From: Micavibrio sp.
GTDB lineage: Bacteria; Pseudomonadota; Alphaproteobacteria; Micavibrionales; Micavibrionaceae
Direction of reading: 5' to 3'
NCBI GenBank assembly: GCA_028290825.1
Contig: JAQGJB010000015.1
Location: 31,599 to 95,598 of the forward strand
Length of the DNA: 64,000 nt
A model generated the notes under the pieces. The model was not told the origin of the DNA and made no database searches. It was given only the letters and a program-made list of their open reading frames with translations. Below are positions 1 through 64,000 of this stretch, piece by piece (position 1 is the stretch's first letter; every line of letters begins with the position of its first letter). The translations under genes were made by a program, and so were the position numbers.

Positions 1-690
1 CCGTTCAAGATGATCGGTACCGGTTTGCTGACGCAGGCCCGCAGGCGCGCCAAGGTAAAGTATATTGCCCAGATGAAGAACGCCGACGCGGTTGCAGATT
101 TCATCCATGTCGGAAAGGATATGGGATGAAAGAAAGATCGTGCGCCCCTGCGCCTTTGTTTCCAGAAGCATATCTTTGACCGCTGCACGGGCCAGCGGAT
201 CAAGCCCGCTCATCGGCTCATCAAGGATCAGCAGTTTGCACCCTGTAAAAATCGTACCAAGAAGACCAAGCTTCTGCCGCATGCCTTTGGAATAGGTCTG
301 AACACGGCGGTCGAGCGCGGCAGGATCGAGAGCCAGCTTGACAGCCGCCGCCCGCAATTCCGCATCATTGAACGGGGCGTTATAAAGGCTCAGCGAAAAT
401 TTGATGAATTCGATGCCGGTCAGAAACCAGGGCGGATCGAAACGTTCCGGGAGATAGGCGTACTGCCGACGACTGTCCAGGGTTTTGCGGTCATGGCCGA
501 ATACATCGATATTCCCCGCCGCCATATCATGAAGACCGAGAATTGTTTTAATCAGGGTCGTCTTCCCTGCCCCGTTCAGACCGATTAGACCGAAGGTTTC
601 GCCGTCTTCAATGGCGAGGTTGATGCCGTGAATGACACGGGTTTTACCGTAGGCAATCTCTGCATCGCGGATGGAAAGAGCTTCGGTCAT
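1..690 (-). CDS. ABC transporter ATP-binding protein (partial, cut by window edge)
   Basis: Nucleotide-binding subunit of an ABC transporter, probably an ABC-2 type exporter whose permease would lie beyond the left edge. It is not in the ORF track because its stop is outside the window. Translating the minus strand from the ATG at 690 gives 230 open codons with Walker A GLNGAGKTT (about residues 37-45), signature YSKGMRQK, Walker B LLILDEP, D-loop SGLDP and an H-loop SSH. It starts 5 nt after the stop of the PilP-like gene, so it is probably the last visible member of the pilus/secretion operon. Substrate unknown. Confidence 0.88.
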   Translation of the reverse strand, partial: MTEALSIRDAEIAYGKTRVIHGINLAIEDGETFGLIGLNGAGKTTLIKTILGLHDMAAGNIDVFGHDRKTLDSRRQYAYLPERFDPPWFLTGIEFIKFSLSLYNAPFNDAELRAAAVKLALDPAALDRRVQTYSKGMRQKLGLLGTIFTGCKLLILDEPMSGLDPLARAAVKDMLLETKAQGRTIFLSSHILSDMDEICNRVGVLHLGNILYLGAPAGLRQQTGTDHLER

Positions 691-695
691 TGCGC

Positions 696-1478
696 TTACA
701 TCGCGCCTTTGTCCACGCCCGCACCGGGCAGGAAAATACGGGTGTCGAGGTTGAACCGTTCCTGCGGGCGCAGGCGGATCGGGTAAATTTTGTTGGTATA
801 ATTATCAAACCATTTCAAATCGATATAATTCTGCGTCACCTTGATATCCAGAACCTGTTGCGGGAAAGCGCTCGGCGTAACGCGTACGCCGTTCAGCCAG
901 ACCGTCCATTTGGCGGCATTCGCGAAAGCAATACCGCCCAGCGAGACTTCGCGGATACCCGGATCTTTCTTGGCCTGCTCCGCATTTGAATTGCCGCCGC
1001 CGGTTCTGCTGCCGATAAAGCCGATTTTGGCTTCTTGCAGTAAAGCGTGCTGCCAGGCGGTGAAGAACAAGGTCGGGAAATTATCATCCGCCATCACGGA
1101 GCCATCGCGTACGCGGCGCTTGGCATCGGCGGTGGCCAGAAGGATCGTATCATCCACTCCGGGCGCAGCCGCCGCTGCATCAGGTCCGGCACCGGGCTGC
1201 GCAGGCGCCGCATTCGGCGGTGTCGGTGTTCCGACAGGCGTGACGTTAGCCGTCGCCTGGGGTGCACCGTCCTGTGCCGGGTTCAGAGGCGCCGTCACCG
1301 GATTGGTCGGCGCGATGGCCGGAGCAGAGGTCACAGGAGCCAGCGCAGGATCAGGCGCGCCCTGCGCCAGAACCAGGTTCGCAGTCATAAGACTTACCAT
1401 GCCGGTTAACGCAACGGCGGCGACGCTATTGCGCAGCCTGTAGCCCGTATTCAGTTTTTCGCCTTTTTTCTTTGTCAT
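696..1478 (-). CDS. exported PilP/GspB-like assembly protein
   Basis: 260 aa protein with an N-terminal hydrophobic segment after a Lys-rich start (signal anchor or signal peptide near residues 17-38), a long Pro/Ala linker (about 40-105) and a compact C-terminal domain containing short beta-rich motifs such as VWLNGVRV. This organisation, together with its place after PilM/N-like and PilO-like genes, resembles PilP, MshK or GspB/C-type periplasmic linkers that join the inner-membrane platform to a secretin. The assignment rests on architecture and context, not on a clear family signature. Fifth gene of the minus-strand operon, 9 nt after the PilO-like gene. Confidence 0.6.
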   Translation of the reverse strand: MTKKKGEKLNTGYRLRNSVAAVALTGMVSLMTANLVLAQGAPDPALAPVTSAPAIAPTNPVTAPLNPAQDGAPQATANVTPVGTPTPPNAAPAQPGAGPDAAAAAPGVDDTILLATADAKRRVRDGSVMADDNFPTLFFTAWQHALLQEAKIGFIGSRTGGGNSNAEQAKKDPGIREVSLGGIAFANAAKWTVWLNGVRVTPSAFPQQVLDIKVTQNYIDLKWFDNYTNKIYPIRLRPQERFNLDTRIFLPGAGVDKGAM

Positions 1479-1487
1479 GGCTGGATC

Positions 1488-2144
1488 CTATTTCGGCGCT
1501 GAGGCTTGGCCGGAAGGCACAGGTGATTTGTCGCGCGGAACGAAAGTGTTCCAGGCAAAATTAACATTGGCGGACATCAGCACGGCCGGTGAACCGTTAC
1601 CGATCTGTTTCAGGACATTTTCATCAATGTCCTGTTTGCGCTCAAGCGTGATGTCGGTAATAAGCGCCTGACCGGGGAAGCCGTTTTCAATCCAGTAAAG
1701 GAAGCTGTAGACATCAACGTCATCAAGCGCATCGATCTGGACGGTAACAGGGCTTTGCAGGATGATATGATCGGATAATGCGGCGGCAGAGTTTTCTTTC
1801 GCCTCAACCGCATTGATATTGTACTTGGCCGAAAGAACATGGGACGTCGACTGGATTGACTCCATGATATTGCGGGCCTCAACACGATCCTGCGACCCGA
1901 AGAAACCAGAGTTTTCGAGATCGCCAAACAGGTTCTTTTCCTGCTGGATCTGCTGATATTCCGTTTGCATGCGCGAAACTTCCGCCCGCTTGCCCTGCAC
2001 CGCGGCGCGGGTGGAGCGCAGTTCCTTATCCGTACTTTCCTGAGCCGGCGTAATGACGAGATAGAGCATCGCCGCCAGCGCCACATTAATCCCGAAAAGG
2101 ATCGCAAGCGTCAAAACCCGTTTGATGCCAAGAACTTTAATCAT
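1488..2144 (-). CDS. PilO/GspM-like inner-membrane assembly protein
   Basis: 218 aa protein with a short cytoplasmic N-terminus, one transmembrane helix (about residues 10-32), a coiled-coil stretch rich in Glu/Gln/Arg (about 38-75) and a C-terminal ferredoxin-like periplasmic region. This is the usual architecture of PilO or GspM, which pair with PilN/GspL in the alignment complex of type IV pili and type II secretion systems. The start overlaps the stop of the upstream PilM/N-like gene in an ATGA arrangement, indicating translational coupling. Family identity is inferred from topology and gene order. Confidence 0.65.
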   Translation of the reverse strand: MIKVLGIKRVLTLAILFGINVALAAMLYLVITPAQESTDKELRSTRAAVQGKRAEVSRMQTEYQQIQQEKNLFGDLENSGFFGSQDRVEARNIMESIQSTSHVLSAKYNINAVEAKENSAAALSDHIILQSPVTVQIDALDDVDVYSFLYWIENGFPGQALITDITLERKQDIDENVLKQIGNGSPAVLMSANVNFAWNTFVPRDKSPVPSGQASAPK

Positions 2145-3754
2145 TGCAGCGGCCCCCTAATGGTGATTTCTGCTTTGAAATCTTCCTTCTTTGCATCTTT
2201 ATCTTTTGGCGTTCCAACCTCGCCGCCTGTATTCGCGGTATAGCTCAGATCCGCGACCTGTTTGCTGACGGCGACGGTGTAGGCGGGCGGGAGATTACCC
2301 GCAAGCCGCACTTTCAGGTCGTTGATCTGCTTCACGCCGACGGCGGGATCAAGTGTCGGCGGGAAACTCAGTGTCAGAATAGCTTCGAGCGTCGAAGGCG
2401 GAACAGCCTTGTCGGTCGGTTGCGGGTTGGCGGGATCAGGCTGGGGTATGCCAAGTTCGGACTGGCCCTCCCTTTTCACGACCATCTTATCAAGGCGCAA
2501 TTCCTGGCCCAGGGACATTCCGACGGCCTTGAAAAGCGGCAAAGGATGAATTCCGTCCGCTTCCAGCGCCCTGAACGTTTTCAGCGAGCTTTGAATCAGC
2601 TTGATATCAAAGCCGAGCTGCTTCATGCGCTCAACTTCTGTCTGATACTGGGCTTCGACACTTGTCTGCATGCGCTTTTGATCGGCAAGATTGTCACGCG
2701 CCTCCATCCAGCTCTGCCCTGCCGTGGCAACCTGCCAGGCGAGATAGGCAGCACCGAGGGACAGGAGAAGCATCGCAACCATTGCGGCCTGGCGCGGCCC
2801 GCCAAGCTTTTTAATATCGAGCGCTTCCATCGGAAGGATAAAGCGTGTTTTACGTCCCGACCAGGCCGCATGCAGAGGATCGGCATGATACTGGTTATCC
2901 TGGGGTCCGATTCTGAACCCGAGAACTTCGGCGGCTTCGCTGACGGTATAATGATTGAAATTGCACGGCACATCGATGCGGGCCTGCAATTCCTGGCCTG
3001 CGGACGGTGTAGCGATAACCGACACTTCCGTTCCATCTTCCGGCGCATAACCGAAACGCGACAGATAACTGATCGTCGCCTTGAATTCCTGCGTTACTTC
3101 GTTCACCCAGGCCTCGGGGTCGGTGCCAAGGTCCGTAATCGGCGTCATGCGGGTCATGGCCAGCTGGCCGTCACGGGTGATAACCTGGCGCAGGCCGCCG
3201 CCAATATGCTGACCGATCAGAATGGCCCAGCGCGATTTTGTTTTGTCGCGCTTCATCGCCTTTTCGGCAAGCGCTTTGACCATATCGGAAGATTCAATCG
3301 GCAGCAGGACAAAACCGGCAATAGCGGCCAGAGATTGCTTAACCGCAGAAAGACTTTTCGACACCGGCTCCGACATCGGCACGGCAGCAAAAAGATAGGC
3401 CGTTCCGGTTTTTGAAGTCTTTTCCCTGATCGGCAGCGCGCCGCGGATCGGGTAATTCGGGAAGGCCGCATTGAGTTTGCGCGTCAGGACATTGGCGCGA
3501 TCCATCGCCCCAACTTTAGGCATGCGCTGGCCACCCTTGAAATGCTGATCCGTCATATCGTTGAGGATCAGGACAGGTTTGCCCTTGCATTCACGCCTGA
3601 TGATGTCGGAAACAGCAGCTTCAAAATTGGCTGTTGACCACAAGACAGTTTCAACTAGGCGAGTGGCCGAAGCCGTTTCATCATAAATATAAAGCGCTTC
3701 GTCCCCGATGATGAGGACACAACGCGCTGGTGCTAAAAATGACAATGTCGGCAT
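2141..3754 (-). CDS. fused PilM-PilN-like (GspL-like) platform protein
   Basis: 537 aa protein. The N-terminal ~310 residues look like an actin-like cytoplasmic domain of PilM/GspL type. One transmembrane helix follows (about residues 330-348), then a coiled coil and a periplasmic domain like PilN. It therefore appears to combine PilM and PilN in one chain, as GspL does. It would couple the GspE/PilB ATPase to the periplasmic alignment complex. It lies 23 nt downstream of the GspF-like gene and overlaps the PilO-like gene by 4 nt. The PilM signature is divergent, so the call depends strongly on operon position. Confidence 0.62.
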   Translation of the reverse strand: MPTLSFLAPARCVLIIGDEALYIYDETASATRLVETVLWSTANFEAAVSDIIRRECKGKPVLILNDMTDQHFKGGQRMPKVGAMDRANVLTRKLNAAFPNYPIRGALPIREKTSKTGTAYLFAAVPMSEPVSKSLSAVKQSLAAIAGFVLLPIESSDMVKALAEKAMKRDKTKSRWAILIGQHIGGGLRQVITRDGQLAMTRMTPITDLGTDPEAWVNEVTQEFKATISYLSRFGYAPEDGTEVSVIATPSAGQELQARIDVPCNFNHYTVSEAAEVLGFRIGPQDNQYHADPLHAAWSGRKTRFILPMEALDIKKLGGPRQAAMVAMLLLSLGAAYLAWQVATAGQSWMEARDNLADQKRMQTSVEAQYQTEVERMKQLGFDIKLIQSSLKTFRALEADGIHPLPLFKAVGMSLGQELRLDKMVVKREGQSELGIPQPDPANPQPTDKAVPPSTLEAILTLSFPPTLDPAVGVKQINDLKVRLAGNLPPAYTVAVSKQVADLSYTANTGGEVGTPKDKDAKKEDFKAEITIRGPLQ

Positions 3755-3777
3755 GAAAAACCTAAAGGGGAATTGAA

Positions 3778-4992
3778 TTAGAATTGCATTTTTTCAAACG
3801 AGGCATAAATCGGACCAAACACGCCGGCCGCGATCCATAAGATCATAACACCAAGGAACATGGTCAGGAAAGGCTCAATCATCGCGATCAGACCCTGAAC
3901 AGCCTCATCAACATCTTTGGTATAAAATTCCGCCACCTGGTCCAGGACGACCGTGAGGTTCCCGGATTCCTCACCCACCTTCAGCATGCGCACGACCATG
4001 CTGGGGAACTCGCCCGAGGCGTTGAAGGCTTCCGACATGGGGCTGCCCGCCGCGACCTGTTCCGAAACACCATCCAGCGCCTCGAGAAGAGCCATGTTTT
4101 TTACAGTATTACGGGCGGCGGCAAGACCGCTCAAAACATCAATACCACTGGCGAACATGGCACCAAATGTTTGCGCAAAGCGCGCGATATTAATTTTCCG
4201 TATCAGCGGCCCCGCGATTGGCATCTGAATCGTCCACCTGTCCGTCTGCATCCGGAAGCGATCCGATACCTTGCGGAAAAATTTGAATATCGTGAACAGA
4301 ATTGGCGGCGTCGCGAGCACGGCCCACCAGTAAGACTGGAAAAATTCCGATGTCGCCATCAGCGAGGTGGTCATAAAGGGCAGATCCTGCCCCAGGTATT
4401 TAATAAAGCCGACGATCTGCGGAACCACAAATCCCATCATAACGACAATGGTCAGGATAACGACAACAACCAGAATGGTTGGATAGCGCGTCGCTTTCCG
4501 CACCTTGGTCTGCATATCGTCAACCCATTTCAGGTATTTGACGAGGTGCAGGTAAGCGGATGTCAGATCGCCCGTCTCTTCTGCGGAACTGATCAACGAA
4601 ATATACAGGTTTACAAAGACTTTTGGGTGCAGCGCCATGGCTTCGGACAAAGACGACCCGTCGGAAACGTTGCGGAAGATGTCAGAAAGAATGTCGCGCA
4701 GGCCGTCATGATCGGTACTGTCACGAATATCGCTGAGCGCTTCCAGCAAAGGCACGCCTGCACTCTGCATCTGCTCCAGATGCATGAAGAGCTGGATCAG
4801 ATCCCGAACCTTGACCTTTTTCTGACCGAGGCTGAAGCCCTTTTTCTTGGACAGGGCGGCGCATTGCACAAGCTCCATACCGGCGCTTTGCAACTGGTTA
4901 TAAAGGTCCATCTCGTTTGCTGCGGAAATTACTCCGCGAACCGGACGTCCTTTATTGTTTATAGCCCTGTACTTGTAGCGCTCACTGGCCAT
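3778..4992 (-). CDS. type II secretion/type IV pilus platform protein, GspF/PilC family
   Basis: 404 aa polytopic inner-membrane protein, the normal length for GspF/PilC. It has two repeated cytoplasmic helical domains, each with the family pattern (for example FMHLEQMQSAGVPLLEAL near residue 70 and the matching FAQTFGAMFASGIDVLSGL near 270), and three hydrophobic membrane segments (about 170-195, 220-240 and 370-395). It forms the platform rotated by the GspE/PilB hexamer during pseudopilus or pilus assembly. Second gene of the operon, 54 nt after the ATPase gene. Confidence 0.92.
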   Translation of the reverse strand: MASERYKYRAINNKGRPVRGVISAANEMDLYNQLQSAGMELVQCAALSKKKGFSLGQKKVKVRDLIQLFMHLEQMQSAGVPLLEALSDIRDSTDHDGLRDILSDIFRNVSDGSSLSEAMALHPKVFVNLYISLISSAEETGDLTSAYLHLVKYLKWVDDMQTKVRKATRYPTILVVVVILTIVVMMGFVVPQIVGFIKYLGQDLPFMTTSLMATSEFFQSYWWAVLATPPILFTIFKFFRKVSDRFRMQTDRWTIQMPIAGPLIRKINIARFAQTFGAMFASGIDVLSGLAAARNTVKNMALLEALDGVSEQVAAGSPMSEAFNASGEFPSMVVRMLKVGEESGNLTVVLDQVAEFYTKDVDEAVQGLIAMIEPFLTMFLGVMILWIAAGVFGPIYASFEKMQF

Positions 4993-5046
4993 GTTCTGAT
5001 TTTTCTATGGGTCGTCGGTAGAAAGGAAGGCCCCGGACTCTGCCGA

Positions 5047-6963
5047 TCACTTGTGGATGTCGACCACAGTCGCCAGGGATTGGAGGGTGGTGATCCCGTC
5101 CAATATCTTTAGAATGCCATCGTCCTTCATATTTTTAAAGCCTTTTTCCACAGCCTTCTTCCTAAGCTCGGCTTTGGAGCCGTTGGAAGCGATAATTTCA
5201 TCCAGTTCCTCGTCAAAGGTCAGGATCTCCGCCACTGCGATACGGCCTTTATAGCCACTGCCGGCGCAGGCCTGGCACCCACCCTGCTTTGCCTTATAAA
5301 CCGTTGGCGGGTCGGACGGGTCGACTTTGAGAATATGGCATTCCGCCTCATCAGGCTGATACGCCTGACGGCATTCCTTGCAGACTTTCCGCACCAGACG
5401 CTGGGCGAAGACGGCAATAATCGCACCGGCAATCATGCCCGGCTTAAGACCAAGGTCCAGAAGACGCGGGATTGCGCCAAAGGAATCGTTGGTGTGCAGC
5501 GTCGAGTAAACCTGGTGGCCCGTCATGGCGGCTTTCAGTGCCATTTCGGCAGTAATCGGGTCACGAATTTCGCCGAGGAAGATGATATCCGGATCCTGAC
5601 GCATCAGAGCACGAAGGCCTTCCGCGAAATCCAGCACACCTTCCCGCACCGGGGTCTGACGGATCATCGGCAAGGAGTATTCGACCGGGTCTTCCATCGT
5701 CTGGATGTTGACCTCGACGGTGTTGATTTCATTCAGCATCGAATAAAGCGAAGTCGTTTTACCGGAACCCGTCGGGCCTGTGACAATGATTACACCCTCG
5801 GGGCGTGCCTGCGCCTTACGGATTTTTTCGAGGTTACTGGGGCTGAAGCCGAGTTGAGTAAGCGGTACAATACTGGCGCTCTGGTCCAGAACACGGAGAA
5901 CAATGTTTTCGCCGTGCACAGTCGGCAGTGATGAAACCCGGAAATCCGCTTCCTTACCGCCAACGTTCAGGCCGAAACGGCCATCCTGCGGCTGGAGCTT
6001 GTCGGCGATGTTCATGTTGGAGAGAATTTTAAGGCGCTGGGAAATACCGCTCCAGTGCTGCTTGTGGAGAATCTGCGCGGTATAAAGAACACCATCTTTG
6101 CGGTAGCGCAGACGCACGAAGTTTTCTTCGGGTTCAAAGTGAAGATCGGAAACACCCAGCTTCACGGCATCAAAAACAAGCGCGTTTACGAGACGAACGA
6201 TAGGATGGGAATAAGCCTCATCTTCCTTAATCGTCGTCACATCCTGGGCCTTGCCCTCTTCCAGCTCTTTCAGAATACCGCTGATGGAGCTGGCATAGCC
6301 GTAGGCTGCGTCGATCGCTTCGTTCAGGACTGTCGCCGTCGTCACCATCGGTTTAATCTGGACGTTTTTCGGCAGATAGCGGCGCAGCGTATCCATCGCC
6401 ATGACGTCATATGGGTCGGACATGGCGACAATCGCCTCGTCCTTCGACATCGAGATCGGCAGAATCTGGAATTTCAGGGAAGTGACTTTATCGATCAGAT
6501 TGAGGATTTCACCATCAAACACGGTATGCTTGGGGTCGAAAACCTCGAACCCGGCGCTCTCGGCAATAAATATTGTGAGTTCTTCTTCAGTCAGGAAGCC
6601 GAGATCGACGATAACAGCGCCCAGCATCTTGCCGGACACTTTCTTTTCCTGCAGGGCAACGTTCAACTGGTCTTCGGTAATCAGTCCGCGGGCGACAAGG
6701 CGCTCCCCGATACGACCGAAGTTTAAATCTTTATGCTTTTCCTTTACGCCCGTCGCGGCCAGAGCGCGGGATTCGCTCGCCGCCTTGGCAAGCGGGTCAA
6801 CAACTGCACCTTTACTATTAAACTCGGCGGATTTCTTGGCTTCGACCAGTTCGGCTTCGATGGCTTCGAAGGTATCAATAATCGTCAGTTCGCCATCATC
6901 CAGATCATCAAGTGCTGGCTGGCCCTTCTTTTTATCTTTATTTCGATCGGTTAGAAAGCTCAT
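5047..6963 (-). CDS. type II/IV secretion ATPase, GspE/PilB family
   Basis: 638 aa hexameric assembly ATPase. An N-terminal MshEN-like region (about residues 80-220, RLVARGLITEDQL...) precedes the catalytic core with Walker A GPTGSGKTTSLY, Asp box, Walker B IIFLGEIRD, the His box TGHQVYSTLHTND and a four-Cys zinc-binding region (CKEC...CQAC) as in GspE/PilB. It powers pilus or pseudopilus extension at the cytoplasmic membrane. First gene of the minus-strand operon; the preceding 283 bp are AT-rich and probably hold its promoter. No pilin, prepilin peptidase or secretin gene is visible in the window. Confidence 0.95.
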   Translation of the reverse strand: MSFLTDRNKDKKKGQPALDDLDDGELTIIDTFEAIEAELVEAKKSAEFNSKGAVVDPLAKAASESRALAATGVKEKHKDLNFGRIGERLVARGLITEDQLNVALQEKKVSGKMLGAVIVDLGFLTEEELTIFIAESAGFEVFDPKHTVFDGEILNLIDKVTSLKFQILPISMSKDEAIVAMSDPYDVMAMDTLRRYLPKNVQIKPMVTTATVLNEAIDAAYGYASSISGILKELEEGKAQDVTTIKEDEAYSHPIVRLVNALVFDAVKLGVSDLHFEPEENFVRLRYRKDGVLYTAQILHKQHWSGISQRLKILSNMNIADKLQPQDGRFGLNVGGKEADFRVSSLPTVHGENIVLRVLDQSASIVPLTQLGFSPSNLEKIRKAQARPEGVIIVTGPTGSGKTTSLYSMLNEINTVEVNIQTMEDPVEYSLPMIRQTPVREGVLDFAEGLRALMRQDPDIIFLGEIRDPITAEMALKAAMTGHQVYSTLHTNDSFGAIPRLLDLGLKPGMIAGAIIAVFAQRLVRKVCKECRQAYQPDEAECHILKVDPSDPPTVYKAKQGGCQACAGSGYKGRIAVAEILTFDEELDEIIASNGSKAELRKKAVEKGFKNMKDDGILKILDGITTLQSLATVVDIHK

Positions 6964-7246
6964 GCGATGAAGACCGTTGCTTAGAAAAGGACAAGAATTT
7001 GCCCCTGTTACTAAAATTAAAGGAAAAGCATAAAGAAAATACTAATATATTATGTTAATATTTAGGCGCTATGCCATTGCTTTGGAAGGATTAATCGGAA
7101 AGAAAGGGAGAAGCGATCTTGGTAAAAACAAGCATATCATAGTTTCGGGGCCATTAAAAATAGGCCTTTAGGTTTTTCTATTTCGAATCAGGGGCTTCTC
7201 GGGTAGCCTGAAGGACAGATTTTCCAAGCTCTTATGAGGGACCGAA

Positions 7247-7987
7247 TTGACCGAAAAGCTTTCCCAAGATTCACTGGCCGAAGCCACACGCGACCGTGCA
7301 CAATTTTCAGGCCATGGCAAAGCAAAAGGCGCCGCCGGGTACAGGGAAGTATTTTCCGATCCTGACAGCGAGTTCCTTTCAGCCTCGGGCCAGACGACCG
7401 TGATCAACCCCCGTCCTGACGGTTTCGGTACAATGAAGATTGCGGCAGCCTGGGACAATATTGTCGTTGCGGAAAGCAAAGGCGGGATTCTAGGCAAGCT
7501 TGTCAAAAAGGTGACGCGGCAGGGCGTCGATATTGATCTTGGCTGCCTTTATGAAATGCAGGACGGCACGCGCGGCTGCATACAGGCGTTCGGGGAAATG
7601 ATGGGTGACTTCAACGAAACCCCTTTTATCACCCTGTCCGGGGATGAGCGAACAGGTGACGCGGTGGGGGAAGATGAATTCCTGCGTATCAACGGGTCGC
7701 AATGGGGCCAGATCAAACGCGTTCTGGTCTATGCATATATTTATAAGGGCGCCGCATGCTGGGCCGATATCCGCCCACAAATTCAGGTTTCCATTCCCGG
7801 CGAGCATCCAATGGTGGTGACACCCGCCGTCAGCAAATCGGAACTGGCCGTGTGCGCCATCGCCACGCTCGAGAACCTGCGCGACGGCATGCGCCTGACC
7901 AACCACAGTGAATATTTCCCCGGCCACGACGAAATGGACCGTGCCTTCGGCTTTGGCATTACCTGGGCCGATGGCGAAAAGAAATAG
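7247..7987 (+). CDS. TerA-like tellurium-resistance/stress family protein
   Basis: 246 aa soluble protein resembling the C-terminal domain of TerA, a paralogue of the calcium-binding TerD fold. Motifs seen include DIDLGCLYEMQDG, a central acidic GDERTGD and KRVLVYAYIYKGA. The start is TTG, supported by a GAGGG Shine-Dalgarno sequence six bases upstream. Ter-family proteins are linked to tellurite resistance, phage inhibition and colicin tolerance, with unclear biochemical roles. It is paired with a TerD-like gene and is divergent from the pilus operon. No TerB, TerC or TerF is present here. Confidence 0.82.
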   Translation: MTEKLSQDSLAEATRDRAQFSGHGKAKGAAGYREVFSDPDSEFLSASGQTTVINPRPDGFGTMKIAAAWDNIVVAESKGGILGKLVKKVTRQGVDIDLGCLYEMQDGTRGCIQAFGEMMGDFNETPFITLSGDERTGDAVGEDEFLRINGSQWGQIKRVLVYAYIYKGAACWADIRPQIQVSIPGEHPMVVTPAVSKSELAVCAIATLENLRDGMRLTNHSEYFPGHDEMDRAFGFGITWADGEKK

Positions 7988-8025
7988 ATAACAAACATCA
8001 GACTTAATCTTTGGAACAGCACATC

Positions 8026-8709
8026 ATGGACGACCCGCAACAGCCCCCAGCCGCAAAACCAATCACCGCCGAGGAACTGGCGAAGCTGGATAATCTTCCC
8101 GCGCCTGCGCCGCAGTACATTCCTGAAGAAAACCTCGTTCAGAAAGGCGATTACCAGGATATCCGACGTAAGATTCCGGAACTGAAAGAAATCGTCATCG
8201 GTGCGGGCTGGGACCTTAAAATGTTCGAGGAAAATCCGGTCGATGTCGATCTCAGCTGCTTTTTGCTGAACAAGGACGACCAGACGCGCGAGGATGAGGA
8301 TTTCGTTTTCTACAATAACGACAAAGCCTGCGCCGGGGCCGTGCGTTACATGGGCGACAGCCGGAACGGTGCGGGTGACGGCGATGATGAAAGCATTATT
8401 ATCGACCTGAATTCCCTGCCCTTCGATGTGATGAAAATCACCGTCGTCCTGACGATTTACGATGCGGCAGAGAGAAGCCATGATTTCGGCACGGTGCGGA
8501 ACATGTACCTGCGCATCGTCAATGCCTATGACGACAATGAAATCCTGCGCTACCGCCTGAGCGAGGAAGAATTCGCGGGCAAGACCGGCATCAAGGTCGC
8601 AGAACTGGTCCGTGAGGGACCGAAATGGTTCTTCAATGCCGTGGGCGAGCCTATCCCCGGCGGCCTGGCCAGCATCGCAACGAAATACGGATTAATCATC
8701 CAGATGTAA
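8026..8709 (+). CDS. TerD family protein
   Basis: 227 aa TerD-like protein with a Pro-rich N-terminal extension (about 50 residues) before the TerD fold. Family motifs are clear: VDVDLSCFLLNKD, DFVFYNN, the acidic calcium-site stretch GDGDDESI, and the C-terminal KWFFNAVGEPIPGGL with KYGLII. The ORF track begins at a TTG at 8011 with no ribosome site; the ATG at 8026 has GGAAC eight bases upstream and is preferred. It probably forms an operon with the TerA-like gene (38-nt gap) and ends at a strong shared terminator. Confidence 0.85.
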   Translation: MDDPQQPPAAKPITAEELAKLDNLPAPAPQYIPEENLVQKGDYQDIRRKIPELKEIVIGAGWDLKMFEENPVDVDLSCFLLNKDDQTREDEDFVFYNNDKACAGAVRYMGDSRNGAGDGDDESIIIDLNSLPFDVMKITVVLTIYDAAERSHDFGTVRNMYLRIVNAYDDNEILRYRLSEEEFAGKTGIKVAELVREGPKWFFNAVGEPIPGGLASIATKYGLIIQM

Positions 8710-8723
8710 TCCGGATGGATACC

Positions 8724-8753
8724 GTGGCCGCCGGATCAAGCGGCCACTTTTTT
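8724..8753. terminator. intrinsic terminator between terD-like gene and ppdK
   Basis: Perfect 8-bp stem GTGGCCGC/GCGGCCAC with an 8-nt loop followed by TTTTTT on the plus strand. It sits 15 bp after the TerD-like stop and contains the ppdK stop in its loop, so it mainly ends the plus-strand Ter transcript. Confidence 0.9.
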
Positions 8754-11396
8754 CTTCACCGCCGATTTTTCGCGGATGGCCGCCTGGGCCGCCGCGAGCC
8801 TTGCGATCGGCACGCGGTAGGGTGAACAGGAAACGTAATCAAGCCCCATGCTTTCGCAGAAAGCGATTGAGGCCGGATCGCCGCCGTGTTCGCCGCAGAT
8901 GCCAAGCTTCATGTCCTTGCGCACGGCGCGGCCCTTTTGTCCGGCGATTTGCATCAGCTGGCCCACGCCTTCGGTATCGAGTGTGGCGAACGGGTCGCGG
9001 GCAAAAATTCCCTGACGGATATAATCGGGCATGAACATTCCGGAATCGTCGCGGCTGAGCCCCAGCGTGGTCTGGGTCAGGTCGTTGGTGCCGAAACTGA
9101 AAAACGCGGCACCGCTTTCGGCGATTTTGTCAGCCATCAATGCCGCGCGCGGCAGCTCGATCATAGTGCCGACGCTGTAGATGACATTTTTCCCCTTGGC
9201 CGTTTCGTCGATCAGGTTTTTGAGGATCGTGAATTCGACATCGGTTGCGATCAGCGGGATCATAATTTCAGGTGTGGCCCCCGTTTCCAGCGCCGCATCG
9301 AAAATCGCCCTGGCCTGCATCGCGTAGATTTCCGGGAAGGTAATGCCGAGGCGGCAACCGCGATGGCCAAGCATCGGATTTTGTTCATGCAGTTCACCGA
9401 GACGGCGGCGCACCTGTTCCGAGTCGATCTTCGCCAGATCGGCAAAAGCCTGAATGTCTTCGTCGGATTGCGGCAGGAATTCATGCAACGGCGGATCAAG
9501 CAGGCGGATGGTGACGGGCAGCCCCTTCATGATGGTAAAGAGTTCGGCAAAATCGCTACGCTGGGCCGGGAGGAGTTTATCGAGCGCTTCTTTCCGCGCC
9601 TCCACCGTGCGGGCGAAGATCATTTCGCGCACATGCTGAATCCGGGTGGGTTCGAAAAACATATGTTCGGTGCGGCAGAGGCCGATCCCCTGCGCGCCGA
9701 AACCACGCGCAACTTTGGCATCCAGCGGCGTTTCGGCATTGGCGCGGACTTTCATCCGCGCATGGGCGTCGGCCCAGCCCATGATGGTGGCGAAATCATC
9801 GGAGAGTTGCGGTTTGACGGTTGCCACCTTCCCCAGCATAACCTCCCCCGTGCTGCCATCGATGGTAATCAGATCGCCCTCGCGTATGACATGGTCGCCG
9901 ATGCGCATGACTTTCTGTTCAGAATCGATGTGGATCGACCCGGCCCCGGCGACACAGGCGCGGCCCATGCCGCGCGCGACAACCGCCGCGTGACTGGTCA
10001 TCCCTCCGCGTGTAGTCAGGATACCGGCGGCGGCATGCATGCCGTGAATATCCTCAGGGCTGGTTTCCTTGCGCGAGAGGATGACTTTTGTGCCGTCCTT
10101 TGCACGTTCCTCCGCCTCATCGGCGGTGAAGATGACGATGCCGCTGGCGGCGCCCGGCGATGCGGGCAGGCCCTTGGCCACAATATGTTTGTGCGCACCG
10201 GGGTCGAGGGTCGGGTGCAGTAACTGATCGAGGGCCTGGGGATCGAGGCGAAGTAACGCCTCGTCTTCGCCAATCAGTTTTTCGGCGACCATATCAACGG
10301 CGATTTTCAGGGCGGCGGCAGAGGTGCGTTTCCCGGCACGGGTCTGCAGCATATAAAGTTTGCCGCTTTGCACGGTGAATTCGATGTCCTGCATGTCGCG
10401 GTAGTGTTTTTCGAGTTTCAGGCGGACGTCGCAGAGTTGTTTAAACACATCTGGCATGACCTCCTCCATCGATGGCAGATCGCTGCCTTCCTTGTTGCGG
10501 CCATTCACGGTCAGGGATTGGGGCGTGCGGATGCCGGCCACGACGTCTTCGCCCTGAGCATTGACGAGGTATTCACCGTAGAAATAATTCTCGCCCGTCG
10601 AAGGATCGCGGGTAAAGGCAACGCCTGTTGCACAATCGTCGCCCATATTGCCGAACACCATGGCCTGAACGTTGACGGCCGTGCCCCATTCTTCGGGGAT
10701 ATCATGAATACGGCGATAGGTTATGGCGCGCGGGGTCATCCACGATTTGAAGACCGCGCCGATAGCGCCCCATAATTGTTCCTGGGGGTCCATCGGGAAG
10801 GGTTTTCCCATTTTCTTTTTCACCACAGCCTTATAGGCCGCGACGATGTCGCGCAGATGGACGGCGGAGAGGTCGTTGTCCTGATGGACATCGTTATCCA
10901 GTTTGCTGCGCTCCAGGATATCTTCAAATTCATGATGCGGCACTTCCAGAACGACATCGCCATACATCTGGATGAAACGGCGGTAGGAATCCCAGGCGAA
11001 ACGTTCGTCGCCGGACTGGGCGGCCAGGCCACGCACCGTTTCATCGTTCAGGCCAAGGTTAAGAACGGTATCCATCATGCCCGGCATCGAGGCGCGGGCA
11101 CCGGAACGGACGGAGACGAGCAGCGGGTTCGTGGCATCGCCAAATTTTGCGCCGATAGCCTTTTCGACTTTTGCCAGTCCTTCCGCCACCTGATCTTTCA
11201 GGTCGGCGGGATAGGTATTTTTATTCTGGTAGAACGCCGTGCAGACCTCGGTCGTGACGGTGAAACCCGCCGGGACCGGCAGGCCCAGCGTCGCCATCTC
11301 GGCCAGGTTTGCGCCCTTGCCGCCGAGGAGATTTTTCATGTCGGCGCGTCCATCCGATTTGCCTGCGCCGAAGCTGTATACCCATTGTGCGGCCAT
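8736..11396 (-). CDS. ppdK: pyruvate, phosphate dikinase
   Basis: 886 aa enzyme interconverting pyruvate, ATP and phosphate with PEP, AMP and pyrophosphate. All three family regions are present: the N-terminal nucleotide-binding domain (LGGKGANLAEM, SGARASMPGMMDTVLNLG), the phosphohistidine swivel domain (GGMTSHAAVVARG) and the C-terminal TIM barrel (GTNDLTQTTLGLSRDD, GICGEHGGDP). The ORF track extends upstream to 11507, but the ATG at 11396 has GGGAAAG at good spacing and gives the normal family length, so the extra 37 residues are rejected. It stands alone on the minus strand. Confidence 0.97.
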   Translation of the reverse strand: MAAQWVYSFGAGKSDGRADMKNLLGGKGANLAEMATLGLPVPAGFTVTTEVCTAFYQNKNTYPADLKDQVAEGLAKVEKAIGAKFGDATNPLLVSVRSGARASMPGMMDTVLNLGLNDETVRGLAAQSGDERFAWDSYRRFIQMYGDVVLEVPHHEFEDILERSKLDNDVHQDNDLSAVHLRDIVAAYKAVVKKKMGKPFPMDPQEQLWGAIGAVFKSWMTPRAITYRRIHDIPEEWGTAVNVQAMVFGNMGDDCATGVAFTRDPSTGENYFYGEYLVNAQGEDVVAGIRTPQSLTVNGRNKEGSDLPSMEEVMPDVFKQLCDVRLKLEKHYRDMQDIEFTVQSGKLYMLQTRAGKRTSAAALKIAVDMVAEKLIGEDEALLRLDPQALDQLLHPTLDPGAHKHIVAKGLPASPGAASGIVIFTADEAEERAKDGTKVILSRKETSPEDIHGMHAAAGILTTRGGMTSHAAVVARGMGRACVAGAGSIHIDSEQKVMRIGDHVIREGDLITIDGSTGEVMLGKVATVKPQLSDDFATIMGWADAHARMKVRANAETPLDAKVARGFGAQGIGLCRTEHMFFEPTRIQHVREMIFARTVEARKEALDKLLPAQRSDFAELFTIMKGLPVTIRLLDPPLHEFLPQSDEDIQAFADLAKIDSEQVRRRLGELHEQNPMLGHRGCRLGITFPEIYAMQARAIFDAALETGATPEIMIPLIATDVEFTILKNLIDETAKGKNVIYSVGTMIELPRAALMADKIAESGAAFFSFGTNDLTQTTLGLSRDDSGMFMPDYIRQGIFARDPFATLDTEGVGQLMQIAGQKGRAVRKDMKLGICGEHGGDPASIAFCESMGLDYVSCSPYRVPIARLAAAQAAIREKSAVKKKVAA

Positions 11397-11749
11397 GCTT
11401 TTAACTTTCCCAAATACGGTGTGATGACGCAGAAAGCCTAGCCGATTCTGATGGGCCTGTCTTGCGGAGGCGCGACGGGTGATAGCGGCCTGCGCGCCAG
11501 CGGACAACGAACATTTTCTGCGCGTTGAGATATAAATCGTAAGCCGAGTATGGGATATTATTCCTATATTGTCAAGGTTTATGAGCGTCCACTCAGAGGC
11601 GCATTAATAACGGTATTTATTGCCTGACCTTCGGGAATGCCCTTTTAATATTAGAAAAAAGATGTTTAGATTTAAGCGTATTCATTGACAGGCTTATTTA
11701 GGTTGTGCTTATGTAAACCATAATAAGATAAAACAGGCTGGGAACCTTC
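11397..11749. other. 353-bp intergenic region without a recognised gene
   Basis: Divergent region between ppdK and the gene at 11750. It should hold the ppdK promoter. A sigma70-like promoter for the rightward gene is marked separately. No convincing small ORF, RNA gene or repeat was recognised in the remaining sequence. Confidence 0.6.
11685..11715 (+). promoter_or_regulatory. putative sigma70-like promoter for the 11750 gene
   Basis: A perfect TTGACA at 11685 is followed 17-19 bp later by TTATGT/TATGTA. The start codon is at 11750, leaving a leader of about 30 nt. Only the -35 box is strong. Confidence 0.4.
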
Positions 11750-12370
11750 ATGAAAAAATACATCGGCAAAGGTGTTGCTAACGACTTTTATAATGCGTTG
11801 CAGGACGCCAGGTCTTCTTTCTCTGCGGAAGAGATTCAGGAATATGCTCCTGAAACGATTGAAGAAATGTTCCAGGTTCAGCTTAACGTTAATATCCGCG
11901 CCGCCGCCGAAATGCACAGCAATGCCGGAAATCCTAAGACCGCAACAGTGCTTTTGGACTTCGCCAATTATGATTTCCCCGATTACAGGGAAATTTTCAA
12001 CGTGAAGGATTCCGTTCGCCTCGGCCAGGGGATAGCGAAAATAGTAAAAAGGACGCTGAGCGATATCCGGCACCTGCCTGCGCTGGAGAACGAGGAACCT
12101 TTCGATCCCAATCCATGGCCCGATTATAATGAGATGTTCGGTGCGGCGGAAGCCGCACGTCAGGGCAGTGCGGCGGTGGCAAGCCTGCGGAACCTGCTTG
12201 CCGCCGTTGCCAAAATACCTGTGCCGCAGAATGTGACCGGGGATAAGCAGGCCTGGGCGGAATTCACCAATACACTTGGCCTCAAAAAGCTGGCAGACAG
12301 CAAGTCTACAGAGACTTCACCAGCATCAGACAAAGATCGTCGTCAACCGGATGGACCGCAAATGGCCTGA
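11750..12370 (+). CDS. hypothetical protein
   Basis: 206 aa soluble protein with no signal peptide, no membrane segment and no motif I recognise. It is mostly helical in appearance, with acidic patches (AEEIQEYAPETIEEM near residue 27), a middle segment containing FANYDFPDYREIF, and a low-complexity C-terminus rich in Ser, Thr and Asp. GGGAA lies six bases before the ATG. The 3' end overlaps the convergent GNAT gene by 65 bp, so its last ~20 codons share DNA with the end of that enzyme and may be a late extension. Confidence 0.65.
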   Translation: MKKYIGKGVANDFYNALQDARSSFSAEEIQEYAPETIEEMFQVQLNVNIRAAAEMHSNAGNPKTATVLLDFANYDFPDYREIFNVKDSVRLGQGIAKIVKRTLSDIRHLPALENEEPFDPNPWPDYNEMFGAAEAARQGSAAVASLRNLLAAVAKIPVPQNVTGDKQAWAEFTNTLGLKKLADSKSTETSPASDKDRRQPDGPQMA

Positions 12371-12824
12371 CCGGTTGCCGGTCCCAGGTTATCCCCTGCC
12401 CGTCGGGAATATAGCCCATTCTTGCATAGAGCCTTTGCGCCGCGCCGTAGCTTTGTGTCAGACCGACGGCAAGGCCGATTTCTACACGGCCACGTTCACG
12501 CGCCAGATTTTCACAGGCAGCGACAAGTTTTTTACCCAGACCTTTACGGCGGTGATCCGGAAGGACGTTGAGATCCTGCAGTTCCGGGATTTTGAGACGA
12601 GAGAATAACTGATAGGCCGGTGTCCAGTTCAGGATGACATAGCCGACGGGCACGGCACCGATGAAGCAAAGAACGACGCTGCGTTCCCCGGCGGCAACGC
12701 TCTGGAATAAAAGCTCGGCAAAATCGGTTTCGCTGCGGCTTTGCAGCACAGCCTCCAGCACCGCAATATGGATTTTATCTTCCGGCAAGGCCAGGCGGAT
12801 TGTGATGTCTTCGGATCCGGTCAT
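12306..12824 (-). CDS. GNAT family N-acetyltransferase
   Basis: 172 aa acetyltransferase. The acetyl-CoA motif A is clear (DLNVLPDHRRKGLGKKLV, about residues 90-107), followed by the motif B region AQRLYARMGY. The acceptor substrate is unknown. The ORF track extends to 13190, but that extension runs antisense across the signal peptide of the small exported protein at 12952; the ATG at 12824 starts the conserved fold. The C-terminus overlaps the convergent gene ending at 12370. Confidence 0.85.
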   Translation of the reverse strand: MTGSEDITIRLALPEDKIHIAVLEAVLQSRSETDFAELLFQSVAAGERSVVLCFIGAVPVGYVILNWTPAYQLFSRLKIPELQDLNVLPDHRRKGLGKKLVAACENLARERGRVEIGLAVGLTQSYGAAQRLYARMGYIPDGQGITWDRQPVRPFAVHPVDDDLCLMLVKSL

Positions 12825-12951
12825 GGTGCCACAATACCTTGATTTTGCCTTAAACGAAGCAAATTCTGCCCCAATTCCGCCATCAGCCCGGCAGCTAAAT
12901 AAGGGTGGTTTTGAAACCATAACGCAAACTCTTTTAAGGATAATACCTATT

Positions 12952-13200
12952 ATGAAACTCAAGAATGTTCTGATCCTGTCTGCTGCTGTTGTCGCTCTGG
13001 GCATGGGCTCCGTTTCCGTCAGCAAGGCTTTTGCCGCCGGTGAACCGGCTGTGGCCGCAACCACGGATGTTAAAGTAGATGCGCCGAAAGTAGAAAAAGT
13101 AAAAAAAGCCGCCCACCATAAAAAGCATGCCAAGCATAGCGCCCATAAAGGAATGAAAAAAGAAGTTGCTCCTGCTGAAGTACCGGCCACAAACCAGTAA
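12952..13200 (+). CDS. small exported Lys/His-rich protein
   Basis: 82 aa protein with a signal peptide (LSAAVVALGMGSVSVSKAFA, cleavage near residue 28) and a mature part of about 54 residues rich in Lys, His, Ala and Val, including AAHHKKHAKH. The ORF track begins at 12661, but AAGGA upstream of the ATG at 12952 and the signal peptide fix this start. The His/Lys cluster could bind metal or an acidic polymer; this is speculation. It is followed by a tandem repeat and a strong terminator, so it is a single-gene unit. Confidence 0.72.
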   Translation: MKLKNVLILSAAVVALGMGSVSVSKAFAAGEPAVAATTDVKVDAPKVEKVKKAAHHKKHAKHSAHKGMKKEVAPAEVPATNQ

Positions 13201-13235
13201 ACGACTGAATTCTTTTTAAACGACTGAATTCTTTT
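13198..13235 (+). repeat. 19-bp tandem duplication spanning a stop codon
   Basis: TAAACGACTGAATTCTTTT occurs twice back to back, at 13198-13216 and 13217-13235. The first copy begins with the stop codon of the small exported protein, so the duplication duplicates that stop and the spacer before the terminator. Confidence 0.9.
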
Positions 13236-13267
13236 AAAGGCCGGGTTGATCAGACCCGGCCTTTTTA
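13236..13267 (+). terminator. intrinsic terminator
   Basis: Perfect 11-bp stem AAAGGCCGGGT/ACCCGGCCTTT with a 7-nt loop and a U-rich tail. It ends the transcript of the 82 aa exported protein. Confidence 0.92.
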
Positions 13268-13375
13268 TTAAAAACCTGCTGGAAAAAAAGTTCCAATAAA
13301 GATTTTGATTTTGGGACTAATAGTTACGGCGTCAGCGCCCTAGCTAGATGTCGGACGAAAACTTTTCAGGAGATT

Positions 13376-13837
13376 ATGATGTTAACCAGAACACTTTTAA
13401 CGACCGCTGCCGTGCTGACACTCGGCTTTGCCGGATCTGCGCAGGCTGCGGGCCTGTTGTCATCTACAGGTGTATCGGTGAATACGCCGGTTGCGAATGT
13501 CGGCGCTAACACCAATGTTAATACAGGCGTCAACGCACGCGAATATCAGGGCCGGACGTCGGCTGGTGTTAATGCCGACGGTTCGCTGGATAGCCGCACG
13601 ACGGAAAGAAGCGCGACGCGGGACATGGACGGTACAGTCACCACACGCAACCGCATCCGTGAAAGCCACTCCGCCGGCACTTCGGCCAATACGCAGGCCG
13701 ATATCAACACAGACAGCAATGTCTACAGCGAAACCAGCGTGCGGAACGAGCGTATGCGGGAAGATATGGACAACAATACCAATGTTCATGCCGGGGCGAA
13801 CGTTGCAACCGGTTCGTCTTTCAGCCTGAACCAGTAA
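13376..13837 (+). CDS. exported hypothetical protein, Asn/Thr/Ser-rich
   Basis: 153 aa protein with a signal peptide (cleavage near residue 24, AQA). The mature chain is low in hydrophobicity and rich in Asn, Thr, Ala and Val, with loosely repeated NxxVNxxxxAN-type segments (NTPVANVGANTNVNTGVNA). No domain is recognised; it may be a disordered or beta-repeat envelope protein. AGGAG precedes two adjacent ATG codons (13376 and 13379), either of which could be used. It is monocistronic, followed by a terminator. Confidence 0.7.
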   Translation: MMLTRTLLTTAAVLTLGFAGSAQAAGLLSSTGVSVNTPVANVGANTNVNTGVNAREYQGRTSAGVNADGSLDSRTTERSATRDMDGTVTTRNRIRESHSAGTSANTQADINTDSNVYSETSVRNERMREDMDNNTNVHAGANVATGSSFSLNQ

Positions 13838-13860
13838 ACGCTCTTTCTTTACAGAATGCG

Positions 13861-13892
13861 AAAGCCGGGTTATATCTTAACCCGGCTTTTTC
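13861..13892 (+). terminator. intrinsic terminator
   Basis: AAAGCCGGGTT/AACCCGGCTTT stem (11 bp) with a 7-nt loop and T tract, between the exported protein gene and glycyl-tRNA synthetase. It lies inside the ORF-track extension of the synthetase, which argues against that upstream start. Confidence 0.92.
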
Positions 13893-13912
13893 ATTGTAAC
13901 CGAGGATCATTT

Positions 13913-15499
13913 ATGTCGACCGCTGCCCAGGAAAAATCACCCGAAAAATCATTGCCCGAAACCGCACCTGCCAAGGATATGAAGGATATCGTCGCCCTGT
14001 GCAAACGCCGCGGCTTTATTTTTGCGGCATCGGATATTTACGGCGGCATTAACGGGTTCTGGGATTACGGGCCGCTTGGGGTCGAACTGAAAAACAATTT
14101 GCGCGATCTGTGGTGGAAATCCATGGTGCTATGCCCGCCGCTGGGGCCGAAGGGCACGGCGTATGAAGGGCAGCCGGTTGATATCGTCGGCCTGGATTCA
14201 TCGATCATCCAGAATCCGAAAGCGTGGGAGGCCTCGGGCCATGTCGGCGGTTTCTCCGACCCGATGGTGGATGACCGCGAGACGAAACTGCGTTACCGCG
14301 CCGATCACCTGGTCGCCTATTCCTGGAACAAGGGCAACGCAGAAAAACCGGTTTACATCGCCCTGCAGGACGGGATGGAGGATGAAGACAAGATCAAGCG
14401 TCTGAAGAAGCTCGGCTTCAGCCAGGAATTGAGCGAGTACACCAGGACGCCGTTTACCGATCCTTCCATTCTCGCCAACCTTGATAAAGTCATCGGACCG
14501 GATGCGAAAGAGGCCGGAACGCTGACGGAGCCGAAACAATTCAACCTGATGTTTCACACCTTCATCGGCGCGACCGGCGGGGAAGAGAACAAGGCGTATC
14601 TGCGCCCCGAAACAGCGCAGGGGATTTTTCTCAATTTCAAAAATGTCGTCGATTCAAGCCGTGTGCGCGTACCGTTCGGGATTGCGCAAATCGGCAAAGC
14701 CTTCCGCAACGAGGTCAACCCGCGCAATTTCATCTTCCGTTCCCGTGAATTCGAGCAGATGGAAATGGAATGGTTCTGCCATCCCGATGAAGCAAAAATC
14801 TGGCGTGATTTCTGGTTTGAGGAACGTTCGAAATTCTGGAAGGCGATCGGCCTGCGTTCCGATAATCTGCGCATGCGCCAGCACGATCAGGACGAACTTT
14901 CCCACTATGCCAAGGCGGGTCTCGGGACGGCGGATATTGAATACCGCTTCCCATTCACCGCGCCGGATTTTGGCGAACTGGAAGGCATCGCCCACCGCTG
15001 CGATTTCGACCTGACGCAGCATCAGGCGCATTCCAAAGTGAAACTGGAATACCTCGACCCGGTTACTCAGCAGAAATTCATGCCGCATGTGATTGAACCG
15101 GCGGCAGGTCTGACGCGCGGCGTTCTGGCGATGATTACCGAAGCGTTTACGATCGATCCGAACCGTCCATCGGGGGTCTATCTCGACTTCCACCCGGCCC
15201 TCGCGCCGAAGAAAGCCGCGATCCTGCCACTGACCGCGAAGGACGAGCACCCGGTGATTGCCACAAAACTCTACATGGAACTGCGCAACGACTTCGCCGT
15301 CGATCTGGACATCAAACAGAACATCGGCAAACGTTACGCGCGCCAGGACGAGATCGGCACGCCGTATTGCTTTACCATCGACGACCAGACCGTCGCCGAT
15401 CAGACCGTAACGGTGCGTGAGCGGAATACGATGAAGCAGGAACGGATCGGGCTGGATCATGTCGCTGAATATCTGCGAAAGAATATCAAGGCGATTTAA
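13913..15499 (+). CDS. glycyl-tRNA synthetase, homodimeric (single-chain) type
   Basis: 528 aa class IIa enzyme charging tRNA-Gly. It is the single-chain alpha2 form: N-terminal GGINGFWDYGPLGVELKNN (motif 1 region), motif 2 FRNEVNPRNFIFRSREFEQMEME, motif 3 around GLTRGVLAMITEAF, and a C-terminal anticodon-binding domain (APKKAAILPLT...). The ATG at 13913 has CGAGGA six bases upstream; the ORF-track start at 13856 would read through the preceding terminator. The neighbourhood (ppdK, S49 peptidase, methyltransferase, polyprenyl synthase) is one where alphaproteobacteria, as I recall, usually carry the two-subunit glyQ/glyS. Confidence 0.95.
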   Translation: MSTAAQEKSPEKSLPETAPAKDMKDIVALCKRRGFIFAASDIYGGINGFWDYGPLGVELKNNLRDLWWKSMVLCPPLGPKGTAYEGQPVDIVGLDSSIIQNPKAWEASGHVGGFSDPMVDDRETKLRYRADHLVAYSWNKGNAEKPVYIALQDGMEDEDKIKRLKKLGFSQELSEYTRTPFTDPSILANLDKVIGPDAKEAGTLTEPKQFNLMFHTFIGATGGEENKAYLRPETAQGIFLNFKNVVDSSRVRVPFGIAQIGKAFRNEVNPRNFIFRSREFEQMEMEWFCHPDEAKIWRDFWFEERSKFWKAIGLRSDNLRMRQHDQDELSHYAKAGLGTADIEYRFPFTAPDFGELEGIAHRCDFDLTQHQAHSKVKLEYLDPVTQQKFMPHVIEPAAGLTRGVLAMITEAFTIDPNRPSGVYLDFHPALAPKKAAILPLTAKDEHPVIATKLYMELRNDFAVDLDIKQNIGKRYARQDEIGTPYCFTIDDQTVADQTVTVRERNTMKQERIGLDHVAEYLRKNIKAI

Positions 15500-15502
15500 G
15501 GA

Positions 15503-15538
15503 TTAAGAAAAAGGAGCCGGAAGGCTCCTTTTTCTTAA
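15503..15538. terminator. bidirectional intrinsic terminator
   Basis: Perfect 16-bp stem TTAAGAAAAAGGAGCC/GGCTCCTTTTTCTTAA with a GGAA loop. It separates the convergent glycyl-tRNA synthetase and S49 peptidase genes and has a T run in both directions; it overlaps the peptidase stop. Confidence 0.95.
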
Positions 15539-16416
15539 AGCCCGAACCGGCTCCAGAAACTGCGGTCTTCCACGGCAGCCATTAAGTCATCCGCCCAGTT
15601 TTCAATTTTCAGGCCGCGCGGCAGGAAGGGGAAGAGTTTTTTGTCGGGAGAGAGTTCGACGAGGCGGACATCCTGGCCGTATTTTTCCCTGAGGACGGAG
15701 GCACAGTCGCCGATGGCGTCGATTAATCCCATGTCGAGCGCGACACTGCCCAGCCAGAAGCGGCCTTCGAACAGTTCGTCGTCCCGGCCGTTCAGTTTGC
15801 TGCCGCGGCGGCTTTTCACCCAGTCAATGAAGTGACGGTGCATGTCGTGCTGGATATCTTTCAGGCGGGCGACGTCTTCCGGCTTTTCCGGGAGGAACGG
15901 GTCGAGCATGGATTTTTCACGGCCGGAGGTATGCAGGCGGCGTTTGATGCCGTGTTTATCGATAAAATCCTCAAACCCGAACCCGGCGGAGATGACGCCG
16001 ATGGAGCCGACGATGGAGGTTTCCTGGGCATAGATCTGGTCCGCCGCGCAGGCGAGCCAGTAGCCGCCGGAAGCCGCAACATCTTCGACAAAGGCGATCA
16101 CGGAAATCTGCTTTTCATCGGCAAGGCGGCGGATCATGCCGCCGATCAGTTGCGATTGAGCCGGTGCGCCGCCGGGGGAATTGATGATCAGGGCGATGGC
16201 CGGAGCCTTTTCCATGGCAAAAGCCTTGTCGATCAGTTTACCGACTTTGGCATGCGATATGCCGCCGCGTTTCATGGTCGAATCCGCGATAACACCAGCG
16301 AGACGGATCACCGGAATTTTTGGGCCGCGTTTGAAGAACCTGCCGACCAGCGGCAGGGTTTCAAGCTTCTTCCAGTTGAAGGGGGATTCGTCGAGGTCTT
16401 TGAAGGGATCTGTCAT
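15535..16416 (-). CDS. S49 family serine peptidase (SppA/SohB-like)
   Basis: 293 aa Ser/Lys-dyad protease. The nucleophile Ser lies in DVAASGGYW (about residue 115) and the probable general base Lys in GREKSMLDPF (about residue 168), matching the SppA pattern. ALIINSPGG marks the crotonase-like fold. Only a weakly hydrophobic N-terminal stretch is visible, so membrane attachment is uncertain. SppA-type enzymes degrade cleaved signal peptides or membrane-protein fragments. Convergent with the glycyl-tRNA synthetase gene. Confidence 0.92.
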   Translation of the reverse strand: MTDPFKDLDESPFNWKKLETLPLVGRFFKRGPKIPVIRLAGVIADSTMKRGGISHAKVGKLIDKAFAMEKAPAIALIINSPGGAPAQSQLIGGMIRRLADEKQISVIAFVEDVAASGGYWLACAADQIYAQETSIVGSIGVISAGFGFEDFIDKHGIKRRLHTSGREKSMLDPFLPEKPEDVARLKDIQHDMHRHFIDWVKSRRGSKLNGRDDELFEGRFWLGSVALDMGLIDAIGDCASVLREKYGQDVRLVELSPDKKLFPFLPRGLKIENWADDLMAAVEDRSFWSRFGL

Positions 16417-16642
16417 GGAGAGAAATATATACCGGGCTGCCCGTTTAGCCAGATGAAATCACCATGTCGAAGCGGTGACAGATGACGAAAGGTCGAAAAA
16501 AATATGTCTGAACATTCTGGAAACTGCCTTTAATTGTGGCGGAAAGACCTTATTTCCAGGCCGGGGGATGGACGCGGGGCGTGCGTATTTAATGGTAAGA
16601 ACGGCGCGACAATGTCGTTCATCATCACTGAGGAGAAAGATT

Positions 16643-16978
16643 ATGAAACGCACACTTAAATCAGCTCTGGCATCCCGTGCGGTAGCTTCCCTGGTTCTGG
16701 CCGGCGCCGTATTTGCCATTCTGGCCGGTTCGTCGCATGAAGCGAAAGCGGATACGAAAATTTACTTCGGCTTTGGCAACCCTGCCCCGGTTGTCTATAC
16801 ACAGCCCCGCGTGATTTACAACCAGCCACGCCCGGTTTATTACCGCCCGGCACCGGTCTATTACACGCCGGTCCAGCAGGTGGTTTACCGCCCCTCCTGG
16901 GACAATAACCACGGATGGGACAGAAACCGTTATGACCATCATGGCCGGGGTCATGGCAACGACCATGGTCACCGTTAA
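16643..16978 (+). CDS. exported Tyr/Pro-rich, His-tailed protein
   Basis: 111 aa protein with a signal peptide (cleavage near AKA-D, residue 36), a Tyr/Pro/Val/Gln-rich middle built from degenerate short repeats (YNQPRPVYYRPAPVYY), and a His/Gly/Asp-rich tail (HHGRGHGNDHGH). GAGGAG-like ribosome site precedes the ATG at 16643; the ORF-track start at 16475 lacks support. No function is known; such proteins are probably envelope-associated, and the His tail suggests metal binding. Confidence 0.75.
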   Translation: MKRTLKSALASRAVASLVLAGAVFAILAGSSHEAKADTKIYFGFGNPAPVVYTQPRVIYNQPRPVYYRPAPVYYTPVQQVVYRPSWDNNHGWDRNRYDHHGRGHGNDHGHR

Positions 16979-17015
16979 GAAATTCCCTGACCAAGGTAAG
17001 CTATGAAATATGCAC

Positions 17016-17038
17016 GGCCCTCCCCCACGGGAGGGGCC
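17016..17038. repeat. GC-rich inverted repeat between convergent genes
   Basis: GGCCCTCCC and GGGAGGGGCC form a hairpin with a short CCAC loop, between the exported Tyr/Pro-rich gene and the convergent methyltransferase. It lacks a T tract. It may act as a weak terminator or be a small relative of the GC-rich palindrome at 55799. Confidence 0.6.
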
Positions 17039-17044
17039 GAAGCC

Positions 17045-17779
17045 TTAGAAAAGAGCGTGACCGCCGCGCAGAATTTTTTCGGCCGCCGCAGTATAGGTCC
17101 CGTCTGCATTATGAAGAATAATTCCGGGATGGAGGATGGCCGGGGCGTGGCTGTCTTTCTTTGTCCGGACGATCACACGTTTCGCCGCCTGACCTTCGCG
17201 CGGATAAAGGGGGATGATCGTGGTTTGTCCAAATCTTTTCCCTAAACCCTGCACAATTTTATCCACCGCATCGGCGCGGTGGATCATGGTCAGGGTCCCG
17301 CCATTCCTGAGCGCGTGAAAAGCACAATCAATCCAGTCCGTTAGTTCCGTTTCCTGACCTTCATGACCAAGAGCGGTCGCCCGTCCCTGATCCGGGGACG
17401 GCGTATAGGTTCCAGCCTCAAGAAAAGGAGGATTGCAAAGAACCTGCTCAACCCTTTGGTCCATCAAAGGAAAACGAAATGTTCTGATATTGCCCATAAA
17501 GAATTCACAACGATTCGTATCGTTGTTGATAGCGGCATTTTGTCGTGCAAGATCAATGTATTCAGGCTGTATATCAATGCCCGTGATGAACAGGTTGTTC
17601 ACACGGTATGCAAGGCAGAAAGATGCGCCGCCCACTCCGCAGCCGAGATCAAGAATGCGGTCGCCCGGCTTCGCCGGACAGGCGGCCGCGACCATGACGG
17701 AATCAAGGGAGGTGCGAAATCCCCCCTCCGGCTGGAGGAGGAGCACCTTTTTATCGAGGACAAAGATTTCTTCAGGCAT
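17045..17779 (-). CDS. class I SAM methyltransferase, tRNA1(Val) A37 N6-methyltransferase (TrmN6) type
   Basis: 244 aa methyltransferase. Motif I is DLGCGVGGASFCLA (about residues 45-58) and the catalytic N6-adenine motif is LCNPPF, typical of the YfiC/TrmN6 group that methylates A37 of tRNA1-Val. The early FRTSLDSVMVAA segment also matches that group (usually RxxxDA.LLA). Target RNA is inferred. It sits between the S49 peptidase and the polyprenyl synthase. Confidence 0.83.
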   Translation of the reverse strand: MPEEIFVLDKKVLLLQPEGGFRTSLDSVMVAAACPAKPGDRILDLGCGVGGASFCLAYRVNNLFITGIDIQPEYIDLARQNAAINNDTNRCEFFMGNIRTFRFPLMDQRVEQVLCNPPFLEAGTYTPSPDQGRATALGHEGQETELTDWIDCAFHALRNGGTLTMIHRADAVDKIVQGLGKRFGQTTIIPLYPREGQAAKRVIVRTKKDSHAPAILHPGIILHNADGTYTAAAEKILRGGHALF

Positions 17780-17835
17780 GGGTGGTTTCTAACAGGCGGG
17801 GCCTGAAAACGAAAGCCCTTACGCCGGGGCCACCC

Positions 17836-18269
17836 TTACGGGATTGCCTTCCGCACGTAATAAGCGAGAGCTTTCATTTCGTATTTTTCGAGGAACAGGG
17901 CCGTATCCCCGGTTGCCATTGCCGTGGGCACGGATTTTACAATTTCATCATCATCCGTTTCCACGCACCCGGCAATGTCGGTGAAGATATCGCAAAGCAC
18001 AATGTTCAGTATGTGAACTTCGGCCACTTCCTTATCGTTGCCGATTGGCAATGTACCGATCAGGTGGTCAAGGAATTGCAGTTCGGCTGCTTCATCCTGG
18101 GTCATTTCCGTCGCCAGGTCCTGGTCGCGGCCTTTGGCCAGCAAATCGGCCATGACGGTATTATTGAATTCTTCGCACAGGCGAACGACTTCACGGTCTG
18201 CACGTAGTCCTGCGGCTCGACCAGTTCGGGCGGGAACATCGGATTAACCGTATTGATGGAATTGTTCAT
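17836..18269 (-). pseudogene. small hypothetical gene, probably frameshifted
   Basis: Two minus-strand frames appear to be parts of one gene. An N-terminal part begins at the ATG at 18269 (MNNSINTVNPMFPPELVEP...), and a C-terminal part reads DREVVRLCEEFNNTVMADLL onward to the stop at 17836. The ORF track gives only the C-terminal part from an ATG at 18153, which has no ribosome site, while that frame stays open for ~30 codons upstream without a start codon. The 434-nt span is not a multiple of three. The product would be an acidic helical protein of about 144 residues; function unknown. Sequencing error is an alternative. Confidence 0.45.
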
Positions 18270-18391
18270 TATCTTCTGCCTGTCCTTTAAAAGTTTTTTA
18301 TATGCGCCATCAAAGCATGCCGGGCGGACGTTAACCGCTAAGCATTTCACATAAATTGCCCTTGCCGAAAACGCCGGATTCCTTTACTCCA

Positions 18392-19438
18392 ATGGCTATG
18401 GCAAGCAGTGTGCAGACAATGAAAAACGATCACGAAGGACAAAAGGGCGAACATCCTCTCGATGTGCTGTCGTCGCTTCTGGGCGATGACCTTGTGCGGG
18501 TCAATGCGATGATTTTGCGCAACATGGAATCGGAAGTGCCGCTGATCCCGCAACTGGCGGCCTATCTGATTGCGGCTGGCGGCAAGCGCATCAGGCCCCT
18601 GCTCACCCTTGCCTGCACACGGCTTTACGGCGATGACGGCGACCGGCCTTTCAGCCTTGCCGCCGCCGTCGAATTTATTCATACAGCGACGCTCCTGCAT
18701 GACGATGTGGTGGATGAGAGCACGGAACGCCGGGGCAAATCTTCTGCCAATGTCGTGTTCGGGAACCAGGCCAGCGTTCTGGTCGGTGACTTCCTGTTTT
18801 CGCGCGCTTTTCAGTTGATGGTGGCGGATGGTTCGCTGGAAGTCTTGCGCATTCTTTCCACGGCGTCCGCAGTGATTGCGGAGGGTGAGGTTCTCCAATT
18901 ATCGTCGGCCAATGATATCGAAACGTCGATGGAGCGTTATCTGCAGATTATCGGCGCAAAGACAGCCGCGTTGTTCGCCGCCGCCTGCGAGATCGGGCCG
19001 GTGATTGCCAGGATGGATGAGGCAGCGCAGAAAGACATGCGCGATTTCGGCTATAACCTCGGCCTGGCGTTTCAGATTGCCGATGACGTTCTGGATTATG
19101 CGGGGGAACAGGCCAAGCTCGGCAAAACAGTGGGCGATGATTTCCGCGAGGGCAAGCTGACTGCACCGGTGCTGATCGCGCTGGGCGAAGCGGATGCCGC
19201 GGAGCGTGAATTCTGGGTTCGCACCATGGCCGAACGCAACCAGCATGACGACGATCTGGCCACGGCACAGGCGATCCTGAAAAAACACAATGCCTATGCG
19301 CGCGGGATCGAGATGGCGCATGAATATGCGGCGCAGGCGGAAGCCTGTCTGGCTAAAGCCCCGGCAGGCAAAAAGGGCGAACCGTTACGGTCCGCCCTTC
19401 TGGATGTCCTGAACTTCTCGGTCGAGAGAAGCGCGTAA
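18392..19438 (+). CDS. ispB: polyprenyl (octaprenyl-type) diphosphate synthase
   Basis: 348 aa trans-prenyltransferase making the long isoprenoid side chain of ubiquinone from FPP and IPP. Both Asp-rich motifs are present: LLHDDVVDES (first) and QIADDVLDY (second), with GGKRIRPLL upstream. No bulky residue pattern for short-chain products stands out, so chain length is by family inference. The ORF track starts at a TTG at 18356; ATG codons at 18392 and 18398 are more likely, though none has a strong ribosome site. It is divergent from the small hypothetical gene. Confidence 0.93.
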   Translation: MAMASSVQTMKNDHEGQKGEHPLDVLSSLLGDDLVRVNAMILRNMESEVPLIPQLAAYLIAAGGKRIRPLLTLACTRLYGDDGDRPFSLAAAVEFIHTATLLHDDVVDESTERRGKSSANVVFGNQASVLVGDFLFSRAFQLMVADGSLEVLRILSTASAVIAEGEVLQLSSANDIETSMERYLQIIGAKTAALFAAACEIGPVIARMDEAAQKDMRDFGYNLGLAFQIADDVLDYAGEQAKLGKTVGDDFREGKLTAPVLIALGEADAAEREFWVRTMAERNQHDDDLATAQAILKKHNAYARGIEMAHEYAAQAEACLAKAPAGKKGEPLRSALLDVLNFSVERSA

Positions 19439-19439
19439 T

Positions 19440-19946
19440 TTAAGGCTTCGGTTTCGGCTGGGCTTTTTTGAGTTCGCCCGCGATATAGGATTCGACCTTT
19501 TTCTGAACGCCCTGCATTTTTGCGGTAAATTCCTGGCTCAGGCCGGTGCCTTCCGCATTGCTGATACCAAGGCCCTTGGCGCAGGCGGGGTGTGGCAATT
19601 TCTCGCCCCGCACGATCAGCGTAAACAGCGCCTCGGCTTCTGCTTCCACCAGCGTTCCCACAACAGCATTGGCCTGTGCTTCCGTCATTCCTGAGGCCTT
19701 CGCGGCGTCAATCGTCGCCTTGTTCGCTGCTTTGGCGCGGGCCTCGACAATCTGTTCCACGGCAGGTTTTGCCTTGTTCATGATAACGTCCTGGCCCTTT
19801 TTAATGCAGGCCTCGAAGTCCTGGTAGGTTTTCAGAGTGGTTTTTTCAGCCGGGGTGAAGCTTGGCCCCTGCCCTGTCTGTGCGAAAGCCGGCGTGGCGA
19901 TGAGGGCGGCGGCGCTGGCGGCGGTCGCCAGAATTTGTTTCAGCAT
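19440..19946 (-). CDS. exported hypothetical protein
   Basis: 168 aa protein with a signal peptide ending in AFA-Q (about residue 23). The mature chain is Ala/Lys-rich and probably helical, with two Cys residues (EACIKKG and HPACAKG) that could form a disulfide, and a Pro/Lys tail. No family recognised. It is convergent with ispB, with one base between their stops. Confidence 0.65.
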   Translation of the reverse strand: MLKQILATAASAAALIATPAFAQTGQGPSFTPAEKTTLKTYQDFEACIKKGQDVIMNKAKPAVEQIVEARAKAANKATIDAAKASGMTEAQANAVVGTLVEAEAEALFTLIVRGEKLPHPACAKGLGISNAEGTGLSQEFTAKMQGVQKKVESYIAGELKKAQPKPKP

Positions 19947-20000
19947 GTCTTATCCTCCCAGGATATTTGTTTGTTTTTATTGACCATTATTTATAAGCCA

Positions 20001-20030
20001 ATAAAAAAGGCAGGCAATATGCCTTTTATT
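20001..20030 (-). terminator. intrinsic terminator downstream of the glycosidase gene
   Basis: AAAAGGCA/TGCCTTTT stem with a 7-nt loop followed on the minus strand by a run of six T. It lies about 80 nt beyond the stop of the GH5-like gene. Confidence 0.75.
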
Positions 20031-20067
20031 TTCCAGAAGAATGAACGAGGTGTCTTTACACGAGGCG

Positions 20068-20102
20068 TGGGGGGCCTCCCCTTTAGGGGGAGCGCCGCCC
20101 CA
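20068..20102. repeat. GC-rich imperfect palindrome
   Basis: TGGGGGGCCTCCCC pairs imperfectly with GGGGGAGCGCCGCCCCA around a TTTA loop, just after the stop of the GH5-like gene. It resembles in composition the hairpins at 17016 and 55799. Confidence 0.55.
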
Positions 20103-20107
20103 TAGCC

Positions 20108-21181
20108 TTAAGCCTCGTCCTTCAGAATTACTATTTCCTGCGCGGAATAGGCACGGCCGTCTTCGTGGAAGATATCATGGAACCAGATATCAGGCTCACG
20201 GTCGACATAGGGCTTCTGCCAGGAATCCCAGGGCAGATTGGTCTGTGTCTTGCCTGCAACAAAGCCCCAGTTGATGGCGCCGATTTTATATTTTTTCATG
20301 AGCGGCAGAATTGCTTCGAAGGTATTCCCCATTCCGCGCGCCATGTATTCGGTGCAGAAAATAGGCCGGTTATAACGGCTGAGTTCGTGGATGCGCCGTT
20401 CGAAAACTTCGGCGGGGTCGTAGTTATGAAAGGACAGGACATCCGACAATTCAATCTGGACTTTATAGATAGGCAGAAGCATTTCGTGGCTGGACCAGTC
20501 TCCGCGCCAGACGCCTGACGTTAACGGCTGGCTCGGCCCGGCGGCACGTACCCATTCAAAAACTTTCGGCAGCAGGTCGAGTACGTATTTATGCTTGTCT
20601 TCTGGTTCAAGCTTAAGATTGCCCGGCCCGTAACTTGCATCGTTGGTGTTATCCGGCTCATTCCAGACATCCCAGACCAAAATCCTGTCGTCATCCGCAA
20701 AGGCGGTGACAACACCCACGACGTAATCGCGAAGGCGGTCATAGTGGGCAGGATCGGTCAGCGCCTCGGCACCCGGACTTTGCACCCAGCCTGAATTATG
20801 AACGCCCGGTGTCGGTTCCGGCTGTCTTCCGGTTTTCGGGAACGGGTGCCAGACGGAATCAAACAGCACCATCATCACCCGGATTTTATGTTTCTCACAA
20901 AGGCTCAGGAAGGTTTCGATCCTGGCGAGAAAACCTTCCCGGTCCTGTTCCCAGCACAAATCATGCAGGAAAACCCGCATGATGTTCATCCCGAGGCCCG
21001 CGGCCCAGGACAGCTCCAGATCTATGCGCTCGGGGTCAAAGGTTTCGGCCTGCCACATTTCAAGCTGGTTAATCGCGTTTGCGGGGGCAAAATTGGCGCC
21101 CCTTTGCCAGGGCAGGTCCGCATACCAGGCATTTGCCTGTTCGGCTGACCACTGCGCTGACGGATTTTTTTGATTGAGCAT
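20108..21181 (-). CDS. GH5-like cellulase-family glycoside hydrolase
   Basis: 357 aa TIM-barrel glycosidase. The probable acid/base Glu is in VWDVWNEPDN (about residue 190) and the nucleophile Glu in IFCTEYMARG (about residue 280), the spacing expected for clan GH-A. RVFLHDLCW and SFHNYDP are other barrel motifs. There is no signal peptide, so it should be cytoplasmic and act on imported or internal oligosaccharides; the sugar is unknown. It is a single gene with its own terminator and no sugar transporter nearby. Confidence 0.8.
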   Translation of the reverse strand: MLNQKNPSAQWSAEQANAWYADLPWQRGANFAPANAINQLEMWQAETFDPERIDLELSWAAGLGMNIMRVFLHDLCWEQDREGFLARIETFLSLCEKHKIRVMMVLFDSVWHPFPKTGRQPEPTPGVHNSGWVQSPGAEALTDPAHYDRLRDYVVGVVTAFADDDRILVWDVWNEPDNTNDASYGPGNLKLEPEDKHKYVLDLLPKVFEWVRAAGPSQPLTSGVWRGDWSSHEMLLPIYKVQIELSDVLSFHNYDPAEVFERRIHELSRYNRPIFCTEYMARGMGNTFEAILPLMKKYKIGAINWGFVAGKTQTNLPWDSWQKPYVDREPDIWFHDIFHEDGRAYSAQEIVILKDEA

Positions 21182-21344
21182 TTTTTTATTCCCCTCTGGA
21201 TGTTTTAAAATATGGCAAAACAGATAATTTTTAATTATGGCATATAAATGGCGGTCATCACCTTCGAATCGTTTCCTCTTTGCTGACCGGGCGGAAGTTT
21301 AGGGAATTTTTACTTTCGCAAAAAGGCATAAAGGATATTTTTTG

Positions 21345-21389
21345 CATGCGCGCGTAGTTTTGTTCCCTTCACCCGACATGCGCGCGTAG
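21345..21389 (+). promoter_or_regulatory. direct repeats upstream of the chemotaxis operon
   Basis: CATGCGCGCGTAG occurs at 21345-21357 and 21377-21389. The start-to-start distance is 32 bp, about three helical turns, so both copies face the same side. They lie 80-125 bp before the first ATG of the operon and could bind an activator. No protein is assigned. Confidence 0.5.
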
Positions 21390-21469
21390 CGTTTTCCTCA
21401 TCAAACTTCTAAAGCTCCGATGAGTTGTGTCAGCATTAAGAATGCCCACATTTCTCAAGGGAGTTTGAA

Positions 21470-22948
21470 ATGAAAATTATATCCGGACACGCAGCATCAC
21501 AAAACCGCGAGCTTGAAGCAAAGCTGCAGGCCCTTGATAAATCGCAGGCCGTTATCGAATTCGCTATGGACGGCACGATCCTTGGCGCCAATGAAAACTT
21601 TCAGACCGCCCTGGGCTACAGCCTGGACGAAATCAAAAACAAACATCACAGCGTGTTCGTCGACCCGGCGCACCGCAACAGCGTGGAGTACCGCCAGTTC
21701 TGGGATGCCCTGAACCGCGGCGAACACCAGGCGGCGGAATACAAACGCATCGGCAAGGATGGACGCGAAGTATGGATCCAGGCGTCCTATAATCCGCTTT
21801 TCGATGGCAAGGGCAAGCCGGTCAAGGTGATCAAATACGCCTCCGACGTTACCGCGCGCAAAATGCGGGATATCGATTCCCTCGGGCAAATCAGTGCCAT
21901 TAACAAATCGCAGGCAGTTATCGAATTCAACATGGACGGCACCATTATCAATGCCAATGAAAACTTCCTCAACGCTGTCGGCTATACGCTGGAGGAAATC
22001 CGCGGCAAGCATCACGGCATGTTCGTTGAGCAAACGTTCCGCAATTCACCGGAATACCGGCAGTTCTGGGAAGCATTGAACCGCGGCGAATACCAAGCGG
22101 CGGAATATAAGCGCATCGGGAAGGGCGGCCGGGAAATCTGGATCCAGGCCTCGTATAACCCGATCATGGATTCGAACAACAAGCCTTACAAGGTCGTCAA
22201 ATATGCGACCGATACGACGAAACAGGCGATCTTCCTGGAAAGCGTCCGCCTTCTGATCACCGAAATCGACAAAGCCATTTCCAAGGCGACGCAGCAATCG
22301 GCAACCGGTGCGCAGGCATCGATGCAGACATCGCAGAACGTGCAGGCTGTGGCCTCCGGCGCAGAGGAACTGAGCGCGTCTGTCCAGGAGATTTCCGACA
22401 GCATGGCGAAATCACGGTCTGCCGTCGATAACGCCTTTGACCAGACGGTCCTGGCCGACCAATCGACGCAGCGTCTGACCAATGCCGCAAAGGCGATGGG
22501 CGGGGTTGTGGAACTGATCCAGAATATCGCCGGGCAGATCAACCTGCTGGCCCTGAACGCGACGATTGAATCGGCGCGGGCGGGTGAGGCCGGAAAAGGA
22601 TTTGCCGTTGTGGCCAGCGAGGTCAAGAGCCTGTCCCGCCAGGCGACCGACGCGACGGAGCAAATTTCAAAAGAGATCCAGGGCATGCAGGAAGTTTCCA
22701 ACGACGTCGTCAATGCCCTGAACGTCATCAAGCAGTCGATTGAATCGGTGCGCGTCTATGTGACCGGCACGGCCAGCGCCGTGGAGGAACAAAGCGCGGT
22801 CGCGCAGGAAATGTCGGCGAACATGCAGACCGCCGCCGGTTCGGTTTCCAGCATCAGCGATTCAATCGGTGAAATCGCAGCCGCCATCCATGTCGCGGAC
22901 CAGTCGATGACCAAGACCCGCGAAGCCGTCAAATCAATGTCGCACTAG
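21470..22948 (+). CDS. soluble methyl-accepting chemotaxis protein with two PAS domains
   Basis: 492 aa receptor without a transmembrane segment, so cytoplasmic. Two consecutive PAS domains (about residues 20-130 and 142-252) are recent duplicates sharing KSQAVIEF, DGTI, ANENF, EYRQFW and QAAEYKRIGK. The C-terminal signalling domain has the conserved hairpin tip around NLLALNATIESARAGEAGKGFAVVA. PAS pairs of this type often bind flavin or heme and sense redox state or oxygen. It is the first gene of the che operon, 11 nt before cheY, so it probably feeds this pathway. Confidence 0.95.
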   Translation: MKIISGHAASQNRELEAKLQALDKSQAVIEFAMDGTILGANENFQTALGYSLDEIKNKHHSVFVDPAHRNSVEYRQFWDALNRGEHQAAEYKRIGKDGREVWIQASYNPLFDGKGKPVKVIKYASDVTARKMRDIDSLGQISAINKSQAVIEFNMDGTIINANENFLNAVGYTLEEIRGKHHGMFVEQTFRNSPEYRQFWEALNRGEYQAAEYKRIGKGGREIWIQASYNPIMDSNNKPYKVVKYATDTTKQAIFLESVRLLITEIDKAISKATQQSATGAQASMQTSQNVQAVASGAEELSASVQEISDSMAKSRSAVDNAFDQTVLADQSTQRLTNAAKAMGGVVELIQNIAGQINLLALNATIESARAGEAGKGFAVVASEVKSLSRQATDATEQISKEIQGMQEVSNDVVNALNVIKQSIESVRVYVTGTASAVEEQSAVAQEMSANMQTAAGSVSSISDSIGEIAAAIHVADQSMTKTREAVKSMSH

Positions 22949-22959
22949 GAGATTTTATA

Positions 22960-23343
22960 ATGAGCATCAATCCGCTGACGGCCAGCATCCTGGTCGTAGA
23001 CGATTACACCACAATGCGCAGGGTCATCCGCAACCTTCTCGGCCAGATCGGTTTCAAGAACATCGACGAGGCCACAGACGGGACCATGGCTTTGAGCCTC
23101 ATCCAGGACAAGGCTTATAACCTGGTCATTTCCGACTGGAACATGGAGCCGATGACGGGGTTCGACCTTCTGAAGGCCGTGCGCGGGGCCAATAACAACG
23201 TGCCCTTCATCATGGTCACGGCGGAGAGCAAGACCGAGAACATCATCGCCGCCAAACAGGCTGGGGTAAACAACTACATCGTTAAGCCGTTCAGCGCAGA
23301 AACACTGAAAAGCAAGATGACAACGGTTCTGGGGGCATTCTGA
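22960..23343 (+). CDS. cheY: chemotaxis response regulator CheY
   Basis: 127 aa single receiver domain that carries the phosphoryl group from CheA to the flagellar motor. Acidic pocket VVDD (residues 13-14), phospho-acceptor Asp59 in SDWNM, the switch Thr in MVTAES and Lys in NYIVKPF are all present. Its stop overlaps the cheZ start by 1 nt. Confidence 0.95.
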   Translation: MSINPLTASILVVDDYTTMRRVIRNLLGQIGFKNIDEATDGTMALSLIQDKAYNLVISDWNMEPMTGFDLLKAVRGANNNVPFIMVTAESKTENIIAAKQAGVNNYIVKPFSAETLKSKMTTVLGAF

Positions 23344-23933
23344 TGTCAAACGGCAGCACCGACAGATCTTACCGCCGCGACCAGGTGGTCAGCATCATCA
23401 ATTCCGTGATCCACAGGGTCAGCCAGCCCCAGGATTTACCACATGATGTTCTGCTGCATGAATTGCATGACCTGAAGCAGATCATGGAGGATTTACGCTA
23501 TCAACTGGGAAATACGGCTGCGGACAGCGTTCTCTCCGAACATATCCCGTCCGCGCATGATGAGCTGGAGGCCGTGGTCGGGGCGACGGAAGCCGCGACG
23601 GAGAGTATTCTCGGCGCCTGTGAAAATATCCTGAACGCCGTGCAGAAAAAGGCACCGGATATGGGGCATGTGGTTGAGACGGAAATCACGGGTATTTATG
23701 AGGCCTGCACTTTTCAGGACATCACGGGCCAGCGCATCAGCAAAGTGATCACCACACTGAAGGCCATCGACGCGAAGGTCAGCGGATTGCTGAACTCCAT
23801 CGGGGCCAATGATGACGGGCAAAATGCCCCCGCGCTGCCAACGCATGCGCCAAGTCTCCTGAATGGCCCGGCCCTACCCCAGGGCGGCGGGTTATCGCAG
23901 GATGAGATTGACCGCCTTCTGGACGGGATGTAG
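23343..23933 (+). CDS. cheZ: CheY-P phosphatase CheZ
   Basis: 196 aa long-helix protein that dephosphorylates CheY-P. The catalytic motif CTFQDITGQRI carries the Asp126 and Gln130 equivalents of the E. coli Asp143/Gln147 pair. A flexible Pro/Ala/Asn linker is followed by the C-terminal CheY-binding helix LSQDEIDRLLDGM. Both functional parts are intact. Translationally coupled to cheY by TGATG. CheZ is not universal among alphaproteobacteria, many of which use phosphate-sink CheY proteins instead. Confidence 0.92.
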   Translation: MSNGSTDRSYRRDQVVSIINSVIHRVSQPQDLPHDVLLHELHDLKQIMEDLRYQLGNTAADSVLSEHIPSAHDELEAVVGATEAATESILGACENILNAVQKKAPDMGHVVETEITGIYEACTFQDITGQRISKVITTLKAIDAKVSGLLNSIGANDDGQNAPALPTHAPSLLNGPALPQGGGLSQDEIDRLLDGM

Positions 23934-23965
23934 GGCGGCCCCACACACAACGCAGAGGATCTGCC

Positions 23966-24748
23966 ATGGATGAGCTGATTGTAGAATTCCTGACCGAGAC
24001 GACGGAAAGCCTGAATGAACTTGATAACGACCTGATCCTTCTGGAGCAGGACCCAGGGAACAGCGCCCTGCTGTCGAAAATTTTCCGCATCATGCATACG
24101 ATCAAGGGAACGTGCGGGTTCCTGGCCCTGCCGCGCATGGAAAGGATCGCACATGCGGCGGAGGATCTTCTTGGTCTGTTCAGGGACGGGAAGTTACAGG
24201 CCAACCCGGTCAGTGTTTCGCTGATCCTTGAATCCCTCGACCTGATTAAGGGCATTTTGCGTTCCATCGAACAACTGGGCAAAGAGCCGGAAGGGGATGA
24301 TTCCGTCTTGATCGGGCGCCTGCATGCGGCGTGCAGCGGCGATGAAGCCCCCGCCGTCATTCAGCAGATACAGGAGACGACACAAACGGATACCAGCGCG
24401 CCTGCCCCGGAATCCACCATTGCGGGGCAGTCATTGCGGGTCAGCGTTGAAACGCTTGAGGACCTCATGACAATGGTCAGTGAACTGGTCCTTACCCGCA
24501 ACCAGATTTTGCAGGTGGCGCGGACCCAGAAGGATTCGACCCTTTCGACATCGCTGCAGCGCCTTAATCACATTGTCTCGGACCTGCAGGAAGGCGTGAT
24601 GAAAACCCGGATGCAGCCGGTCGGCAATGCGTGGTCAAAACTGCCGCGCATTGTGCGGGATATTTCCGGCGAACTGGGCAAGAAGATCGACCTGGAGATG
24701 CTGGGGCAGGATACGGAGCTGGACCGTCAGGTTCTGGAGATGATCTAA
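23966..24748 (+). CDS. CheA N-terminal fragment (P1-P3)
   Basis: 260 aa fragment ending at the premature TAA. It holds the phospho-accepting P1 domain (His44), a short linker and the P3 dimerisation helices, and stops within the first helix of the kinase domain. Alone it could be a phospho-acceptor but not a kinase. Confidence 0.8.
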   Translation: MDELIVEFLTETTESLNELDNDLILLEQDPGNSALLSKIFRIMHTIKGTCGFLALPRMERIAHAAEDLLGLFRDGKLQANPVSVSLILESLDLIKGILRSIEQLGKEPEGDDSVLIGRLHAACSGDEAPAVIQQIQETTQTDTSAPAPESTIAGQSLRVSVETLEDLMTMVSELVLTRNQILQVARTQKDSTLSTSLQRLNHIVSDLQEGVMKTRMQPVGNAWSKLPRIVRDISGELGKKIDLEMLGQDTELDRQVLEMI

Positions 24749-24763
24749 GACCCCCTCACCCAC

Positions 24764-26143
24764 ATGGTGCGCAACGCGGCCGATCACGGCATAGAAGCGC
24801 CGGAGGAACGGATTATGGCCGGAAAGCCGGAAGCAGGGAAGATAAAGCTCAATTCATGGCATGAAGGCGGCCATATCATCATCGAAATCGCCGATGACGG
24901 CAAAGGACTGCCCCTGGACCGGATAAGACAGAAAATCGTCGAGAACCGCCTGGCGACGGAAGACGAACTGGATACGATGAGCACACAGGAGATTCAGCAA
25001 TTTATCTTCCATGCGGGGTTTTCGACGGCGGAGAAAATCACCTCCGTCTCGGGACGCGGTGTGGGCATGGATGTGGTCATGTCCAACATCCAGAAAATCA
25101 GCGGATCGATCGAGATGAAATCAATCGAGGGCAAGGGAACCACATTCACCATTAAAATTCCCCTGACGCTGGCGATTGTTTCCGCCCTGATCGTCGGCAT
25201 CGGGGAAGACCGCTTTGCCATACCGCAACTGGATGTGCGCGAACTGGTGATGATCAGCCAGCAAAGCGCCAGCAAGATCGAAACGGTTAACGGCACGCCG
25301 CTTTACCGCCTGCGCGACAGGCTGCTGCCGCTTATTGATCTGCGCAAGCTGTTAAAAATGGCGGAGCCGCCGGAACAGGAAAACGCGGTGCGTTACATTA
25401 CCGCCATCCGGGTCGGCGCGCACAGTTTCGGTCTGATCGTCGACAAGGTTTTCGATACCGAGGAAATCGTGGTCAAGCCGGTGACCAGCCTGGTGCGGCA
25501 CCTGCCCGTGTTTTCGGGCAATACAATTCTGGGCGACGGGCATGTGATTATGATCCTGGACCCGTCGGGCATCATGAACGCCGCCGGTATCGGCAACACG
25601 ACGCCGCAGACCCAAGGAGAGGAAGACGCAATGAACAAACTTTCCGCACGGGCGGAGCTTCCGTTGCTGCTATTCGAGGATGGGGACATAACGGGCGGGA
25701 AATCGGTCAAGGCCGTACCGTTGAACAATGTGTCGCGGCTCGAGGAGATCGATATGGCGAATGTCGAACGGGCGAACGGGCAGGCGGTCATTCAATATCG
25801 CGACAGCCTGATGCCGATTTACCGGTGCGACGGCCAGCCAGTAGCCGCCAAGGGGCGCAAACCGGTTATCGTCTTTTCAACACGCAACGGCCTGGCGGGG
25901 CTTATTGTCAACCGCATCTTCGATATTACCAACTATATCGGCGAGGTTAATATCGACGGATCGAAACAGGTTGCGGCCAGCGTAATCGTCCAGGGTCATG
26001 CGACGGATATCATCAACCTGGACTACGAAAAAACCAGCCACCCGCCCGCCGTCAATACAGATATCGATGTCGATATAGATCTTCCAATGTCGATACGGCT
26101 GAACGGCAGCAACGGCCATAACCATAGCGAGGTCCTGTCATGA
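24764..26143 (+). CDS. CheA C-terminal fragment (P4 and two CheW-like domains)
   Basis: 459 aa fragment beginning at the ATG of the HMVRNAADHG N-box, 15 nt after the premature stop. No ribosome site precedes this ATG, so independent expression would depend on re-initiation. It contains the rest of the ATP-binding domain, then a first CheW-like domain (about residues 145-275) and a second (about 290-440). A doubled CheW-like tail is unusual for CheA. Its stop overlaps the cheW start by 4 nt. Confidence 0.75.
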   Translation: MVRNAADHGIEAPEERIMAGKPEAGKIKLNSWHEGGHIIIEIADDGKGLPLDRIRQKIVENRLATEDELDTMSTQEIQQFIFHAGFSTAEKITSVSGRGVGMDVVMSNIQKISGSIEMKSIEGKGTTFTIKIPLTLAIVSALIVGIGEDRFAIPQLDVRELVMISQQSASKIETVNGTPLYRLRDRLLPLIDLRKLLKMAEPPEQENAVRYITAIRVGAHSFGLIVDKVFDTEEIVVKPVTSLVRHLPVFSGNTILGDGHVIMILDPSGIMNAAGIGNTTPQTQGEEDAMNKLSARAELPLLLFEDGDITGGKSVKAVPLNNVSRLEEIDMANVERANGQAVIQYRDSLMPIYRCDGQPVAAKGRKPVIVFSTRNGLAGLIVNRIFDITNYIGEVNIDGSKQVAASVIVQGHATDIINLDYEKTSHPPAVNTDIDVDIDLPMSIRLNGSNGHNHSEVLS

Positions 26144-26577
26144 GCAAGGGTGCGACGGATTTCCTGACCTTCGTTCTCGCCGGGCAGATGTTCGGGGTTT
26201 CGGTCCTGCAGGTCAATGATGTGCTGGCCCCGCAGAAGATTACGCGCACGCCCCTGTCGCCGTCATCCGTCGCGGGCATTATGAACCTGCGCGGGCGGAT
26301 CGTGACGGCGATTGACGTCCGCGATTGCCTCGGCCAGGAACCACGGGGAAGCAACAACCCTGGCATGAGCGTGGTGATCGAGCGAAACAACGAATTATTC
26401 AGCCTGATCATCGACACGGTCGGCGACGTCCTGAGCCTGGCGCATGACAGTCTTGAAGATGTTCCGCCGACACTGGACAACGCATGGAAATCCATTGCGT
26501 CGCATATCCACAAACTGGAAGACCGGTTGCTGGTCATTCTGGATACCGAAAAACTCATGGAGGCGACGAAGCCATGA
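26140..26577 (+). CDS. cheW: chemotaxis coupling protein CheW
   Basis: 145 aa adaptor joining receptors to CheA. The two beta-barrel CheW fold is marked by FGVSVLQVNDVL and the MNLRGRIVTAIDVRDCLG segment with its conserved NLRG. It overlaps cheA and the following cheY by ATGA, so these genes are translationally coupled. Confidence 0.94.
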   Translation: MSKGATDFLTFVLAGQMFGVSVLQVNDVLAPQKITRTPLSPSSVAGIMNLRGRIVTAIDVRDCLGQEPRGSNNPGMSVVIERNNELFSLIIDTVGDVLSLAHDSLEDVPPTLDNAWKSIASHIHKLEDRLLVILDTEKLMEATKP

Positions 26578-26954
26578 AAGACTGCCTGATTGTAGATGAC
26601 AGCAAGACCGTGCGGCGGATCGTTTCGCATATCATGCAGGGTTTCGCATTTCAATGCCGGGAGGCCGAAAACGGCGAGATGGCGCAGGTGGAATGCCGGA
26701 AGGATATGCCCGACCTGATAATGCTCGACTGGAACATGCCGGTGATGAACGGGATCGATTTTATACAGAATTTGAGAGCCATGGAGAACGGCACAACGCC
26801 GAGAGTCATTTTCTGCACGACGGAAAGCGACAACAATTTTATCGAACGCGCCCTTATGGCCGGTTGCGACGAATACATCATGAAGCCTTTTAACCGTGAA
26901 ATCGTCGGACTGAAACTGGTTCAGCTGGGCATTATTGAAGAGATGACATCATGA
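26574..26954 (+). CDS. second CheY-like response regulator
   Basis: 126 aa receiver domain with VDDSKTVRRI, phospho-acceptor Asp in MLDWNMP, switch Thr in CTTES and Lys in YIMKPF. The ORF track starts upstream at 26484 inside cheW; the ATGA overlap at 26574 is the natural start. It may be the motor-binding CheY or a phosphate sink, given the other CheY plus CheZ in the operon. Confidence 0.93.
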   Translation: MKDCLIVDDSKTVRRIVSHIMQGFAFQCREAENGEMAQVECRKDMPDLIMLDWNMPVMNGIDFIQNLRAMENGTTPRVIFCTTESDNNFIERALMAGCDEYIMKPFNREIVGLKLVQLGIIEEMTS

Positions 26955-28003
26955 GCGAAAGAAAAAAAATCAGCATCCTTATCGTCGATGATTCCGCCGT
27001 TATCCGCGCCATCATCAGCAAGACACTGGAACAGCATGCCGACATCCATGTGATCGGCACGGCGAATAACGGACAGGAGGCAATTGAAGTCGTCGCCAGG
27101 GCGCGCCCGGATGTCGTGATCCTGGACATTGAAATGCCGGTGATGGATGGGATGACGGCTCTGCCCCTGATCCTCAAGGAAAAACCGGATGCACTGGTCC
27201 TGATGTGTTCGACATTGTCCTCACGCGGGGCGGATATTTCCATTCGGGCCATGGCCCTGGGGGCGGCGGATTGTTTATTGAAGCCGGGCGGTGAATCCAT
27301 CACCACGGCGATTGATTTTCAACGTAATCTGCTGCGGACCATTCTGACGCTGTGGCAAAATCTTCATGCCCCCCAAACGGCGCAGATGCCCGTGCCGCAA
27401 CGGCCTGCCACCCCCGCCGCGCCGCCGCGCGTTCTGGCCATCGGCAGTTCCACCGGCGGGCCGAAGGCATTGACCGATTTGCTGAAGGACCTCCGCAATC
27501 TGCCTGTGCCGATTGTGATTACGCAACATATGCCAAAATCGTTTACCGCCCTTCTCGCCCAGAATTTGCAGCAGAGTTGCGGCCTGACCTGCATGGAGGG
27601 GGGTGACGGGATGATTTTGAAAGCGGGATGCGTTTATATTGCTCCCGGCGGCTTACACATGACGTTCAGGCAAAACGTGCATGATACTGTCATCAAACTG
27701 GATAATGGCACGCCGGAGAATTTCTGCAAACCGTCGGTGAACCCTATGCTGCGCAGCCTGAACAACATTTATGGCGGCAGGGTTCAGGTGGCGATCCTGA
27801 CCGGCATGGGATCAGACGGGCTGGAGGGTTGCCGCCAGATTGTCGAAAGCGGCGGACAGGTCATCGCGCAGGACAAGGCCTCATCGGTTGTCTGGGGAAT
27901 GCCGCATGCGGTGGCCATGGCCGGATTGTGCGCGGCGGTTCTGCCCCTGACGCAGATGGCGCCGTGGCTGCGGCAATCCATTACCGGGCGGAAGGTCGCA
28001 TAA
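26951..28003 (+). CDS. cheB: receptor methylesterase/deamidase CheB
   Basis: 350 aa two-domain enzyme that removes receptor methyl groups during adaptation. The N-terminal receiver has Asp59 in ILDIEMPVMDG. A Pro-rich linker (about residues 135-155) leads to the esterase domain with Ser in IGSSTGGPKAL, His in TQHMP and Asp in TGMGSDGLEG, the expected catalytic triad. It overlaps the preceding cheY by 4 nt. Confidence 0.96.
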   Translation: MSERKKISILIVDDSAVIRAIISKTLEQHADIHVIGTANNGQEAIEVVARARPDVVILDIEMPVMDGMTALPLILKEKPDALVLMCSTLSSRGADISIRAMALGAADCLLKPGGESITTAIDFQRNLLRTILTLWQNLHAPQTAQMPVPQRPATPAAPPRVLAIGSSTGGPKALTDLLKDLRNLPVPIVITQHMPKSFTALLAQNLQQSCGLTCMEGGDGMILKAGCVYIAPGGLHMTFRQNVHDTVIKLDNGTPENFCKPSVNPMLRSLNNIYGGRVQVAILTGMGSDGLEGCRQIVESGGQVIAQDKASSVVWGMPHAVAMAGLCAAVLPLTQMAPWLRQSITGRKVA

Positions 28004-28006
28004 ATT

Positions 28007-28885
28007 ATGAAGGATACCGATTTCGCAGTCTTTGCCAAGCTTCTGAAAGACAAATCCGGCTTTGCCCTGACACCGGCAAAAACCTATCTTCTGGAATCGC
28101 GTGTGTTGCCGGTGGCGTCACGCCATGGATGCGCAGATTTAACGGCGTTGGCCGATCTGTTGCGCAAATCGGTAAACAATGCGCTGATCTACGAGATCGT
28201 CGAGGCGATGACGACGAATGAAACGCTGTTTTTCCGCGATGACAAACCCTTCCGGCATTTCCGTTCCGCGTTGCTGCCCCTGATGATGAAGAACCGGGAG
28301 CACAAGAAATCGCTGCGTATCTGGTCGGCAGCATGTTCCACCGGGCAGGAACCCTATTCCATCGCCATTACCATGTCCGATCTGATCCAGGAGCATCCCG
28401 GGTGGAATGTTGAAATCATCGGCACCGATATTTCGGGGTCGGTCATTGAAAAGGCGAAACAGGGTATTTATACGCAGTTCGAAATTCAGCGCGGCCTGCC
28501 CGTGCCGATGATGGTGAAATATTTCACCCGCCGCGATGCGGAATGGCAGATCCACGAAAAATTCCGCCGCATGGTGCGCTTCGAACCCTTCAACCTCATG
28601 CAGGGGATGGAGAAGTTCGGCACGTTCGACATTATTTTCTGCCGCAATGTCCTGATTTATTTTGACGAGGACACCAAACGTTCGGTGCTGCAGAATTTAT
28701 CAAGGCGGCTCAGCCCCGACGGTTATCTTCTGCTTGGCAGTACGGAATCGGCGATCTGCGCCAATGATTGCCTGACCATGTCGGAATCCTGCGCCGGGCT
28801 GTACACGATTCTACAGAGGGATAAAACCCTCCTCAGCGGCGTTCCGGGACAAATACCGCAACCGGTTCCGGTCAGGGCTTCATAA
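28007..28885 (+). CDS. cheR: receptor glutamate methyltransferase CheR
   Basis: 292 aa SAM-dependent enzyme that methylates receptor glutamates. The N-terminal helical domain contains ESRVLPVA, and the methyltransferase core has WSAACSTGQEPYS (SAM motif) followed by FDIIFCRNVLIYFD. It ends the chemotaxis operon, 3 nt after cheB. No flagellar genes are visible in the window. Confidence 0.96.
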   Translation: MKDTDFAVFAKLLKDKSGFALTPAKTYLLESRVLPVASRHGCADLTALADLLRKSVNNALIYEIVEAMTTNETLFFRDDKPFRHFRSALLPLMMKNREHKKSLRIWSAACSTGQEPYSIAITMSDLIQEHPGWNVEIIGTDISGSVIEKAKQGIYTQFEIQRGLPVPMMVKYFTRRDAEWQIHEKFRRMVRFEPFNLMQGMEKFGTFDIIFCRNVLIYFDEDTKRSVLQNLSRRLSPDGYLLLGSTESAICANDCLTMSESCAGLYTILQRDKTLLSGVPGQIPQPVPVRAS

Positions 28886-28928
28886 AATGGAGGCGTTTTT
28901 AATAAATTAGCCCTTTCATTTAAGCGTG

Positions 28929-28969
28929 CTGGTTCTATGTTAGCCGCGACACTTCCCCCATAGAGCCAG
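28929..28969. other. inverted repeat between cheR and the Atm1-type exporter
   Basis: CTGGTTCTATG and CATAGAGCCAG form an 11-bp stem with one G-U/mismatch position and a 19-nt loop, ending 12 bp before the exporter ATG. There is no T tract, so it may be a leader structure instead of a terminator. Confidence 0.4.
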
Positions 28970-28981
28970 AACCTCAGAATC

Positions 28982-30826
28982 ATGAAGCCAGCAGAAACCA
29001 CCCCCCCGTCCAAGCGGTCCGCCAAACAGGCGTTCCGTACGATCCGCACGTTACTCCCCTATCTATGGCCGAAGAACCAGACGGAATTGCGCGTGCGCGT
29101 AGTGGCGGCGGTCATATTCCTGATCGCGTCGAAAATCTGCAACGTTTATATCCCTATTCTTTACAAGCATGCGGTTGACAGCCTGGGCGGCGGGGCGACG
29201 GGGCAGATCACCAGTGCGGCAACGGCGGCGGCTGGCGTGCCGGTGGCGATTATCCTGGCTTATGGCCTCGCGCGGATCATGGCGCTGGGGTTCGGGGAAT
29301 TGCGCGATGCGATTTTTGCGAAGGTATCGGCACGCGCCATCCGCCAGGTTGCTCTGGCGACGTTCGAGCATCTTCATAAACTCTCCCTGCGCTTTCACCT
29401 CGACCGCCGCACCGGCGGGATGATCCGGTCGATCGAACGCGGGACGGCGGGGATTGAATTCCTGCTCAGCTTCATGCTGTTCAACATTCTCCCGACATTG
29501 ATCGAGATTCTGATGGTCTGCGGCATATTGTGGTATCTGTTTAACGGCTGGTTTGCGCTGGTTACGTTCATCACGATTGCCGGGTATATTGCCTTTACCC
29601 TGATTATCACCGAATGGCGGACCAAATATCGCCGCGAGATGAACACAAGCAACAGCGAAGCCAATTCCAAATCCATCGACAGCCTTTTGAACTACGAAAC
29701 CGTCAAGTATTTCGGCAATGAAAGCCATGAAGCAAAGCGTTATGAAGTTGCGCTGGCCACCTATGAGAAAGCTTCGATCGACAGCAAAGTGACATTGTCG
29801 CTGCTCAATCTCGGACAGGCTGCGATTATCGCGGTCGGCCTGGCCGTCATCATGGTCATGGCAGGACAGGGCGTGGTGGACCGCACCATGACGGTGGGCG
29901 ATTTCGTTCTGGTCAATACTTACCTGATCCAGCTTTATATCCCGCTGAACTTTCTGGGGTTTGTTTACAGGGAAATGCGGCAATCGCTGATCGATATGGA
30001 GGATATGTTCCACCTGCTGAAGATCGATACGGAGATTGAGGATGCGCCGGGGGCGCAGGCCTTACGTCTGACCAGCGGCGAGGTTCGTTTCAATCATGTA
30101 TCGTTCGGGTATGATAAACGCCGGGAAATCCTGAAAGATGTGTCGTTTACGGTTCCTGCCGGGAAGACCGTGGCGATTGTCGGGTCCAGCGGTGCGGGGA
30201 AATCGACGATTTCGCGGCTGCTGTTCCGGTTCTATGATGTCGGTTCCGGCACTATCACCATCGACGGGCAGGATATCCGGCAGGTGACACAGAAAAGCCT
30301 GCGCGCCGCGATCGGCATCGTGCCGCAGGATACGGTTTTGTTCAATGACACCATTCTTTACAACATCGCCTATGGCCGCCCCGATGCAACGCATGAGGAG
30401 ATTGAAAAGGCCGCCTATATGGCGCGGATTCACGACCAAGTTGCCTCCCTGCCCGATGCGTACAAGACAACGGTGGGTGAACGCGGACTGAAACTCTCCG
30501 GCGGGGAAAAGCAGCGTGTGGCGATTGCCCGCACCATCCTGAAGCGTCCCGGGATTTTATTGTTCGACGAGGCGACATCAGCCCTGGACAGCAAGACAGA
30601 GCAGGAAATTCAGGCGAGTTTACGGGAGGTGTCGAAGGGACACACGACACTGGTCATTGCTCACCGCCTGTCGACGGTTGTCGACGCGGACGAGATTCTC
30701 GTCCTCGATCAGGGAGAAATTGTAGAGCGCGGTTCCCATGCCGATCTGTTGCGCATGAACGGAAAATACGCAGCAATGTGGGCGCGCCAGCAACAGGCAG
30801 GCCCTGACGGTCAGAAGGCTGATTAG
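28982..30826 (+). CDS. Atm1/HMT1-type ABC exporter
   Basis: 614 aa half-transporter with an N-terminal six-helix exporter domain (about residues 30-320) and a C-terminal ATPase with Walker A GSSGAGKST, signature LSGGEKQRVAIAR and Walker B ILLFDEATSALD. The N-terminal segment LWPKNQTELRVRVV and the NYETVKYFGNE motif are characteristic of the mitochondrial Atm1/bacterial AtmA group, which exports glutathione-linked sulfur or metal conjugates across the inner membrane. Its end overlaps nadD by 4 nt, tail to tail. Confidence 0.93.
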   Translation: MKPAETTPPSKRSAKQAFRTIRTLLPYLWPKNQTELRVRVVAAVIFLIASKICNVYIPILYKHAVDSLGGGATGQITSAATAAAGVPVAIILAYGLARIMALGFGELRDAIFAKVSARAIRQVALATFEHLHKLSLRFHLDRRTGGMIRSIERGTAGIEFLLSFMLFNILPTLIEILMVCGILWYLFNGWFALVTFITIAGYIAFTLIITEWRTKYRREMNTSNSEANSKSIDSLLNYETVKYFGNESHEAKRYEVALATYEKASIDSKVTLSLLNLGQAAIIAVGLAVIMVMAGQGVVDRTMTVGDFVLVNTYLIQLYIPLNFLGFVYREMRQSLIDMEDMFHLLKIDTEIEDAPGAQALRLTSGEVRFNHVSFGYDKRREILKDVSFTVPAGKTVAIVGSSGAGKSTISRLLFRFYDVGSGTITIDGQDIRQVTQKSLRAAIGIVPQDTVLFNDTILYNIAYGRPDATHEEIEKAAYMARIHDQVASLPDAYKTTVGERGLKLSGGEKQRVAIARTILKRPGILLFDEATSALDSKTEQEIQASLREVSKGHTTLVIAHRLSTVVDADEILVLDQGEIVERGSHADLLRMNGKYAAMWARQQQAGPDGQKAD

Positions 30827-31506
30827 GGTCGCGGCGTCAACGGTCCCGGACGCTGACCGGGGGATTGGTCGATATTATAAAGACCGTGCAGCAGGATATA
30901 ATCGACGATTTCCTGAATTGCGCCGGGGAACTGCCTTTCGCCTCCGCGCATCCGGGTCAGCAGATTGCTGGATGACATGTCGACGGGCGGATTATTGAGG
31001 AAGCACCACCCCTTGCCCACGCTCACCAGGTTCTTTGCGTCCGTCACTTCCAGATGCGGATAGGTCTTTGCGGTGATGCCGTTCCTGGCTTTATCAGTAT
31101 AGCCGGGACGGTCGAGAATGGCGATCGGGCAGGTATTGATGATCTGGTCATAATTTTCCCAAAGGTGGAAATTTTCAAGATTGTCGGCGCCCATCGTCCA
31201 GATGAATTTGTCATCGGGATATTGCGCCCTGATCCCCGCCAGAACATCGCAGGTGCGGTGCGTGCCAAGGAGATCTTCAATACCGGACATGATGAAGGGT
31301 TTGCCGGGATAATGTTTCGCCATGATGTCCGCCATCGCCATCCGGTGATGCAGAGGCGCGTAGTCGGCGACGTCTTTCAGCCTGTTCAGGGAGAACATAA
31401 ACCATACTTCGTCAACGCCGAGAGCCTGATGCACATTGGCGGCGGTTTCAAAATGACCCTGATGCACAGGGTTGAAGGAGCCGCCAAAAAGGGCGATGGT
31501 TTTCAT
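30823..31506 (-). CDS. nadD: nicotinate-nucleotide adenylyltransferase
   Basis: 227 aa enzyme that adenylates nicotinate mononucleotide to deamido-NAD. The nucleotidyltransferase signature GGSFNPVHQGHFE is at the N-terminus, ADNLENFHLW is the usual MGADN..FH region, and SSSNLLTRMR is the C-terminal ISSTxIR-like motif. A Pro-rich tail of about 15 residues is extra. It is divergent from the nadK-pncB-pncA-nadE operon and supplies the one step that operon lacks. Confidence 0.95.
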   Translation of the reverse strand: MKTIALFGGSFNPVHQGHFETAANVHQALGVDEVWFMFSLNRLKDVADYAPLHHRMAMADIMAKHYPGKPFIMSGIEDLLGTHRTCDVLAGIRAQYPDDKFIWTMGADNLENFHLWENYDQIINTCPIAILDRPGYTDKARNGITAKTYPHLEVTDAKNLVSVGKGWCFLNNPPVDMSSSNLLTRMRGGERQFPGAIQEIVDYILLHGLYNIDQSPGQRPGPLTPRP

Positions 31507-31576
31507 GATTCACAGGTCCGCATTCTAATTTTTTATGATTATGGATATTGAGGAAGGAAGAGTCCGGCGTTTTTCA

Positions 31577-31605
31577 TTGCATTGAATTATGGAATTTTCT
31601 ATACC
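31577..31605 (+). promoter_or_regulatory. putative promoter of the NAD operon
   Basis: TTGCAT and TATACC are separated by 17 bp, placing transcription start near 31612 and the nadK ATG (31626) just downstream. This favours the 31626 start over the ORF-track start at 31548. Boxes match the sigma70 consensus only partly. Confidence 0.35.
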
Positions 31606-31625
31606 TGACAGATCAGCAGGAATTT

Positions 31626-32483
31626 ATGACACAGCAAACCGTCCACTTTATATACGACCCTTGCAAGCAGCCCGATGCGGATTTTGCGGCAGACCTGATT
31701 GCGGTTCTGGGTCAGGCTCCCGCGCACAGCGCGCAGAATATTGTCACCATCGGGGGTGATGGGACCCTCCTCCACGCGCTGCATCATGCGCAGGGAAAAA
31801 GGGTGCTGGGCCTCGTCCCACCGGGCAGCAACAGCCGCGGGTTCTGGACCAACCGGAACATCGATAACCCGGCAGCGTTGTGTACGGTTCTGACCGCCGC
31901 AAGATCCTACCCCATTAAACCGTTGCAGGTTGATATTACCTTTGCCGACGGCACCACCACGATGCGCCAAGCGTATAATGACGTTTCCATCCGCCCCGTG
32001 GCGCAGGCGGCATCTGCAGGATTAAAGGCCAGCTACAATCTTCCGGCGGAGGATATCAGCATTCAGTCTGCCCTGCTGAACCTGCGGGTGGAATTTGCCA
32101 AAGCGGTGCTCGGCCCGCACAGGATCATGGGCGGCGGGCTGGTGTTCGCAACGCCGCTGGGGTCGACGGCGATGAATAAAAGCTATGGCGGACCATCCGC
32201 GGATATCCGCAATGAGGTGATCGTGATGACAGGCATCGGCATCAGCGAACCGCCGGGTGGGTTTAATTCCGTTGTAAACCGCGATGACACACGGTTTACC
32301 ATTGAGGTCCTGTCGCGGGAAAAGCGTCCGGTGATTATCAGTTTCGATAGTTTCGGCCTTATCGCCAACGCGGCGGGCAGCCCGGTTAGCTCAATTAAAA
32401 TTCATGCGGCGCAATCGGGCGCCGTCAATCTTGTTTTAACCGACGATCCGGGTACGCGTGCCTATTCGTCGATGGCCCCATAA
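31626..32483 (+). CDS. nadK: NAD kinase (divergent)
   Basis: 285 aa ATP-NAD kinase forming NADP. The GGDGTLLHAL motif is intact, the NDVSI segment matches the usual NEVxI, and the glycine-rich region reads TPLGSTAMNKSYGGP where most family members have TPTGSTAYxLSAGGP. It is therefore a recognisable but divergent member. AGGA lies five bases before the ATG at 31626. First gene of the operon, 20 nt before pncB. Confidence 0.88.
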   Translation: MTQQTVHFIYDPCKQPDADFAADLIAVLGQAPAHSAQNIVTIGGDGTLLHALHHAQGKRVLGLVPPGSNSRGFWTNRNIDNPAALCTVLTAARSYPIKPLQVDITFADGTTTMRQAYNDVSIRPVAQAASAGLKASYNLPAEDISIQSALLNLRVEFAKAVLGPHRIMGGGLVFATPLGSTAMNKSYGGPSADIRNEVIVMTGIGISEPPGGFNSVVNRDDTRFTIEVLSREKRPVIISFDSFGLIANAAGSPVSSIKIHAAQSGAVNLVLTDDPGTRAYSSMAP

Positions 32484-32503
32484 TTTAAAGGAAGGATTTT
32501 TAT

Positions 32504-34150
32504 ATGCCCTATGTCGGACGCGATCAGGATTACGAAGAGCCATTGGCTGCACCATCGGCAATGTGGGCCGATCTCTATGCCCTGACAATGGCGCAGGCGC
32601 TGTTTCTTGAGGGCCGTCATGACCAGCAGGCGACATTCCATGCCTTTGTCCGCAAGACGCCGCATAACGCCGCGTATATGGTTACGGCAGGGCAGAACAT
32701 TGTTGCAGAATGGCTGGATAAAAACTGGCGGTTTACGGACCGCGATATTCGTACGCTGGCCAAAAAAACGACGAAGGACCCGGTCAGCGGAAACCAGGTG
32801 CCGATTTTCAAGCCTGAATTCCTGGAGATGCTGAAGAATGCGAAGCATGTACTCAGCTTGGTGATGATGCCCGAGGGTGAGATCGCCTTCGCGTCCGAGC
32901 CGGTTTATAAAGTAAGCGGCCCGGTCTGGCAGGCTTTGCTGGTGGAAAGCGCCATTCTCAACACCATGAATTCCCAGTCCAACTTTGCGACCTATGCCTC
33001 AATCCTGAAGACGGCCGCGAACGGAAAGCCGGTAGCGGAATTCGGTCTGCGCCGCGCGCAGGCCGTCGGTGGATTATCCTCCACGCGCGGTTCCTATGTC
33101 GGCGGTATCGATGCCTCCTCCAATTGCTGGGCGGAAACCAATTACGGCATTCCAACCATCGGCACCATGGCGCATGCCTATGTCATGATGCATGATACGG
33201 AGCTTGACGCGTATATCAACTGGGCGAAGCACAGCCCGCATCTGGGGGTCTTCCTTCCGGATACGTATGAGCCGATTGAAGGCATGAAAAAAGTCATCCA
33301 GGCCTGCACCATGGTTGGCACGACGCTGCAGGGGTTCCGGCAGGATTCGGGTGACCTTGGATACCTGGCACAGATGGGCAAGGATTTTGCCAGCCAGTCC
33401 GGAACGCAGCTTCTAAAAAATGCGGTTTCCAACGATCTGGACGCACAGACGATTGTCGACCTTGAACGCCAGACGCAGGCGATTGACATGTACGCGGTGG
33501 GAACGAAACTTGCGACGGTGGCAGACCAGCCAGCCCTTGGCGGTGTTTATAAAATCGCGAATATTTATGACGCTGCGCTGAGCCATCAGGAAATCATTGC
33601 GATGAAAGCCGCCGTGCGCGCCGGGCTGACCGAGCCGAAGGATATCCGAGATAAAGTCCGCGACATCATGAAATTGTCCAGCCAATCTGTGAAGATGACA
33701 TTTCCGGGCGAGCTGGACCTGATCCGCTATCTTACAGAGAAGAACGGAAAGCTGATGTTCAATGGCGGCACGATCTGCCAGGAATGGACCAAAGATCCGC
33801 TGTTGCTGTCGGATCCGAAAGATATGTTTTCCGGCCGCCTGACGCAGGACATCATGTCGGTGAAGCGCGATAACCACATCCTGTCGAAAACGTTCAATGC
33901 GGGTACCCGTGCCTATCGTCCTATCCAGCCTTTCTTTGAAGCCGGGAAACTGGTCGGCGATATTGAGACGGTGCATATCGCCCGCGCCCGCGCCCTGCAG
34001 CGGCTGACCATGCTGGATGCGGCGCATAAACGGCTTCTGAACCCGCATGAGCATGTTGTCGGGGTGGAGGAAAGCCTCCTCTACCGTCAGGAGGCCATGG
34101 GCAGGCGCCTGCGCAATACCGGCAACACCGTTGCCGCAAATCTGGTTTAA
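32504..34150 (+). CDS. pncB: nicotinate phosphoribosyltransferase
   Basis: 548 aa enzyme forming nicotinate mononucleotide from nicotinate and PRPP. Motifs: MWADLYALTMAQAL at the N-terminus, MNSQSNFATYA, the active-site segment FGLRRAQ, GGIDASSN and TMAHAY. It is longer than the ~400 aa E. coli enzyme and near the length of the eukaryotic type. A strong GGAAGG ribosome site precedes it. Second gene of the NAD operon. Confidence 0.93.
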   Translation: MPYVGRDQDYEEPLAAPSAMWADLYALTMAQALFLEGRHDQQATFHAFVRKTPHNAAYMVTAGQNIVAEWLDKNWRFTDRDIRTLAKKTTKDPVSGNQVPIFKPEFLEMLKNAKHVLSLVMMPEGEIAFASEPVYKVSGPVWQALLVESAILNTMNSQSNFATYASILKTAANGKPVAEFGLRRAQAVGGLSSTRGSYVGGIDASSNCWAETNYGIPTIGTMAHAYVMMHDTELDAYINWAKHSPHLGVFLPDTYEPIEGMKKVIQACTMVGTTLQGFRQDSGDLGYLAQMGKDFASQSGTQLLKNAVSNDLDAQTIVDLERQTQAIDMYAVGTKLATVADQPALGGVYKIANIYDAALSHQEIIAMKAAVRAGLTEPKDIRDKVRDIMKLSSQSVKMTFPGELDLIRYLTEKNGKLMFNGGTICQEWTKDPLLLSDPKDMFSGRLTQDIMSVKRDNHILSKTFNAGTRAYRPIQPFFEAGKLVGDIETVHIARARALQRLTMLDAAHKRLLNPHEHVVGVEESLLYRQEAMGRRLRNTGNTVAANLV

Positions 34151-34174
34151 TTTTTTGAAAAAGGAGAAAATGAA

Positions 34175-34903
34175 ATGACTTTACCGAAAAACATCGCATC
34201 TCTGGCTATCGACGCTCAGCCGACATTCTGTGAAGGCGGCGGGCTTGGCGTTGCGGGCGGCCATGCGATCATGCCGAAGATCAATCAGATCAGGTCGCAG
34301 ACCGAAAAAGGATACTGGACGCAGGACTGGCACCCCGCCGGACACTCCTCTTTCGCCAGCACGCATGGCCGCGCGCCTTTTACGACAGCATCAATGATCA
34401 ACGGCCAGATTGTAGCCGACGGCACACCGGGCGCTTATACCCAGAAGCTGTGGACCGACCATGGCATTCAGGGTACTGCAGAGGCGGAACTGCATCCCGA
34501 CCTGGTTGTTCGGGCGGGCGATATGGTTGTGAAAAAAGGCACCAATCCGCTGATCGATTCTTATTCCTGTGTGTTTGAAAACGATAAAGTCACGCATCCG
34601 CGTTTCCCGAACGGAAATTCGGTTACCGACCAATTGCGTACGGACGGGATTGATACAGTTGTGGTCAGCGGTATCGCGCTTGACGTCTGCGTTCGCGACG
34701 GCGCTTGCGATCTGAGGGATGAAGGGTTCCGGGTTGTCGTCGTTCTCGACGCGACGGCTGCAATTACACCCGAAGGTCAGGCCGCGACACTGGACCTTTT
34801 CAAGAAGAAAGGTGTTGAGGTTACCACCCTGGACCAGTTGGCCAGTTATTTTAATCCGCCGTCCGTGACTGCCGCGCCACGCGGTCCCGTCAACGACCCT
34901 TAA
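34175..34903 (+). CDS. pncA: nicotinamidase
   Basis: 242 aa isochorismatase-fold hydrolase converting nicotinamide to nicotinate. The catalytic triad is visible: Asp13 in AIDAQPTF, Lys120/121 in VVKKGTN and Cys172 in ALDVCVRD. The metal ligands Asp51 and His53 are in QDWHPAGHSSF, the nicotinamidase signature that separates it from other isochorismatases. Third gene of the NAD operon, with an AGGAG ribosome site. Confidence 0.94.
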   Translation: MTLPKNIASLAIDAQPTFCEGGGLGVAGGHAIMPKINQIRSQTEKGYWTQDWHPAGHSSFASTHGRAPFTTASMINGQIVADGTPGAYTQKLWTDHGIQGTAEAELHPDLVVRAGDMVVKKGTNPLIDSYSCVFENDKVTHPRFPNGNSVTDQLRTDGIDTVVVSGIALDVCVRDGACDLRDEGFRVVVVLDATAAITPEGQAATLDLFKKKGVEVTTLDQLASYFNPPSVTAAPRGPVNDP

Positions 34904-34911
34904 GGAAAATG

Positions 34912-37551
34912 ATGAGTAAGCTCTCCCTCAAAATCACACAGGCTTCCCTGAACCAGACGGCCCTCGACTGGCCGCGCAATATGGCGAATATTTACGCCGC
35001 AATTGATGAAGCCGTATCGAGGGGGAGCGATATTCTCGCGCTTGAGGAACTGGCGCTTACCGGATATGAGGTAAATGACGATTTCCAGCGCACGGATAAT
35101 GACCGTATCCTGGCGGCGCTTGATGATATTTCCACTTATGCGCAGGCAACCGACCCCAACCTGATCATTTCCATCGGGCATCCCTGGCGGGTGCAGATGC
35201 GGGATCTTCCGGCGGAGCCGGGGTTCGGTGCCGACCGCGTAAAATATCCGCTTTACGACCGTATGAGCAAACCGTTTAACGTTCAGAGCATTGTAAGCGG
35301 CGGGCAGATTCATGCCATGACCGCCAAGGCCAATCTGTATAATGACGGGCGCGGTTATGAGAGCCGTTATTTCAACGAATGGTCGATGAGCGCAGCAAAA
35401 CAACTGGGCGGGGTCTTCGGGACGATTCAAATTCCAATCGACGAGACGGGGCGCAATATCCAGTTCGGGAATCCGATTCTTGCGGTTTCGGACGGGGTAC
35501 AGAGTATAAATATTGCCCAGGCGATCTGCGAGACGAAATGGGTGGCGACGAAATATGACGGACAGCCCTATGACGATTCCCGTTATGCGGACGATAACAT
35601 CATTCCATACTTCAGCCGCCATCTGGGCAGCAAAGACGGCCTGGTCCTGCTGATCCCCAATGCAAGCCCACCGGCACGGGACAAAATCGACAAGCATGTC
35701 CATCTCAACAAACTGGCCGCGCAATATGCGGATGCTGTAGTGGATACGGACGGTCTTGGCTCCAGTGGTTCGACTTTCGCCCAGTTCGGTCACCGCATGA
35801 TCGTGCAGGATGGGGACGTTCTGTCCTATGGCAGACGGATGAGCTTTGACAGAGTTTCGGCGATCACAACGATTGTAGCGGTGACCCCTGCCCCCCTGAA
35901 CACAGCGGCAAAGGTCCATTTGTCCTTAAAGCATGAGTTTAAAAATGCAGGTGCCGTACCGGCTCCGAACCGCGCCTATGAAAACGAGGGTAAGCAAAGC
36001 TGGGACAACCCCGCCAATACGGACCGCCATTATGAAGAGGTTCTGCGTTATACGGCGTTCTGGCTGTTTGACTATATGCGAAAAAGCGGTTCGCGCGGAA
36101 TTATGGAGGCCCTGAGCGGCGGAGCGGATTCCGCATTCAACAGCGCCATGGTTTCGGTGATGGTCCACCTTGGGATGGATGAGCTGGGGGTTGGGAAATT
36201 CTGTGATGAGCTGAACCTGCGGAACAAGGCGCAAATTCTCGATGCGGAGAAAACAGGCGGCAAGGAGGCAGCGATTAAGGTCTGCCTCGCAGAAATGCTG
36301 ACCTGCGTTTATATGGGGACGGGTAATTCGTCGAAGAAGACGCTGGATGCGGCCAGGTTCCTGATTGAAGGCGGCGTCGATCCGGTGACAGGCGAGACTG
36401 TTGAAGGACTGGGCGGAAAGTTTATCTACCGCGATGTGCAGGAACTGCTCGATTTCTACGGTACGCTTTACGCGGTTGAGTCGCTTAAGACTATGGGACC
36501 GGTGAAGAAGCAGCGCATGGTGCTGGAGATTGCCGGTTACCTGAACGCCAGCCCCCATACAACGACCCCGGCGGAACGCGCCGCCCAGGCGGCGGGGCTG
36601 AAAGCCCGTTATCCCCAGATCAAAGATCTGGTCACAGCCGCCGATGGCATGCCGTATGAGAATATACAGGCCCGGGGCCGAGAGGTTCTGATCATGCTGT
36701 TTGCTAACAAGGAGGGGAAGATGGCGGTGGCCAACCCGAACCTTGACGAGGCCCGCAATGCCTATTCCACGTTCGGCGGCGATCTGCACAGCGGCACCAT
36801 CAACCTGAATGCGCACATGCCGAAAGCGTATCAGTTACAGGTCATGCAATATCTTTGCGATCACGGACTGCAGGGCGTGATGGAGCCCGTGCGGTCCCTG
36901 CAAGCAGTCCTGCGCAATAAACCGACAGCGGAATTGCTGCCGCGCGGGGCAGACGGGCAGGTGATACAGAACGATGAGGATGCCCTGCAACGCAATTTCT
37001 GGCAGATGGACCAGATTTCCGATTACATGCATTACGCCCGCAAAATGACCGGTGACGGAGAGCGGCGAATGAATGCGGAGGAAATCTTCGCGTCCTGCAG
37101 GCAGGACAGGCTGTTTCAGAATGCCGATGATAACCGCCTTTATAACATGGTGCGGGTCAGTTATGCCCGCTGGGCCCTAGGGCAGCACAAGATTCACGCA
37201 TCCCCCATCGGCCCGACATTCGGTTTCAATGTCGATCACCAGACATCAATGCGAACGCCGAATTTAAGCGGCCAGAGCAAGGATGAGCTGACCCTGCTGG
37301 GCCTCGACCTTATGTTCCGGTGGGCCGAGGAAGACCAAGCGGGCTGGACGGAGGGGCAACGCCAGACCCTCAACCGCCGCGCGTGGCAGGATACAACGTT
37401 TGTGAAAACGTTCGAACAGAAGCTGCGGTCGCGTGTCGAGGGACGCGATTACGATCTGCACAGCGTTTATGCCGAGGTTCTGCGTGACGGATGGGACAAA
37501 CATTTTGCTCCTTTATCCTCCGCACATCCGATAAGGGTGTTGTCGCGATAG
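34912..37551 (+). CDS. nadE: glutamine-dependent NAD synthetase, unusually long
   Basis: 879 aa enzyme that amidates deamido-NAD with glutamine. The N-terminal nitrilase-type glutaminase has Glu in LALEELALTGYE, Lys in TAKANLYND and Cys in AICETKW. The synthetase domain begins near residue 395 with the P-loop LSGGADSAF. Glutamine-dependent NadE is usually about 540-700 aa; here the synthetase half is expanded. Two ATG codons are adjacent; the second (34912) has the better spacing from AAGGA. Last gene of the operon. Confidence 0.92.
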   Translation: MSKLSLKITQASLNQTALDWPRNMANIYAAIDEAVSRGSDILALEELALTGYEVNDDFQRTDNDRILAALDDISTYAQATDPNLIISIGHPWRVQMRDLPAEPGFGADRVKYPLYDRMSKPFNVQSIVSGGQIHAMTAKANLYNDGRGYESRYFNEWSMSAAKQLGGVFGTIQIPIDETGRNIQFGNPILAVSDGVQSINIAQAICETKWVATKYDGQPYDDSRYADDNIIPYFSRHLGSKDGLVLLIPNASPPARDKIDKHVHLNKLAAQYADAVVDTDGLGSSGSTFAQFGHRMIVQDGDVLSYGRRMSFDRVSAITTIVAVTPAPLNTAAKVHLSLKHEFKNAGAVPAPNRAYENEGKQSWDNPANTDRHYEEVLRYTAFWLFDYMRKSGSRGIMEALSGGADSAFNSAMVSVMVHLGMDELGVGKFCDELNLRNKAQILDAEKTGGKEAAIKVCLAEMLTCVYMGTGNSSKKTLDAARFLIEGGVDPVTGETVEGLGGKFIYRDVQELLDFYGTLYAVESLKTMGPVKKQRMVLEIAGYLNASPHTTTPAERAAQAAGLKARYPQIKDLVTAADGMPYENIQARGREVLIMLFANKEGKMAVANPNLDEARNAYSTFGGDLHSGTINLNAHMPKAYQLQVMQYLCDHGLQGVMEPVRSLQAVLRNKPTAELLPRGADGQVIQNDEDALQRNFWQMDQISDYMHYARKMTGDGERRMNAEEIFASCRQDRLFQNADDNRLYNMVRVSYARWALGQHKIHASPIGPTFGFNVDHQTSMRTPNLSGQSKDELTLLGLDLMFRWAEEDQAGWTEGQRQTLNRRAWQDTTFVKTFEQKLRSRVEGRDYDLHSVYAEVLRDGWDKHFAPLSSAHPIRVLSR

Positions 37552-37604
37552 TACATCTTTTATGAACCATTGAACTAAGCAACCTGATGACCTATATATA
37601 AACT

Positions 37605-37916
37605 ATGGTGCAATTCGTTCACCCAGCAACGGAAGACATTACCCTGAGCGGCCTTCTTGAAGCTCTGGCCGATCCGTTGCGCCTGCAGATCGTCCAGAGC
37701 CTGATGAAAGAGGACAGCCATATGTCCTGTTGTCAGGCCTCGCCCTGTCCCAAGATCCCAAAATCGACGCTGTCTCACCATTTCCGCGTGCTGCGCGAAG
37801 CGGGCCTGATCCGCACAACAAAAAAGGGGGTCGAGCACCAGAATGTGCTGCGGCTTGACGACCTGAACCAAGCTTTCCCCGGTCTTCTGAAAACCATCCT
37901 GAAATTTGCCGAGTAA
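37605..37916 (+). CDS. ArsR family transcriptional regulator
   Basis: 103 aa winged-helix repressor. ALADPLRLQIVQSLM and the recognition helix STLSHHFRVLREAGLI are the ArsR signature. A Cys-rich insertion (SCCQASPC) lies in the region where some metal-sensing relatives have their CxC motif, so a metal or thiol ligand is possible. It follows nadE by 53 bp but has no obvious target next to it. Confidence 0.9.
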   Translation: MVQFVHPATEDITLSGLLEALADPLRLQIVQSLMKEDSHMSCCQASPCPKIPKSTLSHHFRVLREAGLIRTTKKGVEHQNVLRLDDLNQAFPGLLKTILKFAE

Positions 37917-38082
37917 TTATATTGCCGTAAGTTTGCCTTCAAGCGGGAAATCCACGCTTTTCTGCTGAAATCCGGGGTGGTCTCCCTTGTCAAAAGCGAT
38001 GCCCAGCCAACCTGATTAACGACCTGATAACGTCTGCAAAACGGGCTTTATTTCTTGTATTTTCAAGGCAAACCAAGGCATT

Positions 38083-38745
38083 ATGCGAGCACTTCAGCAC
38101 AGATTAAGAGATTCGAATTTTATGCGTAAGGTTCAAGACGCCTGCCACAGCGGTGTTCAGTTGACTGAGCAATTGCGTTTTCTCGGTCGCATGGTGGCGC
38201 ATCCGCGCCGCGTGGGGGCGATTGCGCCGTCCGGCCATGCGCTGGCCGAGGCGATGGTTTCTCAGGTCGATATGTCGCAGCCCGGCCCTGTCCTGGAACT
38301 CGGTCCCGGTTCAGGCGTCATGACACGTGAATTACTGGCGCGCGGCCTTCCGCCGGAGCAATTGACGGTGATCGAGCGCGATCCTGAATTCGCCAAGATT
38401 GTTTCATTGCGCTTTCCCGATGTGAACGTCATTAACGGAGATGCGTTTAAACTGGGTGAACTTCTGACCGGAAAATTTCCGCAAAAATTCAAGGCGATTA
38501 TTTCGGGTATCCCCTTGCTGAATCTACCGGCGGACCGCCGGGGAGAGCTGATTAATACCGCTCTCGACCAACTGGCACCGGGTGCGCCGCTTATCCAGTT
38601 CTCTTACGGGTTCCACAGCCCGGTCGCCGCACCGTCCGGTTCGCGTGTCGAGATGACGACTTTTATCTGGCGTAACCTGCCGCCGGCACGGGTTTGGGTT
38701 TATCGCCGTGACGTTCAACCAAGCCTTGTGAGAGCCAGCGCATGA
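38083..38745 (+). CDS. pmtA: phospholipid N-methyltransferase (PmtA-like)
   Basis: 220 aa SAM-dependent enzyme of the Rhodobacter-type PmtA group that methylates phosphatidylethanolamine towards phosphatidylcholine. Seen: an N-terminal FLGRMVAHPRRVGAIAPSG segment typical of this group, SAM motif VLELGPGSGVMT, and SGIPLLNLP. A related reading is a KsgA-like rRNA methyltransferase, but the N-terminus favours PmtA. It overlaps the response-regulator gene by ATGA. Confidence 0.87.
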   Translation: MRALQHRLRDSNFMRKVQDACHSGVQLTEQLRFLGRMVAHPRRVGAIAPSGHALAEAMVSQVDMSQPGPVLELGPGSGVMTRELLARGLPPEQLTVIERDPEFAKIVSLRFPDVNVINGDAFKLGELLTGKFPQKFKAIISGIPLLNLPADRRGELINTALDQLAPGAPLIQFSYGFHSPVAAPSGSRVEMTTFIWRNLPPARVWVYRRDVQPSLVRASA

Positions 38746-39179
38746 AAAGCCAAAGCGAAGAAATCATCGTCAACAACGCCCTGGCGCAAAAAGGGCCATT
38801 GCTGAAAATCCTGATCGTGGACGACAATATCGAGGCCGCTAAGACGCTTGGCTGGATGATCGAGGCGCTTGGGTATGAGCCGCAGGTGACTTACAGCGCG
38901 GGTGAGGCCCTGGAAAAAGCGCGCGTATTTTTGCCACATGTGATCCTGATGGATATCGGGATGCCTGGAATGAACGGGTATGAGCTCTGCCAGACGCTCA
39001 AACAATCGCCAGATTTCCGCCGCACGGTGTTTATCGCCCAGACGGGATGGGACCCGGACAAGAACGAGGCCATTTCGAAAGAGGCCGGGTTCGATCACTA
39101 TCTGGTGAAGCCGGTCAGCCTGAAGACCCTCGAAGAACTCCTCGCTAAGACCACGGCCGGTTTTAACGACGATCAGTAA
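38742..39179 (+). CDS. single-domain response regulator
   Basis: 145 aa receiver domain with an extra ~20-residue N-terminus. VDDN, phospho-acceptor Asp71 in LMDIGMPGMNG and Lys in YLVKPV are present; the switch Thr region reads AQTGW. There is no output domain. Coupling to pmtA suggests a link to membrane phospholipid or stress signalling, or simply shared transcription; no histidine kinase is adjacent. Confidence 0.88.
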   Translation: MKSQSEEIIVNNALAQKGPLLKILIVDDNIEAAKTLGWMIEALGYEPQVTYSAGEALEKARVFLPHVILMDIGMPGMNGYELCQTLKQSPDFRRTVFIAQTGWDPDKNEAISKEAGFDHYLVKPVSLKTLEELLAKTTAGFNDDQ

Positions 39180-40048
39180 TCAGGAGGTAGCGGAACGTAT
39201 TCCGTTTCATCGCCGGGAATTTTCCCAAAGCGCCCTTCCTGCCAGTCGTGCTTGGCCTGTTCGATCCTTTCGCGTGAGGTCGAGACGAAATTCCACCAGA
39301 TAAAGCGCTTCTCCGGTAACGGCTCGCCCCCCAGTAAAATAATATGGGCGTCGCTGTCGGCCTCCAGTCTCACCTGACCGTCCGGCATGAAGACCGGCAG
39401 GGTCAGCGGTTCGATCACCGTATTGCCGACGCGGACGCGCCCAGCAATCACATAGACGGCGCGTTCGGTATAGTTTTCCGGGAGCTCGAGCTTGCTTCCC
39501 GGCTGCATCCTGGCTTCGACGTAGAAAAGCGGACTATAGGTCGTTACCGGTGATAAGGAACCGTAAGCTTCGCCAGCGATGATTTTCAGTTGCACGCCGT
39601 TGCGTTCGGCCAGAGGCAGCACCTCACGGCCATGATGAAAAAACTCCGCACCTTTTTCTTCGCATTCTTTTGGCAGGGCGACCCAGCTTTGCAGGCCGTG
39701 AACCCTATGCAGGTGGGTGCGCTCCGCCGCGCCGGTGCGTTCGGAATGAGAGATACCGCTGCCCGCTGTCATCCAGTTGACATCGCCGGGCGTGATAAGC
39801 TGGTTCGAGCCAAGGGTATCGCGGTGAATGATTTCACCATCGAAAAGGTAGGTGACGGTCGCCAGGCCGATATGCGGATGGGGGCGGACATCCATCCCCT
39901 CGCCTATGCCAAGCTCCGCCGGGCCCATGTGATCGAGGAAGATAAAAGGTCCGACCATGCGGCGGTTGCGGTAGGGCAACAGACGGTGAACCCGGAACGT
40001 GCCAATATCGGCCTCACGCGCGGGAATGGTCAGTTCGATCAGGGACAT
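39173..40048 (-). CDS. pirin family protein
   Basis: 291 aa bicupin. The metal-site motif is RPHPHIGLATVTYLFDGE, followed by HRDTLGSNQLITPGDVNWMTAG and SHSER, typical of pirins (quercetinase-like or regulatory). Catalytic activity cannot be predicted. Convergent with the response-regulator gene, overlapping by 7 nt. Confidence 0.94.
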   Translation of the reverse strand: MSLIELTIPAREADIGTFRVHRLLPYRNRRMVGPFIFLDHMGPAELGIGEGMDVRPHPHIGLATVTYLFDGEIIHRDTLGSNQLITPGDVNWMTAGSGISHSERTGAAERTHLHRVHGLQSWVALPKECEEKGAEFFHHGREVLPLAERNGVQLKIIAGEAYGSLSPVTTYSPLFYVEARMQPGSKLELPENYTERAVYVIAGRVRVGNTVIEPLTLPVFMPDGQVRLEADSDAHIILLGGEPLPEKRFIWWNFVSTSRERIEQAKHDWQEGRFGKIPGDETEYVPLPPDY

Positions 40049-40113
40049 TGCTTTCTCCGGATGATGGCCTAAACTTCAGGGGTCACCTTAAACCTGAAAC
40101 AGGATTTTGCAAA

Positions 40114-40518
40114 ATGGCCGAAAATCTGCGCACCGCCCATGTCAGTGAGAACGGTGAAAGCGCGTTCGGCGTCGACATCACAGTTTCGGGGTTTGAAATT
40201 AAAGGCGATGAGCCGATTGAAAGCGGTGGCGGAAACCTGGGTCCTGCGCCGTATGACATCCTGCTGGCGGCGCTTGGAGAATGCACGTGCATGACGGTGC
40301 GCTGGTACGCAAGGCAGCAGAACTGGCCACTCGAAAAAGTCGAAGTCATCCTCACCCACCACAAAGAGGGGCGCACCGATCATTTCACGAAGGATATCAG
40401 CCTTTACGGCGATTCACTGAGTGGCGAGCAGCGCGAAAAATTAATCGAAATTGCCGCCAAATGCCCGGTACAGCGGACACTTGAAGGCACACCCGTGATC
40501 GCCACACACAAAGCCTAG
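40114..40518 (+). CDS. OsmC family peroxiredoxin-like protein
   Basis: 134 aa OsmC/Ohr-fold protein. One conserved Cys is in ALGECTCMTVRWYA and the second in AAKCPVQRTLEG, the pair used for hydroperoxide reduction. AGGAT lies nine bases before the ATG at 40114; the ORF-track start at 40048 has less support. Convergent with the efflux pair, 4-nt overlap. Confidence 0.9.
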   Translation: MAENLRTAHVSENGESAFGVDITVSGFEIKGDEPIESGGGNLGPAPYDILLAALGECTCMTVRWYARQQNWPLEKVEVILTHHKEGRTDHFTKDISLYGDSLSGEQREKLIEIAAKCPVQRTLEGTPVIATHKA

Positions 40519-42110
40519 TGCGCGGCCTGCGCCGCTTCTTTTGCGGCGGCAGCGTTAGGGCGGTTCATCGGCAGGAACAAGGCCGCAATCAAACCAAAGG
40601 CCACTAGCATTGCCAGGAAAAAGAATGAGTCCGCATAGGCGAGGATCGAGGCCTGGCTAAGCAGTTCTTTATAGATCTGCCCTGTCGCCTGCGATCCGGC
40701 GGCGGCCTGTGGCAGGCCATGGGCCATGGCGTTAGCGGTCAGGCTCTGCAGCGTGCCCTCATAGACAGGATCACCCGGGACAAGCCGGTCCACCAGATGG
40801 CTCTGATGAACCTGGGAATGGCGGGCGAGATAGGTGGTGACGAGGGCGATGCCGACGCTGCCGCCAAGGTTACGGGAGAGCGAAAACAGAGCCGACGCCT
40901 TGGTGCTTTTTTCCTTTGGCACTTTCATGAAGGCCAGTGTGCTGACCGGGATGAACAGGAACGGGATGCCGATCATCTGAATAGCGCGCAGCCAGACGAA
41001 GGTATTATAATTTGAATCGAGGTTGATATAGATCGAGGTGAGATAGCAGCCGATTCCACAGGCGCTTAAGCCAAGAAGCACAAGATAACGCGCCGGAACA
41101 CGCGATACCAATTGGCCAGAGACAGGCATCAGCAACAGAACGAAGACAGCGCCTGGCGACAGGATCAGGCCCGCCATGGTTGCGTTATAACCAAACAGGC
41201 TCTGCACCATGATGGGCAGCAATGCAGAGGAACTGTAGAGCACGAAGCCGGTAATAAAGATAAGGATCGAGCCGAGGCCGAAGCTGCGGTTGGCAAGAAG
41301 TTTCAGATCAACCACCGGGTCTTCGCGTTTCAACAGCCAGATCACGGCGGCGATCAGTGTCGAACCACTGAGCACGGCGAAGAAAATGATGAAACTGCTG
41401 TCGAACCAGTCTTCCTGCTGCCCTTTATCAAGGACGATCTGCAGCGTGCCGAGGCCGATGGCGACGAGGGCCAGGCCAATATAGTCGATTTTTTTCAGGC
41501 CCTGCGCCATGGCGTGCGCAGGATCGCGAACCATCTGGCTGACCAGGGTGAATGCGAGGATGCCGACCGGGATATTGATGTAGAAAATCCACCGCCAGCT
41601 GAAATTATCGGTGATGAGGCCGCCGAGTGTGGGGCCGAGGATTGGCGCGACGATCAGGGTCACGCCAGTCAGGCCGAAGACCGCGCCGCGTTTTTCCGGC
41701 GGGAAGGAATCCATGATAATCGCCTGTTGGGTCGGTTGCAGGCCGCCACCGGCCAGGCCTTGGATCATCCGGAAGACGATCAGCATGGGCAGCGAGGTGG
41801 AAATGGCGCACATAAAAGAAGCGAAAGTGAAACCGGCAATGCACAGCAGGAAAAATTTCTTCCGCCCGATCACACCGGAAAGCCAACCGGAAAGTGGTAG
41901 GATGATGCCGTTCGCAACCAGATAGGAGGTCAGAACCCAGGTGCTTTCATCCTGCGACGCGGCGAGGGAACCGGCGATGTGGGAGAGTGACACGTTGGTG
42001 ATGGTCGTATCCAGCACCTCCATGAATGTAGCCAGAGACACCACCACGGCAATGAGCCAGGGGTTAAAGGTCTTTTGTTCCGGCGCGGTGAACGTGGCGG
42101 TGTCAGTCAT
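40515..42110 (-). CDS. DHA2 family multidrug efflux permease (EmrB type)
   Basis: 531 aa major-facilitator antiporter with 14 predicted membrane helices. The first-helix motif ATFMEVLDTTITNVSLSHIAGSLAAS and motif SGWLSGVIGRKKF are the DHA2/EmrB pattern. It exports drugs or other hydrophobic compounds using the proton gradient, with EmrA spanning the periplasm. Its start overlaps the stop of the emrA-like gene, so the two are translationally coupled. Confidence 0.94.
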   Translation of the reverse strand: MTDTATFTAPEQKTFNPWLIAVVVSLATFMEVLDTTITNVSLSHIAGSLAASQDESTWVLTSYLVANGIILPLSGWLSGVIGRKKFFLLCIAGFTFASFMCAISTSLPMLIVFRMIQGLAGGGLQPTQQAIIMDSFPPEKRGAVFGLTGVTLIVAPILGPTLGGLITDNFSWRWIFYINIPVGILAFTLVSQMVRDPAHAMAQGLKKIDYIGLALVAIGLGTLQIVLDKGQQEDWFDSSFIIFFAVLSGSTLIAAVIWLLKREDPVVDLKLLANRSFGLGSILIFITGFVLYSSSALLPIMVQSLFGYNATMAGLILSPGAVFVLLLMPVSGQLVSRVPARYLVLLGLSACGIGCYLTSIYINLDSNYNTFVWLRAIQMIGIPFLFIPVSTLAFMKVPKEKSTKASALFSLSRNLGGSVGIALVTTYLARHSQVHQSHLVDRLVPGDPVYEGTLQSLTANAMAHGLPQAAAGSQATGQIYKELLSQASILAYADSFFFLAMLVAFGLIAALFLPMNRPNAAAAKEAAQAAH

Positions 42111-43162
42111 TATTGCACATGGACGATCGGTTCAACGGACATGCCCGGGCCGATCGAAAGCTCTGCCCCCGGTTTATCGACGAACACGATCTTGACCGGT
42201 ACACGCTGGACAATCTTCACGAAGTTTCCAGTGGCATTTTCGGCCGGGAACATGCTGAAACGCGATCCGGTGCCGTACTGGATACTGTCAACCTTGCCGC
42301 GGTAGGTTTTTCCGTGGAAAGCGTCGATTTTAATATCCACCGGCTGGCCGGGTTTCATTTCGGACAATTGCGTTTCCTTGTAGTTGGCGACAACCCAGAA
42401 ATCGTCGCTGACCAGCGCCATTAATTGCTGGCCGGGTTGAAGGTATGCGCCCTGCTCCACCGTGCGGCGGGTAACGCGGCCATCTTCCGGCGCATAAACA
42501 ATAGTGTCGTTCAAGTTGTTCTGCGCGTTTTCAAGTGTCGCCTTGGCACGGTCAACCGCTGCGGCAAGCTGGGTCACTTCGGCTTCGGAGGCGGCAATCG
42601 TATCGGGTGCGGTATTTGCGGTTTTCAGTTTCGCCATGGCATCGTCATAGCGGGAATGGGCCGCGCGTTCGGCGGCGACGGCATCATCAAGGCTCTGGCG
42701 GCTGCGCGCCGTATCGTCGAGGCTTTGCAGGCGCTTCATTGTCTTGGTGGCATTGGCCCATTCGGATTGCGCCAGGGCGACCTGCGACTGGGCGGAGGCA
42801 AGGTTGGACGGAGCGGAGACGGAAGTGTTGGCATGATTGTGTTTGCCTGCGACAAGGCGGGCCTCAGCCGCAGCCAGATCGGCCTGGGCCTGGGAGACGG
42901 CAACCTTGTAATCGCGCGGATCGATTTTGAGGATGACATCACCCTTCTTCACATGCTGGTTGTCCTTGACCGCAAGTTCGACGACATAGCCGCCGACTTT
43001 CGGTGCGATTGGGATGATGTGCGCCTCGATCGTTGCGTCATCGGTTTTTTCTTCGTCGCGGGTGGACCAGATATGAAAGCCAGCCCCCGCCACGATCGCC
43101 AGAATGACGAGAATGATAATGAAACTTTTTCCGGAGTGTTTCGATCCAGGTGCCTTGGCCAT
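42110..43162 (-). CDS. HlyD/EmrA family membrane-fusion protein
   Basis: 350 aa periplasmic adaptor with one N-terminal membrane helix (about residues 12-30), a lipoyl-like half near VKDNQHVKKGDVILKIDPRDY, a long coiled-coil hairpin (about 90-215) and the second lipoyl half DGRVTRRTVEQGAYLQPGQQ. It links the EmrB-like pump to an outer-membrane channel. First gene of the pair; its promoter region contains the palindromic operator shared with tetR. Confidence 0.94.
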   Translation of the reverse strand: MAKAPGSKHSGKSFIIILVILAIVAGAGFHIWSTRDEEKTDDATIEAHIIPIAPKVGGYVVELAVKDNQHVKKGDVILKIDPRDYKVAVSQAQADLAAAEARLVAGKHNHANTSVSAPSNLASAQSQVALAQSEWANATKTMKRLQSLDDTARSRQSLDDAVAAERAAHSRYDDAMAKLKTANTAPDTIAASEAEVTQLAAAVDRAKATLENAQNNLNDTIVYAPEDGRVTRRTVEQGAYLQPGQQLMALVSDDFWVVANYKETQLSEMKPGQPVDIKIDAFHGKTYRGKVDSIQYGTGSRFSMFPAENATGNFVKIVQRVPVKIVFVDKPGAELSIGPGMSVEPIVHVQ

Positions 43163-43173
43163 TGCTTTTCCTT

Positions 43174-43188
43174 ACTAAACGGTTTAGT
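43174..43188. promoter_or_regulatory. TetR-type operator
   Basis: ACTAAAC-G-GTTTAGT is a perfect 15-bp palindrome in the short divergent gap between the emrA-like gene and the tetR gene. Its position allows the regulator to repress both directions. Confidence 0.8.
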
Positions 43189-43221
43189 TTAGTATATGTG
43201 CGAATGCGAAAGGAAGTCAAG

Positions 43222-43818
43222 ATGGCGCAGGCATCAAAACGTGAAAATATTTTAGAGGCAGCCGGGATTCTGTTTATGAATCAAGGGTTTCAGTCTGTGA
43301 GCATGGATCAGATCGCGGCAGCTGTGCCAGTTTCGAAGCCGACGCTTTATGCGCATTTTAAGGATAAAAGAGAGCTATTCAGCGCGGTTATCAGCGCCAG
43401 ATGTGCAGTTTTCATCTCTTCCCTGCAGGCCGGGGTAGAGGCCGGAAAAACGCCGGAACAGGCGCTTTATAATTTTGCCCGCGATTTCCTCGACGTTACG
43501 TTGGCCAAGGAATCCCTGCAGTTTCACCGTACGATGGTCGGAGAGAGCGTGACCTTCCCCGAGATGGCGGAATTGTTTTATGAAACCGGGCCGTTACAGG
43601 TCAAAAAAGTTCTGCAAAATTACTTTGATACGCTTAATCAGAAGAAGATCGTTCTGATTGACGACACGGCCCTTGCCGCCGATATTTTCCTCAGCATGGT
43701 AAAGGGGCATACGCACCTGAAATGCCTTCTGGGTATTACCAAAGATGTGCCAGCCGAAGAACGCGACTTCATTGCGCGCGAAACCGTGCGCTTTTTTATC
43801 AAAGGTTACAGCGTGTAA
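43222..43818 (+). CDS. TetR/AcrR family repressor
   Basis: 198 aa regulator. The N-terminal HTH reads ILEAAGILFMNQGFQSVSMDQIAAAVPVSKPTLYAHFKDK. AAGGAAG lies six bases before the ATG at 43222, and the ORF-track start at 43150 would cross the operator, so it is rejected. It very likely represses the divergent EmrAB-like pump and itself, being released by a pump substrate. Confidence 0.93.
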   Translation: MAQASKRENILEAAGILFMNQGFQSVSMDQIAAAVPVSKPTLYAHFKDKRELFSAVISARCAVFISSLQAGVEAGKTPEQALYNFARDFLDVTLAKESLQFHRTMVGESVTFPEMAELFYETGPLQVKKVLQNYFDTLNQKKIVLIDDTALAADIFLSMVKGHTHLKCLLGITKDVPAEERDFIARETVRFFIKGYSV

Positions 43819-43822
43819 AACG

Positions 43823-44221
43823 CTAACGCTTTTTCTTACCACCGCCGCAGGGATAATTGGAATAGAGCGCCATCAGGACGGCAGGCGCGGCAACAAAGGC
43901 ATCGTGTTGCGCGTTCTTTTCGAGGTATAGCAAAACCTTTACATGGATTTCATTCAGCGTCACCGTTTCCGGGATACAGAAATCAATCGCCGGTGCGATT
44001 TTCATCGAGCGCAGCATATTGTGGTAATCAATGACACCGGAGATATAAGACTGGCACGCGGCATGCGCACCGGGGGCGGTTTCATTGCCATTATCATCGA
44101 CACTGCAGATTTTCATCAGATAAGCGCCGGAAAAACGCGCGGCCTGTGCCTGCGGCATCGCATAGAAAAGGCCGCATAGCGTCAGGATCGCTATCGTCAG
44201 AACGTTACGCAGGCGGACCAA
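43823..44221 (-). CDS. exported Rap1a/Tai-like protein
   Basis: 132 aa protein with a signal peptide (cleavage after AQA, about residue 28) and a small four-Cys domain: GAYLMKICS, ACQSYISGVIDY, FCIPETVT and NYPC. This pattern matches the Rap1a/Tai domain, first described in immunity proteins of type VI secretion amidase effectors but also common in unlinked exported proteins. No amidase gene is adjacent, so immunity function is not supported here. It starts 1 nt after the upstream helicase-module gene and is probably co-transcribed. Confidence 0.78.
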   Translation of the reverse strand: MVRLRNVLTIAILTLCGLFYAMPQAQAARFSGAYLMKICSVDDNGNETAPGAHAACQSYISGVIDYHNMLRSMKIAPAIDFCIPETVTLNEIHVKVLLYLEKNAQHDAFVAAPAVLMALYSNYPCGGGKKKR

Positions 44222-44222
44222 G

Positions 44223-45599
44223 CTAATCTTTCCTGCCCACTTTTAACTGCTGCAGCATTGCGAACGGGGAATCGCCGGTTTTCGGGGCATGAACTTCGAG
44301 AACGACCTTGTCCTCGCGCGCATCGCCGCCCTTCAGGCGGTCGTTACGGTCGCGTGGTTTCCGGTCGCGCGGGTTGTCACGCTGGCCATCACGCGGGCGG
44401 GAATCTTTTTCCTTCGGACGGTCGTTGTTCTGCTGGGTTTTGCGTTGCTGCCTTGCATCTTCGCGGGCCTTGTCGCGTTCGCGGATCGCAGCCAGCTCCT
44501 CTTCGCTCAGCTTTTCAAAAGGCGGCGGGGTTTTGACTTTAGGCGCACGGCGCGGACCGCGTGGTGCGCGGGCTTTTTCGGACTCACCGGCCTTGCCACG
44601 TTTCAGGCGGAAGGTTGCGAGGTCTGGCTTTACCGGAGCGGTAGAAATTGCAGGCGTGGCCGCGGTGTCCGCCGGAGTGGCTTCGGTGGTGACCTCAGGG
44701 GTCACTTCTCCTGCTGTCGCCTCAGCCGGGGTTTCTTCCGCGACAGGTTCAACTGCCGGTTCCGCGATGGCTTCGACGGCCGCTTCGGATGGCGCTTCGG
44801 CGGCTGCTTCTTCGGATTTCGGAGCTTCTGCCTTGTCTTCAAGCTTCTTGTGGCCCATTGCCTCAAGCACTTTATAGAGATCGGGAATGGAGGAGCCGAG
44901 CCATTCGGCCATTTTGTGTGTGGCTTTGAATTTTCCGTCCTTGGCGTTGTCGTAGACGGCGCAGATCAGGCGGTCGAGCATATCAACACGGATGGCGCGG
45001 CCACCATAGACAGGATAACCGATAGCGCGCTGATAAACGGGATCGATCTCCGTCTCGTCAACGATGACGGAAACAACGCCGTCCTTCGGCACAGGCGCAG
45101 GCAGAACGCGGTCGTTCCACAGCCACCACAACAGCGCACGCAGGCGGATGGCGGCGGGCTTGTTCAGTTCCGGCACGAAGACCAGGATAGGGCCGAGGCG
45201 CACGTGACGCTGGCGCAGGGCCTTACGCATTTCCGCATCGAGCGCGGCGATTTCGGTTTCGATTTCCGCGCGTGGGATAATACCGAGGGCGAGATAAACT
45301 TTCTGCGCGATATCCTTGGTCGGACCTTCGATCCCTTCGGCATTCAGGCCGACTAGTTTTTCGAGAGTGGTGATGATGTGCTGGCCCAGCCAGTTCTTGA
45401 CGAAGATGGAAACGTCGTCGCGTTCCTGCCCTTCGAGTGCTTCGCTCTCGATCAGCTCAATCCCCGGGGTCAGTGCGGAACTGCCCTTCGTGATCTTTGC
45501 GACGGGAATACCCGGCATCGGGTTGGTGGCATCTTTCTGCCACAGTATCTGTCCATCATCCTGAAGGCGCAGTTGTTTGGGCTGGGAATTTAAAATCAT
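44223..45599 (-). CDS. stand-alone C-terminal module of SUV3-like helicase, with a low-complexity tail
   Basis: 458 aa protein. Its first ~250 residues correspond to the region that follows the helicase core in alphaproteobacterial SUV3-like RNA/DNA helicases (PVAKI near the start, FVPELNKPAAIRLRALLWWLW, AIRVDMLDRLICAVYD). No Walker or DEAD motifs are present, so the helicase domain is missing. The next ~110 residues are Ala/Glu/Pro/Thr-rich, then comes an Arg/Lys/Asp-rich tail (RPRDGQRDNPRDRKPRDRNDR) that may bind nucleic acid. Function unknown. It precedes the Rap1a/Tai-like gene by 1 nt. Confidence 0.68.
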   Translation of the reverse strand: MILNSQPKQLRLQDDGQILWQKDATNPMPGIPVAKITKGSSALTPGIELIESEALEGQERDDVSIFVKNWLGQHIITTLEKLVGLNAEGIEGPTKDIAQKVYLALGIIPRAEIETEIAALDAEMRKALRQRHVRLGPILVFVPELNKPAAIRLRALLWWLWNDRVLPAPVPKDGVVSVIVDETEIDPVYQRAIGYPVYGGRAIRVDMLDRLICAVYDNAKDGKFKATHKMAEWLGSSIPDLYKVLEAMGHKKLEDKAEAPKSEEAAAEAPSEAAVEAIAEPAVEPVAEETPAEATAGEVTPEVTTEATPADTAATPAISTAPVKPDLATFRLKRGKAGESEKARAPRGPRRAPKVKTPPPFEKLSEEELAAIRERDKAREDARQQRKTQQNNDRPKEKDSRPRDGQRDNPRDRKPRDRNDRLKGGDAREDKVVLEVHAPKTGDSPFAMLQQLKVGRKD

Positions 45600-45740
45600 A
45601 GCGACTCACAATGTTTGCTGATGGCGGCACTATAGCGTTTCCATAGATAATTGGAAACGATAAACGCTGGTCGCCGGGGGCGTTTTTTGTTAATTTTTGC
45701 CCTATATCCTTCCGAGAGACGATTATATGAAAGGCCTGCC

Positions 45741-47279
45741 ATGACCCGGATCATCCTGACCATGCTGTTTGCGTTGCTGAGCTTCACCGCGCCAGCCAAA
45801 GCGGCCATTGACGCCAAGGGCGCGGCCCATCTGAAAACCGTGTTTACCCAGTACCTGGATGACCGGAAAGCGGCGATGAAAGCCAGCAGACGGGAGTTGC
45901 GGACAGAAGGCCCACTGACCGTCGAACCGGCGGGAAGTTATTATGCGATTACGATGCCGCATATTTCCCTGATTAATGCCGATGGCACATCGACCGATGT
46001 TGGTATTTTCGCGATCAATGCCCTGCCCGGCGACAGGGCGAATGAATGGAAGCTCACCCTCGCCTCGCCCACGCCGATCACAGGATACGGGATCGACAAG
46101 CAGCCGCGTTTCCGCACGACCATCGGCGGCCAGACTTTCAACGGGATATGGAACGAGACAATTCAGACTTTTACCAAGCTGGACGCGCAATACCTGAACA
46201 TTGTCGTCAACCAAATTCAGGATGGCATTGTGATAAAAGTGCCGAAGACGACCATCATCTATAACCTGACGCCTTCCGGCGACGGAAAAACCTGGTCCGG
46301 GCCCCTGAAATACGAGATGACCGATATTCAGGCATTGCGCCGGGGGGAGACAACACCTTCGCGCATCGGCAGGTTTTCCATGGCGATGAATGTCAGGGAT
46401 TTTGATCCGGCACAGGGAACCGCCTATCAGAAGAAAATCGCCACACTGAATACCGGCAAGGTCACAACCGAGCAGTTACCGGGTATTTATGCGGCGTTTT
46501 TTGATTTCATCGGATCGTCGTGGTCGGGATTTGATTCCAAAATAACGGTCGATAGCATTGCGCTGGCCCAACCGCCGGACAGCGGCAAGCCCGCAGGGAT
46601 GATTAATCTGGGGCAGGCCGCCGTGAAGTTCGATATGGAAGGGTTCAAGACAGGTGCGGTGAAATCGCACCTGAACGTCGGCTATGACGGGCTTTCCTTC
46701 AAGCCGCCGCAGCCGGGTATGAGCGATACGGTTCCCGCCCATCTTGCGCTGGACATGGTGGCGGACAAGCTTCCCCTGAAGGAGCTCACAGCACTTGCGG
46801 TCAAGAATATCCTCCCCGAGACGGCGACGCCGGAGGCAAAGCGCGCCGCAGGGATGGAACTGGCCAGGATGATTCCGGAATTACTGACGCAAGCGGGAAC
46901 GACGGTCAAGGTTTCGGATTCATCGTTCGGCAATGCGACATATAATGTGCTGATGAACGGATTGCTGAACGCCGATGTGAAATCATTATACGGTGCGCGC
47001 GGCAAGATGAAGCTGGAGGCGAAGGGCGTTGATCAGTTGCTGAAAGCCATGCAGACGCAGATGAAAGATCCGAAACTTTCCGCGCAGGCACAGGCCGGTT
47101 TGCAGAAGGCTTATGTGGTGATGATGGTCGTCAACGGCGTCGGACAGCAGGACAAGGCAACGGGGATGCGCGTTTATGATCTCGAGCTGACCCCGGAGGG
47201 GAAGGTGATGATGAACGGTCAGGATTTATCGTTGCTGATTGCGCTGGCGCAGGCGGCTGCGCCGAAGCCGAAGCGTTAA
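45741..47279 (+). CDS. large exported hypothetical protein (YdgA/DUF945-like features)
   Basis: 512 aa protein with a signal peptide (cleavage near residue 20, AKA). The mature part has many beta-strand-like segments and a C-terminal end KVMMNGQDLSLLIALA that recalls YdgA/DUF945 proteins, though this likeness is weak. AAAGG lies six bases before the ATG at 45741; the ORF-track start at 45651 has no ribosome site. Probably periplasmic or lipid-associated. It overlaps convergent hemW by 4 nt. Confidence 0.65.
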   Translation: MTRIILTMLFALLSFTAPAKAAIDAKGAAHLKTVFTQYLDDRKAAMKASRRELRTEGPLTVEPAGSYYAITMPHISLINADGTSTDVGIFAINALPGDRANEWKLTLASPTPITGYGIDKQPRFRTTIGGQTFNGIWNETIQTFTKLDAQYLNIVVNQIQDGIVIKVPKTTIIYNLTPSGDGKTWSGPLKYEMTDIQALRRGETTPSRIGRFSMAMNVRDFDPAQGTAYQKKIATLNTGKVTTEQLPGIYAAFFDFIGSSWSGFDSKITVDSIALAQPPDSGKPAGMINLGQAAVKFDMEGFKTGAVKSHLNVGYDGLSFKPPQPGMSDTVPAHLALDMVADKLPLKELTALAVKNILPETATPEAKRAAGMELARMIPELLTQAGTTVKVSDSSFGNATYNVLMNGLLNADVKSLYGARGKMKLEAKGVDQLLKAMQTQMKDPKLSAQAQAGLQKAYVVMMVVNGVGQQDKATGMRVYDLELTPEGKVMMNGQDLSLLIALAQAAAPKPKR

Positions 47280-48439
47280 GCCAGAAGATATTTCAGGACG
47301 GCATTCAGGCGCTGACGCCCGGCGGCGGTGGCGGTGATGCGGTCGGCGGTGACGGTCAGATAACCTTCATCGGTAAGTGATTTAATTTTTGCGGGCGGGA
47401 AAAATGTTTCCCGCGTCCCGCCGGATTGTTCCTCAAGCCGGTCGAACGGGACGCCCTCGGCCAGGCGCAGGCCCATCATCAGGGCTTCGGCAAATCTCTG
47501 TTCATGGGTGACGGATTCAACGGGATGTGCACCATGCCCCTGCTCCCGCACTTTGTTCAGCCAGATTTCGGGCGCGCGGTGGGCGACAGTGGCGATCTTT
47601 TGACCATCCAGCGTCAGGCGCCCATGAGCGCCCGGACCGACACCTGCGTAATCGCCGTAACGCCAATAGGTCATATTGTGGCGCGATTCCTCGCCAGGTC
47701 TGGCGTGGTTGGAGATTTCATAGGACGGCAAACCTGCAGCGGCGAGAATATCCTGCGTCACTTCGTACATTTCACCAGCGGCCTGATCTTCCGGGATCTG
47801 GAAGTCGCCGCGCGCATGCCAGGTGTGAAAGGCTGTGCCGGGTTCAATGGTCAGTTGATAGAGGGATAAATGCCCGTTTGCCATTTGTAGCGCTTCGTTC
47901 AGTTCTTCGCGCCATTCCTGAACGGTTTGTTGCGGACGGGCGTAGATCAGGTCGAAACTGAAACGGTCGAAGGTTGAGGAGGCGATTTCAATTGCATTGC
48001 GGGCTTCGTCAACGCTGTGCGTGCGGCCAAGGAATTTCAGGTCTTTTTCCCGCAGAGACTGGATGCCGAGGGAGACACGGTTGATTCCGGCCTGGCGGAA
48101 GGCGCGGAATTTGTCAGCCTCGACCGAGGTGGGATTGGCCTCCAGCGTGATTTCGATATCGTTTGAGAATGTCCAGGCGGACTGGGCTGTATCGATGATG
48201 GCCGCGACGGTGTCGGGGTGCATCAATGACGGCGTTCCGCCGCCGAAGAAGATCGACGTTAAGCGGCGGCCCGGCGTCTGGGCGGCGTAGTGCTTGATTT
48301 CCCGTACCAAAGCCTCGCGCCAGGCGGTATGGTCAATTGTGGCGTGAACGTGCGAATTAAAGTCGCAATAGGGACATTTCGACAGGCAGAAAGGCCAGTG
48401 GACGTAGAGGCCGAATAATGTTCCGGCTTCCCCGTTCAT
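47276..48439 (-). CDS. hemW: radical SAM heme chaperone HemW
   Basis: 387 aa radical SAM protein. The cluster motif HWPFCLSKCPYCDF (CxxxCxxC) is near residue 15. The HemN-type extra Cys of true coproporphyrinogen oxidases after this motif (CxxxCxxCxC) is absent, since the sequence reads CDFNSH, which favours HemW, a heme-binding insertion protein. FFGGGTPSLM is the usual GGGTPS motif. Last gene of the rph-rdgB-hemW operon; its start overlaps the rdgB stop. Confidence 0.93.
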   Translation of the reverse strand: MNGEAGTLFGLYVHWPFCLSKCPYCDFNSHVHATIDHTAWREALVREIKHYAAQTPGRRLTSIFFGGGTPSLMHPDTVAAIIDTAQSAWTFSNDIEITLEANPTSVEADKFRAFRQAGINRVSLGIQSLREKDLKFLGRTHSVDEARNAIEIASSTFDRFSFDLIYARPQQTVQEWREELNEALQMANGHLSLYQLTIEPGTAFHTWHARGDFQIPEDQAAGEMYEVTQDILAAAGLPSYEISNHARPGEESRHNMTYWRYGDYAGVGPGAHGRLTLDGQKIATVAHRAPEIWLNKVREQGHGAHPVESVTHEQRFAEALMMGLRLAEGVPFDRLEEQSGGTRETFFPPAKIKSLTDEGYLTVTADRITATAAGRQRLNAVLKYLLA

Positions 48440-49026
48440 GAGCCGAAGGTGGCGACCGCAAATTTCTTAAATGCGATGGCGCGGTGGCTGATCTTTTCTT
48501 TTTCTTCCGGAGACATTTCGGCGAAGGTGCGGGTTTCGCCTTCGGGAACGAAGATCGGATCATAGCCGTGGCCATTAGTGCCGCGCGGCGGCCAGACCAG
48601 CGTGCCGTTGATGACGCCTTCAAAAATTTCGCAGTCGCCGTCAGGCATTGAAAGCGCCAGCGTCGCAGTGAAATAGGCGGAGCGGTCATCCCCGCCCTCC
48701 AGCATTGCATTGATCTTGCCCATAGCCATGGTGAAATCCTTTTCCGCACCGGCCCAGCGAGCGGAGAACAGGCCGGGTTGTCCATCGAGCGCGTTGACGC
48801 AAAGGCCGCTGTCGTCGGCCAGAGCCGGAAGGCTGGCTGCCTGCCCTGCCAAGGCAGCCTTGAGTACGGCGTTTTCGGCAAAGGTTGTTCCGGTTTCATC
48901 AGGCTCAGGCAGGTTGAGATCAACAGCGCAAACAGCCTCGACACCATAGGGTTTTAGCATCGCCTGGAATTCGGCGAGTTTCCCCTTGTTATGCGTGGCG
49001 ATGACGAGTTTTTTGATCTGCTTCAT
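48436..49026 (-). CDS. rdgB: dITP/XTP pyrophosphatase
   Basis: 196 aa house-cleaning enzyme that hydrolyses non-canonical purine triphosphates. ATHNKGKLAEF at the N-terminus, ADDSGLCVNALDG and the C-terminal GYDPIFVPEG...KISHRA are the Ham1/RdgB signatures. The ORF track starts at 49071, but the ATG at 49026 overlaps the rph stop and gives the family N-terminus. Confidence 0.96.
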   Translation of the reverse strand: MKQIKKLVIATHNKGKLAEFQAMLKPYGVEAVCAVDLNLPEPDETGTTFAENAVLKAALAGQAASLPALADDSGLCVNALDGQPGLFSARWAGAEKDFTMAMGKINAMLEGGDDRSAYFTATLALSMPDGDCEIFEGVINGTLVWPPRGTNGHGYDPIFVPEGETRTFAEMSPEEKEKISHRAIAFKKFAVATFGS

Positions 49027-49742
49027 TATGCAGCGATAGCCTTTTCCTGATGGGTTTTCAGTTCGACGCAACCTGCTTTGGCCAAAGCCAGAAGGCTTAA
49101 AAATTCTTCGTCGGTGAACGGTGTTTTTTCAGCCGTCCCCTGAATTTCGACGATGCCGCCCTTGCCCATGATGACGAAGTTGGCGTCGGTGTCGGCGGCG
49201 CTGTCTTCATCGTAATCGAGGTCGAGGACAGGCGTTCCGTTATAAATGCCGCAGGAAATGGCGGAAACGGAATCGACGATCGGCGAAGTTTTCAGGAGGC
49301 CGATTTCCATCAGGTATTTGATGGCGAGGCCGAGCGCGACATAGCCGCCGGTGATCGAGGCCGTGCGGGTGCCGCCATCGGCCTGAATGACGTCGCAATC
49401 GATTTTGATCTGGCGCTCGCCGAGAGCCTGCATGTCCACCGCGGCACGGAGCGCGCGACCGACAAGACGCTGGATTTCCTGGGTGCGTCCGGATTGTTTA
49501 CCCTTGGCCGCTTCGCGGTCCATGCGCGAATGGGTGGAGCGCGGCAGCATGCCGTATTCGGCGGTGACCCAGCCCTTGCCTGTATTCTTCATCCAGCCGG
49601 GCACTTTTTCCTCGACCGAAGCCGTGCAAAGGACATGGGTATCACCGAATTTCACCAGACAGGAGCCTTCGGCGTGTTTGGTGACATTGGTAATGATTTC
49701 GACTTTGCGGAGGGCATTCGGGGTCCGGCCGGAGGGGCGCAT
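49026..49742 (-). CDS. rph: ribonuclease PH
   Basis: 238 aa phosphorolytic 3'-exoribonuclease that trims tRNA precursors. [12 protein letters not shown] at the N-terminus, [26 protein letters not shown]-like [22 protein letters not shown] and [15 protein letters not shown] are the family motifs. First gene of the minus operon; divergent from hrcA. Confidence 0.97.
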
Positions 49743-49888
49743 GGGATTTCCTTTAAAAATGTGAATTGCGGGCAGACCATAGCCGGGAACGGGCGGCGGC
49801 GGAAAGGGTTATTTTCTCTAATAAAATCAAAGGCTACCCCATTCCTTCAGTTCGTTCGTCAAAAATCCGAACATTTTTAAATCCGGTG

Positions 49889-49916
49889 CTTGATGAAAGA
49901 GATAAGCCCCTGAATA
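49889..49916 (+). promoter_or_regulatory. putative heat-shock sigma factor (RpoH) promoter before hrcA
   Basis: CTTGATG is followed 11 bp later by CCCCTGAATA, an approximate match to the RpoH consensus (CTTGAA...CCCCATnT). It lies about 90 bp before hrcA. I found no CIRCE inverted repeat (TTAGCACTC-N9-GAGTGCTAA) in this gap. Confidence 0.3.
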
Positions 49917-50005
49917 ATATAGGAATTAATTCATATTTTGTCAAGCTTTAAATCGGAATTTCATACCTTCACAGCAGCCCGCCTTCGCTCGCGGATGACA
50001 AGGAA

Positions 50006-51079
50006 GTGAAGGCCCTATATAAAGTCCGGATGATCCCCGAACTCAACGAACGTTCACGCCAGATTTTCCGGACTATTGTCGACGCTTATCTCAGCGGTGG
50101 CGATCCGGTGGGTTCGCGCACACTGGCGCAGATGTCGGGGATGAATTTGTCCCCGGCCACGATCCGGAATGTGATGGCGGATCTGGAGGCGGCGGGCCTC
50201 CTCTACGCTCCGCATACATCCGCAGGCCGCCTGCCGACGGCGCAGGGTTTACGGCTTTATATCGACGGGTTGATGGAGGTCGGGAACCTGACGGACGATG
50301 AGCGTCACCAGATCGAGGCGCAATGCCGCACCAATGACCAGTCGATGGCGCAGATGATGGAACGGGCCGGATCGATGCTGGCCGGATTGTCCGCCGGGGC
50401 CGGGATCGTGATTGCGCCGAAGACGGACAAGCCGGTGAGCCAGGTGCAGTTTGTGCAGCTGGACGAAGGCCGTGTTCTGGTTGTCCTGGTGATGCAGGAC
50501 GGAACGATTGAGAACCGGGTGATGGCGGTTCCAGGAGATTTTTATCCTGCGGCATTGGTGTCGGCGAGCAATTACCTCAATGAACGTCTTGCGGGGCGCA
50601 CAATTAAATCGGTGCGGGAACAGGTTCTTGCGGAGATTCATTCCAACCGGGCGCAACTGGACGCGATATCGTCAGCACTGGTGCAGCAAGGTCTGGCCCT
50701 GCCCTCCAGCGAGGCATCACAAGGGCATATCATTATTCGCGGGCAGTCGCGGTTGCTGGAGGATGTGAAGGCGATCGAGGACCTTGAACGGGCGCGGTTA
50801 CTGTTCGCGGCGCTTGAGGAACAGGAAACCATTGCGCGGCTGCTGGAGGCAACGAGCGACGCAGAGGGCATCCAGATTTTCATCGGCACGGAGAGCAAGA
50901 CGTTCCAGCATTCGGGATGGTCGATGGTCATGTCGCCCTATCGCAGCGGCGAGGGGCAGATGATCGGGGCCATCGGCGTGATCGGGCCGACCCGGATCAA
51001 TTACGGGCGGATTATTCCGATTGTCGATTACACATCGAAAGTGATGGGAAAATTACTGGGGAGCCAAAATGGATCTTAA
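50006..51079 (+). CDS. hrcA: heat-inducible transcription repressor HrcA
   Basis: 357 aa repressor of heat-shock genes. The N-terminal winged helix reads PELNERSRQIFRTIVDAYLSGGDPVGSRTLAQ, followed by LSPATIRNVMADLEAAGLL and HTSAGRLPTAQGLR. The GTG at 50006 and the ATG at 50030 are both possible starts; AAGGA lies close to the GTG and neither is ideal. HrcA normally binds CIRCE, but no CIRCE was seen upstream of hrcA or dnaK here. Confidence 0.95.
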   Translation: MKALYKVRMIPELNERSRQIFRTIVDAYLSGGDPVGSRTLAQMSGMNLSPATIRNVMADLEAAGLLYAPHTSAGRLPTAQGLRLYIDGLMEVGNLTDDERHQIEAQCRTNDQSMAQMMERAGSMLAGLSAGAGIVIAPKTDKPVSQVQFVQLDEGRVLVVLVMQDGTIENRVMAVPGDFYPAALVSASNYLNERLAGRTIKSVREQVLAEIHSNRAQLDAISSALVQQGLALPSSEASQGHIIIRGQSRLLEDVKAIEDLERARLLFAALEEQETIARLLEATSDAEGIQIFIGTESKTFQHSGWSMVMSPYRSGEGQMIGAIGVIGPTRINYGRIIPIVDYTSKVMGKLLGSQNGS

Positions 51080-52037
51080 TATTTATTCGCATCCCGCATG
51101 CCTCGGGCATGAGCTTCACATCCGGCGTTTTGAAGAACGCAAAGGGCGGTTGCTTGCGCTGACGAGGCTGTTTAATGACCTGGGCCTGTCTGTCGACGAG
51201 GACATTGTTCCCGTGACAAAGGCGCAGTTATCGCAGATTCATACGCCGCGATACATCGACACGGTTGAGGCGATGAGCAGGCTGGGGCCGGTGCGCAACC
51301 GCGTTGCATCGTTCACCAACCCTTTCGTGCAATGGTATACGCGCGTTTCGCCGGGGTCATATGACGCCGCGCGTTATGCGGCGGGCAGCGTGTGCAAGGC
51401 GGTTGAGGATACGATGAGTGGCAGGTGCACGCGGGCTTTTGCCGCTATCCGCCCGCCGGGGCATCATGCCGGGCCGGAGCGCGGGGAAGGATTCTGCATC
51501 TTCAACAATATCGCAATGGGGGCGGTGCACGCCCTGAACCAAGGGGCGCGCCGCGTGGCGATTGTCGATTTCGACAGGCATCACGGGAACGGCACACAGG
51601 ATATTATCACGAACCGGGACGACAGCCGGATGATGCTGGTGTCCTCTTATCAGGCAGGATGCAAGTATGACAAAAATCACGGCCTGTCCGGCGTTCTGGC
51701 ACCGAATATCGTGACCGTGCCGATTGCGGAAGGGTCGACCTTCGGGGCCGTTGCGGCGCAATACCGGCAGTTTGTCATCCCTGCTCTGCGCGATTTTAAG
51801 CCGGAGCTGATTTTAATTTCGGCGGGGTTTGACATGCATGAGGCTGATCCGCTATCGGACATTAAACTGAAATCGGCGGATTACTATCACCTGACGCATA
51901 TGCTGGTCGAAGCCGCAGAGGAGCTTTGCGGCGGACGCATCGTTTCGGCGCTTGAGGGCGGGTATGACGAGGCGGCGCTGGCGGAAAGCGTTGATTATCA
52001 TCTGCAGGCCTTGCGCGGGGTTGCGCCGAAGCTGTAA
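51069..52037 (+). CDS. histone deacetylase family protein (acetoin/acetylpolyamine type)
   Basis: 322 aa zinc-dependent deacetylase of the arginase/HDAC fold. Zinc ligands Asp and His are in DFDRHHGNGTQ and the third Asp in SAGFDMHEADPL; RPPGHHAGP, GFCIFNN and the catalytic Tyr in EGGYDEAAL are intact. Likely substrates are acetylated small molecules or protein lysines; this cannot be read from sequence. It overlaps the end of hrcA by 11 nt, so it is translationally linked to a heat-shock regulator. Confidence 0.93.
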   Translation: MDLNIYSHPACLGHELHIRRFEERKGRLLALTRLFNDLGLSVDEDIVPVTKAQLSQIHTPRYIDTVEAMSRLGPVRNRVASFTNPFVQWYTRVSPGSYDAARYAAGSVCKAVEDTMSGRCTRAFAAIRPPGHHAGPERGEGFCIFNNIAMGAVHALNQGARRVAIVDFDRHHGNGTQDIITNRDDSRMMLVSSYQAGCKYDKNHGLSGVLAPNIVTVPIAEGSTFGAVAAQYRQFVIPALRDFKPELILISAGFDMHEADPLSDIKLKSADYYHLTHMLVEAAEELCGGRIVSALEGGYDEAALAESVDYHLQALRGVAPKL

Positions 52038-52117
52038 TCAACTTTGATCTGAATAGCCTTTTGCCTCTGGACATCGCCGGGTGCGGCGGTTACTTTTGAG
52101 GGATATCCTGACGGGGC

Positions 52118-52936
52118 ATGACGATGATTTTCAGCAGACTTAAAACCAGGCACATTCTTTTCCTGACCGCCGCGATCACCGCGTTTGCGGGGACCAGCTT
52201 TGCGCAGTCGGACAAGATCGCCCCGACGATCAGGGAATTCGTGCCGCGCGTCGTTACGGTTTCACTGCTGCGCCAGAACGATAAAAGCGGCGAGGCATTC
52301 ATTCGCCTGCGCACCCCTGTCGGGGCCAGCGGCTGCCCGCGCGTGACTCCTTTGCGCTATACGCTGGAAACCGATGCGCCGATATTCCTGGTCAATGTCG
52401 AGGGCTACAGCCTCGATTTTTCCAGCATGTCGCGCAGCCCGCAATATTCATGCAAGACGGCGAACCAGTATGCGCTGGCCGATATTCCGCTGGACCGCAA
52501 GCTGGTTGAGGATAACCGCCTGACCAAGATCCGCTTTACGCTCGGCAAGGGGATGGGGTCGGATACTTACAAGATCACTCTGGATAAAAACACTCTCTCC
52601 ATCCTGCCCGACAGCGAGAATATTTTCGATGCTGGGAAGATGCCGACCGGGGGGCAGACCGCCCTGCTGCACTGGTATTACCCTGCAAACACGCTGGTCC
52701 TGACCGCGCCGACCGTGCCCGAGGGGCAGCAGGATCAGGCGATTGCGGATTTTGCGAATACGCACGGCATGACAAAGGTGGAAACGGTTATTCCGCAATT
52801 CGTCATGCCCTCTGGACAAGCGCATCGTCATTACTATGTTGATGATGCTGGAAAAACCATTGCCATGGTGCCTAATCATGACAATGTTGCGGTCAGCGAA
52901 ACGGTTTCCGCCCGCCGCCCTGGTACTTTCGAATAA
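52118..52936 (+). CDS. exported hypothetical protein
   Basis: 272 aa protein with a signal peptide (cleavage near FAQ, residue 30). The mature part looks beta-rich and contains two Cys (SGCPRVT and YSCKTAN) that could form a disulfide. No domain recognised. It lies between the deacetylase and grpE on the same strand and may be co-transcribed with the heat-shock genes, which would suggest an envelope-stress role; this is only inferred from position. Confidence 0.65.
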   Translation: MTMIFSRLKTRHILFLTAAITAFAGTSFAQSDKIAPTIREFVPRVVTVSLLRQNDKSGEAFIRLRTPVGASGCPRVTPLRYTLETDAPIFLVNVEGYSLDFSSMSRSPQYSCKTANQYALADIPLDRKLVEDNRLTKIRFTLGKGMGSDTYKITLDKNTLSILPDSENIFDAGKMPTGGQTALLHWYYPANTLVLTAPTVPEGQQDQAIADFANTHGMTKVETVIPQFVMPSGQAHRHYYVDDAGKTIAMVPNHDNVAVSETVSARRPGTFE

Positions 52937-52956
52937 CACGCACGGAACAGACCCAA

Positions 52957-53568
52957 ATGAACGATACAGATCCGGATAAAAGACTGATGCCTGAAGAAAT
53001 GCCGGGGGACGAACCCGCGATTGAAAGCCTGATGGACATGCCTGCGGCATCAAGCGACGGCGACAAAGCCCGTATTGGCGAGCTTGAGGCAGAGATCACG
53101 CGCCTGAAAGACCATATGATGCGCGCGCTGGCCGAAACGGATAACATCCGCAAGCGTTCGGTCAAGGAACGCGAAGACGCATCGAAATATTCCGTCACCG
53201 CCTTTGCCAGAGAAATGATCGACATCGCGGATAATTTTCAGCGTGCGATTGACGCCGTACCAGCAGAAGCAAAGGCCGCCGACCCGACATTAAAAAACCT
53301 GATGGACGGAATCGAGGCGACGGAGCGCGGCATGATGCGGTCCCTCGAAAAACAGGGCATCAAAAAAATCGAACCTATGGGTGAACCGTTCAACCCGAAT
53401 TTCCATGAAGTGATGTTCGAGGCCCCTGTTCCTGGGAAACCGGGCGGGATCGTCATCCAGGTAATTGAAACAGGGTATGTCATTCATGACCGCCTGCTCC
53501 GCGCCGCGAAGGTCGGGGTGTCGAAGGGTGAGGATGGCGGGTCGCATAAGGTGGATGAGACGGCATAA
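52957..53568 (+). CDS. grpE: nucleotide exchange factor GrpE
   Basis: 203 aa co-chaperone that releases ADP from DnaK. An acidic N-terminus leads to the long coiled coil (IGELEAEITRLKDHMMRALAETDNIRKRS), then DIADNFQRAIDA and the C-terminal beta domain (GEPFNPNFHEVMFEAPVPGKPGG, GYVIHDRLLRAAKVGVSKG). It is 252 bp before dnaK, a gap holding no recognised gene. Confidence 0.96.
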   Translation: MNDTDPDKRLMPEEMPGDEPAIESLMDMPAASSDGDKARIGELEAEITRLKDHMMRALAETDNIRKRSVKEREDASKYSVTAFAREMIDIADNFQRAIDAVPAEAKAADPTLKNLMDGIEATERGMMRSLEKQGIKKIEPMGEPFNPNFHEVMFEAPVPGKPGGIVIQVIETGYVIHDRLLRAAKVGVSKGEDGGSHKVDETA

Positions 53569-53820
53569 TTACGGAAAGACATTAAGAATTCTTTCTCAAT
53601 ACCCTGATCCAATCCCTTACATTGCCGTATAAATTACAAGGCCTCAGAGACTGGCAGGAAACTGCGGATTTCGGTGGCTTTCGGTCTGGTCATTGGCTGG
53701 CGGCGTGCTATATACTGCAGCACCGCACACATGGTGCATAAAACCAGACTGAAATGGAAATCAGGGTAGTGCCGGTTTCGGGCTGCCCTACATATTTGCC
53801 AACATGAGAAGGAAAACAAA

Positions 53821-55785
53821 ATGAGCAAAGTAATCGGTATCGACCTCGGTACAACCAACTCCTGCGTCGCCATCATGGATGGCAAGGAATCGCGGGTCAT
53901 TGAAAATTCGGAAGGCGCGCGCACGACGCCGTCGATGGTCGCCTTCGGCAAGGACGGCGAGCGTATCGTCGGACAACCTGCGAAGCGCCAGGCCGTCACC
54001 AACCCTGACAAAACCATTTATGCTTTTAAACGCCTGATCGGTCGCCGCTTCGACGATCCGCAGGTGCAGAAGATGATGAAGACCGCCCCTTTCCACATTG
54101 TGAAGGGCGATAACGGCGATGCATGGGTCGAGATCGACGGCGAGAAATTCGCACCGGCGCAAATCTCCGCCATGATCCTGCAAAAGATGAAAGAGACTGC
54201 GGAAAGCTTCCTCGGTCAGCCCGTGACGCAAGCAGTTATTACAGTTCCGGCGTACTTCAACGACAGCCAGCGTCAGGCGACGAAAGACGCCGGTAAAATC
54301 GCCGGCCTTGAAGTCTTGCGTATCATCAACGAGCCTACGGCGGCGGCGCTGGCCTACGGTCTTGATAAAAAGAAAGCCGGCACGATCGCGGTTTATGACC
54401 TTGGTGGCGGTACGTTCGATATTTCAGTTCTGGAGATCGGCGATGGCGTTTTCGAAGTGAAATCGACCAACGGCGATACGTTCCTCGGCGGTGAAGATTT
54501 CGATGACCGCATCATTCATTACCTGGCCGATGAGTTCAAAAAAGAACAGGGTATCGACCTGAAGAATGACAAGCTGGCTTTGCAACGTCTGAAAGAGGCG
54601 GCGGAGAAAGCGAAGATCGAACTCTCCTCCACCACACAGACGGAAGTGAACCTGCCGTTCATTACCGCCGATGCGTCCGGCCCGAAACACCTCAACATCA
54701 AGCTGACCCGTGCGAAACTGGAAGGCCTGGTTGAAGACCTGATCAAGCGCACGATCGATCCACTGAAAGCCGCGTTGAAAGACGCCGGTGTCAAAGCGTC
54801 GGATATTGACGAAGTCGTCATGGTCGGCGGGATGACACGGATGCCAAAAATCATCGAACTGGTGAAAGACTTCTTCGGCAAGGAACCGCACAAGGGCGTT
54901 AACCCTGATGAAGTCGTGGCCGATGGCGCGGCGATTCAGGGCGGCGTTCTGAAGGGCGATGTTAAGGACGTTCTGCTGCTCGACGTTACGCCTCTGTCCC
55001 TCGGGATCGAGACGCTCGGCGGCGTGTTCACACGACTGATCGACCGCAACACGACCATCCCGACCAAGAAGAGCCAGGTGTTCTCGACGGCTGAAGACAA
55101 CCAGACCGCTGTGACCATCCGTGTCTTCCAGGGTGAGCGTGAAATGGCGGCGGACAACAAGTTCCTCGGCCAGTTCGACCTTGTCGGTCTGCCCCCTGCG
55201 CCGCGCGGCATGCCGCAGGTGGAGGTAACCTTCGACATCGATGCGAACGGTATCGTTCACGTGACGGCGAAGGACAAGGCGACCGGCAAAGAACAGCAGA
55301 TCCGTATCCAGGCAACTGGCGGTCTTTCGGATGCCGATATAGAGAAGATGGTCAGCGACGCCGAAGCCAACAAAGATGTCGACCAGAAACGACGCGGCGC
55401 GATCGAAGCCAGAAACCAGGCAGAATCAATGATCCACACCGTGGAAAAATCACTGGTCGAGCATGGCAATGAAGTGCCGAAGGAAGACAAGGAACGTTGC
55501 GAAAAAGCGATTGTTGATCTTAAAGGTGTACTCGACAGCGACGACAAGCAGCTGATCGAAGACAAGCTGCAGGCTTTGTCAGATGCCAGTATGAAGCTGG
55601 GCGAAATCGTGTACCGCAAGGCGCAGGAAAAGGCAGCGGCGGAACAGGGCAACGAGAATGGCGGCGAAGCCTCTGACGACGGCGACTCACCGAAATCTTC
55701 CGCGCAGCATTCGACCAATGCGGATGATATTGTCGACGCTGATTTCCTGGAACTCGACGACGAAGGTAACGCATCGAAGCATTAA
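53821..55785 (+). CDS. dnaK: molecular chaperone DnaK
   Basis: 654 aa Hsp70. [16 protein letters not shown] and [18 protein letters not shown] mark the ATPase, [12 protein letters not shown] the adenosine motif, followed by the conserved interdomain linker [19 protein letters not shown], the substrate-binding domain and an acidic C-terminal tail ([13 protein letters not shown]). AGAAGGA precedes the ATG. It cooperates with DnaJ and GrpE encoded on either side. Confidence 0.99.
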
Positions 55786-55798
55786 AATTTAGATGTTC

Positions 55799-55908
55799 TT
55801 TCCCTCCTGCTTGCGGGAGGGGGGAAGCTAGGGGGGAGGGCTTTGAGATGTTTATTCATCGCTTCCCTCCCCCTTTTGTCCCCCCTCCCGCTCACGCAGG
55901 AGGGAGGA
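55799..55908. repeat. large GC-rich palindromic element between dnaK and dnaJ
   Basis: Two arms of about 40 bp (left 55799-55840, starting TTCCCTCCTGCTTGCGGGAG; right 55865-55908, ending GCAGGAGGGAGGAA) are near-reverse complements with a central AT-richer loop. It would form a long stem-loop in the dnaK-dnaJ transcript and probably limits dnaJ expression or stabilises dnaK mRNA. Its composition suggests an intergenic REP-type palindrome. Confidence 0.8.
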
Positions 55909-55935
55909 ATTACAAAAATCAGGGGATGAGGGTCA

Positions 55936-57111
55936 ATGGCCGGTAAAGATTTCTACAAAGTTCTGGGTGTCGAGCGTAACGCCAGCGAAGAAGAGCTGAA
56001 AAAAGCCTATCGCGCGATGGCGATGAAATATCACCCCGACCGCAACAAGGACGACAAGGAAGCCGAAGCCAAATTCAAGGAAGTCAGCGAAGCCTATGAG
56101 GTTTTGAAGGACCCGCAGAAGAAAGCGGCTTATGACCCCTTCGGATCGCAGGCCTTTGAAAACGGCGGCATGGGCAGCGGTTTCCGCCCCGGTGCTGGCG
56201 GCCCCGGCGATGCCGGGTTTGGCGCAGCCTTCAGCGATATTTTCGAAGACATGTTCGGCGATTTCATGGGTGGCAGCGGCGGCAAGGGCCGCGCGCGCGG
56301 CAATTCGCCACAGCGCGGCAACGACGTTCAGTACACGATGGAAATCACCCTTGAGGAATCTTTCAAGGGCAAGGAATCGACGATTAAAATTCCGCTGTCT
56401 GAAACATGCGATAAATGCAGTGGTTCCGGCGCAAAATCCGGCGAAGGATCGGAAACCTGCCCGACCTGCACGGGCAATGGCCGCGTGCGGATGCAGCAGG
56501 GTTTCTTTACGATCGAACGCGTCTGCCCCACGTGTAATGGTGAGGGCGCGATCATCCGCGACCCGTGCGACAAGTGCCATGGTTCGGGACGGATGCGGAA
56601 GGAAAAGACACTGCGCGTTAAAATTCCGGCCGGTGTCGAGGATGGCCGCCGTATCCGTTTAGGCGGCGAAGGCGAAGCCGGCGTTCGCGGCGGACCGTCG
56701 GGCGATCTCTATGTCCTGCTGGCCGTGAAACCGCACCGCCTTTTCCGCCGTGAGGGCGCAGACCTTTATTGCCGTGTGCCGATTCCAATGACGCGGGCGG
56801 CACTGGGTGGGGATATTGAAATTCCCACCATCGACGGCACACGCACCAAGGTTAAAATTCCGGAAGGCACACAGTCGAACCAGCAATTACGCATCAAGGG
56901 CAAGGGTATGACCATCCTGCGCTCCGCGGCACGCGGCGACATGTATATCGAGATTTTCGTCGAGACGCCGGTGGCGCTGAACCGCAAGCAATCCGACCTG
57001 CTAAAGGAACTGGATAAAACAATCGGCGGGGCCGATGCGGCCAAGCACTCGCCGGAATCCAGCGGGTTCTTTACCAAGGCGAAAGAATTCTGGAGCGACC
57101 TTACGGATTGA
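55936..57111 (+). CDS. dnaJ: chaperone DnaJ
   Basis: 391 aa Hsp40. The J-domain has [33 protein letters not shown] with the HPD motif; a Gly/Phe-rich segment and four zinc-finger repeats ([32 protein letters not shown]) follow, then the substrate-binding domains. The tail after the J-domain reads YDPFG where most have YDRFG. It stimulates the DnaK ATPase. GAGGG precedes the ATG; the gene nearly abuts dapB. Confidence 0.97.
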
Positions 57112-57113
57112 TC

Positions 57114-57812
57114 ATGAAAATCGCAATCGCCGGATATAAGGGCCGCATGGGCCAGATGCTGGTGCGGGAGCTGGAAAGCGGTGCATATCCGGGGCTGTCG
57201 TTCTTCGGCGGCACGGTATCATCCGATAATCCCGAAAACCTGTTCGACGCGGACGCGGTGATTGATTTCACCACGCCAGAGGCAACGCGCAAGCATATCT
57301 GGCTGGCGGCGAAGCATCATAAACCGATTGTGATCGGCACGACGGGGATGAATGAACAGGATCTTAATGAAATGCACGATGCGGCGGCGGAATGCGCCCT
57401 GCTCTATTCCGCGAATATGAGTGTCGGGGTCAATCTTCTGGCGGCATTGGTTGAACAGGCATCTAGCCGGCTCGCGGATTTTGATATCGAGATTTTAGAA
57501 ACGCATCACCGCAATAAGGTCGATGCACCGTCCGGCACGGCGCTGATGCTTGGGAAAGCGACCGGGCGCAGCGCGGCCGCGATTGATCGCAGCGGGAAAC
57601 GCGCGGCCGGTACGCTCGGCTATGCCGTGCAGCGTGGCGGCGATGTGGCTGGCGAACATTCGGTGAGTTTCTTCGGTACCGGTGAACGGCTTGAATTGTC
57701 GCACCGCGCGCATGACCGCAGCCTGTTCGCCAAAGGGGCCATCCGCGCCGCGCAATGGCTTACAGAAAAACCGCATGGTTTTTATTCCATGCGGGATATG
57801 CTCGGGCTTTAG
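57114..57812 (+). CDS. dapB: 4-hydroxy-tetrahydrodipicolinate reductase
   Basis: 232 aa NAD(P)H-dependent enzyme of lysine and diaminopimelate synthesis. IAIAGYKGRMGQML is the nucleotide-binding loop, VIDFTTPEA and GTTGMNEQDL follow, and the active-site motif is ETHHRNKVDAPSGTA. It is shorter than the ~270 aa norm because the segment after the nucleotide loop is abbreviated. The ATG at 57114 is 2 nt after the dnaJ stop; the ORF-track TTG at 57108 overlaps dnaJ. Overlaps the convergent Ada/Ogt-like gene by 4 nt. Confidence 0.95.
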   Translation: MKIAIAGYKGRMGQMLVRELESGAYPGLSFFGGTVSSDNPENLFDADAVIDFTTPEATRKHIWLAAKHHKPIVIGTTGMNEQDLNEMHDAAAECALLYSANMSVGVNLLAALVEQASSRLADFDIEILETHHRNKVDAPSGTALMLGKATGRSAAAIDRSGKRAAGTLGYAVQRGGDVAGEHSVSFFGTGERLELSHRAHDRSLFAKGAIRAAQWLTEKPHGFYSMRDMLGL

Positions 57813-58648
57813 TAAACTGTATCACCGGATTCCAGCGCAAGAATAAGTTTCTTACGCGGTGTACCCCAGCCGTAATTCTCGACTATTCCGGAACCTTGAA
57901 TAACCCGGTGGCAGGGAATCAGTAACGAAACGGGGTTTGCCCCCACGGCACTGCCCACGGCACGGGAGGCCTTGGGGCGGTCGATGGCGTGGGCAATTGT
58001 CTGGTAGCTGACCGTTGCGCCGCAGGGAATTTTCATCAGCGCGTGCCAGACCTGAAGCTGAAAATTTGTGCCGTGGAGATGGAGGTTGAGCTTTGATTTC
58101 TTGTCGCCGCGCCAGATGCCAATGATTTTTTCTGCCGAGGCTGAGGTGCCCTGCGCATCCTGGATAAATTCTGCATTGGGCCAGTACGCGCGTAGTCTGG
58201 TGATGCCGATTTCGCGGTCCTCGCCAACGACAAAGCCGAGCCAGCAAAGGCCGCGGTCGGTTTCGGCGATCAGGATATCGCCGATGGGGGTCGGGTGGAA
58301 TGCGTAGCGCACCAGCAGGCCCGCGCCCTTCTTCCGGATTTCTCCGGGGGTGGCGGCTTCCAGTGTTACAAACAGATCGTGCAGGCGACCATTGCCGGAG
58401 AGGCCTGCCGCGTAGGCGGCATTAAGGGTCGAGTGGCCGCTGAGCAGAAATTCCCGCGCATGGCGGGCATGAAGAAACTGGCCCAGCTTTTTGGGGCTTA
58501 AGCCGACCATTTGTGTGAAGGTTTTTTGAAAATGCGTCGGATCATAGCCCGCCCGGCGCGCGAGGGCGTCGAGGTCGGGCTGATCCTGCCAGTGGGCGAC
58601 GATATAATCGATGGCGTCAGAGACGATTTGTTCCGCGAGTTTTACCAT
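57809..58648 (-). CDS. AraC-type HTH fused to O6-methylguanine-DNA methyltransferase (Ada/Ogt-like)
   Basis: 279 aa protein. The N-terminal ~90 residues are an AraC-type DNA-binding domain (LARRAGYDPTHFQKTFTQMVGLSPKKLGQF) and the C-terminal ~160 residues an Ogt-type alkyltransferase with active-site Cys in IPCHRVI. It lacks the N-terminal zinc/methylphosphotriester domain of E. coli Ada, so sensing of phosphotriester damage is not expected by the Ada route. The start is uncertain: the ORF track begins at 58705, 3 bp from the divergent nth, while the ATG at 58648 begins the conserved part. Confidence 0.88.
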   Translation of the reverse strand: MVKLAEQIVSDAIDYIVAHWQDQPDLDALARRAGYDPTHFQKTFTQMVGLSPKKLGQFLHARHAREFLLSGHSTLNAAYAAGLSGNGRLHDLFVTLEAATPGEIRKKGAGLLVRYAFHPTPIGDILIAETDRGLCWLGFVVGEDREIGITRLRAYWPNAEFIQDAQGTSASAEKIIGIWRGDKKSKLNLHLHGTNFQLQVWHALMKIPCGATVSYQTIAHAIDRPKASRAVGSAVGANPVSLLIPCHRVIQGSGIVENYGWGTPRKKLILALESGDTVY

Positions 58649-58707
58649 AGGTGAATAGTATCGCCTGAACCCCTGCCCGCCAATCCGATTCATGGTATAA
58701 ATCATGG

Positions 58708-59364
58708 ATGAAAAAACCGGATATCCAGCAACTCTTTGAAATCCTGCGCGCGGCGAACCCGGAGCCGAAGGGTGAACTGGTGTATGTCAACACCTATACC
58801 CTCCTGATCGCGGTGGTGCTGTCGGCGCAGGCGACTGATAAGGGCGTGAACAAGGCGACGGCGGCTTTGTTTAAAAAAGTCGATACGCCGCAGAAAATGC
58901 TCAAGCTCGGGGAGGACGGGTTGAAGCAGCATATCAAAACCATTGGCCTGTTTAACGGGAAGGCTAAAAATGTCATCGCCCTCAGTCAGATGCTGGTTGA
59001 CCTTTATCAGGGTGAGGTCCCAGCCGACCGTGACGAACTTGTCAAACTGCCGGGCGTTGGGCGTAAGACGGCGAATGTGGTGCTGAATATAGCCTTCGGT
59101 CAGGAAACCATGGCGGTGGATACGCACATTTTTCGCGTCAGCAATCGCACCGGTCTGGCACCCGGCGCCACGGTTGAAAAGGTTGAGGAGAAACTGGAAC
59201 AGGTTGTGCCGAAGGAATTCAGGCGGCATGCGCATCACTGGCTGATCCTGCATGGGCGTTATATCTGCAAGGCACGCACGCCGTTATGCGCGGTATGCCC
59301 GGTTTATGCGGTTTGCGGGTTTAAAGAGAAGGCGATTTACCGGGCGATTGAACAAGCCCGATAA
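58708..59364 (+). CDS. nth: endonuclease III
   Basis: 218 aa DNA glycosylase/AP lyase for oxidised pyrimidines. The helix-hairpin-helix LPGVGRKTANVVL holds the catalytic Lys (LSAQATDKG region helps form the fold), the catalytic Asp is in VDTHIFRVSNR, and the [4Fe-4S] cluster motif C-x6-C-x2-C-x5-C is CKARTPLCAVCPVYAVC. It is divergent from the Ada/Ogt-like gene, forming a small DNA-repair pair. Confidence 0.97.
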   Translation: MKKPDIQQLFEILRAANPEPKGELVYVNTYTLLIAVVLSAQATDKGVNKATAALFKKVDTPQKMLKLGEDGLKQHIKTIGLFNGKAKNVIALSQMLVDLYQGEVPADRDELVKLPGVGRKTANVVLNIAFGQETMAVDTHIFRVSNRTGLAPGATVEKVEEKLEQVVPKEFRRHAHHWLILHGRYICKARTPLCAVCPVYAVCGFKEKAIYRAIEQAR

Positions 59365-59389
59365 CCTGCCAGGCCAGCCTGATAAAAAA

Positions 59390-59947
59390 TTACAGATGAT
59401 GGGATTTCAGGATGTCGTCGACACAATGTTGCGGACGGATATCGTCGCGCCCTTCGGCAGGAACGGTCCCGGCAACCAGGCGCGGGCGGAATTCGTAGTT
59501 TGTAGCGCTGGCCGACGCCTTGTTCAGGTAAATATCAAGAACACAGGATTCGCCGCGGAACTGCAACACGGTCACATCGCCGTCATCACGCTTCAGATCG
59601 GAATAGCCGAGCGCACCGATGACATCGTTGACATCCATGTGCAGCAGGGATTGCGGATCGTTTTGAATTTTCTTTTGAAAATTCCTGTGGCGATGGCGCA
59701 TTTCAGGAGTAGGCACACCGTCCTGAATCATGCCATTGACGGAGGCCATGGCCTGTTGCCCCGGCTGAAGGCCGAAATGATCTGTGATGTACGCCCCGAA
59801 AACAAGAAGACCCACGAGCAACGCCGTTTCCGGCAACACCATCCAGCGCCGCCATCTTCGCAGCAGAAGGCGTTTCTCTTTCCTCAAGAACAATAAACCA
59901 GGACCGAGGACCTGGTTTATTTTTTCTGATTTCAAAAGGGTCAGCAT
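59390..59947 (-). CDS. membrane-anchored hypothetical protein
   Basis: Up to 185 aa. It has an Arg/Lys-rich N-terminus, one transmembrane helix (LPETALLVGLLVFGAYI) and an exported domain with LGYSDLKRDDGDVTVLQFRGESCVLDIYL, which resembles a small periplasmic domain seen in uncharacterised alphaproteobacterial proteins. The start is doubtful: a perfect 11-bp terminator-like hairpin lies in the first ~20 codons, so the real start may be internal, for example the ATG at 59842. It follows the bactofilin gene by 12 nt. Confidence 0.62.
   Translation of the reverse strand: MLTLLKSEKINQVLGPGLLFLRKEKRLLLRRWRRWMVLPETALLVGLLVFGAYITDHFGLQPGQQAMASVNGMIQDGVPTPEMRHRHRNFQKKIQNDPQSLLHMDVNDVIGALGYSDLKRDDGDVTVLQFRGESCVLDIYLNKASASATNYEFRPRLVAGTVPAEGRDDIRPQHCVDDILKSHHL
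59894..59927. terminator. intrinsic terminator-like hairpin downstream of the bactofilin gene
   Basis: AATAAACCAGG/CCTGGTTTATT, a perfect 11-bp stem with an 8-nt loop and TTTTTT on the plus-strand side; the minus-strand side is also T-rich. It lies 33-66 bp after the bactofilin stop and overlaps the annotated start of the next minus-strand gene. Confidence 0.7.
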
Positions 59948-59959
59948 AAGAGTGCCGGA

Positions 59960-60718
59960 TTAGCCCGAGACGGAATTCGTCATGGCGAATGGCAGTTCAG
60001 CACCGGTATCCCGGCTTACAGTCTTTTTAGACTGGGCTGACCTGCCTTCAGGCTTTTTTTCAGCACGGCTGCCTGACAGCGGTACGACTTTACCATCAAG
60101 GACAGCGCCGGCTTCGACAGCCAGCTCTTTGTACGATACGGAACCGGTGATTGAACCGGTTGATTTGATGGTCAGACGGCCCTGAACGGTCAGGTCGCCT
60201 TCGAAACGGCCGGCGATGGTCGCTTCTTCGATCTGTACGGTGCCGTAGAACACGCCGGTCTCGGCGATGTCGAGGGTTTTCGCACCTTTCAGCGCGGCTT
60301 CGATCGTGCCCTCAACAATGAGGACGTCGCAAGCTTCGATCTCACCGGAGAGGGAGATGCCTTCACCAACGACCAGACGGCGGCCTTCGGTTTTTGCACC
60401 CGGAACTGCGTAGCTGCCAGTCGAGGAGGCCGGGCTGTAGCTGCCTGGGAAAGCGCCTGGCATCGGGCGTGCGGGCTGCATCGGGCGCTGAAGTCCTGCC
60501 GGGCTGCCTGGAATGTCGATCGGGCGGTTGGTTTCGCCTTCAGCGGATTCGGTTGCCGGTGCGGCGTTGCTGGATGGGTTCGGGTACATTGATTTTTCCT
60601 TTTCGGTTTTGGCGTAAATAGCGGCGGGCGAGAGTTCGGAGGCATTGTCTTTGCCTGCGGAAGCCGGAGTCTGGCTTACAGGTTCGGATTCAGGTTTTGC
60701 ATTGGGGCGGTGAAACAT
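59960..60718 (-). CDS. bactofilin family cytoskeletal protein
   Basis: 252 aa polymer-forming protein. The disordered Pro/Ser-rich N-terminus (about 120 residues) precedes a bactofilin beta-helix built of short repeats with alternating Gly and hydrophobic positions (LVVGEGISLSGEI, VLIVEGTIEA, TGVFYGTVQIEEATIAGRFEGDLTV, GSITGSVSYKEL). A Lys/Arg-rich tail follows. Bactofilins form membrane-associated filaments that position cell-wall enzymes or other partners. A paired M23 peptidase, often adjacent, is not seen. Confidence 0.92.
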   Translation of the reverse strand: MFHRPNAKPESEPVSQTPASAGKDNASELSPAAIYAKTEKEKSMYPNPSSNAAPATESAEGETNRPIDIPGSPAGLQRPMQPARPMPGAFPGSYSPASSTGSYAVPGAKTEGRRLVVGEGISLSGEIEACDVLIVEGTIEAALKGAKTLDIAETGVFYGTVQIEEATIAGRFEGDLTVQGRLTIKSTGSITGSVSYKELAVEAGAVLDGKVVPLSGSRAEKKPEGRSAQSKKTVSRDTGAELPFAMTNSVSG

Positions 60719-60927
60719 TTCACTTCCTTAAATAATTATCTGACACACACAGATCAAAATCATCATCCGGGCTGCCTTAAAAAAAGGGCAGAAGGCTTTG
60801 AAGTTCCGGGTCAATATCTTGATGGAAGTTAACTTATCATGGGGTTCGGGGAGGAGCAAGGCGGTTTGCATACGCCGCCGGAAATAAAAAATAATCAATA
60901 ATTTCAAATGGTTATTTTGAACCGAGT

Positions 60928-62808
60928 TTACGCATTATCGTGGAAGAAGTTGTATATCTTTTCCGCCACGGCGCGGGAGATGCCTTCGACCTTTTCAAGC
61001 TCGGCGATTCCGGCGCGGGCGGCTTCCTGGGCAGAGCCGAAATGCCGCAGCAGGGCTTTCTTTCGTTTCGCACCGATGCCCGGAATTGTATCCAGCGGCG
61101 AATTGCCGATCTTCTTAATGCGGCGCACACGGTGCGAGCCGATGACGAAGCGGTGCGATTCATCGCGCAGGCGTTGCAGGTAATGCAGCACCGGATCATG
61201 TTCGGGAAGCTGGAACATATCCCTTCCGGTGATAAAGAATTTTTCGCGGCCTGCGTTACGGTCGGGACCTTTGGCGATACCGACGACGCAGAGGCGATTG
61301 GCGATGCCGAGTTCGGTGAGGGCATCCATCACGGCGCTCAATTGCCCCTGCCCGCCGTCGATCAACAGGAGGTCGGGCCAGTTGGCGGAACCAGGTTCAT
61401 AGCCCTCTTCGCCAATGCGACGGAAGCGGCGCAGCATCACTTCGCGCATCATACCGTAATCGTCGCCGGCTTCGGCCTCGCGGATATTGAATTTGCGATA
61501 CTCCGCCTTGATGAATCCTTCGGGTCCGGCGACGATCATGGCGCCGGTCATGTCAGTGCCGGAGATGTGACTGTTGTCGTAGACCTCAATACGGCGCGGG
61601 GGTTCACCGAGGTTGAAAAGTTTTGCGACGCCTTCCAGCATCATTTCATCCCCTGCCCTCTCCAGCAGATGGCGGACGAGGGTGTCGGTGGCGTTCTTCT
61701 CCACAAAATCCATCAGGCGGCGGCGCGTGCCCCGTTCGGGAACGGAGATGCAGACGCGGCGTTCAGTGGATTCCTTTGCGGTTAGAGCCTCCTCGAGCAG
61801 ATCCTGCTCTTCGACCTTGTGACTGATGAAGACCAGTGGGGGGACGGGCTTGTCCTCGTAGAACTGCGCCAGGAAGGCGAGAAGAACATCCTGCGGGGTT
61901 TCGTCTTTTTCATGTTTGGGGAAGTAAGCCCGGTTGCCGTAGTTCTGGCCGCCGCGGAAGAAGAACGCCTGAACGCAGCTCTGCCCCTCGCGCTGGGCGA
62001 TGGCGATGACGTCGGCATCCTCGATCTCGGTGACGTTGATGTCCTGGCGAGCCTGCACATGGGTCAGGGCCTTGATGCGGTCGCGGTATTCGGCAGCGGT
62101 TTCGAAATCCATTTCCTCGCTGGCGGCCTCCATCGCGGCGATCATTTTTTCCTGGATTTCGCGACTTTTGCCGGTCATGAAGGCGCGGGCCAGTTCGACC
62201 TGCGCCGCGTATTGTTCCTGGGTGACTTTATGCACGCAGGGCGCGGTGCAGCGTTTGATGTGGTACTGCAGGCAGGGGCGCGCCCGCTGCGCAAAGGTCG
62301 TGTCCGAACAGGTACGCAGTTTGAAAGCGCGTTGCAACGTTGTCACCGTTTCGTTGACCGAGAGCGCTGAGGCGAAGGGACCAAAATACTGCCCCTTGCG
62401 GTTCCGTGCGCCGCGGTGTTTGACCAGTTGCGGGTAATCATGGTCGCCGGTGATCAGGATATAGGGATAGGATTTCCCGTCGCGCAGCATGATGTTATAG
62501 CGCGGTTTCAGTTTCTTGATCAGGTTGGCCTCGAGCAGAAGCGCCTCAACCTCGGTATGTGTGCCGACGAACATCATCGTCGTCGTCTGGGACACCATAC
62601 GCTGGATACGCAACGGCATGCGTTCCATCTGGGTATAATTGAGCACCCGTTTCTTCAGGGCCTTGGCCTTGCCGACGTATAATAGATTTCCCTGACCGTC
62701 CAGCATGCGGTAAACGCCAGGCGAATTCGGGAGTGTGCGGGCAAAATTCCGGATTACATCCATACCGCGTTGCAGGGAAACCGGAAGAAGTGGCGGCGTA
62801 TCAATCAT
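60928..62808 (-). CDS. uvrC: excinuclease ABC subunit C
   Basis: 626 aa endonuclease making both incisions in nucleotide-excision repair. The N-terminal GIY-YIG domain (GVYRMLDGQGNLLYVGKAKALKKRV), the central UVR motif (EAASEEMDFETAAEYRDRI), the UvrC endonuclease core (EVYDNSHISGTDMTGAM, LLIDGGQGQLSA) and C-terminal tandem HhH (LDTIPGIGAKRKKALL) are intact. It stands alone on the minus strand. Confidence 0.98.
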   Translation of the reverse strand: MIDTPPLLPVSLQRGMDVIRNFARTLPNSPGVYRMLDGQGNLLYVGKAKALKKRVLNYTQMERMPLRIQRMVSQTTTMMFVGTHTEVEALLLEANLIKKLKPRYNIMLRDGKSYPYILITGDHDYPQLVKHRGARNRKGQYFGPFASALSVNETVTTLQRAFKLRTCSDTTFAQRARPCLQYHIKRCTAPCVHKVTQEQYAAQVELARAFMTGKSREIQEKMIAAMEAASEEMDFETAAEYRDRIKALTHVQARQDINVTEIEDADVIAIAQREGQSCVQAFFFRGGQNYGNRAYFPKHEKDETPQDVLLAFLAQFYEDKPVPPLVFISHKVEEQDLLEEALTAKESTERRVCISVPERGTRRRLMDFVEKNATDTLVRHLLERAGDEMMLEGVAKLFNLGEPPRRIEVYDNSHISGTDMTGAMIVAGPEGFIKAEYRKFNIREAEAGDDYGMMREVMLRRFRRIGEEGYEPGSANWPDLLLIDGGQGQLSAVMDALTELGIANRLCVVGIAKGPDRNAGREKFFITGRDMFQLPEHDPVLHYLQRLRDESHRFVIGSHRVRRIKKIGNSPLDTIPGIGAKRKKALLRHFGSAQEAARAGIAELEKVEGISRAVAEKIYNFFHDNA

Positions 62809-62981
62809 ATCCAGTTATTTAGGGCAAAGTAGGGAACAGGGCAAATTTCGCGTTGCGGTGTGAATAAATATAAAACACAACCATAAGATGATAATTTTCT
62901 TGCATTTCGCACCGCGCTTTTGTTATGACTATATTCGTTACCGGGTGGGACCGTGTTAACAACTCATTGTGTGGGGACATA

Positions 62982-63647
62982 ATGCATCAATACAGCGTAA
63001 AATCCGCTTCAACGGAGACTCTTCTTTTTTCCGGACAATACAGAACTCTCTCAGAATGCGTCGCCGAGGCGGTGGCGTGCGGTGTCAGTATGCGCAGCGC
63101 CGATTTCCGCAATGCCAATCTGATCAATGCCGAGCTGGACGGCGGCGATTTCAGCGGAGCCCTGTTTTCGGGCGCCAACCTGACCGGGGCCAATCTGAGC
63201 GAGGCCGATCTTCGCCGTACAGATTTCAGCAATGCCGTGCTACACGGCGCAATCCTTTGCGACAGCGATCTAAGCTATTCGGATTTCAGCGGCGCCCTAT
63301 TCGGGGCTACCGAAATTGCGGGCGCGACGCTGCTGAACTGCATTTTTTCCACACTGTCCGCTTTCACTTTACCGTTTGACGAGGCAGATATGATCCGGGA
63401 TTGCATCTTTATCAACTCTTGCGAAACGCCGTGCCCGTTTTCACGCCAGCCTCTGGTGGTAAGGGGGTTGAGCGCACCAGTGATGGTGATGGACCGGCAT
63501 ATCAAAATCGGGCACCAGATTTTCCCCCTGGACAGCATTCCCGCGTGGATCGCCAGCGGCAACCTCGCCCCCAGAAACCTGCGATTACGGCTTGAACAGG
63601 TGGTTCTTTCGCTGATCATGGATGACAAACGTCCTAAAATTGCCTAA
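62982..63647 (+). CDS. pentapeptide-repeat protein
   Basis: 221 aa protein. Residues ~38-120 form A(D/N)LXX-type pentapeptide repeats (SADFRNANLINAELDGGDFSGALFSGANLTGANLSEADLRRTDF), predicted to fold as a right-handed quadrilateral helix; an unrelated ~90-residue C-terminal region follows. GGGGA lies six bases before the ATG at 62982; the ORF-track start at 62925 is less likely. Role unknown; some pentapeptide proteins mimic DNA and protect gyrase. Confidence 0.85.
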   Translation: MHQYSVKSASTETLLFSGQYRTLSECVAEAVACGVSMRSADFRNANLINAELDGGDFSGALFSGANLTGANLSEADLRRTDFSNAVLHGAILCDSDLSYSDFSGALFGATEIAGATLLNCIFSTLSAFTLPFDEADMIRDCIFINSCETPCPFSRQPLVVRGLSAPVMVMDRHIKIGHQIFPLDSIPAWIASGNLAPRNLRLRLEQVVLSLIMDDKRPKIA

Positions 63648-63690
63648 AAGAATGGCTGAGCGGCCCTGTCAGGAAAGATGGGGTCCCAAG

Positions 63691-63777
63691 GGCCCCATGG
63701 CGGAACTGGTAGACGCAAGCGACTTAAAATCGCTCATCCTAACGGGTATGCCGGTTCGATTCCGGCTGGGGCCACCA
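63691..63777 (+). tRNA. tRNA-Leu (anticodon UAA)
   Basis: 87 nt class II tRNA with CCA encoded. The acceptor stem GGCCCCA/TGGGGCC is perfect, the anticodon stem GCGA-CTTAAAA-TCGC gives anticodon TAA, there is a long variable arm, and the T arm is CCGGTTCGATTCCGG. The 3' end is a likely integration site for the element whose integrase follows. Confidence 0.95.
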
Positions 63778-63823
63778 TCGACAAAAAGATCATTATAAAT
63801 CAATAGCTTAATTCTGGATTAAA

Positions 63824-63851
63824 GTGGTGAGCCCCAAAAGGGAGACACCAC
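63824..63851 (+). promoter_or_regulatory. hairpin enclosing the integrase ribosome-binding site
   Basis: GTGGTG and CACCAC form the outer stem and CCCC/GGG the inner one around an AAAA loop. The GGGAGA Shine-Dalgarno sequence lies within the hairpin, just before the ATG at 63853, so it could limit integrase translation. Confidence 0.5.
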
Positions 63852-63852
63852 C

Positions 63853-64000
63853 ATGAGAAATCCAACCTTTCTGAGCCTTTCCCGTCATAACATTTATTAC
63901 TTTCGCTGGCCTATTCCTGCTGAATTGAGGCGAGGGCGTCCCCCAACAAATCAAGGTATCTCTAGGCACCTGCAATCCTGCCGAGGCCTTGCAGCTCGCT
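63853..64000 (+). pseudogene. tyrosine integrase, N-terminal part, frameshifted, runs off window
   Basis: Not in the ORF track because it reaches the window end. From the ATG at 63853 the product begins MRNPTFLSLSRHNIYYFRWPIPAEL, typical of the N-terminus of phage/island tyrosine recombinases. The expected continuation (QIKVSLGTCNPAEALQLA) is found one frame over, and dropping one G from the GGG at 63934-63936 joins the two parts. The gene is thus broken or the base call is wrong. Its position 75 bp after tRNA-Leu fits an integrative element occupying the tRNA. Confidence 0.75.

Follow-up and report, generated by a model that had tools for sequence, protein, structure and literature searches.

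Probable left edge of a DUF6538-integrase element in tRNA-Leu(UAA) at the end of a Micavibrio contig

The analysed DNA (the window) is a stretch of 64,000 nucleotides, G000:C53:31599-95598, from a Micavibrio sp. genome. As contig C53 is 95,598 bases long, position 64000 of the window is the last base of the contig. The features at this end are the following.

63691 to 63777, + strand: tRNA-Leu(UAA) with encoded CCA, called by ARAGORN; the attachment site (attL) is presumed to be the 3′ part of this gene.
63778 to 63852, + strand: 75-bp spacer between the tRNA and the integrase start, the presumed left end of the element, read from the sequence (64–104 bp in relatives).
63853 to 64000, + strand: 5′ part of a gene for a tyrosine integrase, encoding a DUF6538 (PF20172) N-terminal domain and truncated where the contig stops; identified by Pfam and the nearest relative.
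63931 to 63948, + strand: interval of a reading-frame change, net +1 or −2, from the frames and the spacing in relatives.
64000, no strand: end of the assembled contig G000:C53, where window and contig coordinates coincide.

The tRNA-Leu (anticodon TAA), which the initial annotation had also placed here, is the sole tRNA that ARAGORN called in the window. uvrC adjoins this tRNA gene in the window and in many members of the order, with a different orientation in the congeners G002 and G003. Between uvrC and the tRNA gene, a pentapeptide-repeat protein (PF00805, E 2.6e-19) is encoded at 62925-63647 on the + strand. The GC content is 55.5% across the window and 46.6% 3′ of the tRNA. An ATG at 63853, 75 bp 3′ of the tRNA and on the same strand, opens the integrase frame, and the contig stops 148 bp (~49 codons) into the gene. 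Because the last base of the window is also that of the contig, there is no sequence to the right of the window in this assembly (116 contigs, 86% complete), and the accessory DNA that had been expected there is absent from it.

The first 26 residues from the ATG match positions 4-21 of the DUF6538 profile with 15.7 bits, and the 23 residues that follow match positions 27-44 with 14.9 bits, in another frame only. Either half alone scores below the DUF6538 cut-off of 27. When the fragment is read across the break with an X, the score is 32.6 bits (E 6.3e-8), which bears out the earlier call of an integrase N-terminus 75 bp after the tRNA. The nearest relative is the integrase of G066 (MAG Micavibrio sp. 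SAT33, PALX01000006.1), a member of the same order and another family, in which an intact 544-aa protein (PF20172 and PF00589) is encoded 76 bp after tRNA-Leu(UAA). It is 62% identical to the window fragment over all 50 positions, with no gap.

A PF20172 search of the window's own genome returned no DUF6538 match, as neither half of the split fragment passes the cut-off by itself. The PF00589 search of the same genome returned five genes, all of them other, interior genes, and none joins the fragment. The last 100 bases of C53 have no other copy in the genome, and neither the missing part of the integrase nor any further gene of the element was detected there. The catalytic domain (PF00589) of this integrase would lie past the end of the contig. 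The exact 26-base pattern of the integrase start was absent from the viral and species-genome collections, and the G066 integrase used as a query against viral contigs found no relative. Among the papers searched, none names DUF6538 together with an integrase.

Among the ~30 tRNA-Leu(UAA) loci of the order that were fetched by similarity to the window, a recognisable integrase lies 3′ of the tRNA only in G066 and G002, besides the window and G098. The G098 integrase is of a more distant type. In the congener G002 (L040, G002:C1), the tRNA is followed by a 10.2 kb element that encodes another kind of integrase, of 404 aa, and is bounded by a 57-bp repeat of the 3′ part of the tRNA. Its other products include a HigA-like protein and a 1813-aa protein with abundant GGxGxD-type repeats, which look RTX-like by eye. 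The site is empty in the congener G003, with no integrase and no repeat, and the gene order around it differs from that of the window. Another contig of the G066 MAG (L148, PALX01000019.1, 1-437) carries an internally deleted 129-aa integrase, with chromosomal genes, including uvrC, directly after it.

Across the order, a profile search detected DUF6538 in 59 of 142 genomes. The start was readable for 30 related integrases, and 24 of these begin 64–104 bp past the 3′ end of a tRNA on the same strand, which strongly backs the proposed layout of tRNA, integrase and element. The tRNAs used are tRNA-Leu, -Met, -Arg, -Ser, -Pro, -Ala, -Gly, -Glu and -Tyr. Ten elements were followed downstream, and nine have an exact repeat of 17–28 bp, eight of a tRNA 3′ end and one (G100) of a tRNA-like 3′ end at which no tRNA was called. 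The elements delimited by these repeats span ~4.1–13.6 kb. In G100:C23 (L133/L132), the tRNA-like repeat occurs twice downstream, at ~5.6 and 13.6 kb, and this sequence arrangement suggests two elements in tandem.

Several of these islets carry defence genes. A 10.6 kb islet at tRNA-Met (L124, G011:C2, 695-11291) encodes all parts of a type I restriction-modification system, together with a protein that has a weak match to a TIR effector. The 9.2 kb islet at tRNA-Leu(UAA) in G098 (L138, G098:C5, 628-9854) encodes a CBASS-type cyclase and an E1-E2 protein, and the cargo of the G064 element includes an Abi_alpha protein and an AAA ATPase. A 1680-aa RTX-repeat protein is encoded at 7090-12132 (L122, G007:C1) inside an 11.9 kb islet at tRNA-Met. 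Some other elements of the order have no recognised cargo.

At least eight short DUF6538 open frames of 79–123 aa were found in the order (G057, G035 with two, G102, G119, G046, G134 and G106), each on a contig that continues beyond the frame. At L117, L087 (G035), L097 (G119) and L100 (G134), which lie on long contigs, only the 5′ 50–140 codons of a DUF6538 integrase are recognisable; the remnants at L087 and L097 directly follow a tRNA.

The change of frame in the window fragment falls at ~63931-63948, 52–70 bp from the contig end, in an interval containing a run of three G and a run of five C. The first frame meets no stop before the contig end, so the break is placed by homology only. The initial annotation attributed it to one extra G at 63934-63936. 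The frame change itself stands, but given the wider bracket the extra G is only one of several possible causes. From the FRWP motif to the SL motif, the window has 52 nt (17 1/3 codons), and among 23 relatives this spacing is 18 codons in 14, 16 codons in six and 13 codons in three. A single extra G would imply 17 codons, which occurs in none of the 23, and the loss of two bases from the commonest spacing fits at least as well.

What the frame change means for the gene can be read in two ways. We see an even chance that the integrase is intact and that the change is an error of assembly or sequencing where the contig stops. The break lies close to the end of a contig in an assembly of 116 pieces, and the G and C runs fall within the stretch concerned. 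The open frames of uvrC and of a bactofilin-like gene near the tRNA are full-length, so frame errors are not general in C53, and an error local to the contig end is consistent with this. Against this reading, the motif spacing in the 23 relatives does not tell the correct length for the window gene. The initial annotation took the break to be real and the element to be possibly stranded in the chromosome. That the integrase is truly frameshifted, or survives only as a 5′ remnant, leaving an element or relic unable to excise on its own, has a serious claim that we place a little short of even. The assembled sequence does contain the frame change, it is not unusual in the order for a DUF6538 integrase inside a long contig to be broken or 5′-truncated, and the genome of the best relative also holds the second, internally deleted 129-aa copy. 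Against this, the change lies very near the contig end, and the relatives examined by tblastn have truncated genes or a stop, as opposed to one shift after which the homology goes on in a different frame. With the contig stopping 148 bp into the gene and the break next to that end, a stranded element is not supported.

Because the read-through score exceeds the profile cut-off and the match to the G066 integrase is ungapped at 62%, the integrase start and its split over two frames are, as judged from the sequence, real features of the assembly and more than chance. An unrelated open frame beside the tRNA is extremely improbable, even with only ~49 codons to judge from, given that score, the similarity to an integrase that follows the same tRNA and a 75-bp spacing that resembles the relatives.

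The far boundary was sought as a direct repeat of the tRNA 3′ end, which the initial annotation had proposed as its mark. No second copy was found in the genome with up to three mismatches in 25 bases, nor for 17 bases of it with up to one mismatch, in an assembly that is incomplete and breaks at this point. The only other hit, on C69 (17 bases, two mismatches), lies outside any tRNA in surroundings that look coding, and we regard it as a chance match.

In combination, the results make it probable that a DUF6538-type tyrosine integrase inserted an integrative element into the 3′ end of tRNA-Leu(UAA) and that the locus is the left (attL) edge of this element. The integrase would recombine the attP of the element with the 3′ end of the tRNA gene. 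As the element would bring its own copy of that 3′ end, the tRNA would remain whole, and the displaced copy would mark the far end of the element. For this copy, the mechanism is proposed from what is established for tyrosine integrases and from the repeats in relatives. We infer the size, cargo and far boundary from the same relatives, by which the element would probably be a small islet, roughly 4–14 kb long, with variable accessory cargo. It is also possible that the window holds a bare integrase remnant without an element, as 5′ remnants occur in relatives.

If the locus is such an attL edge, tRNA-Leu(UAA) serves as an integration site for two or more kinds of integrase in a single genus, and for additional kinds in the order. 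More tentatively, and with some doubt on our part, the element could belong to an order-wide set of compact (~4–14 kb) DUF6538-integrase islets at many tRNA genes of Micavibrio-like bacteria. Such islets would shuttle defence systems (type I restriction, CBASS and Abi genes in relatives) and often leave 5′ remnants of the integrase. The locus draws attention to small islets at tRNA genes that carry defence cargo in a group that has been little studied, and the window by itself contributes one truncated example.

The closest counterparts are the DUF6538 elements at tRNA 3′ ends, that of G066 at tRNA-Leu(UAA) and those of G007, G011, G054, G064 and G140 at other tRNAs. They resemble the window in the integrase N-terminus, the orientation and the distance of 64–104 bp. 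These elements of the same order continue past the integrase, whereas the contig of the window ends there and the first 50 codons of its integrase fall in two different frames. The 10.2 kb element of G002 shares the target gene and the layout, but differs in its 404-aa integrase without DUF6538, its 57-bp repeat and its cargo of an RTX-like protein. Genomic islands targeted to tRNA genes are catalogued in Islander (PMC4383910). In contrast to those islands, a displaced tRNA fragment marking the far end was not found for the window element. The resemblance lies in a tyrosine integrase gene at a tRNA gene that is left whole. An integrative element anchored at a tRNA is ordinary biology, and it fits the known tRNA-targeted genomic islands.
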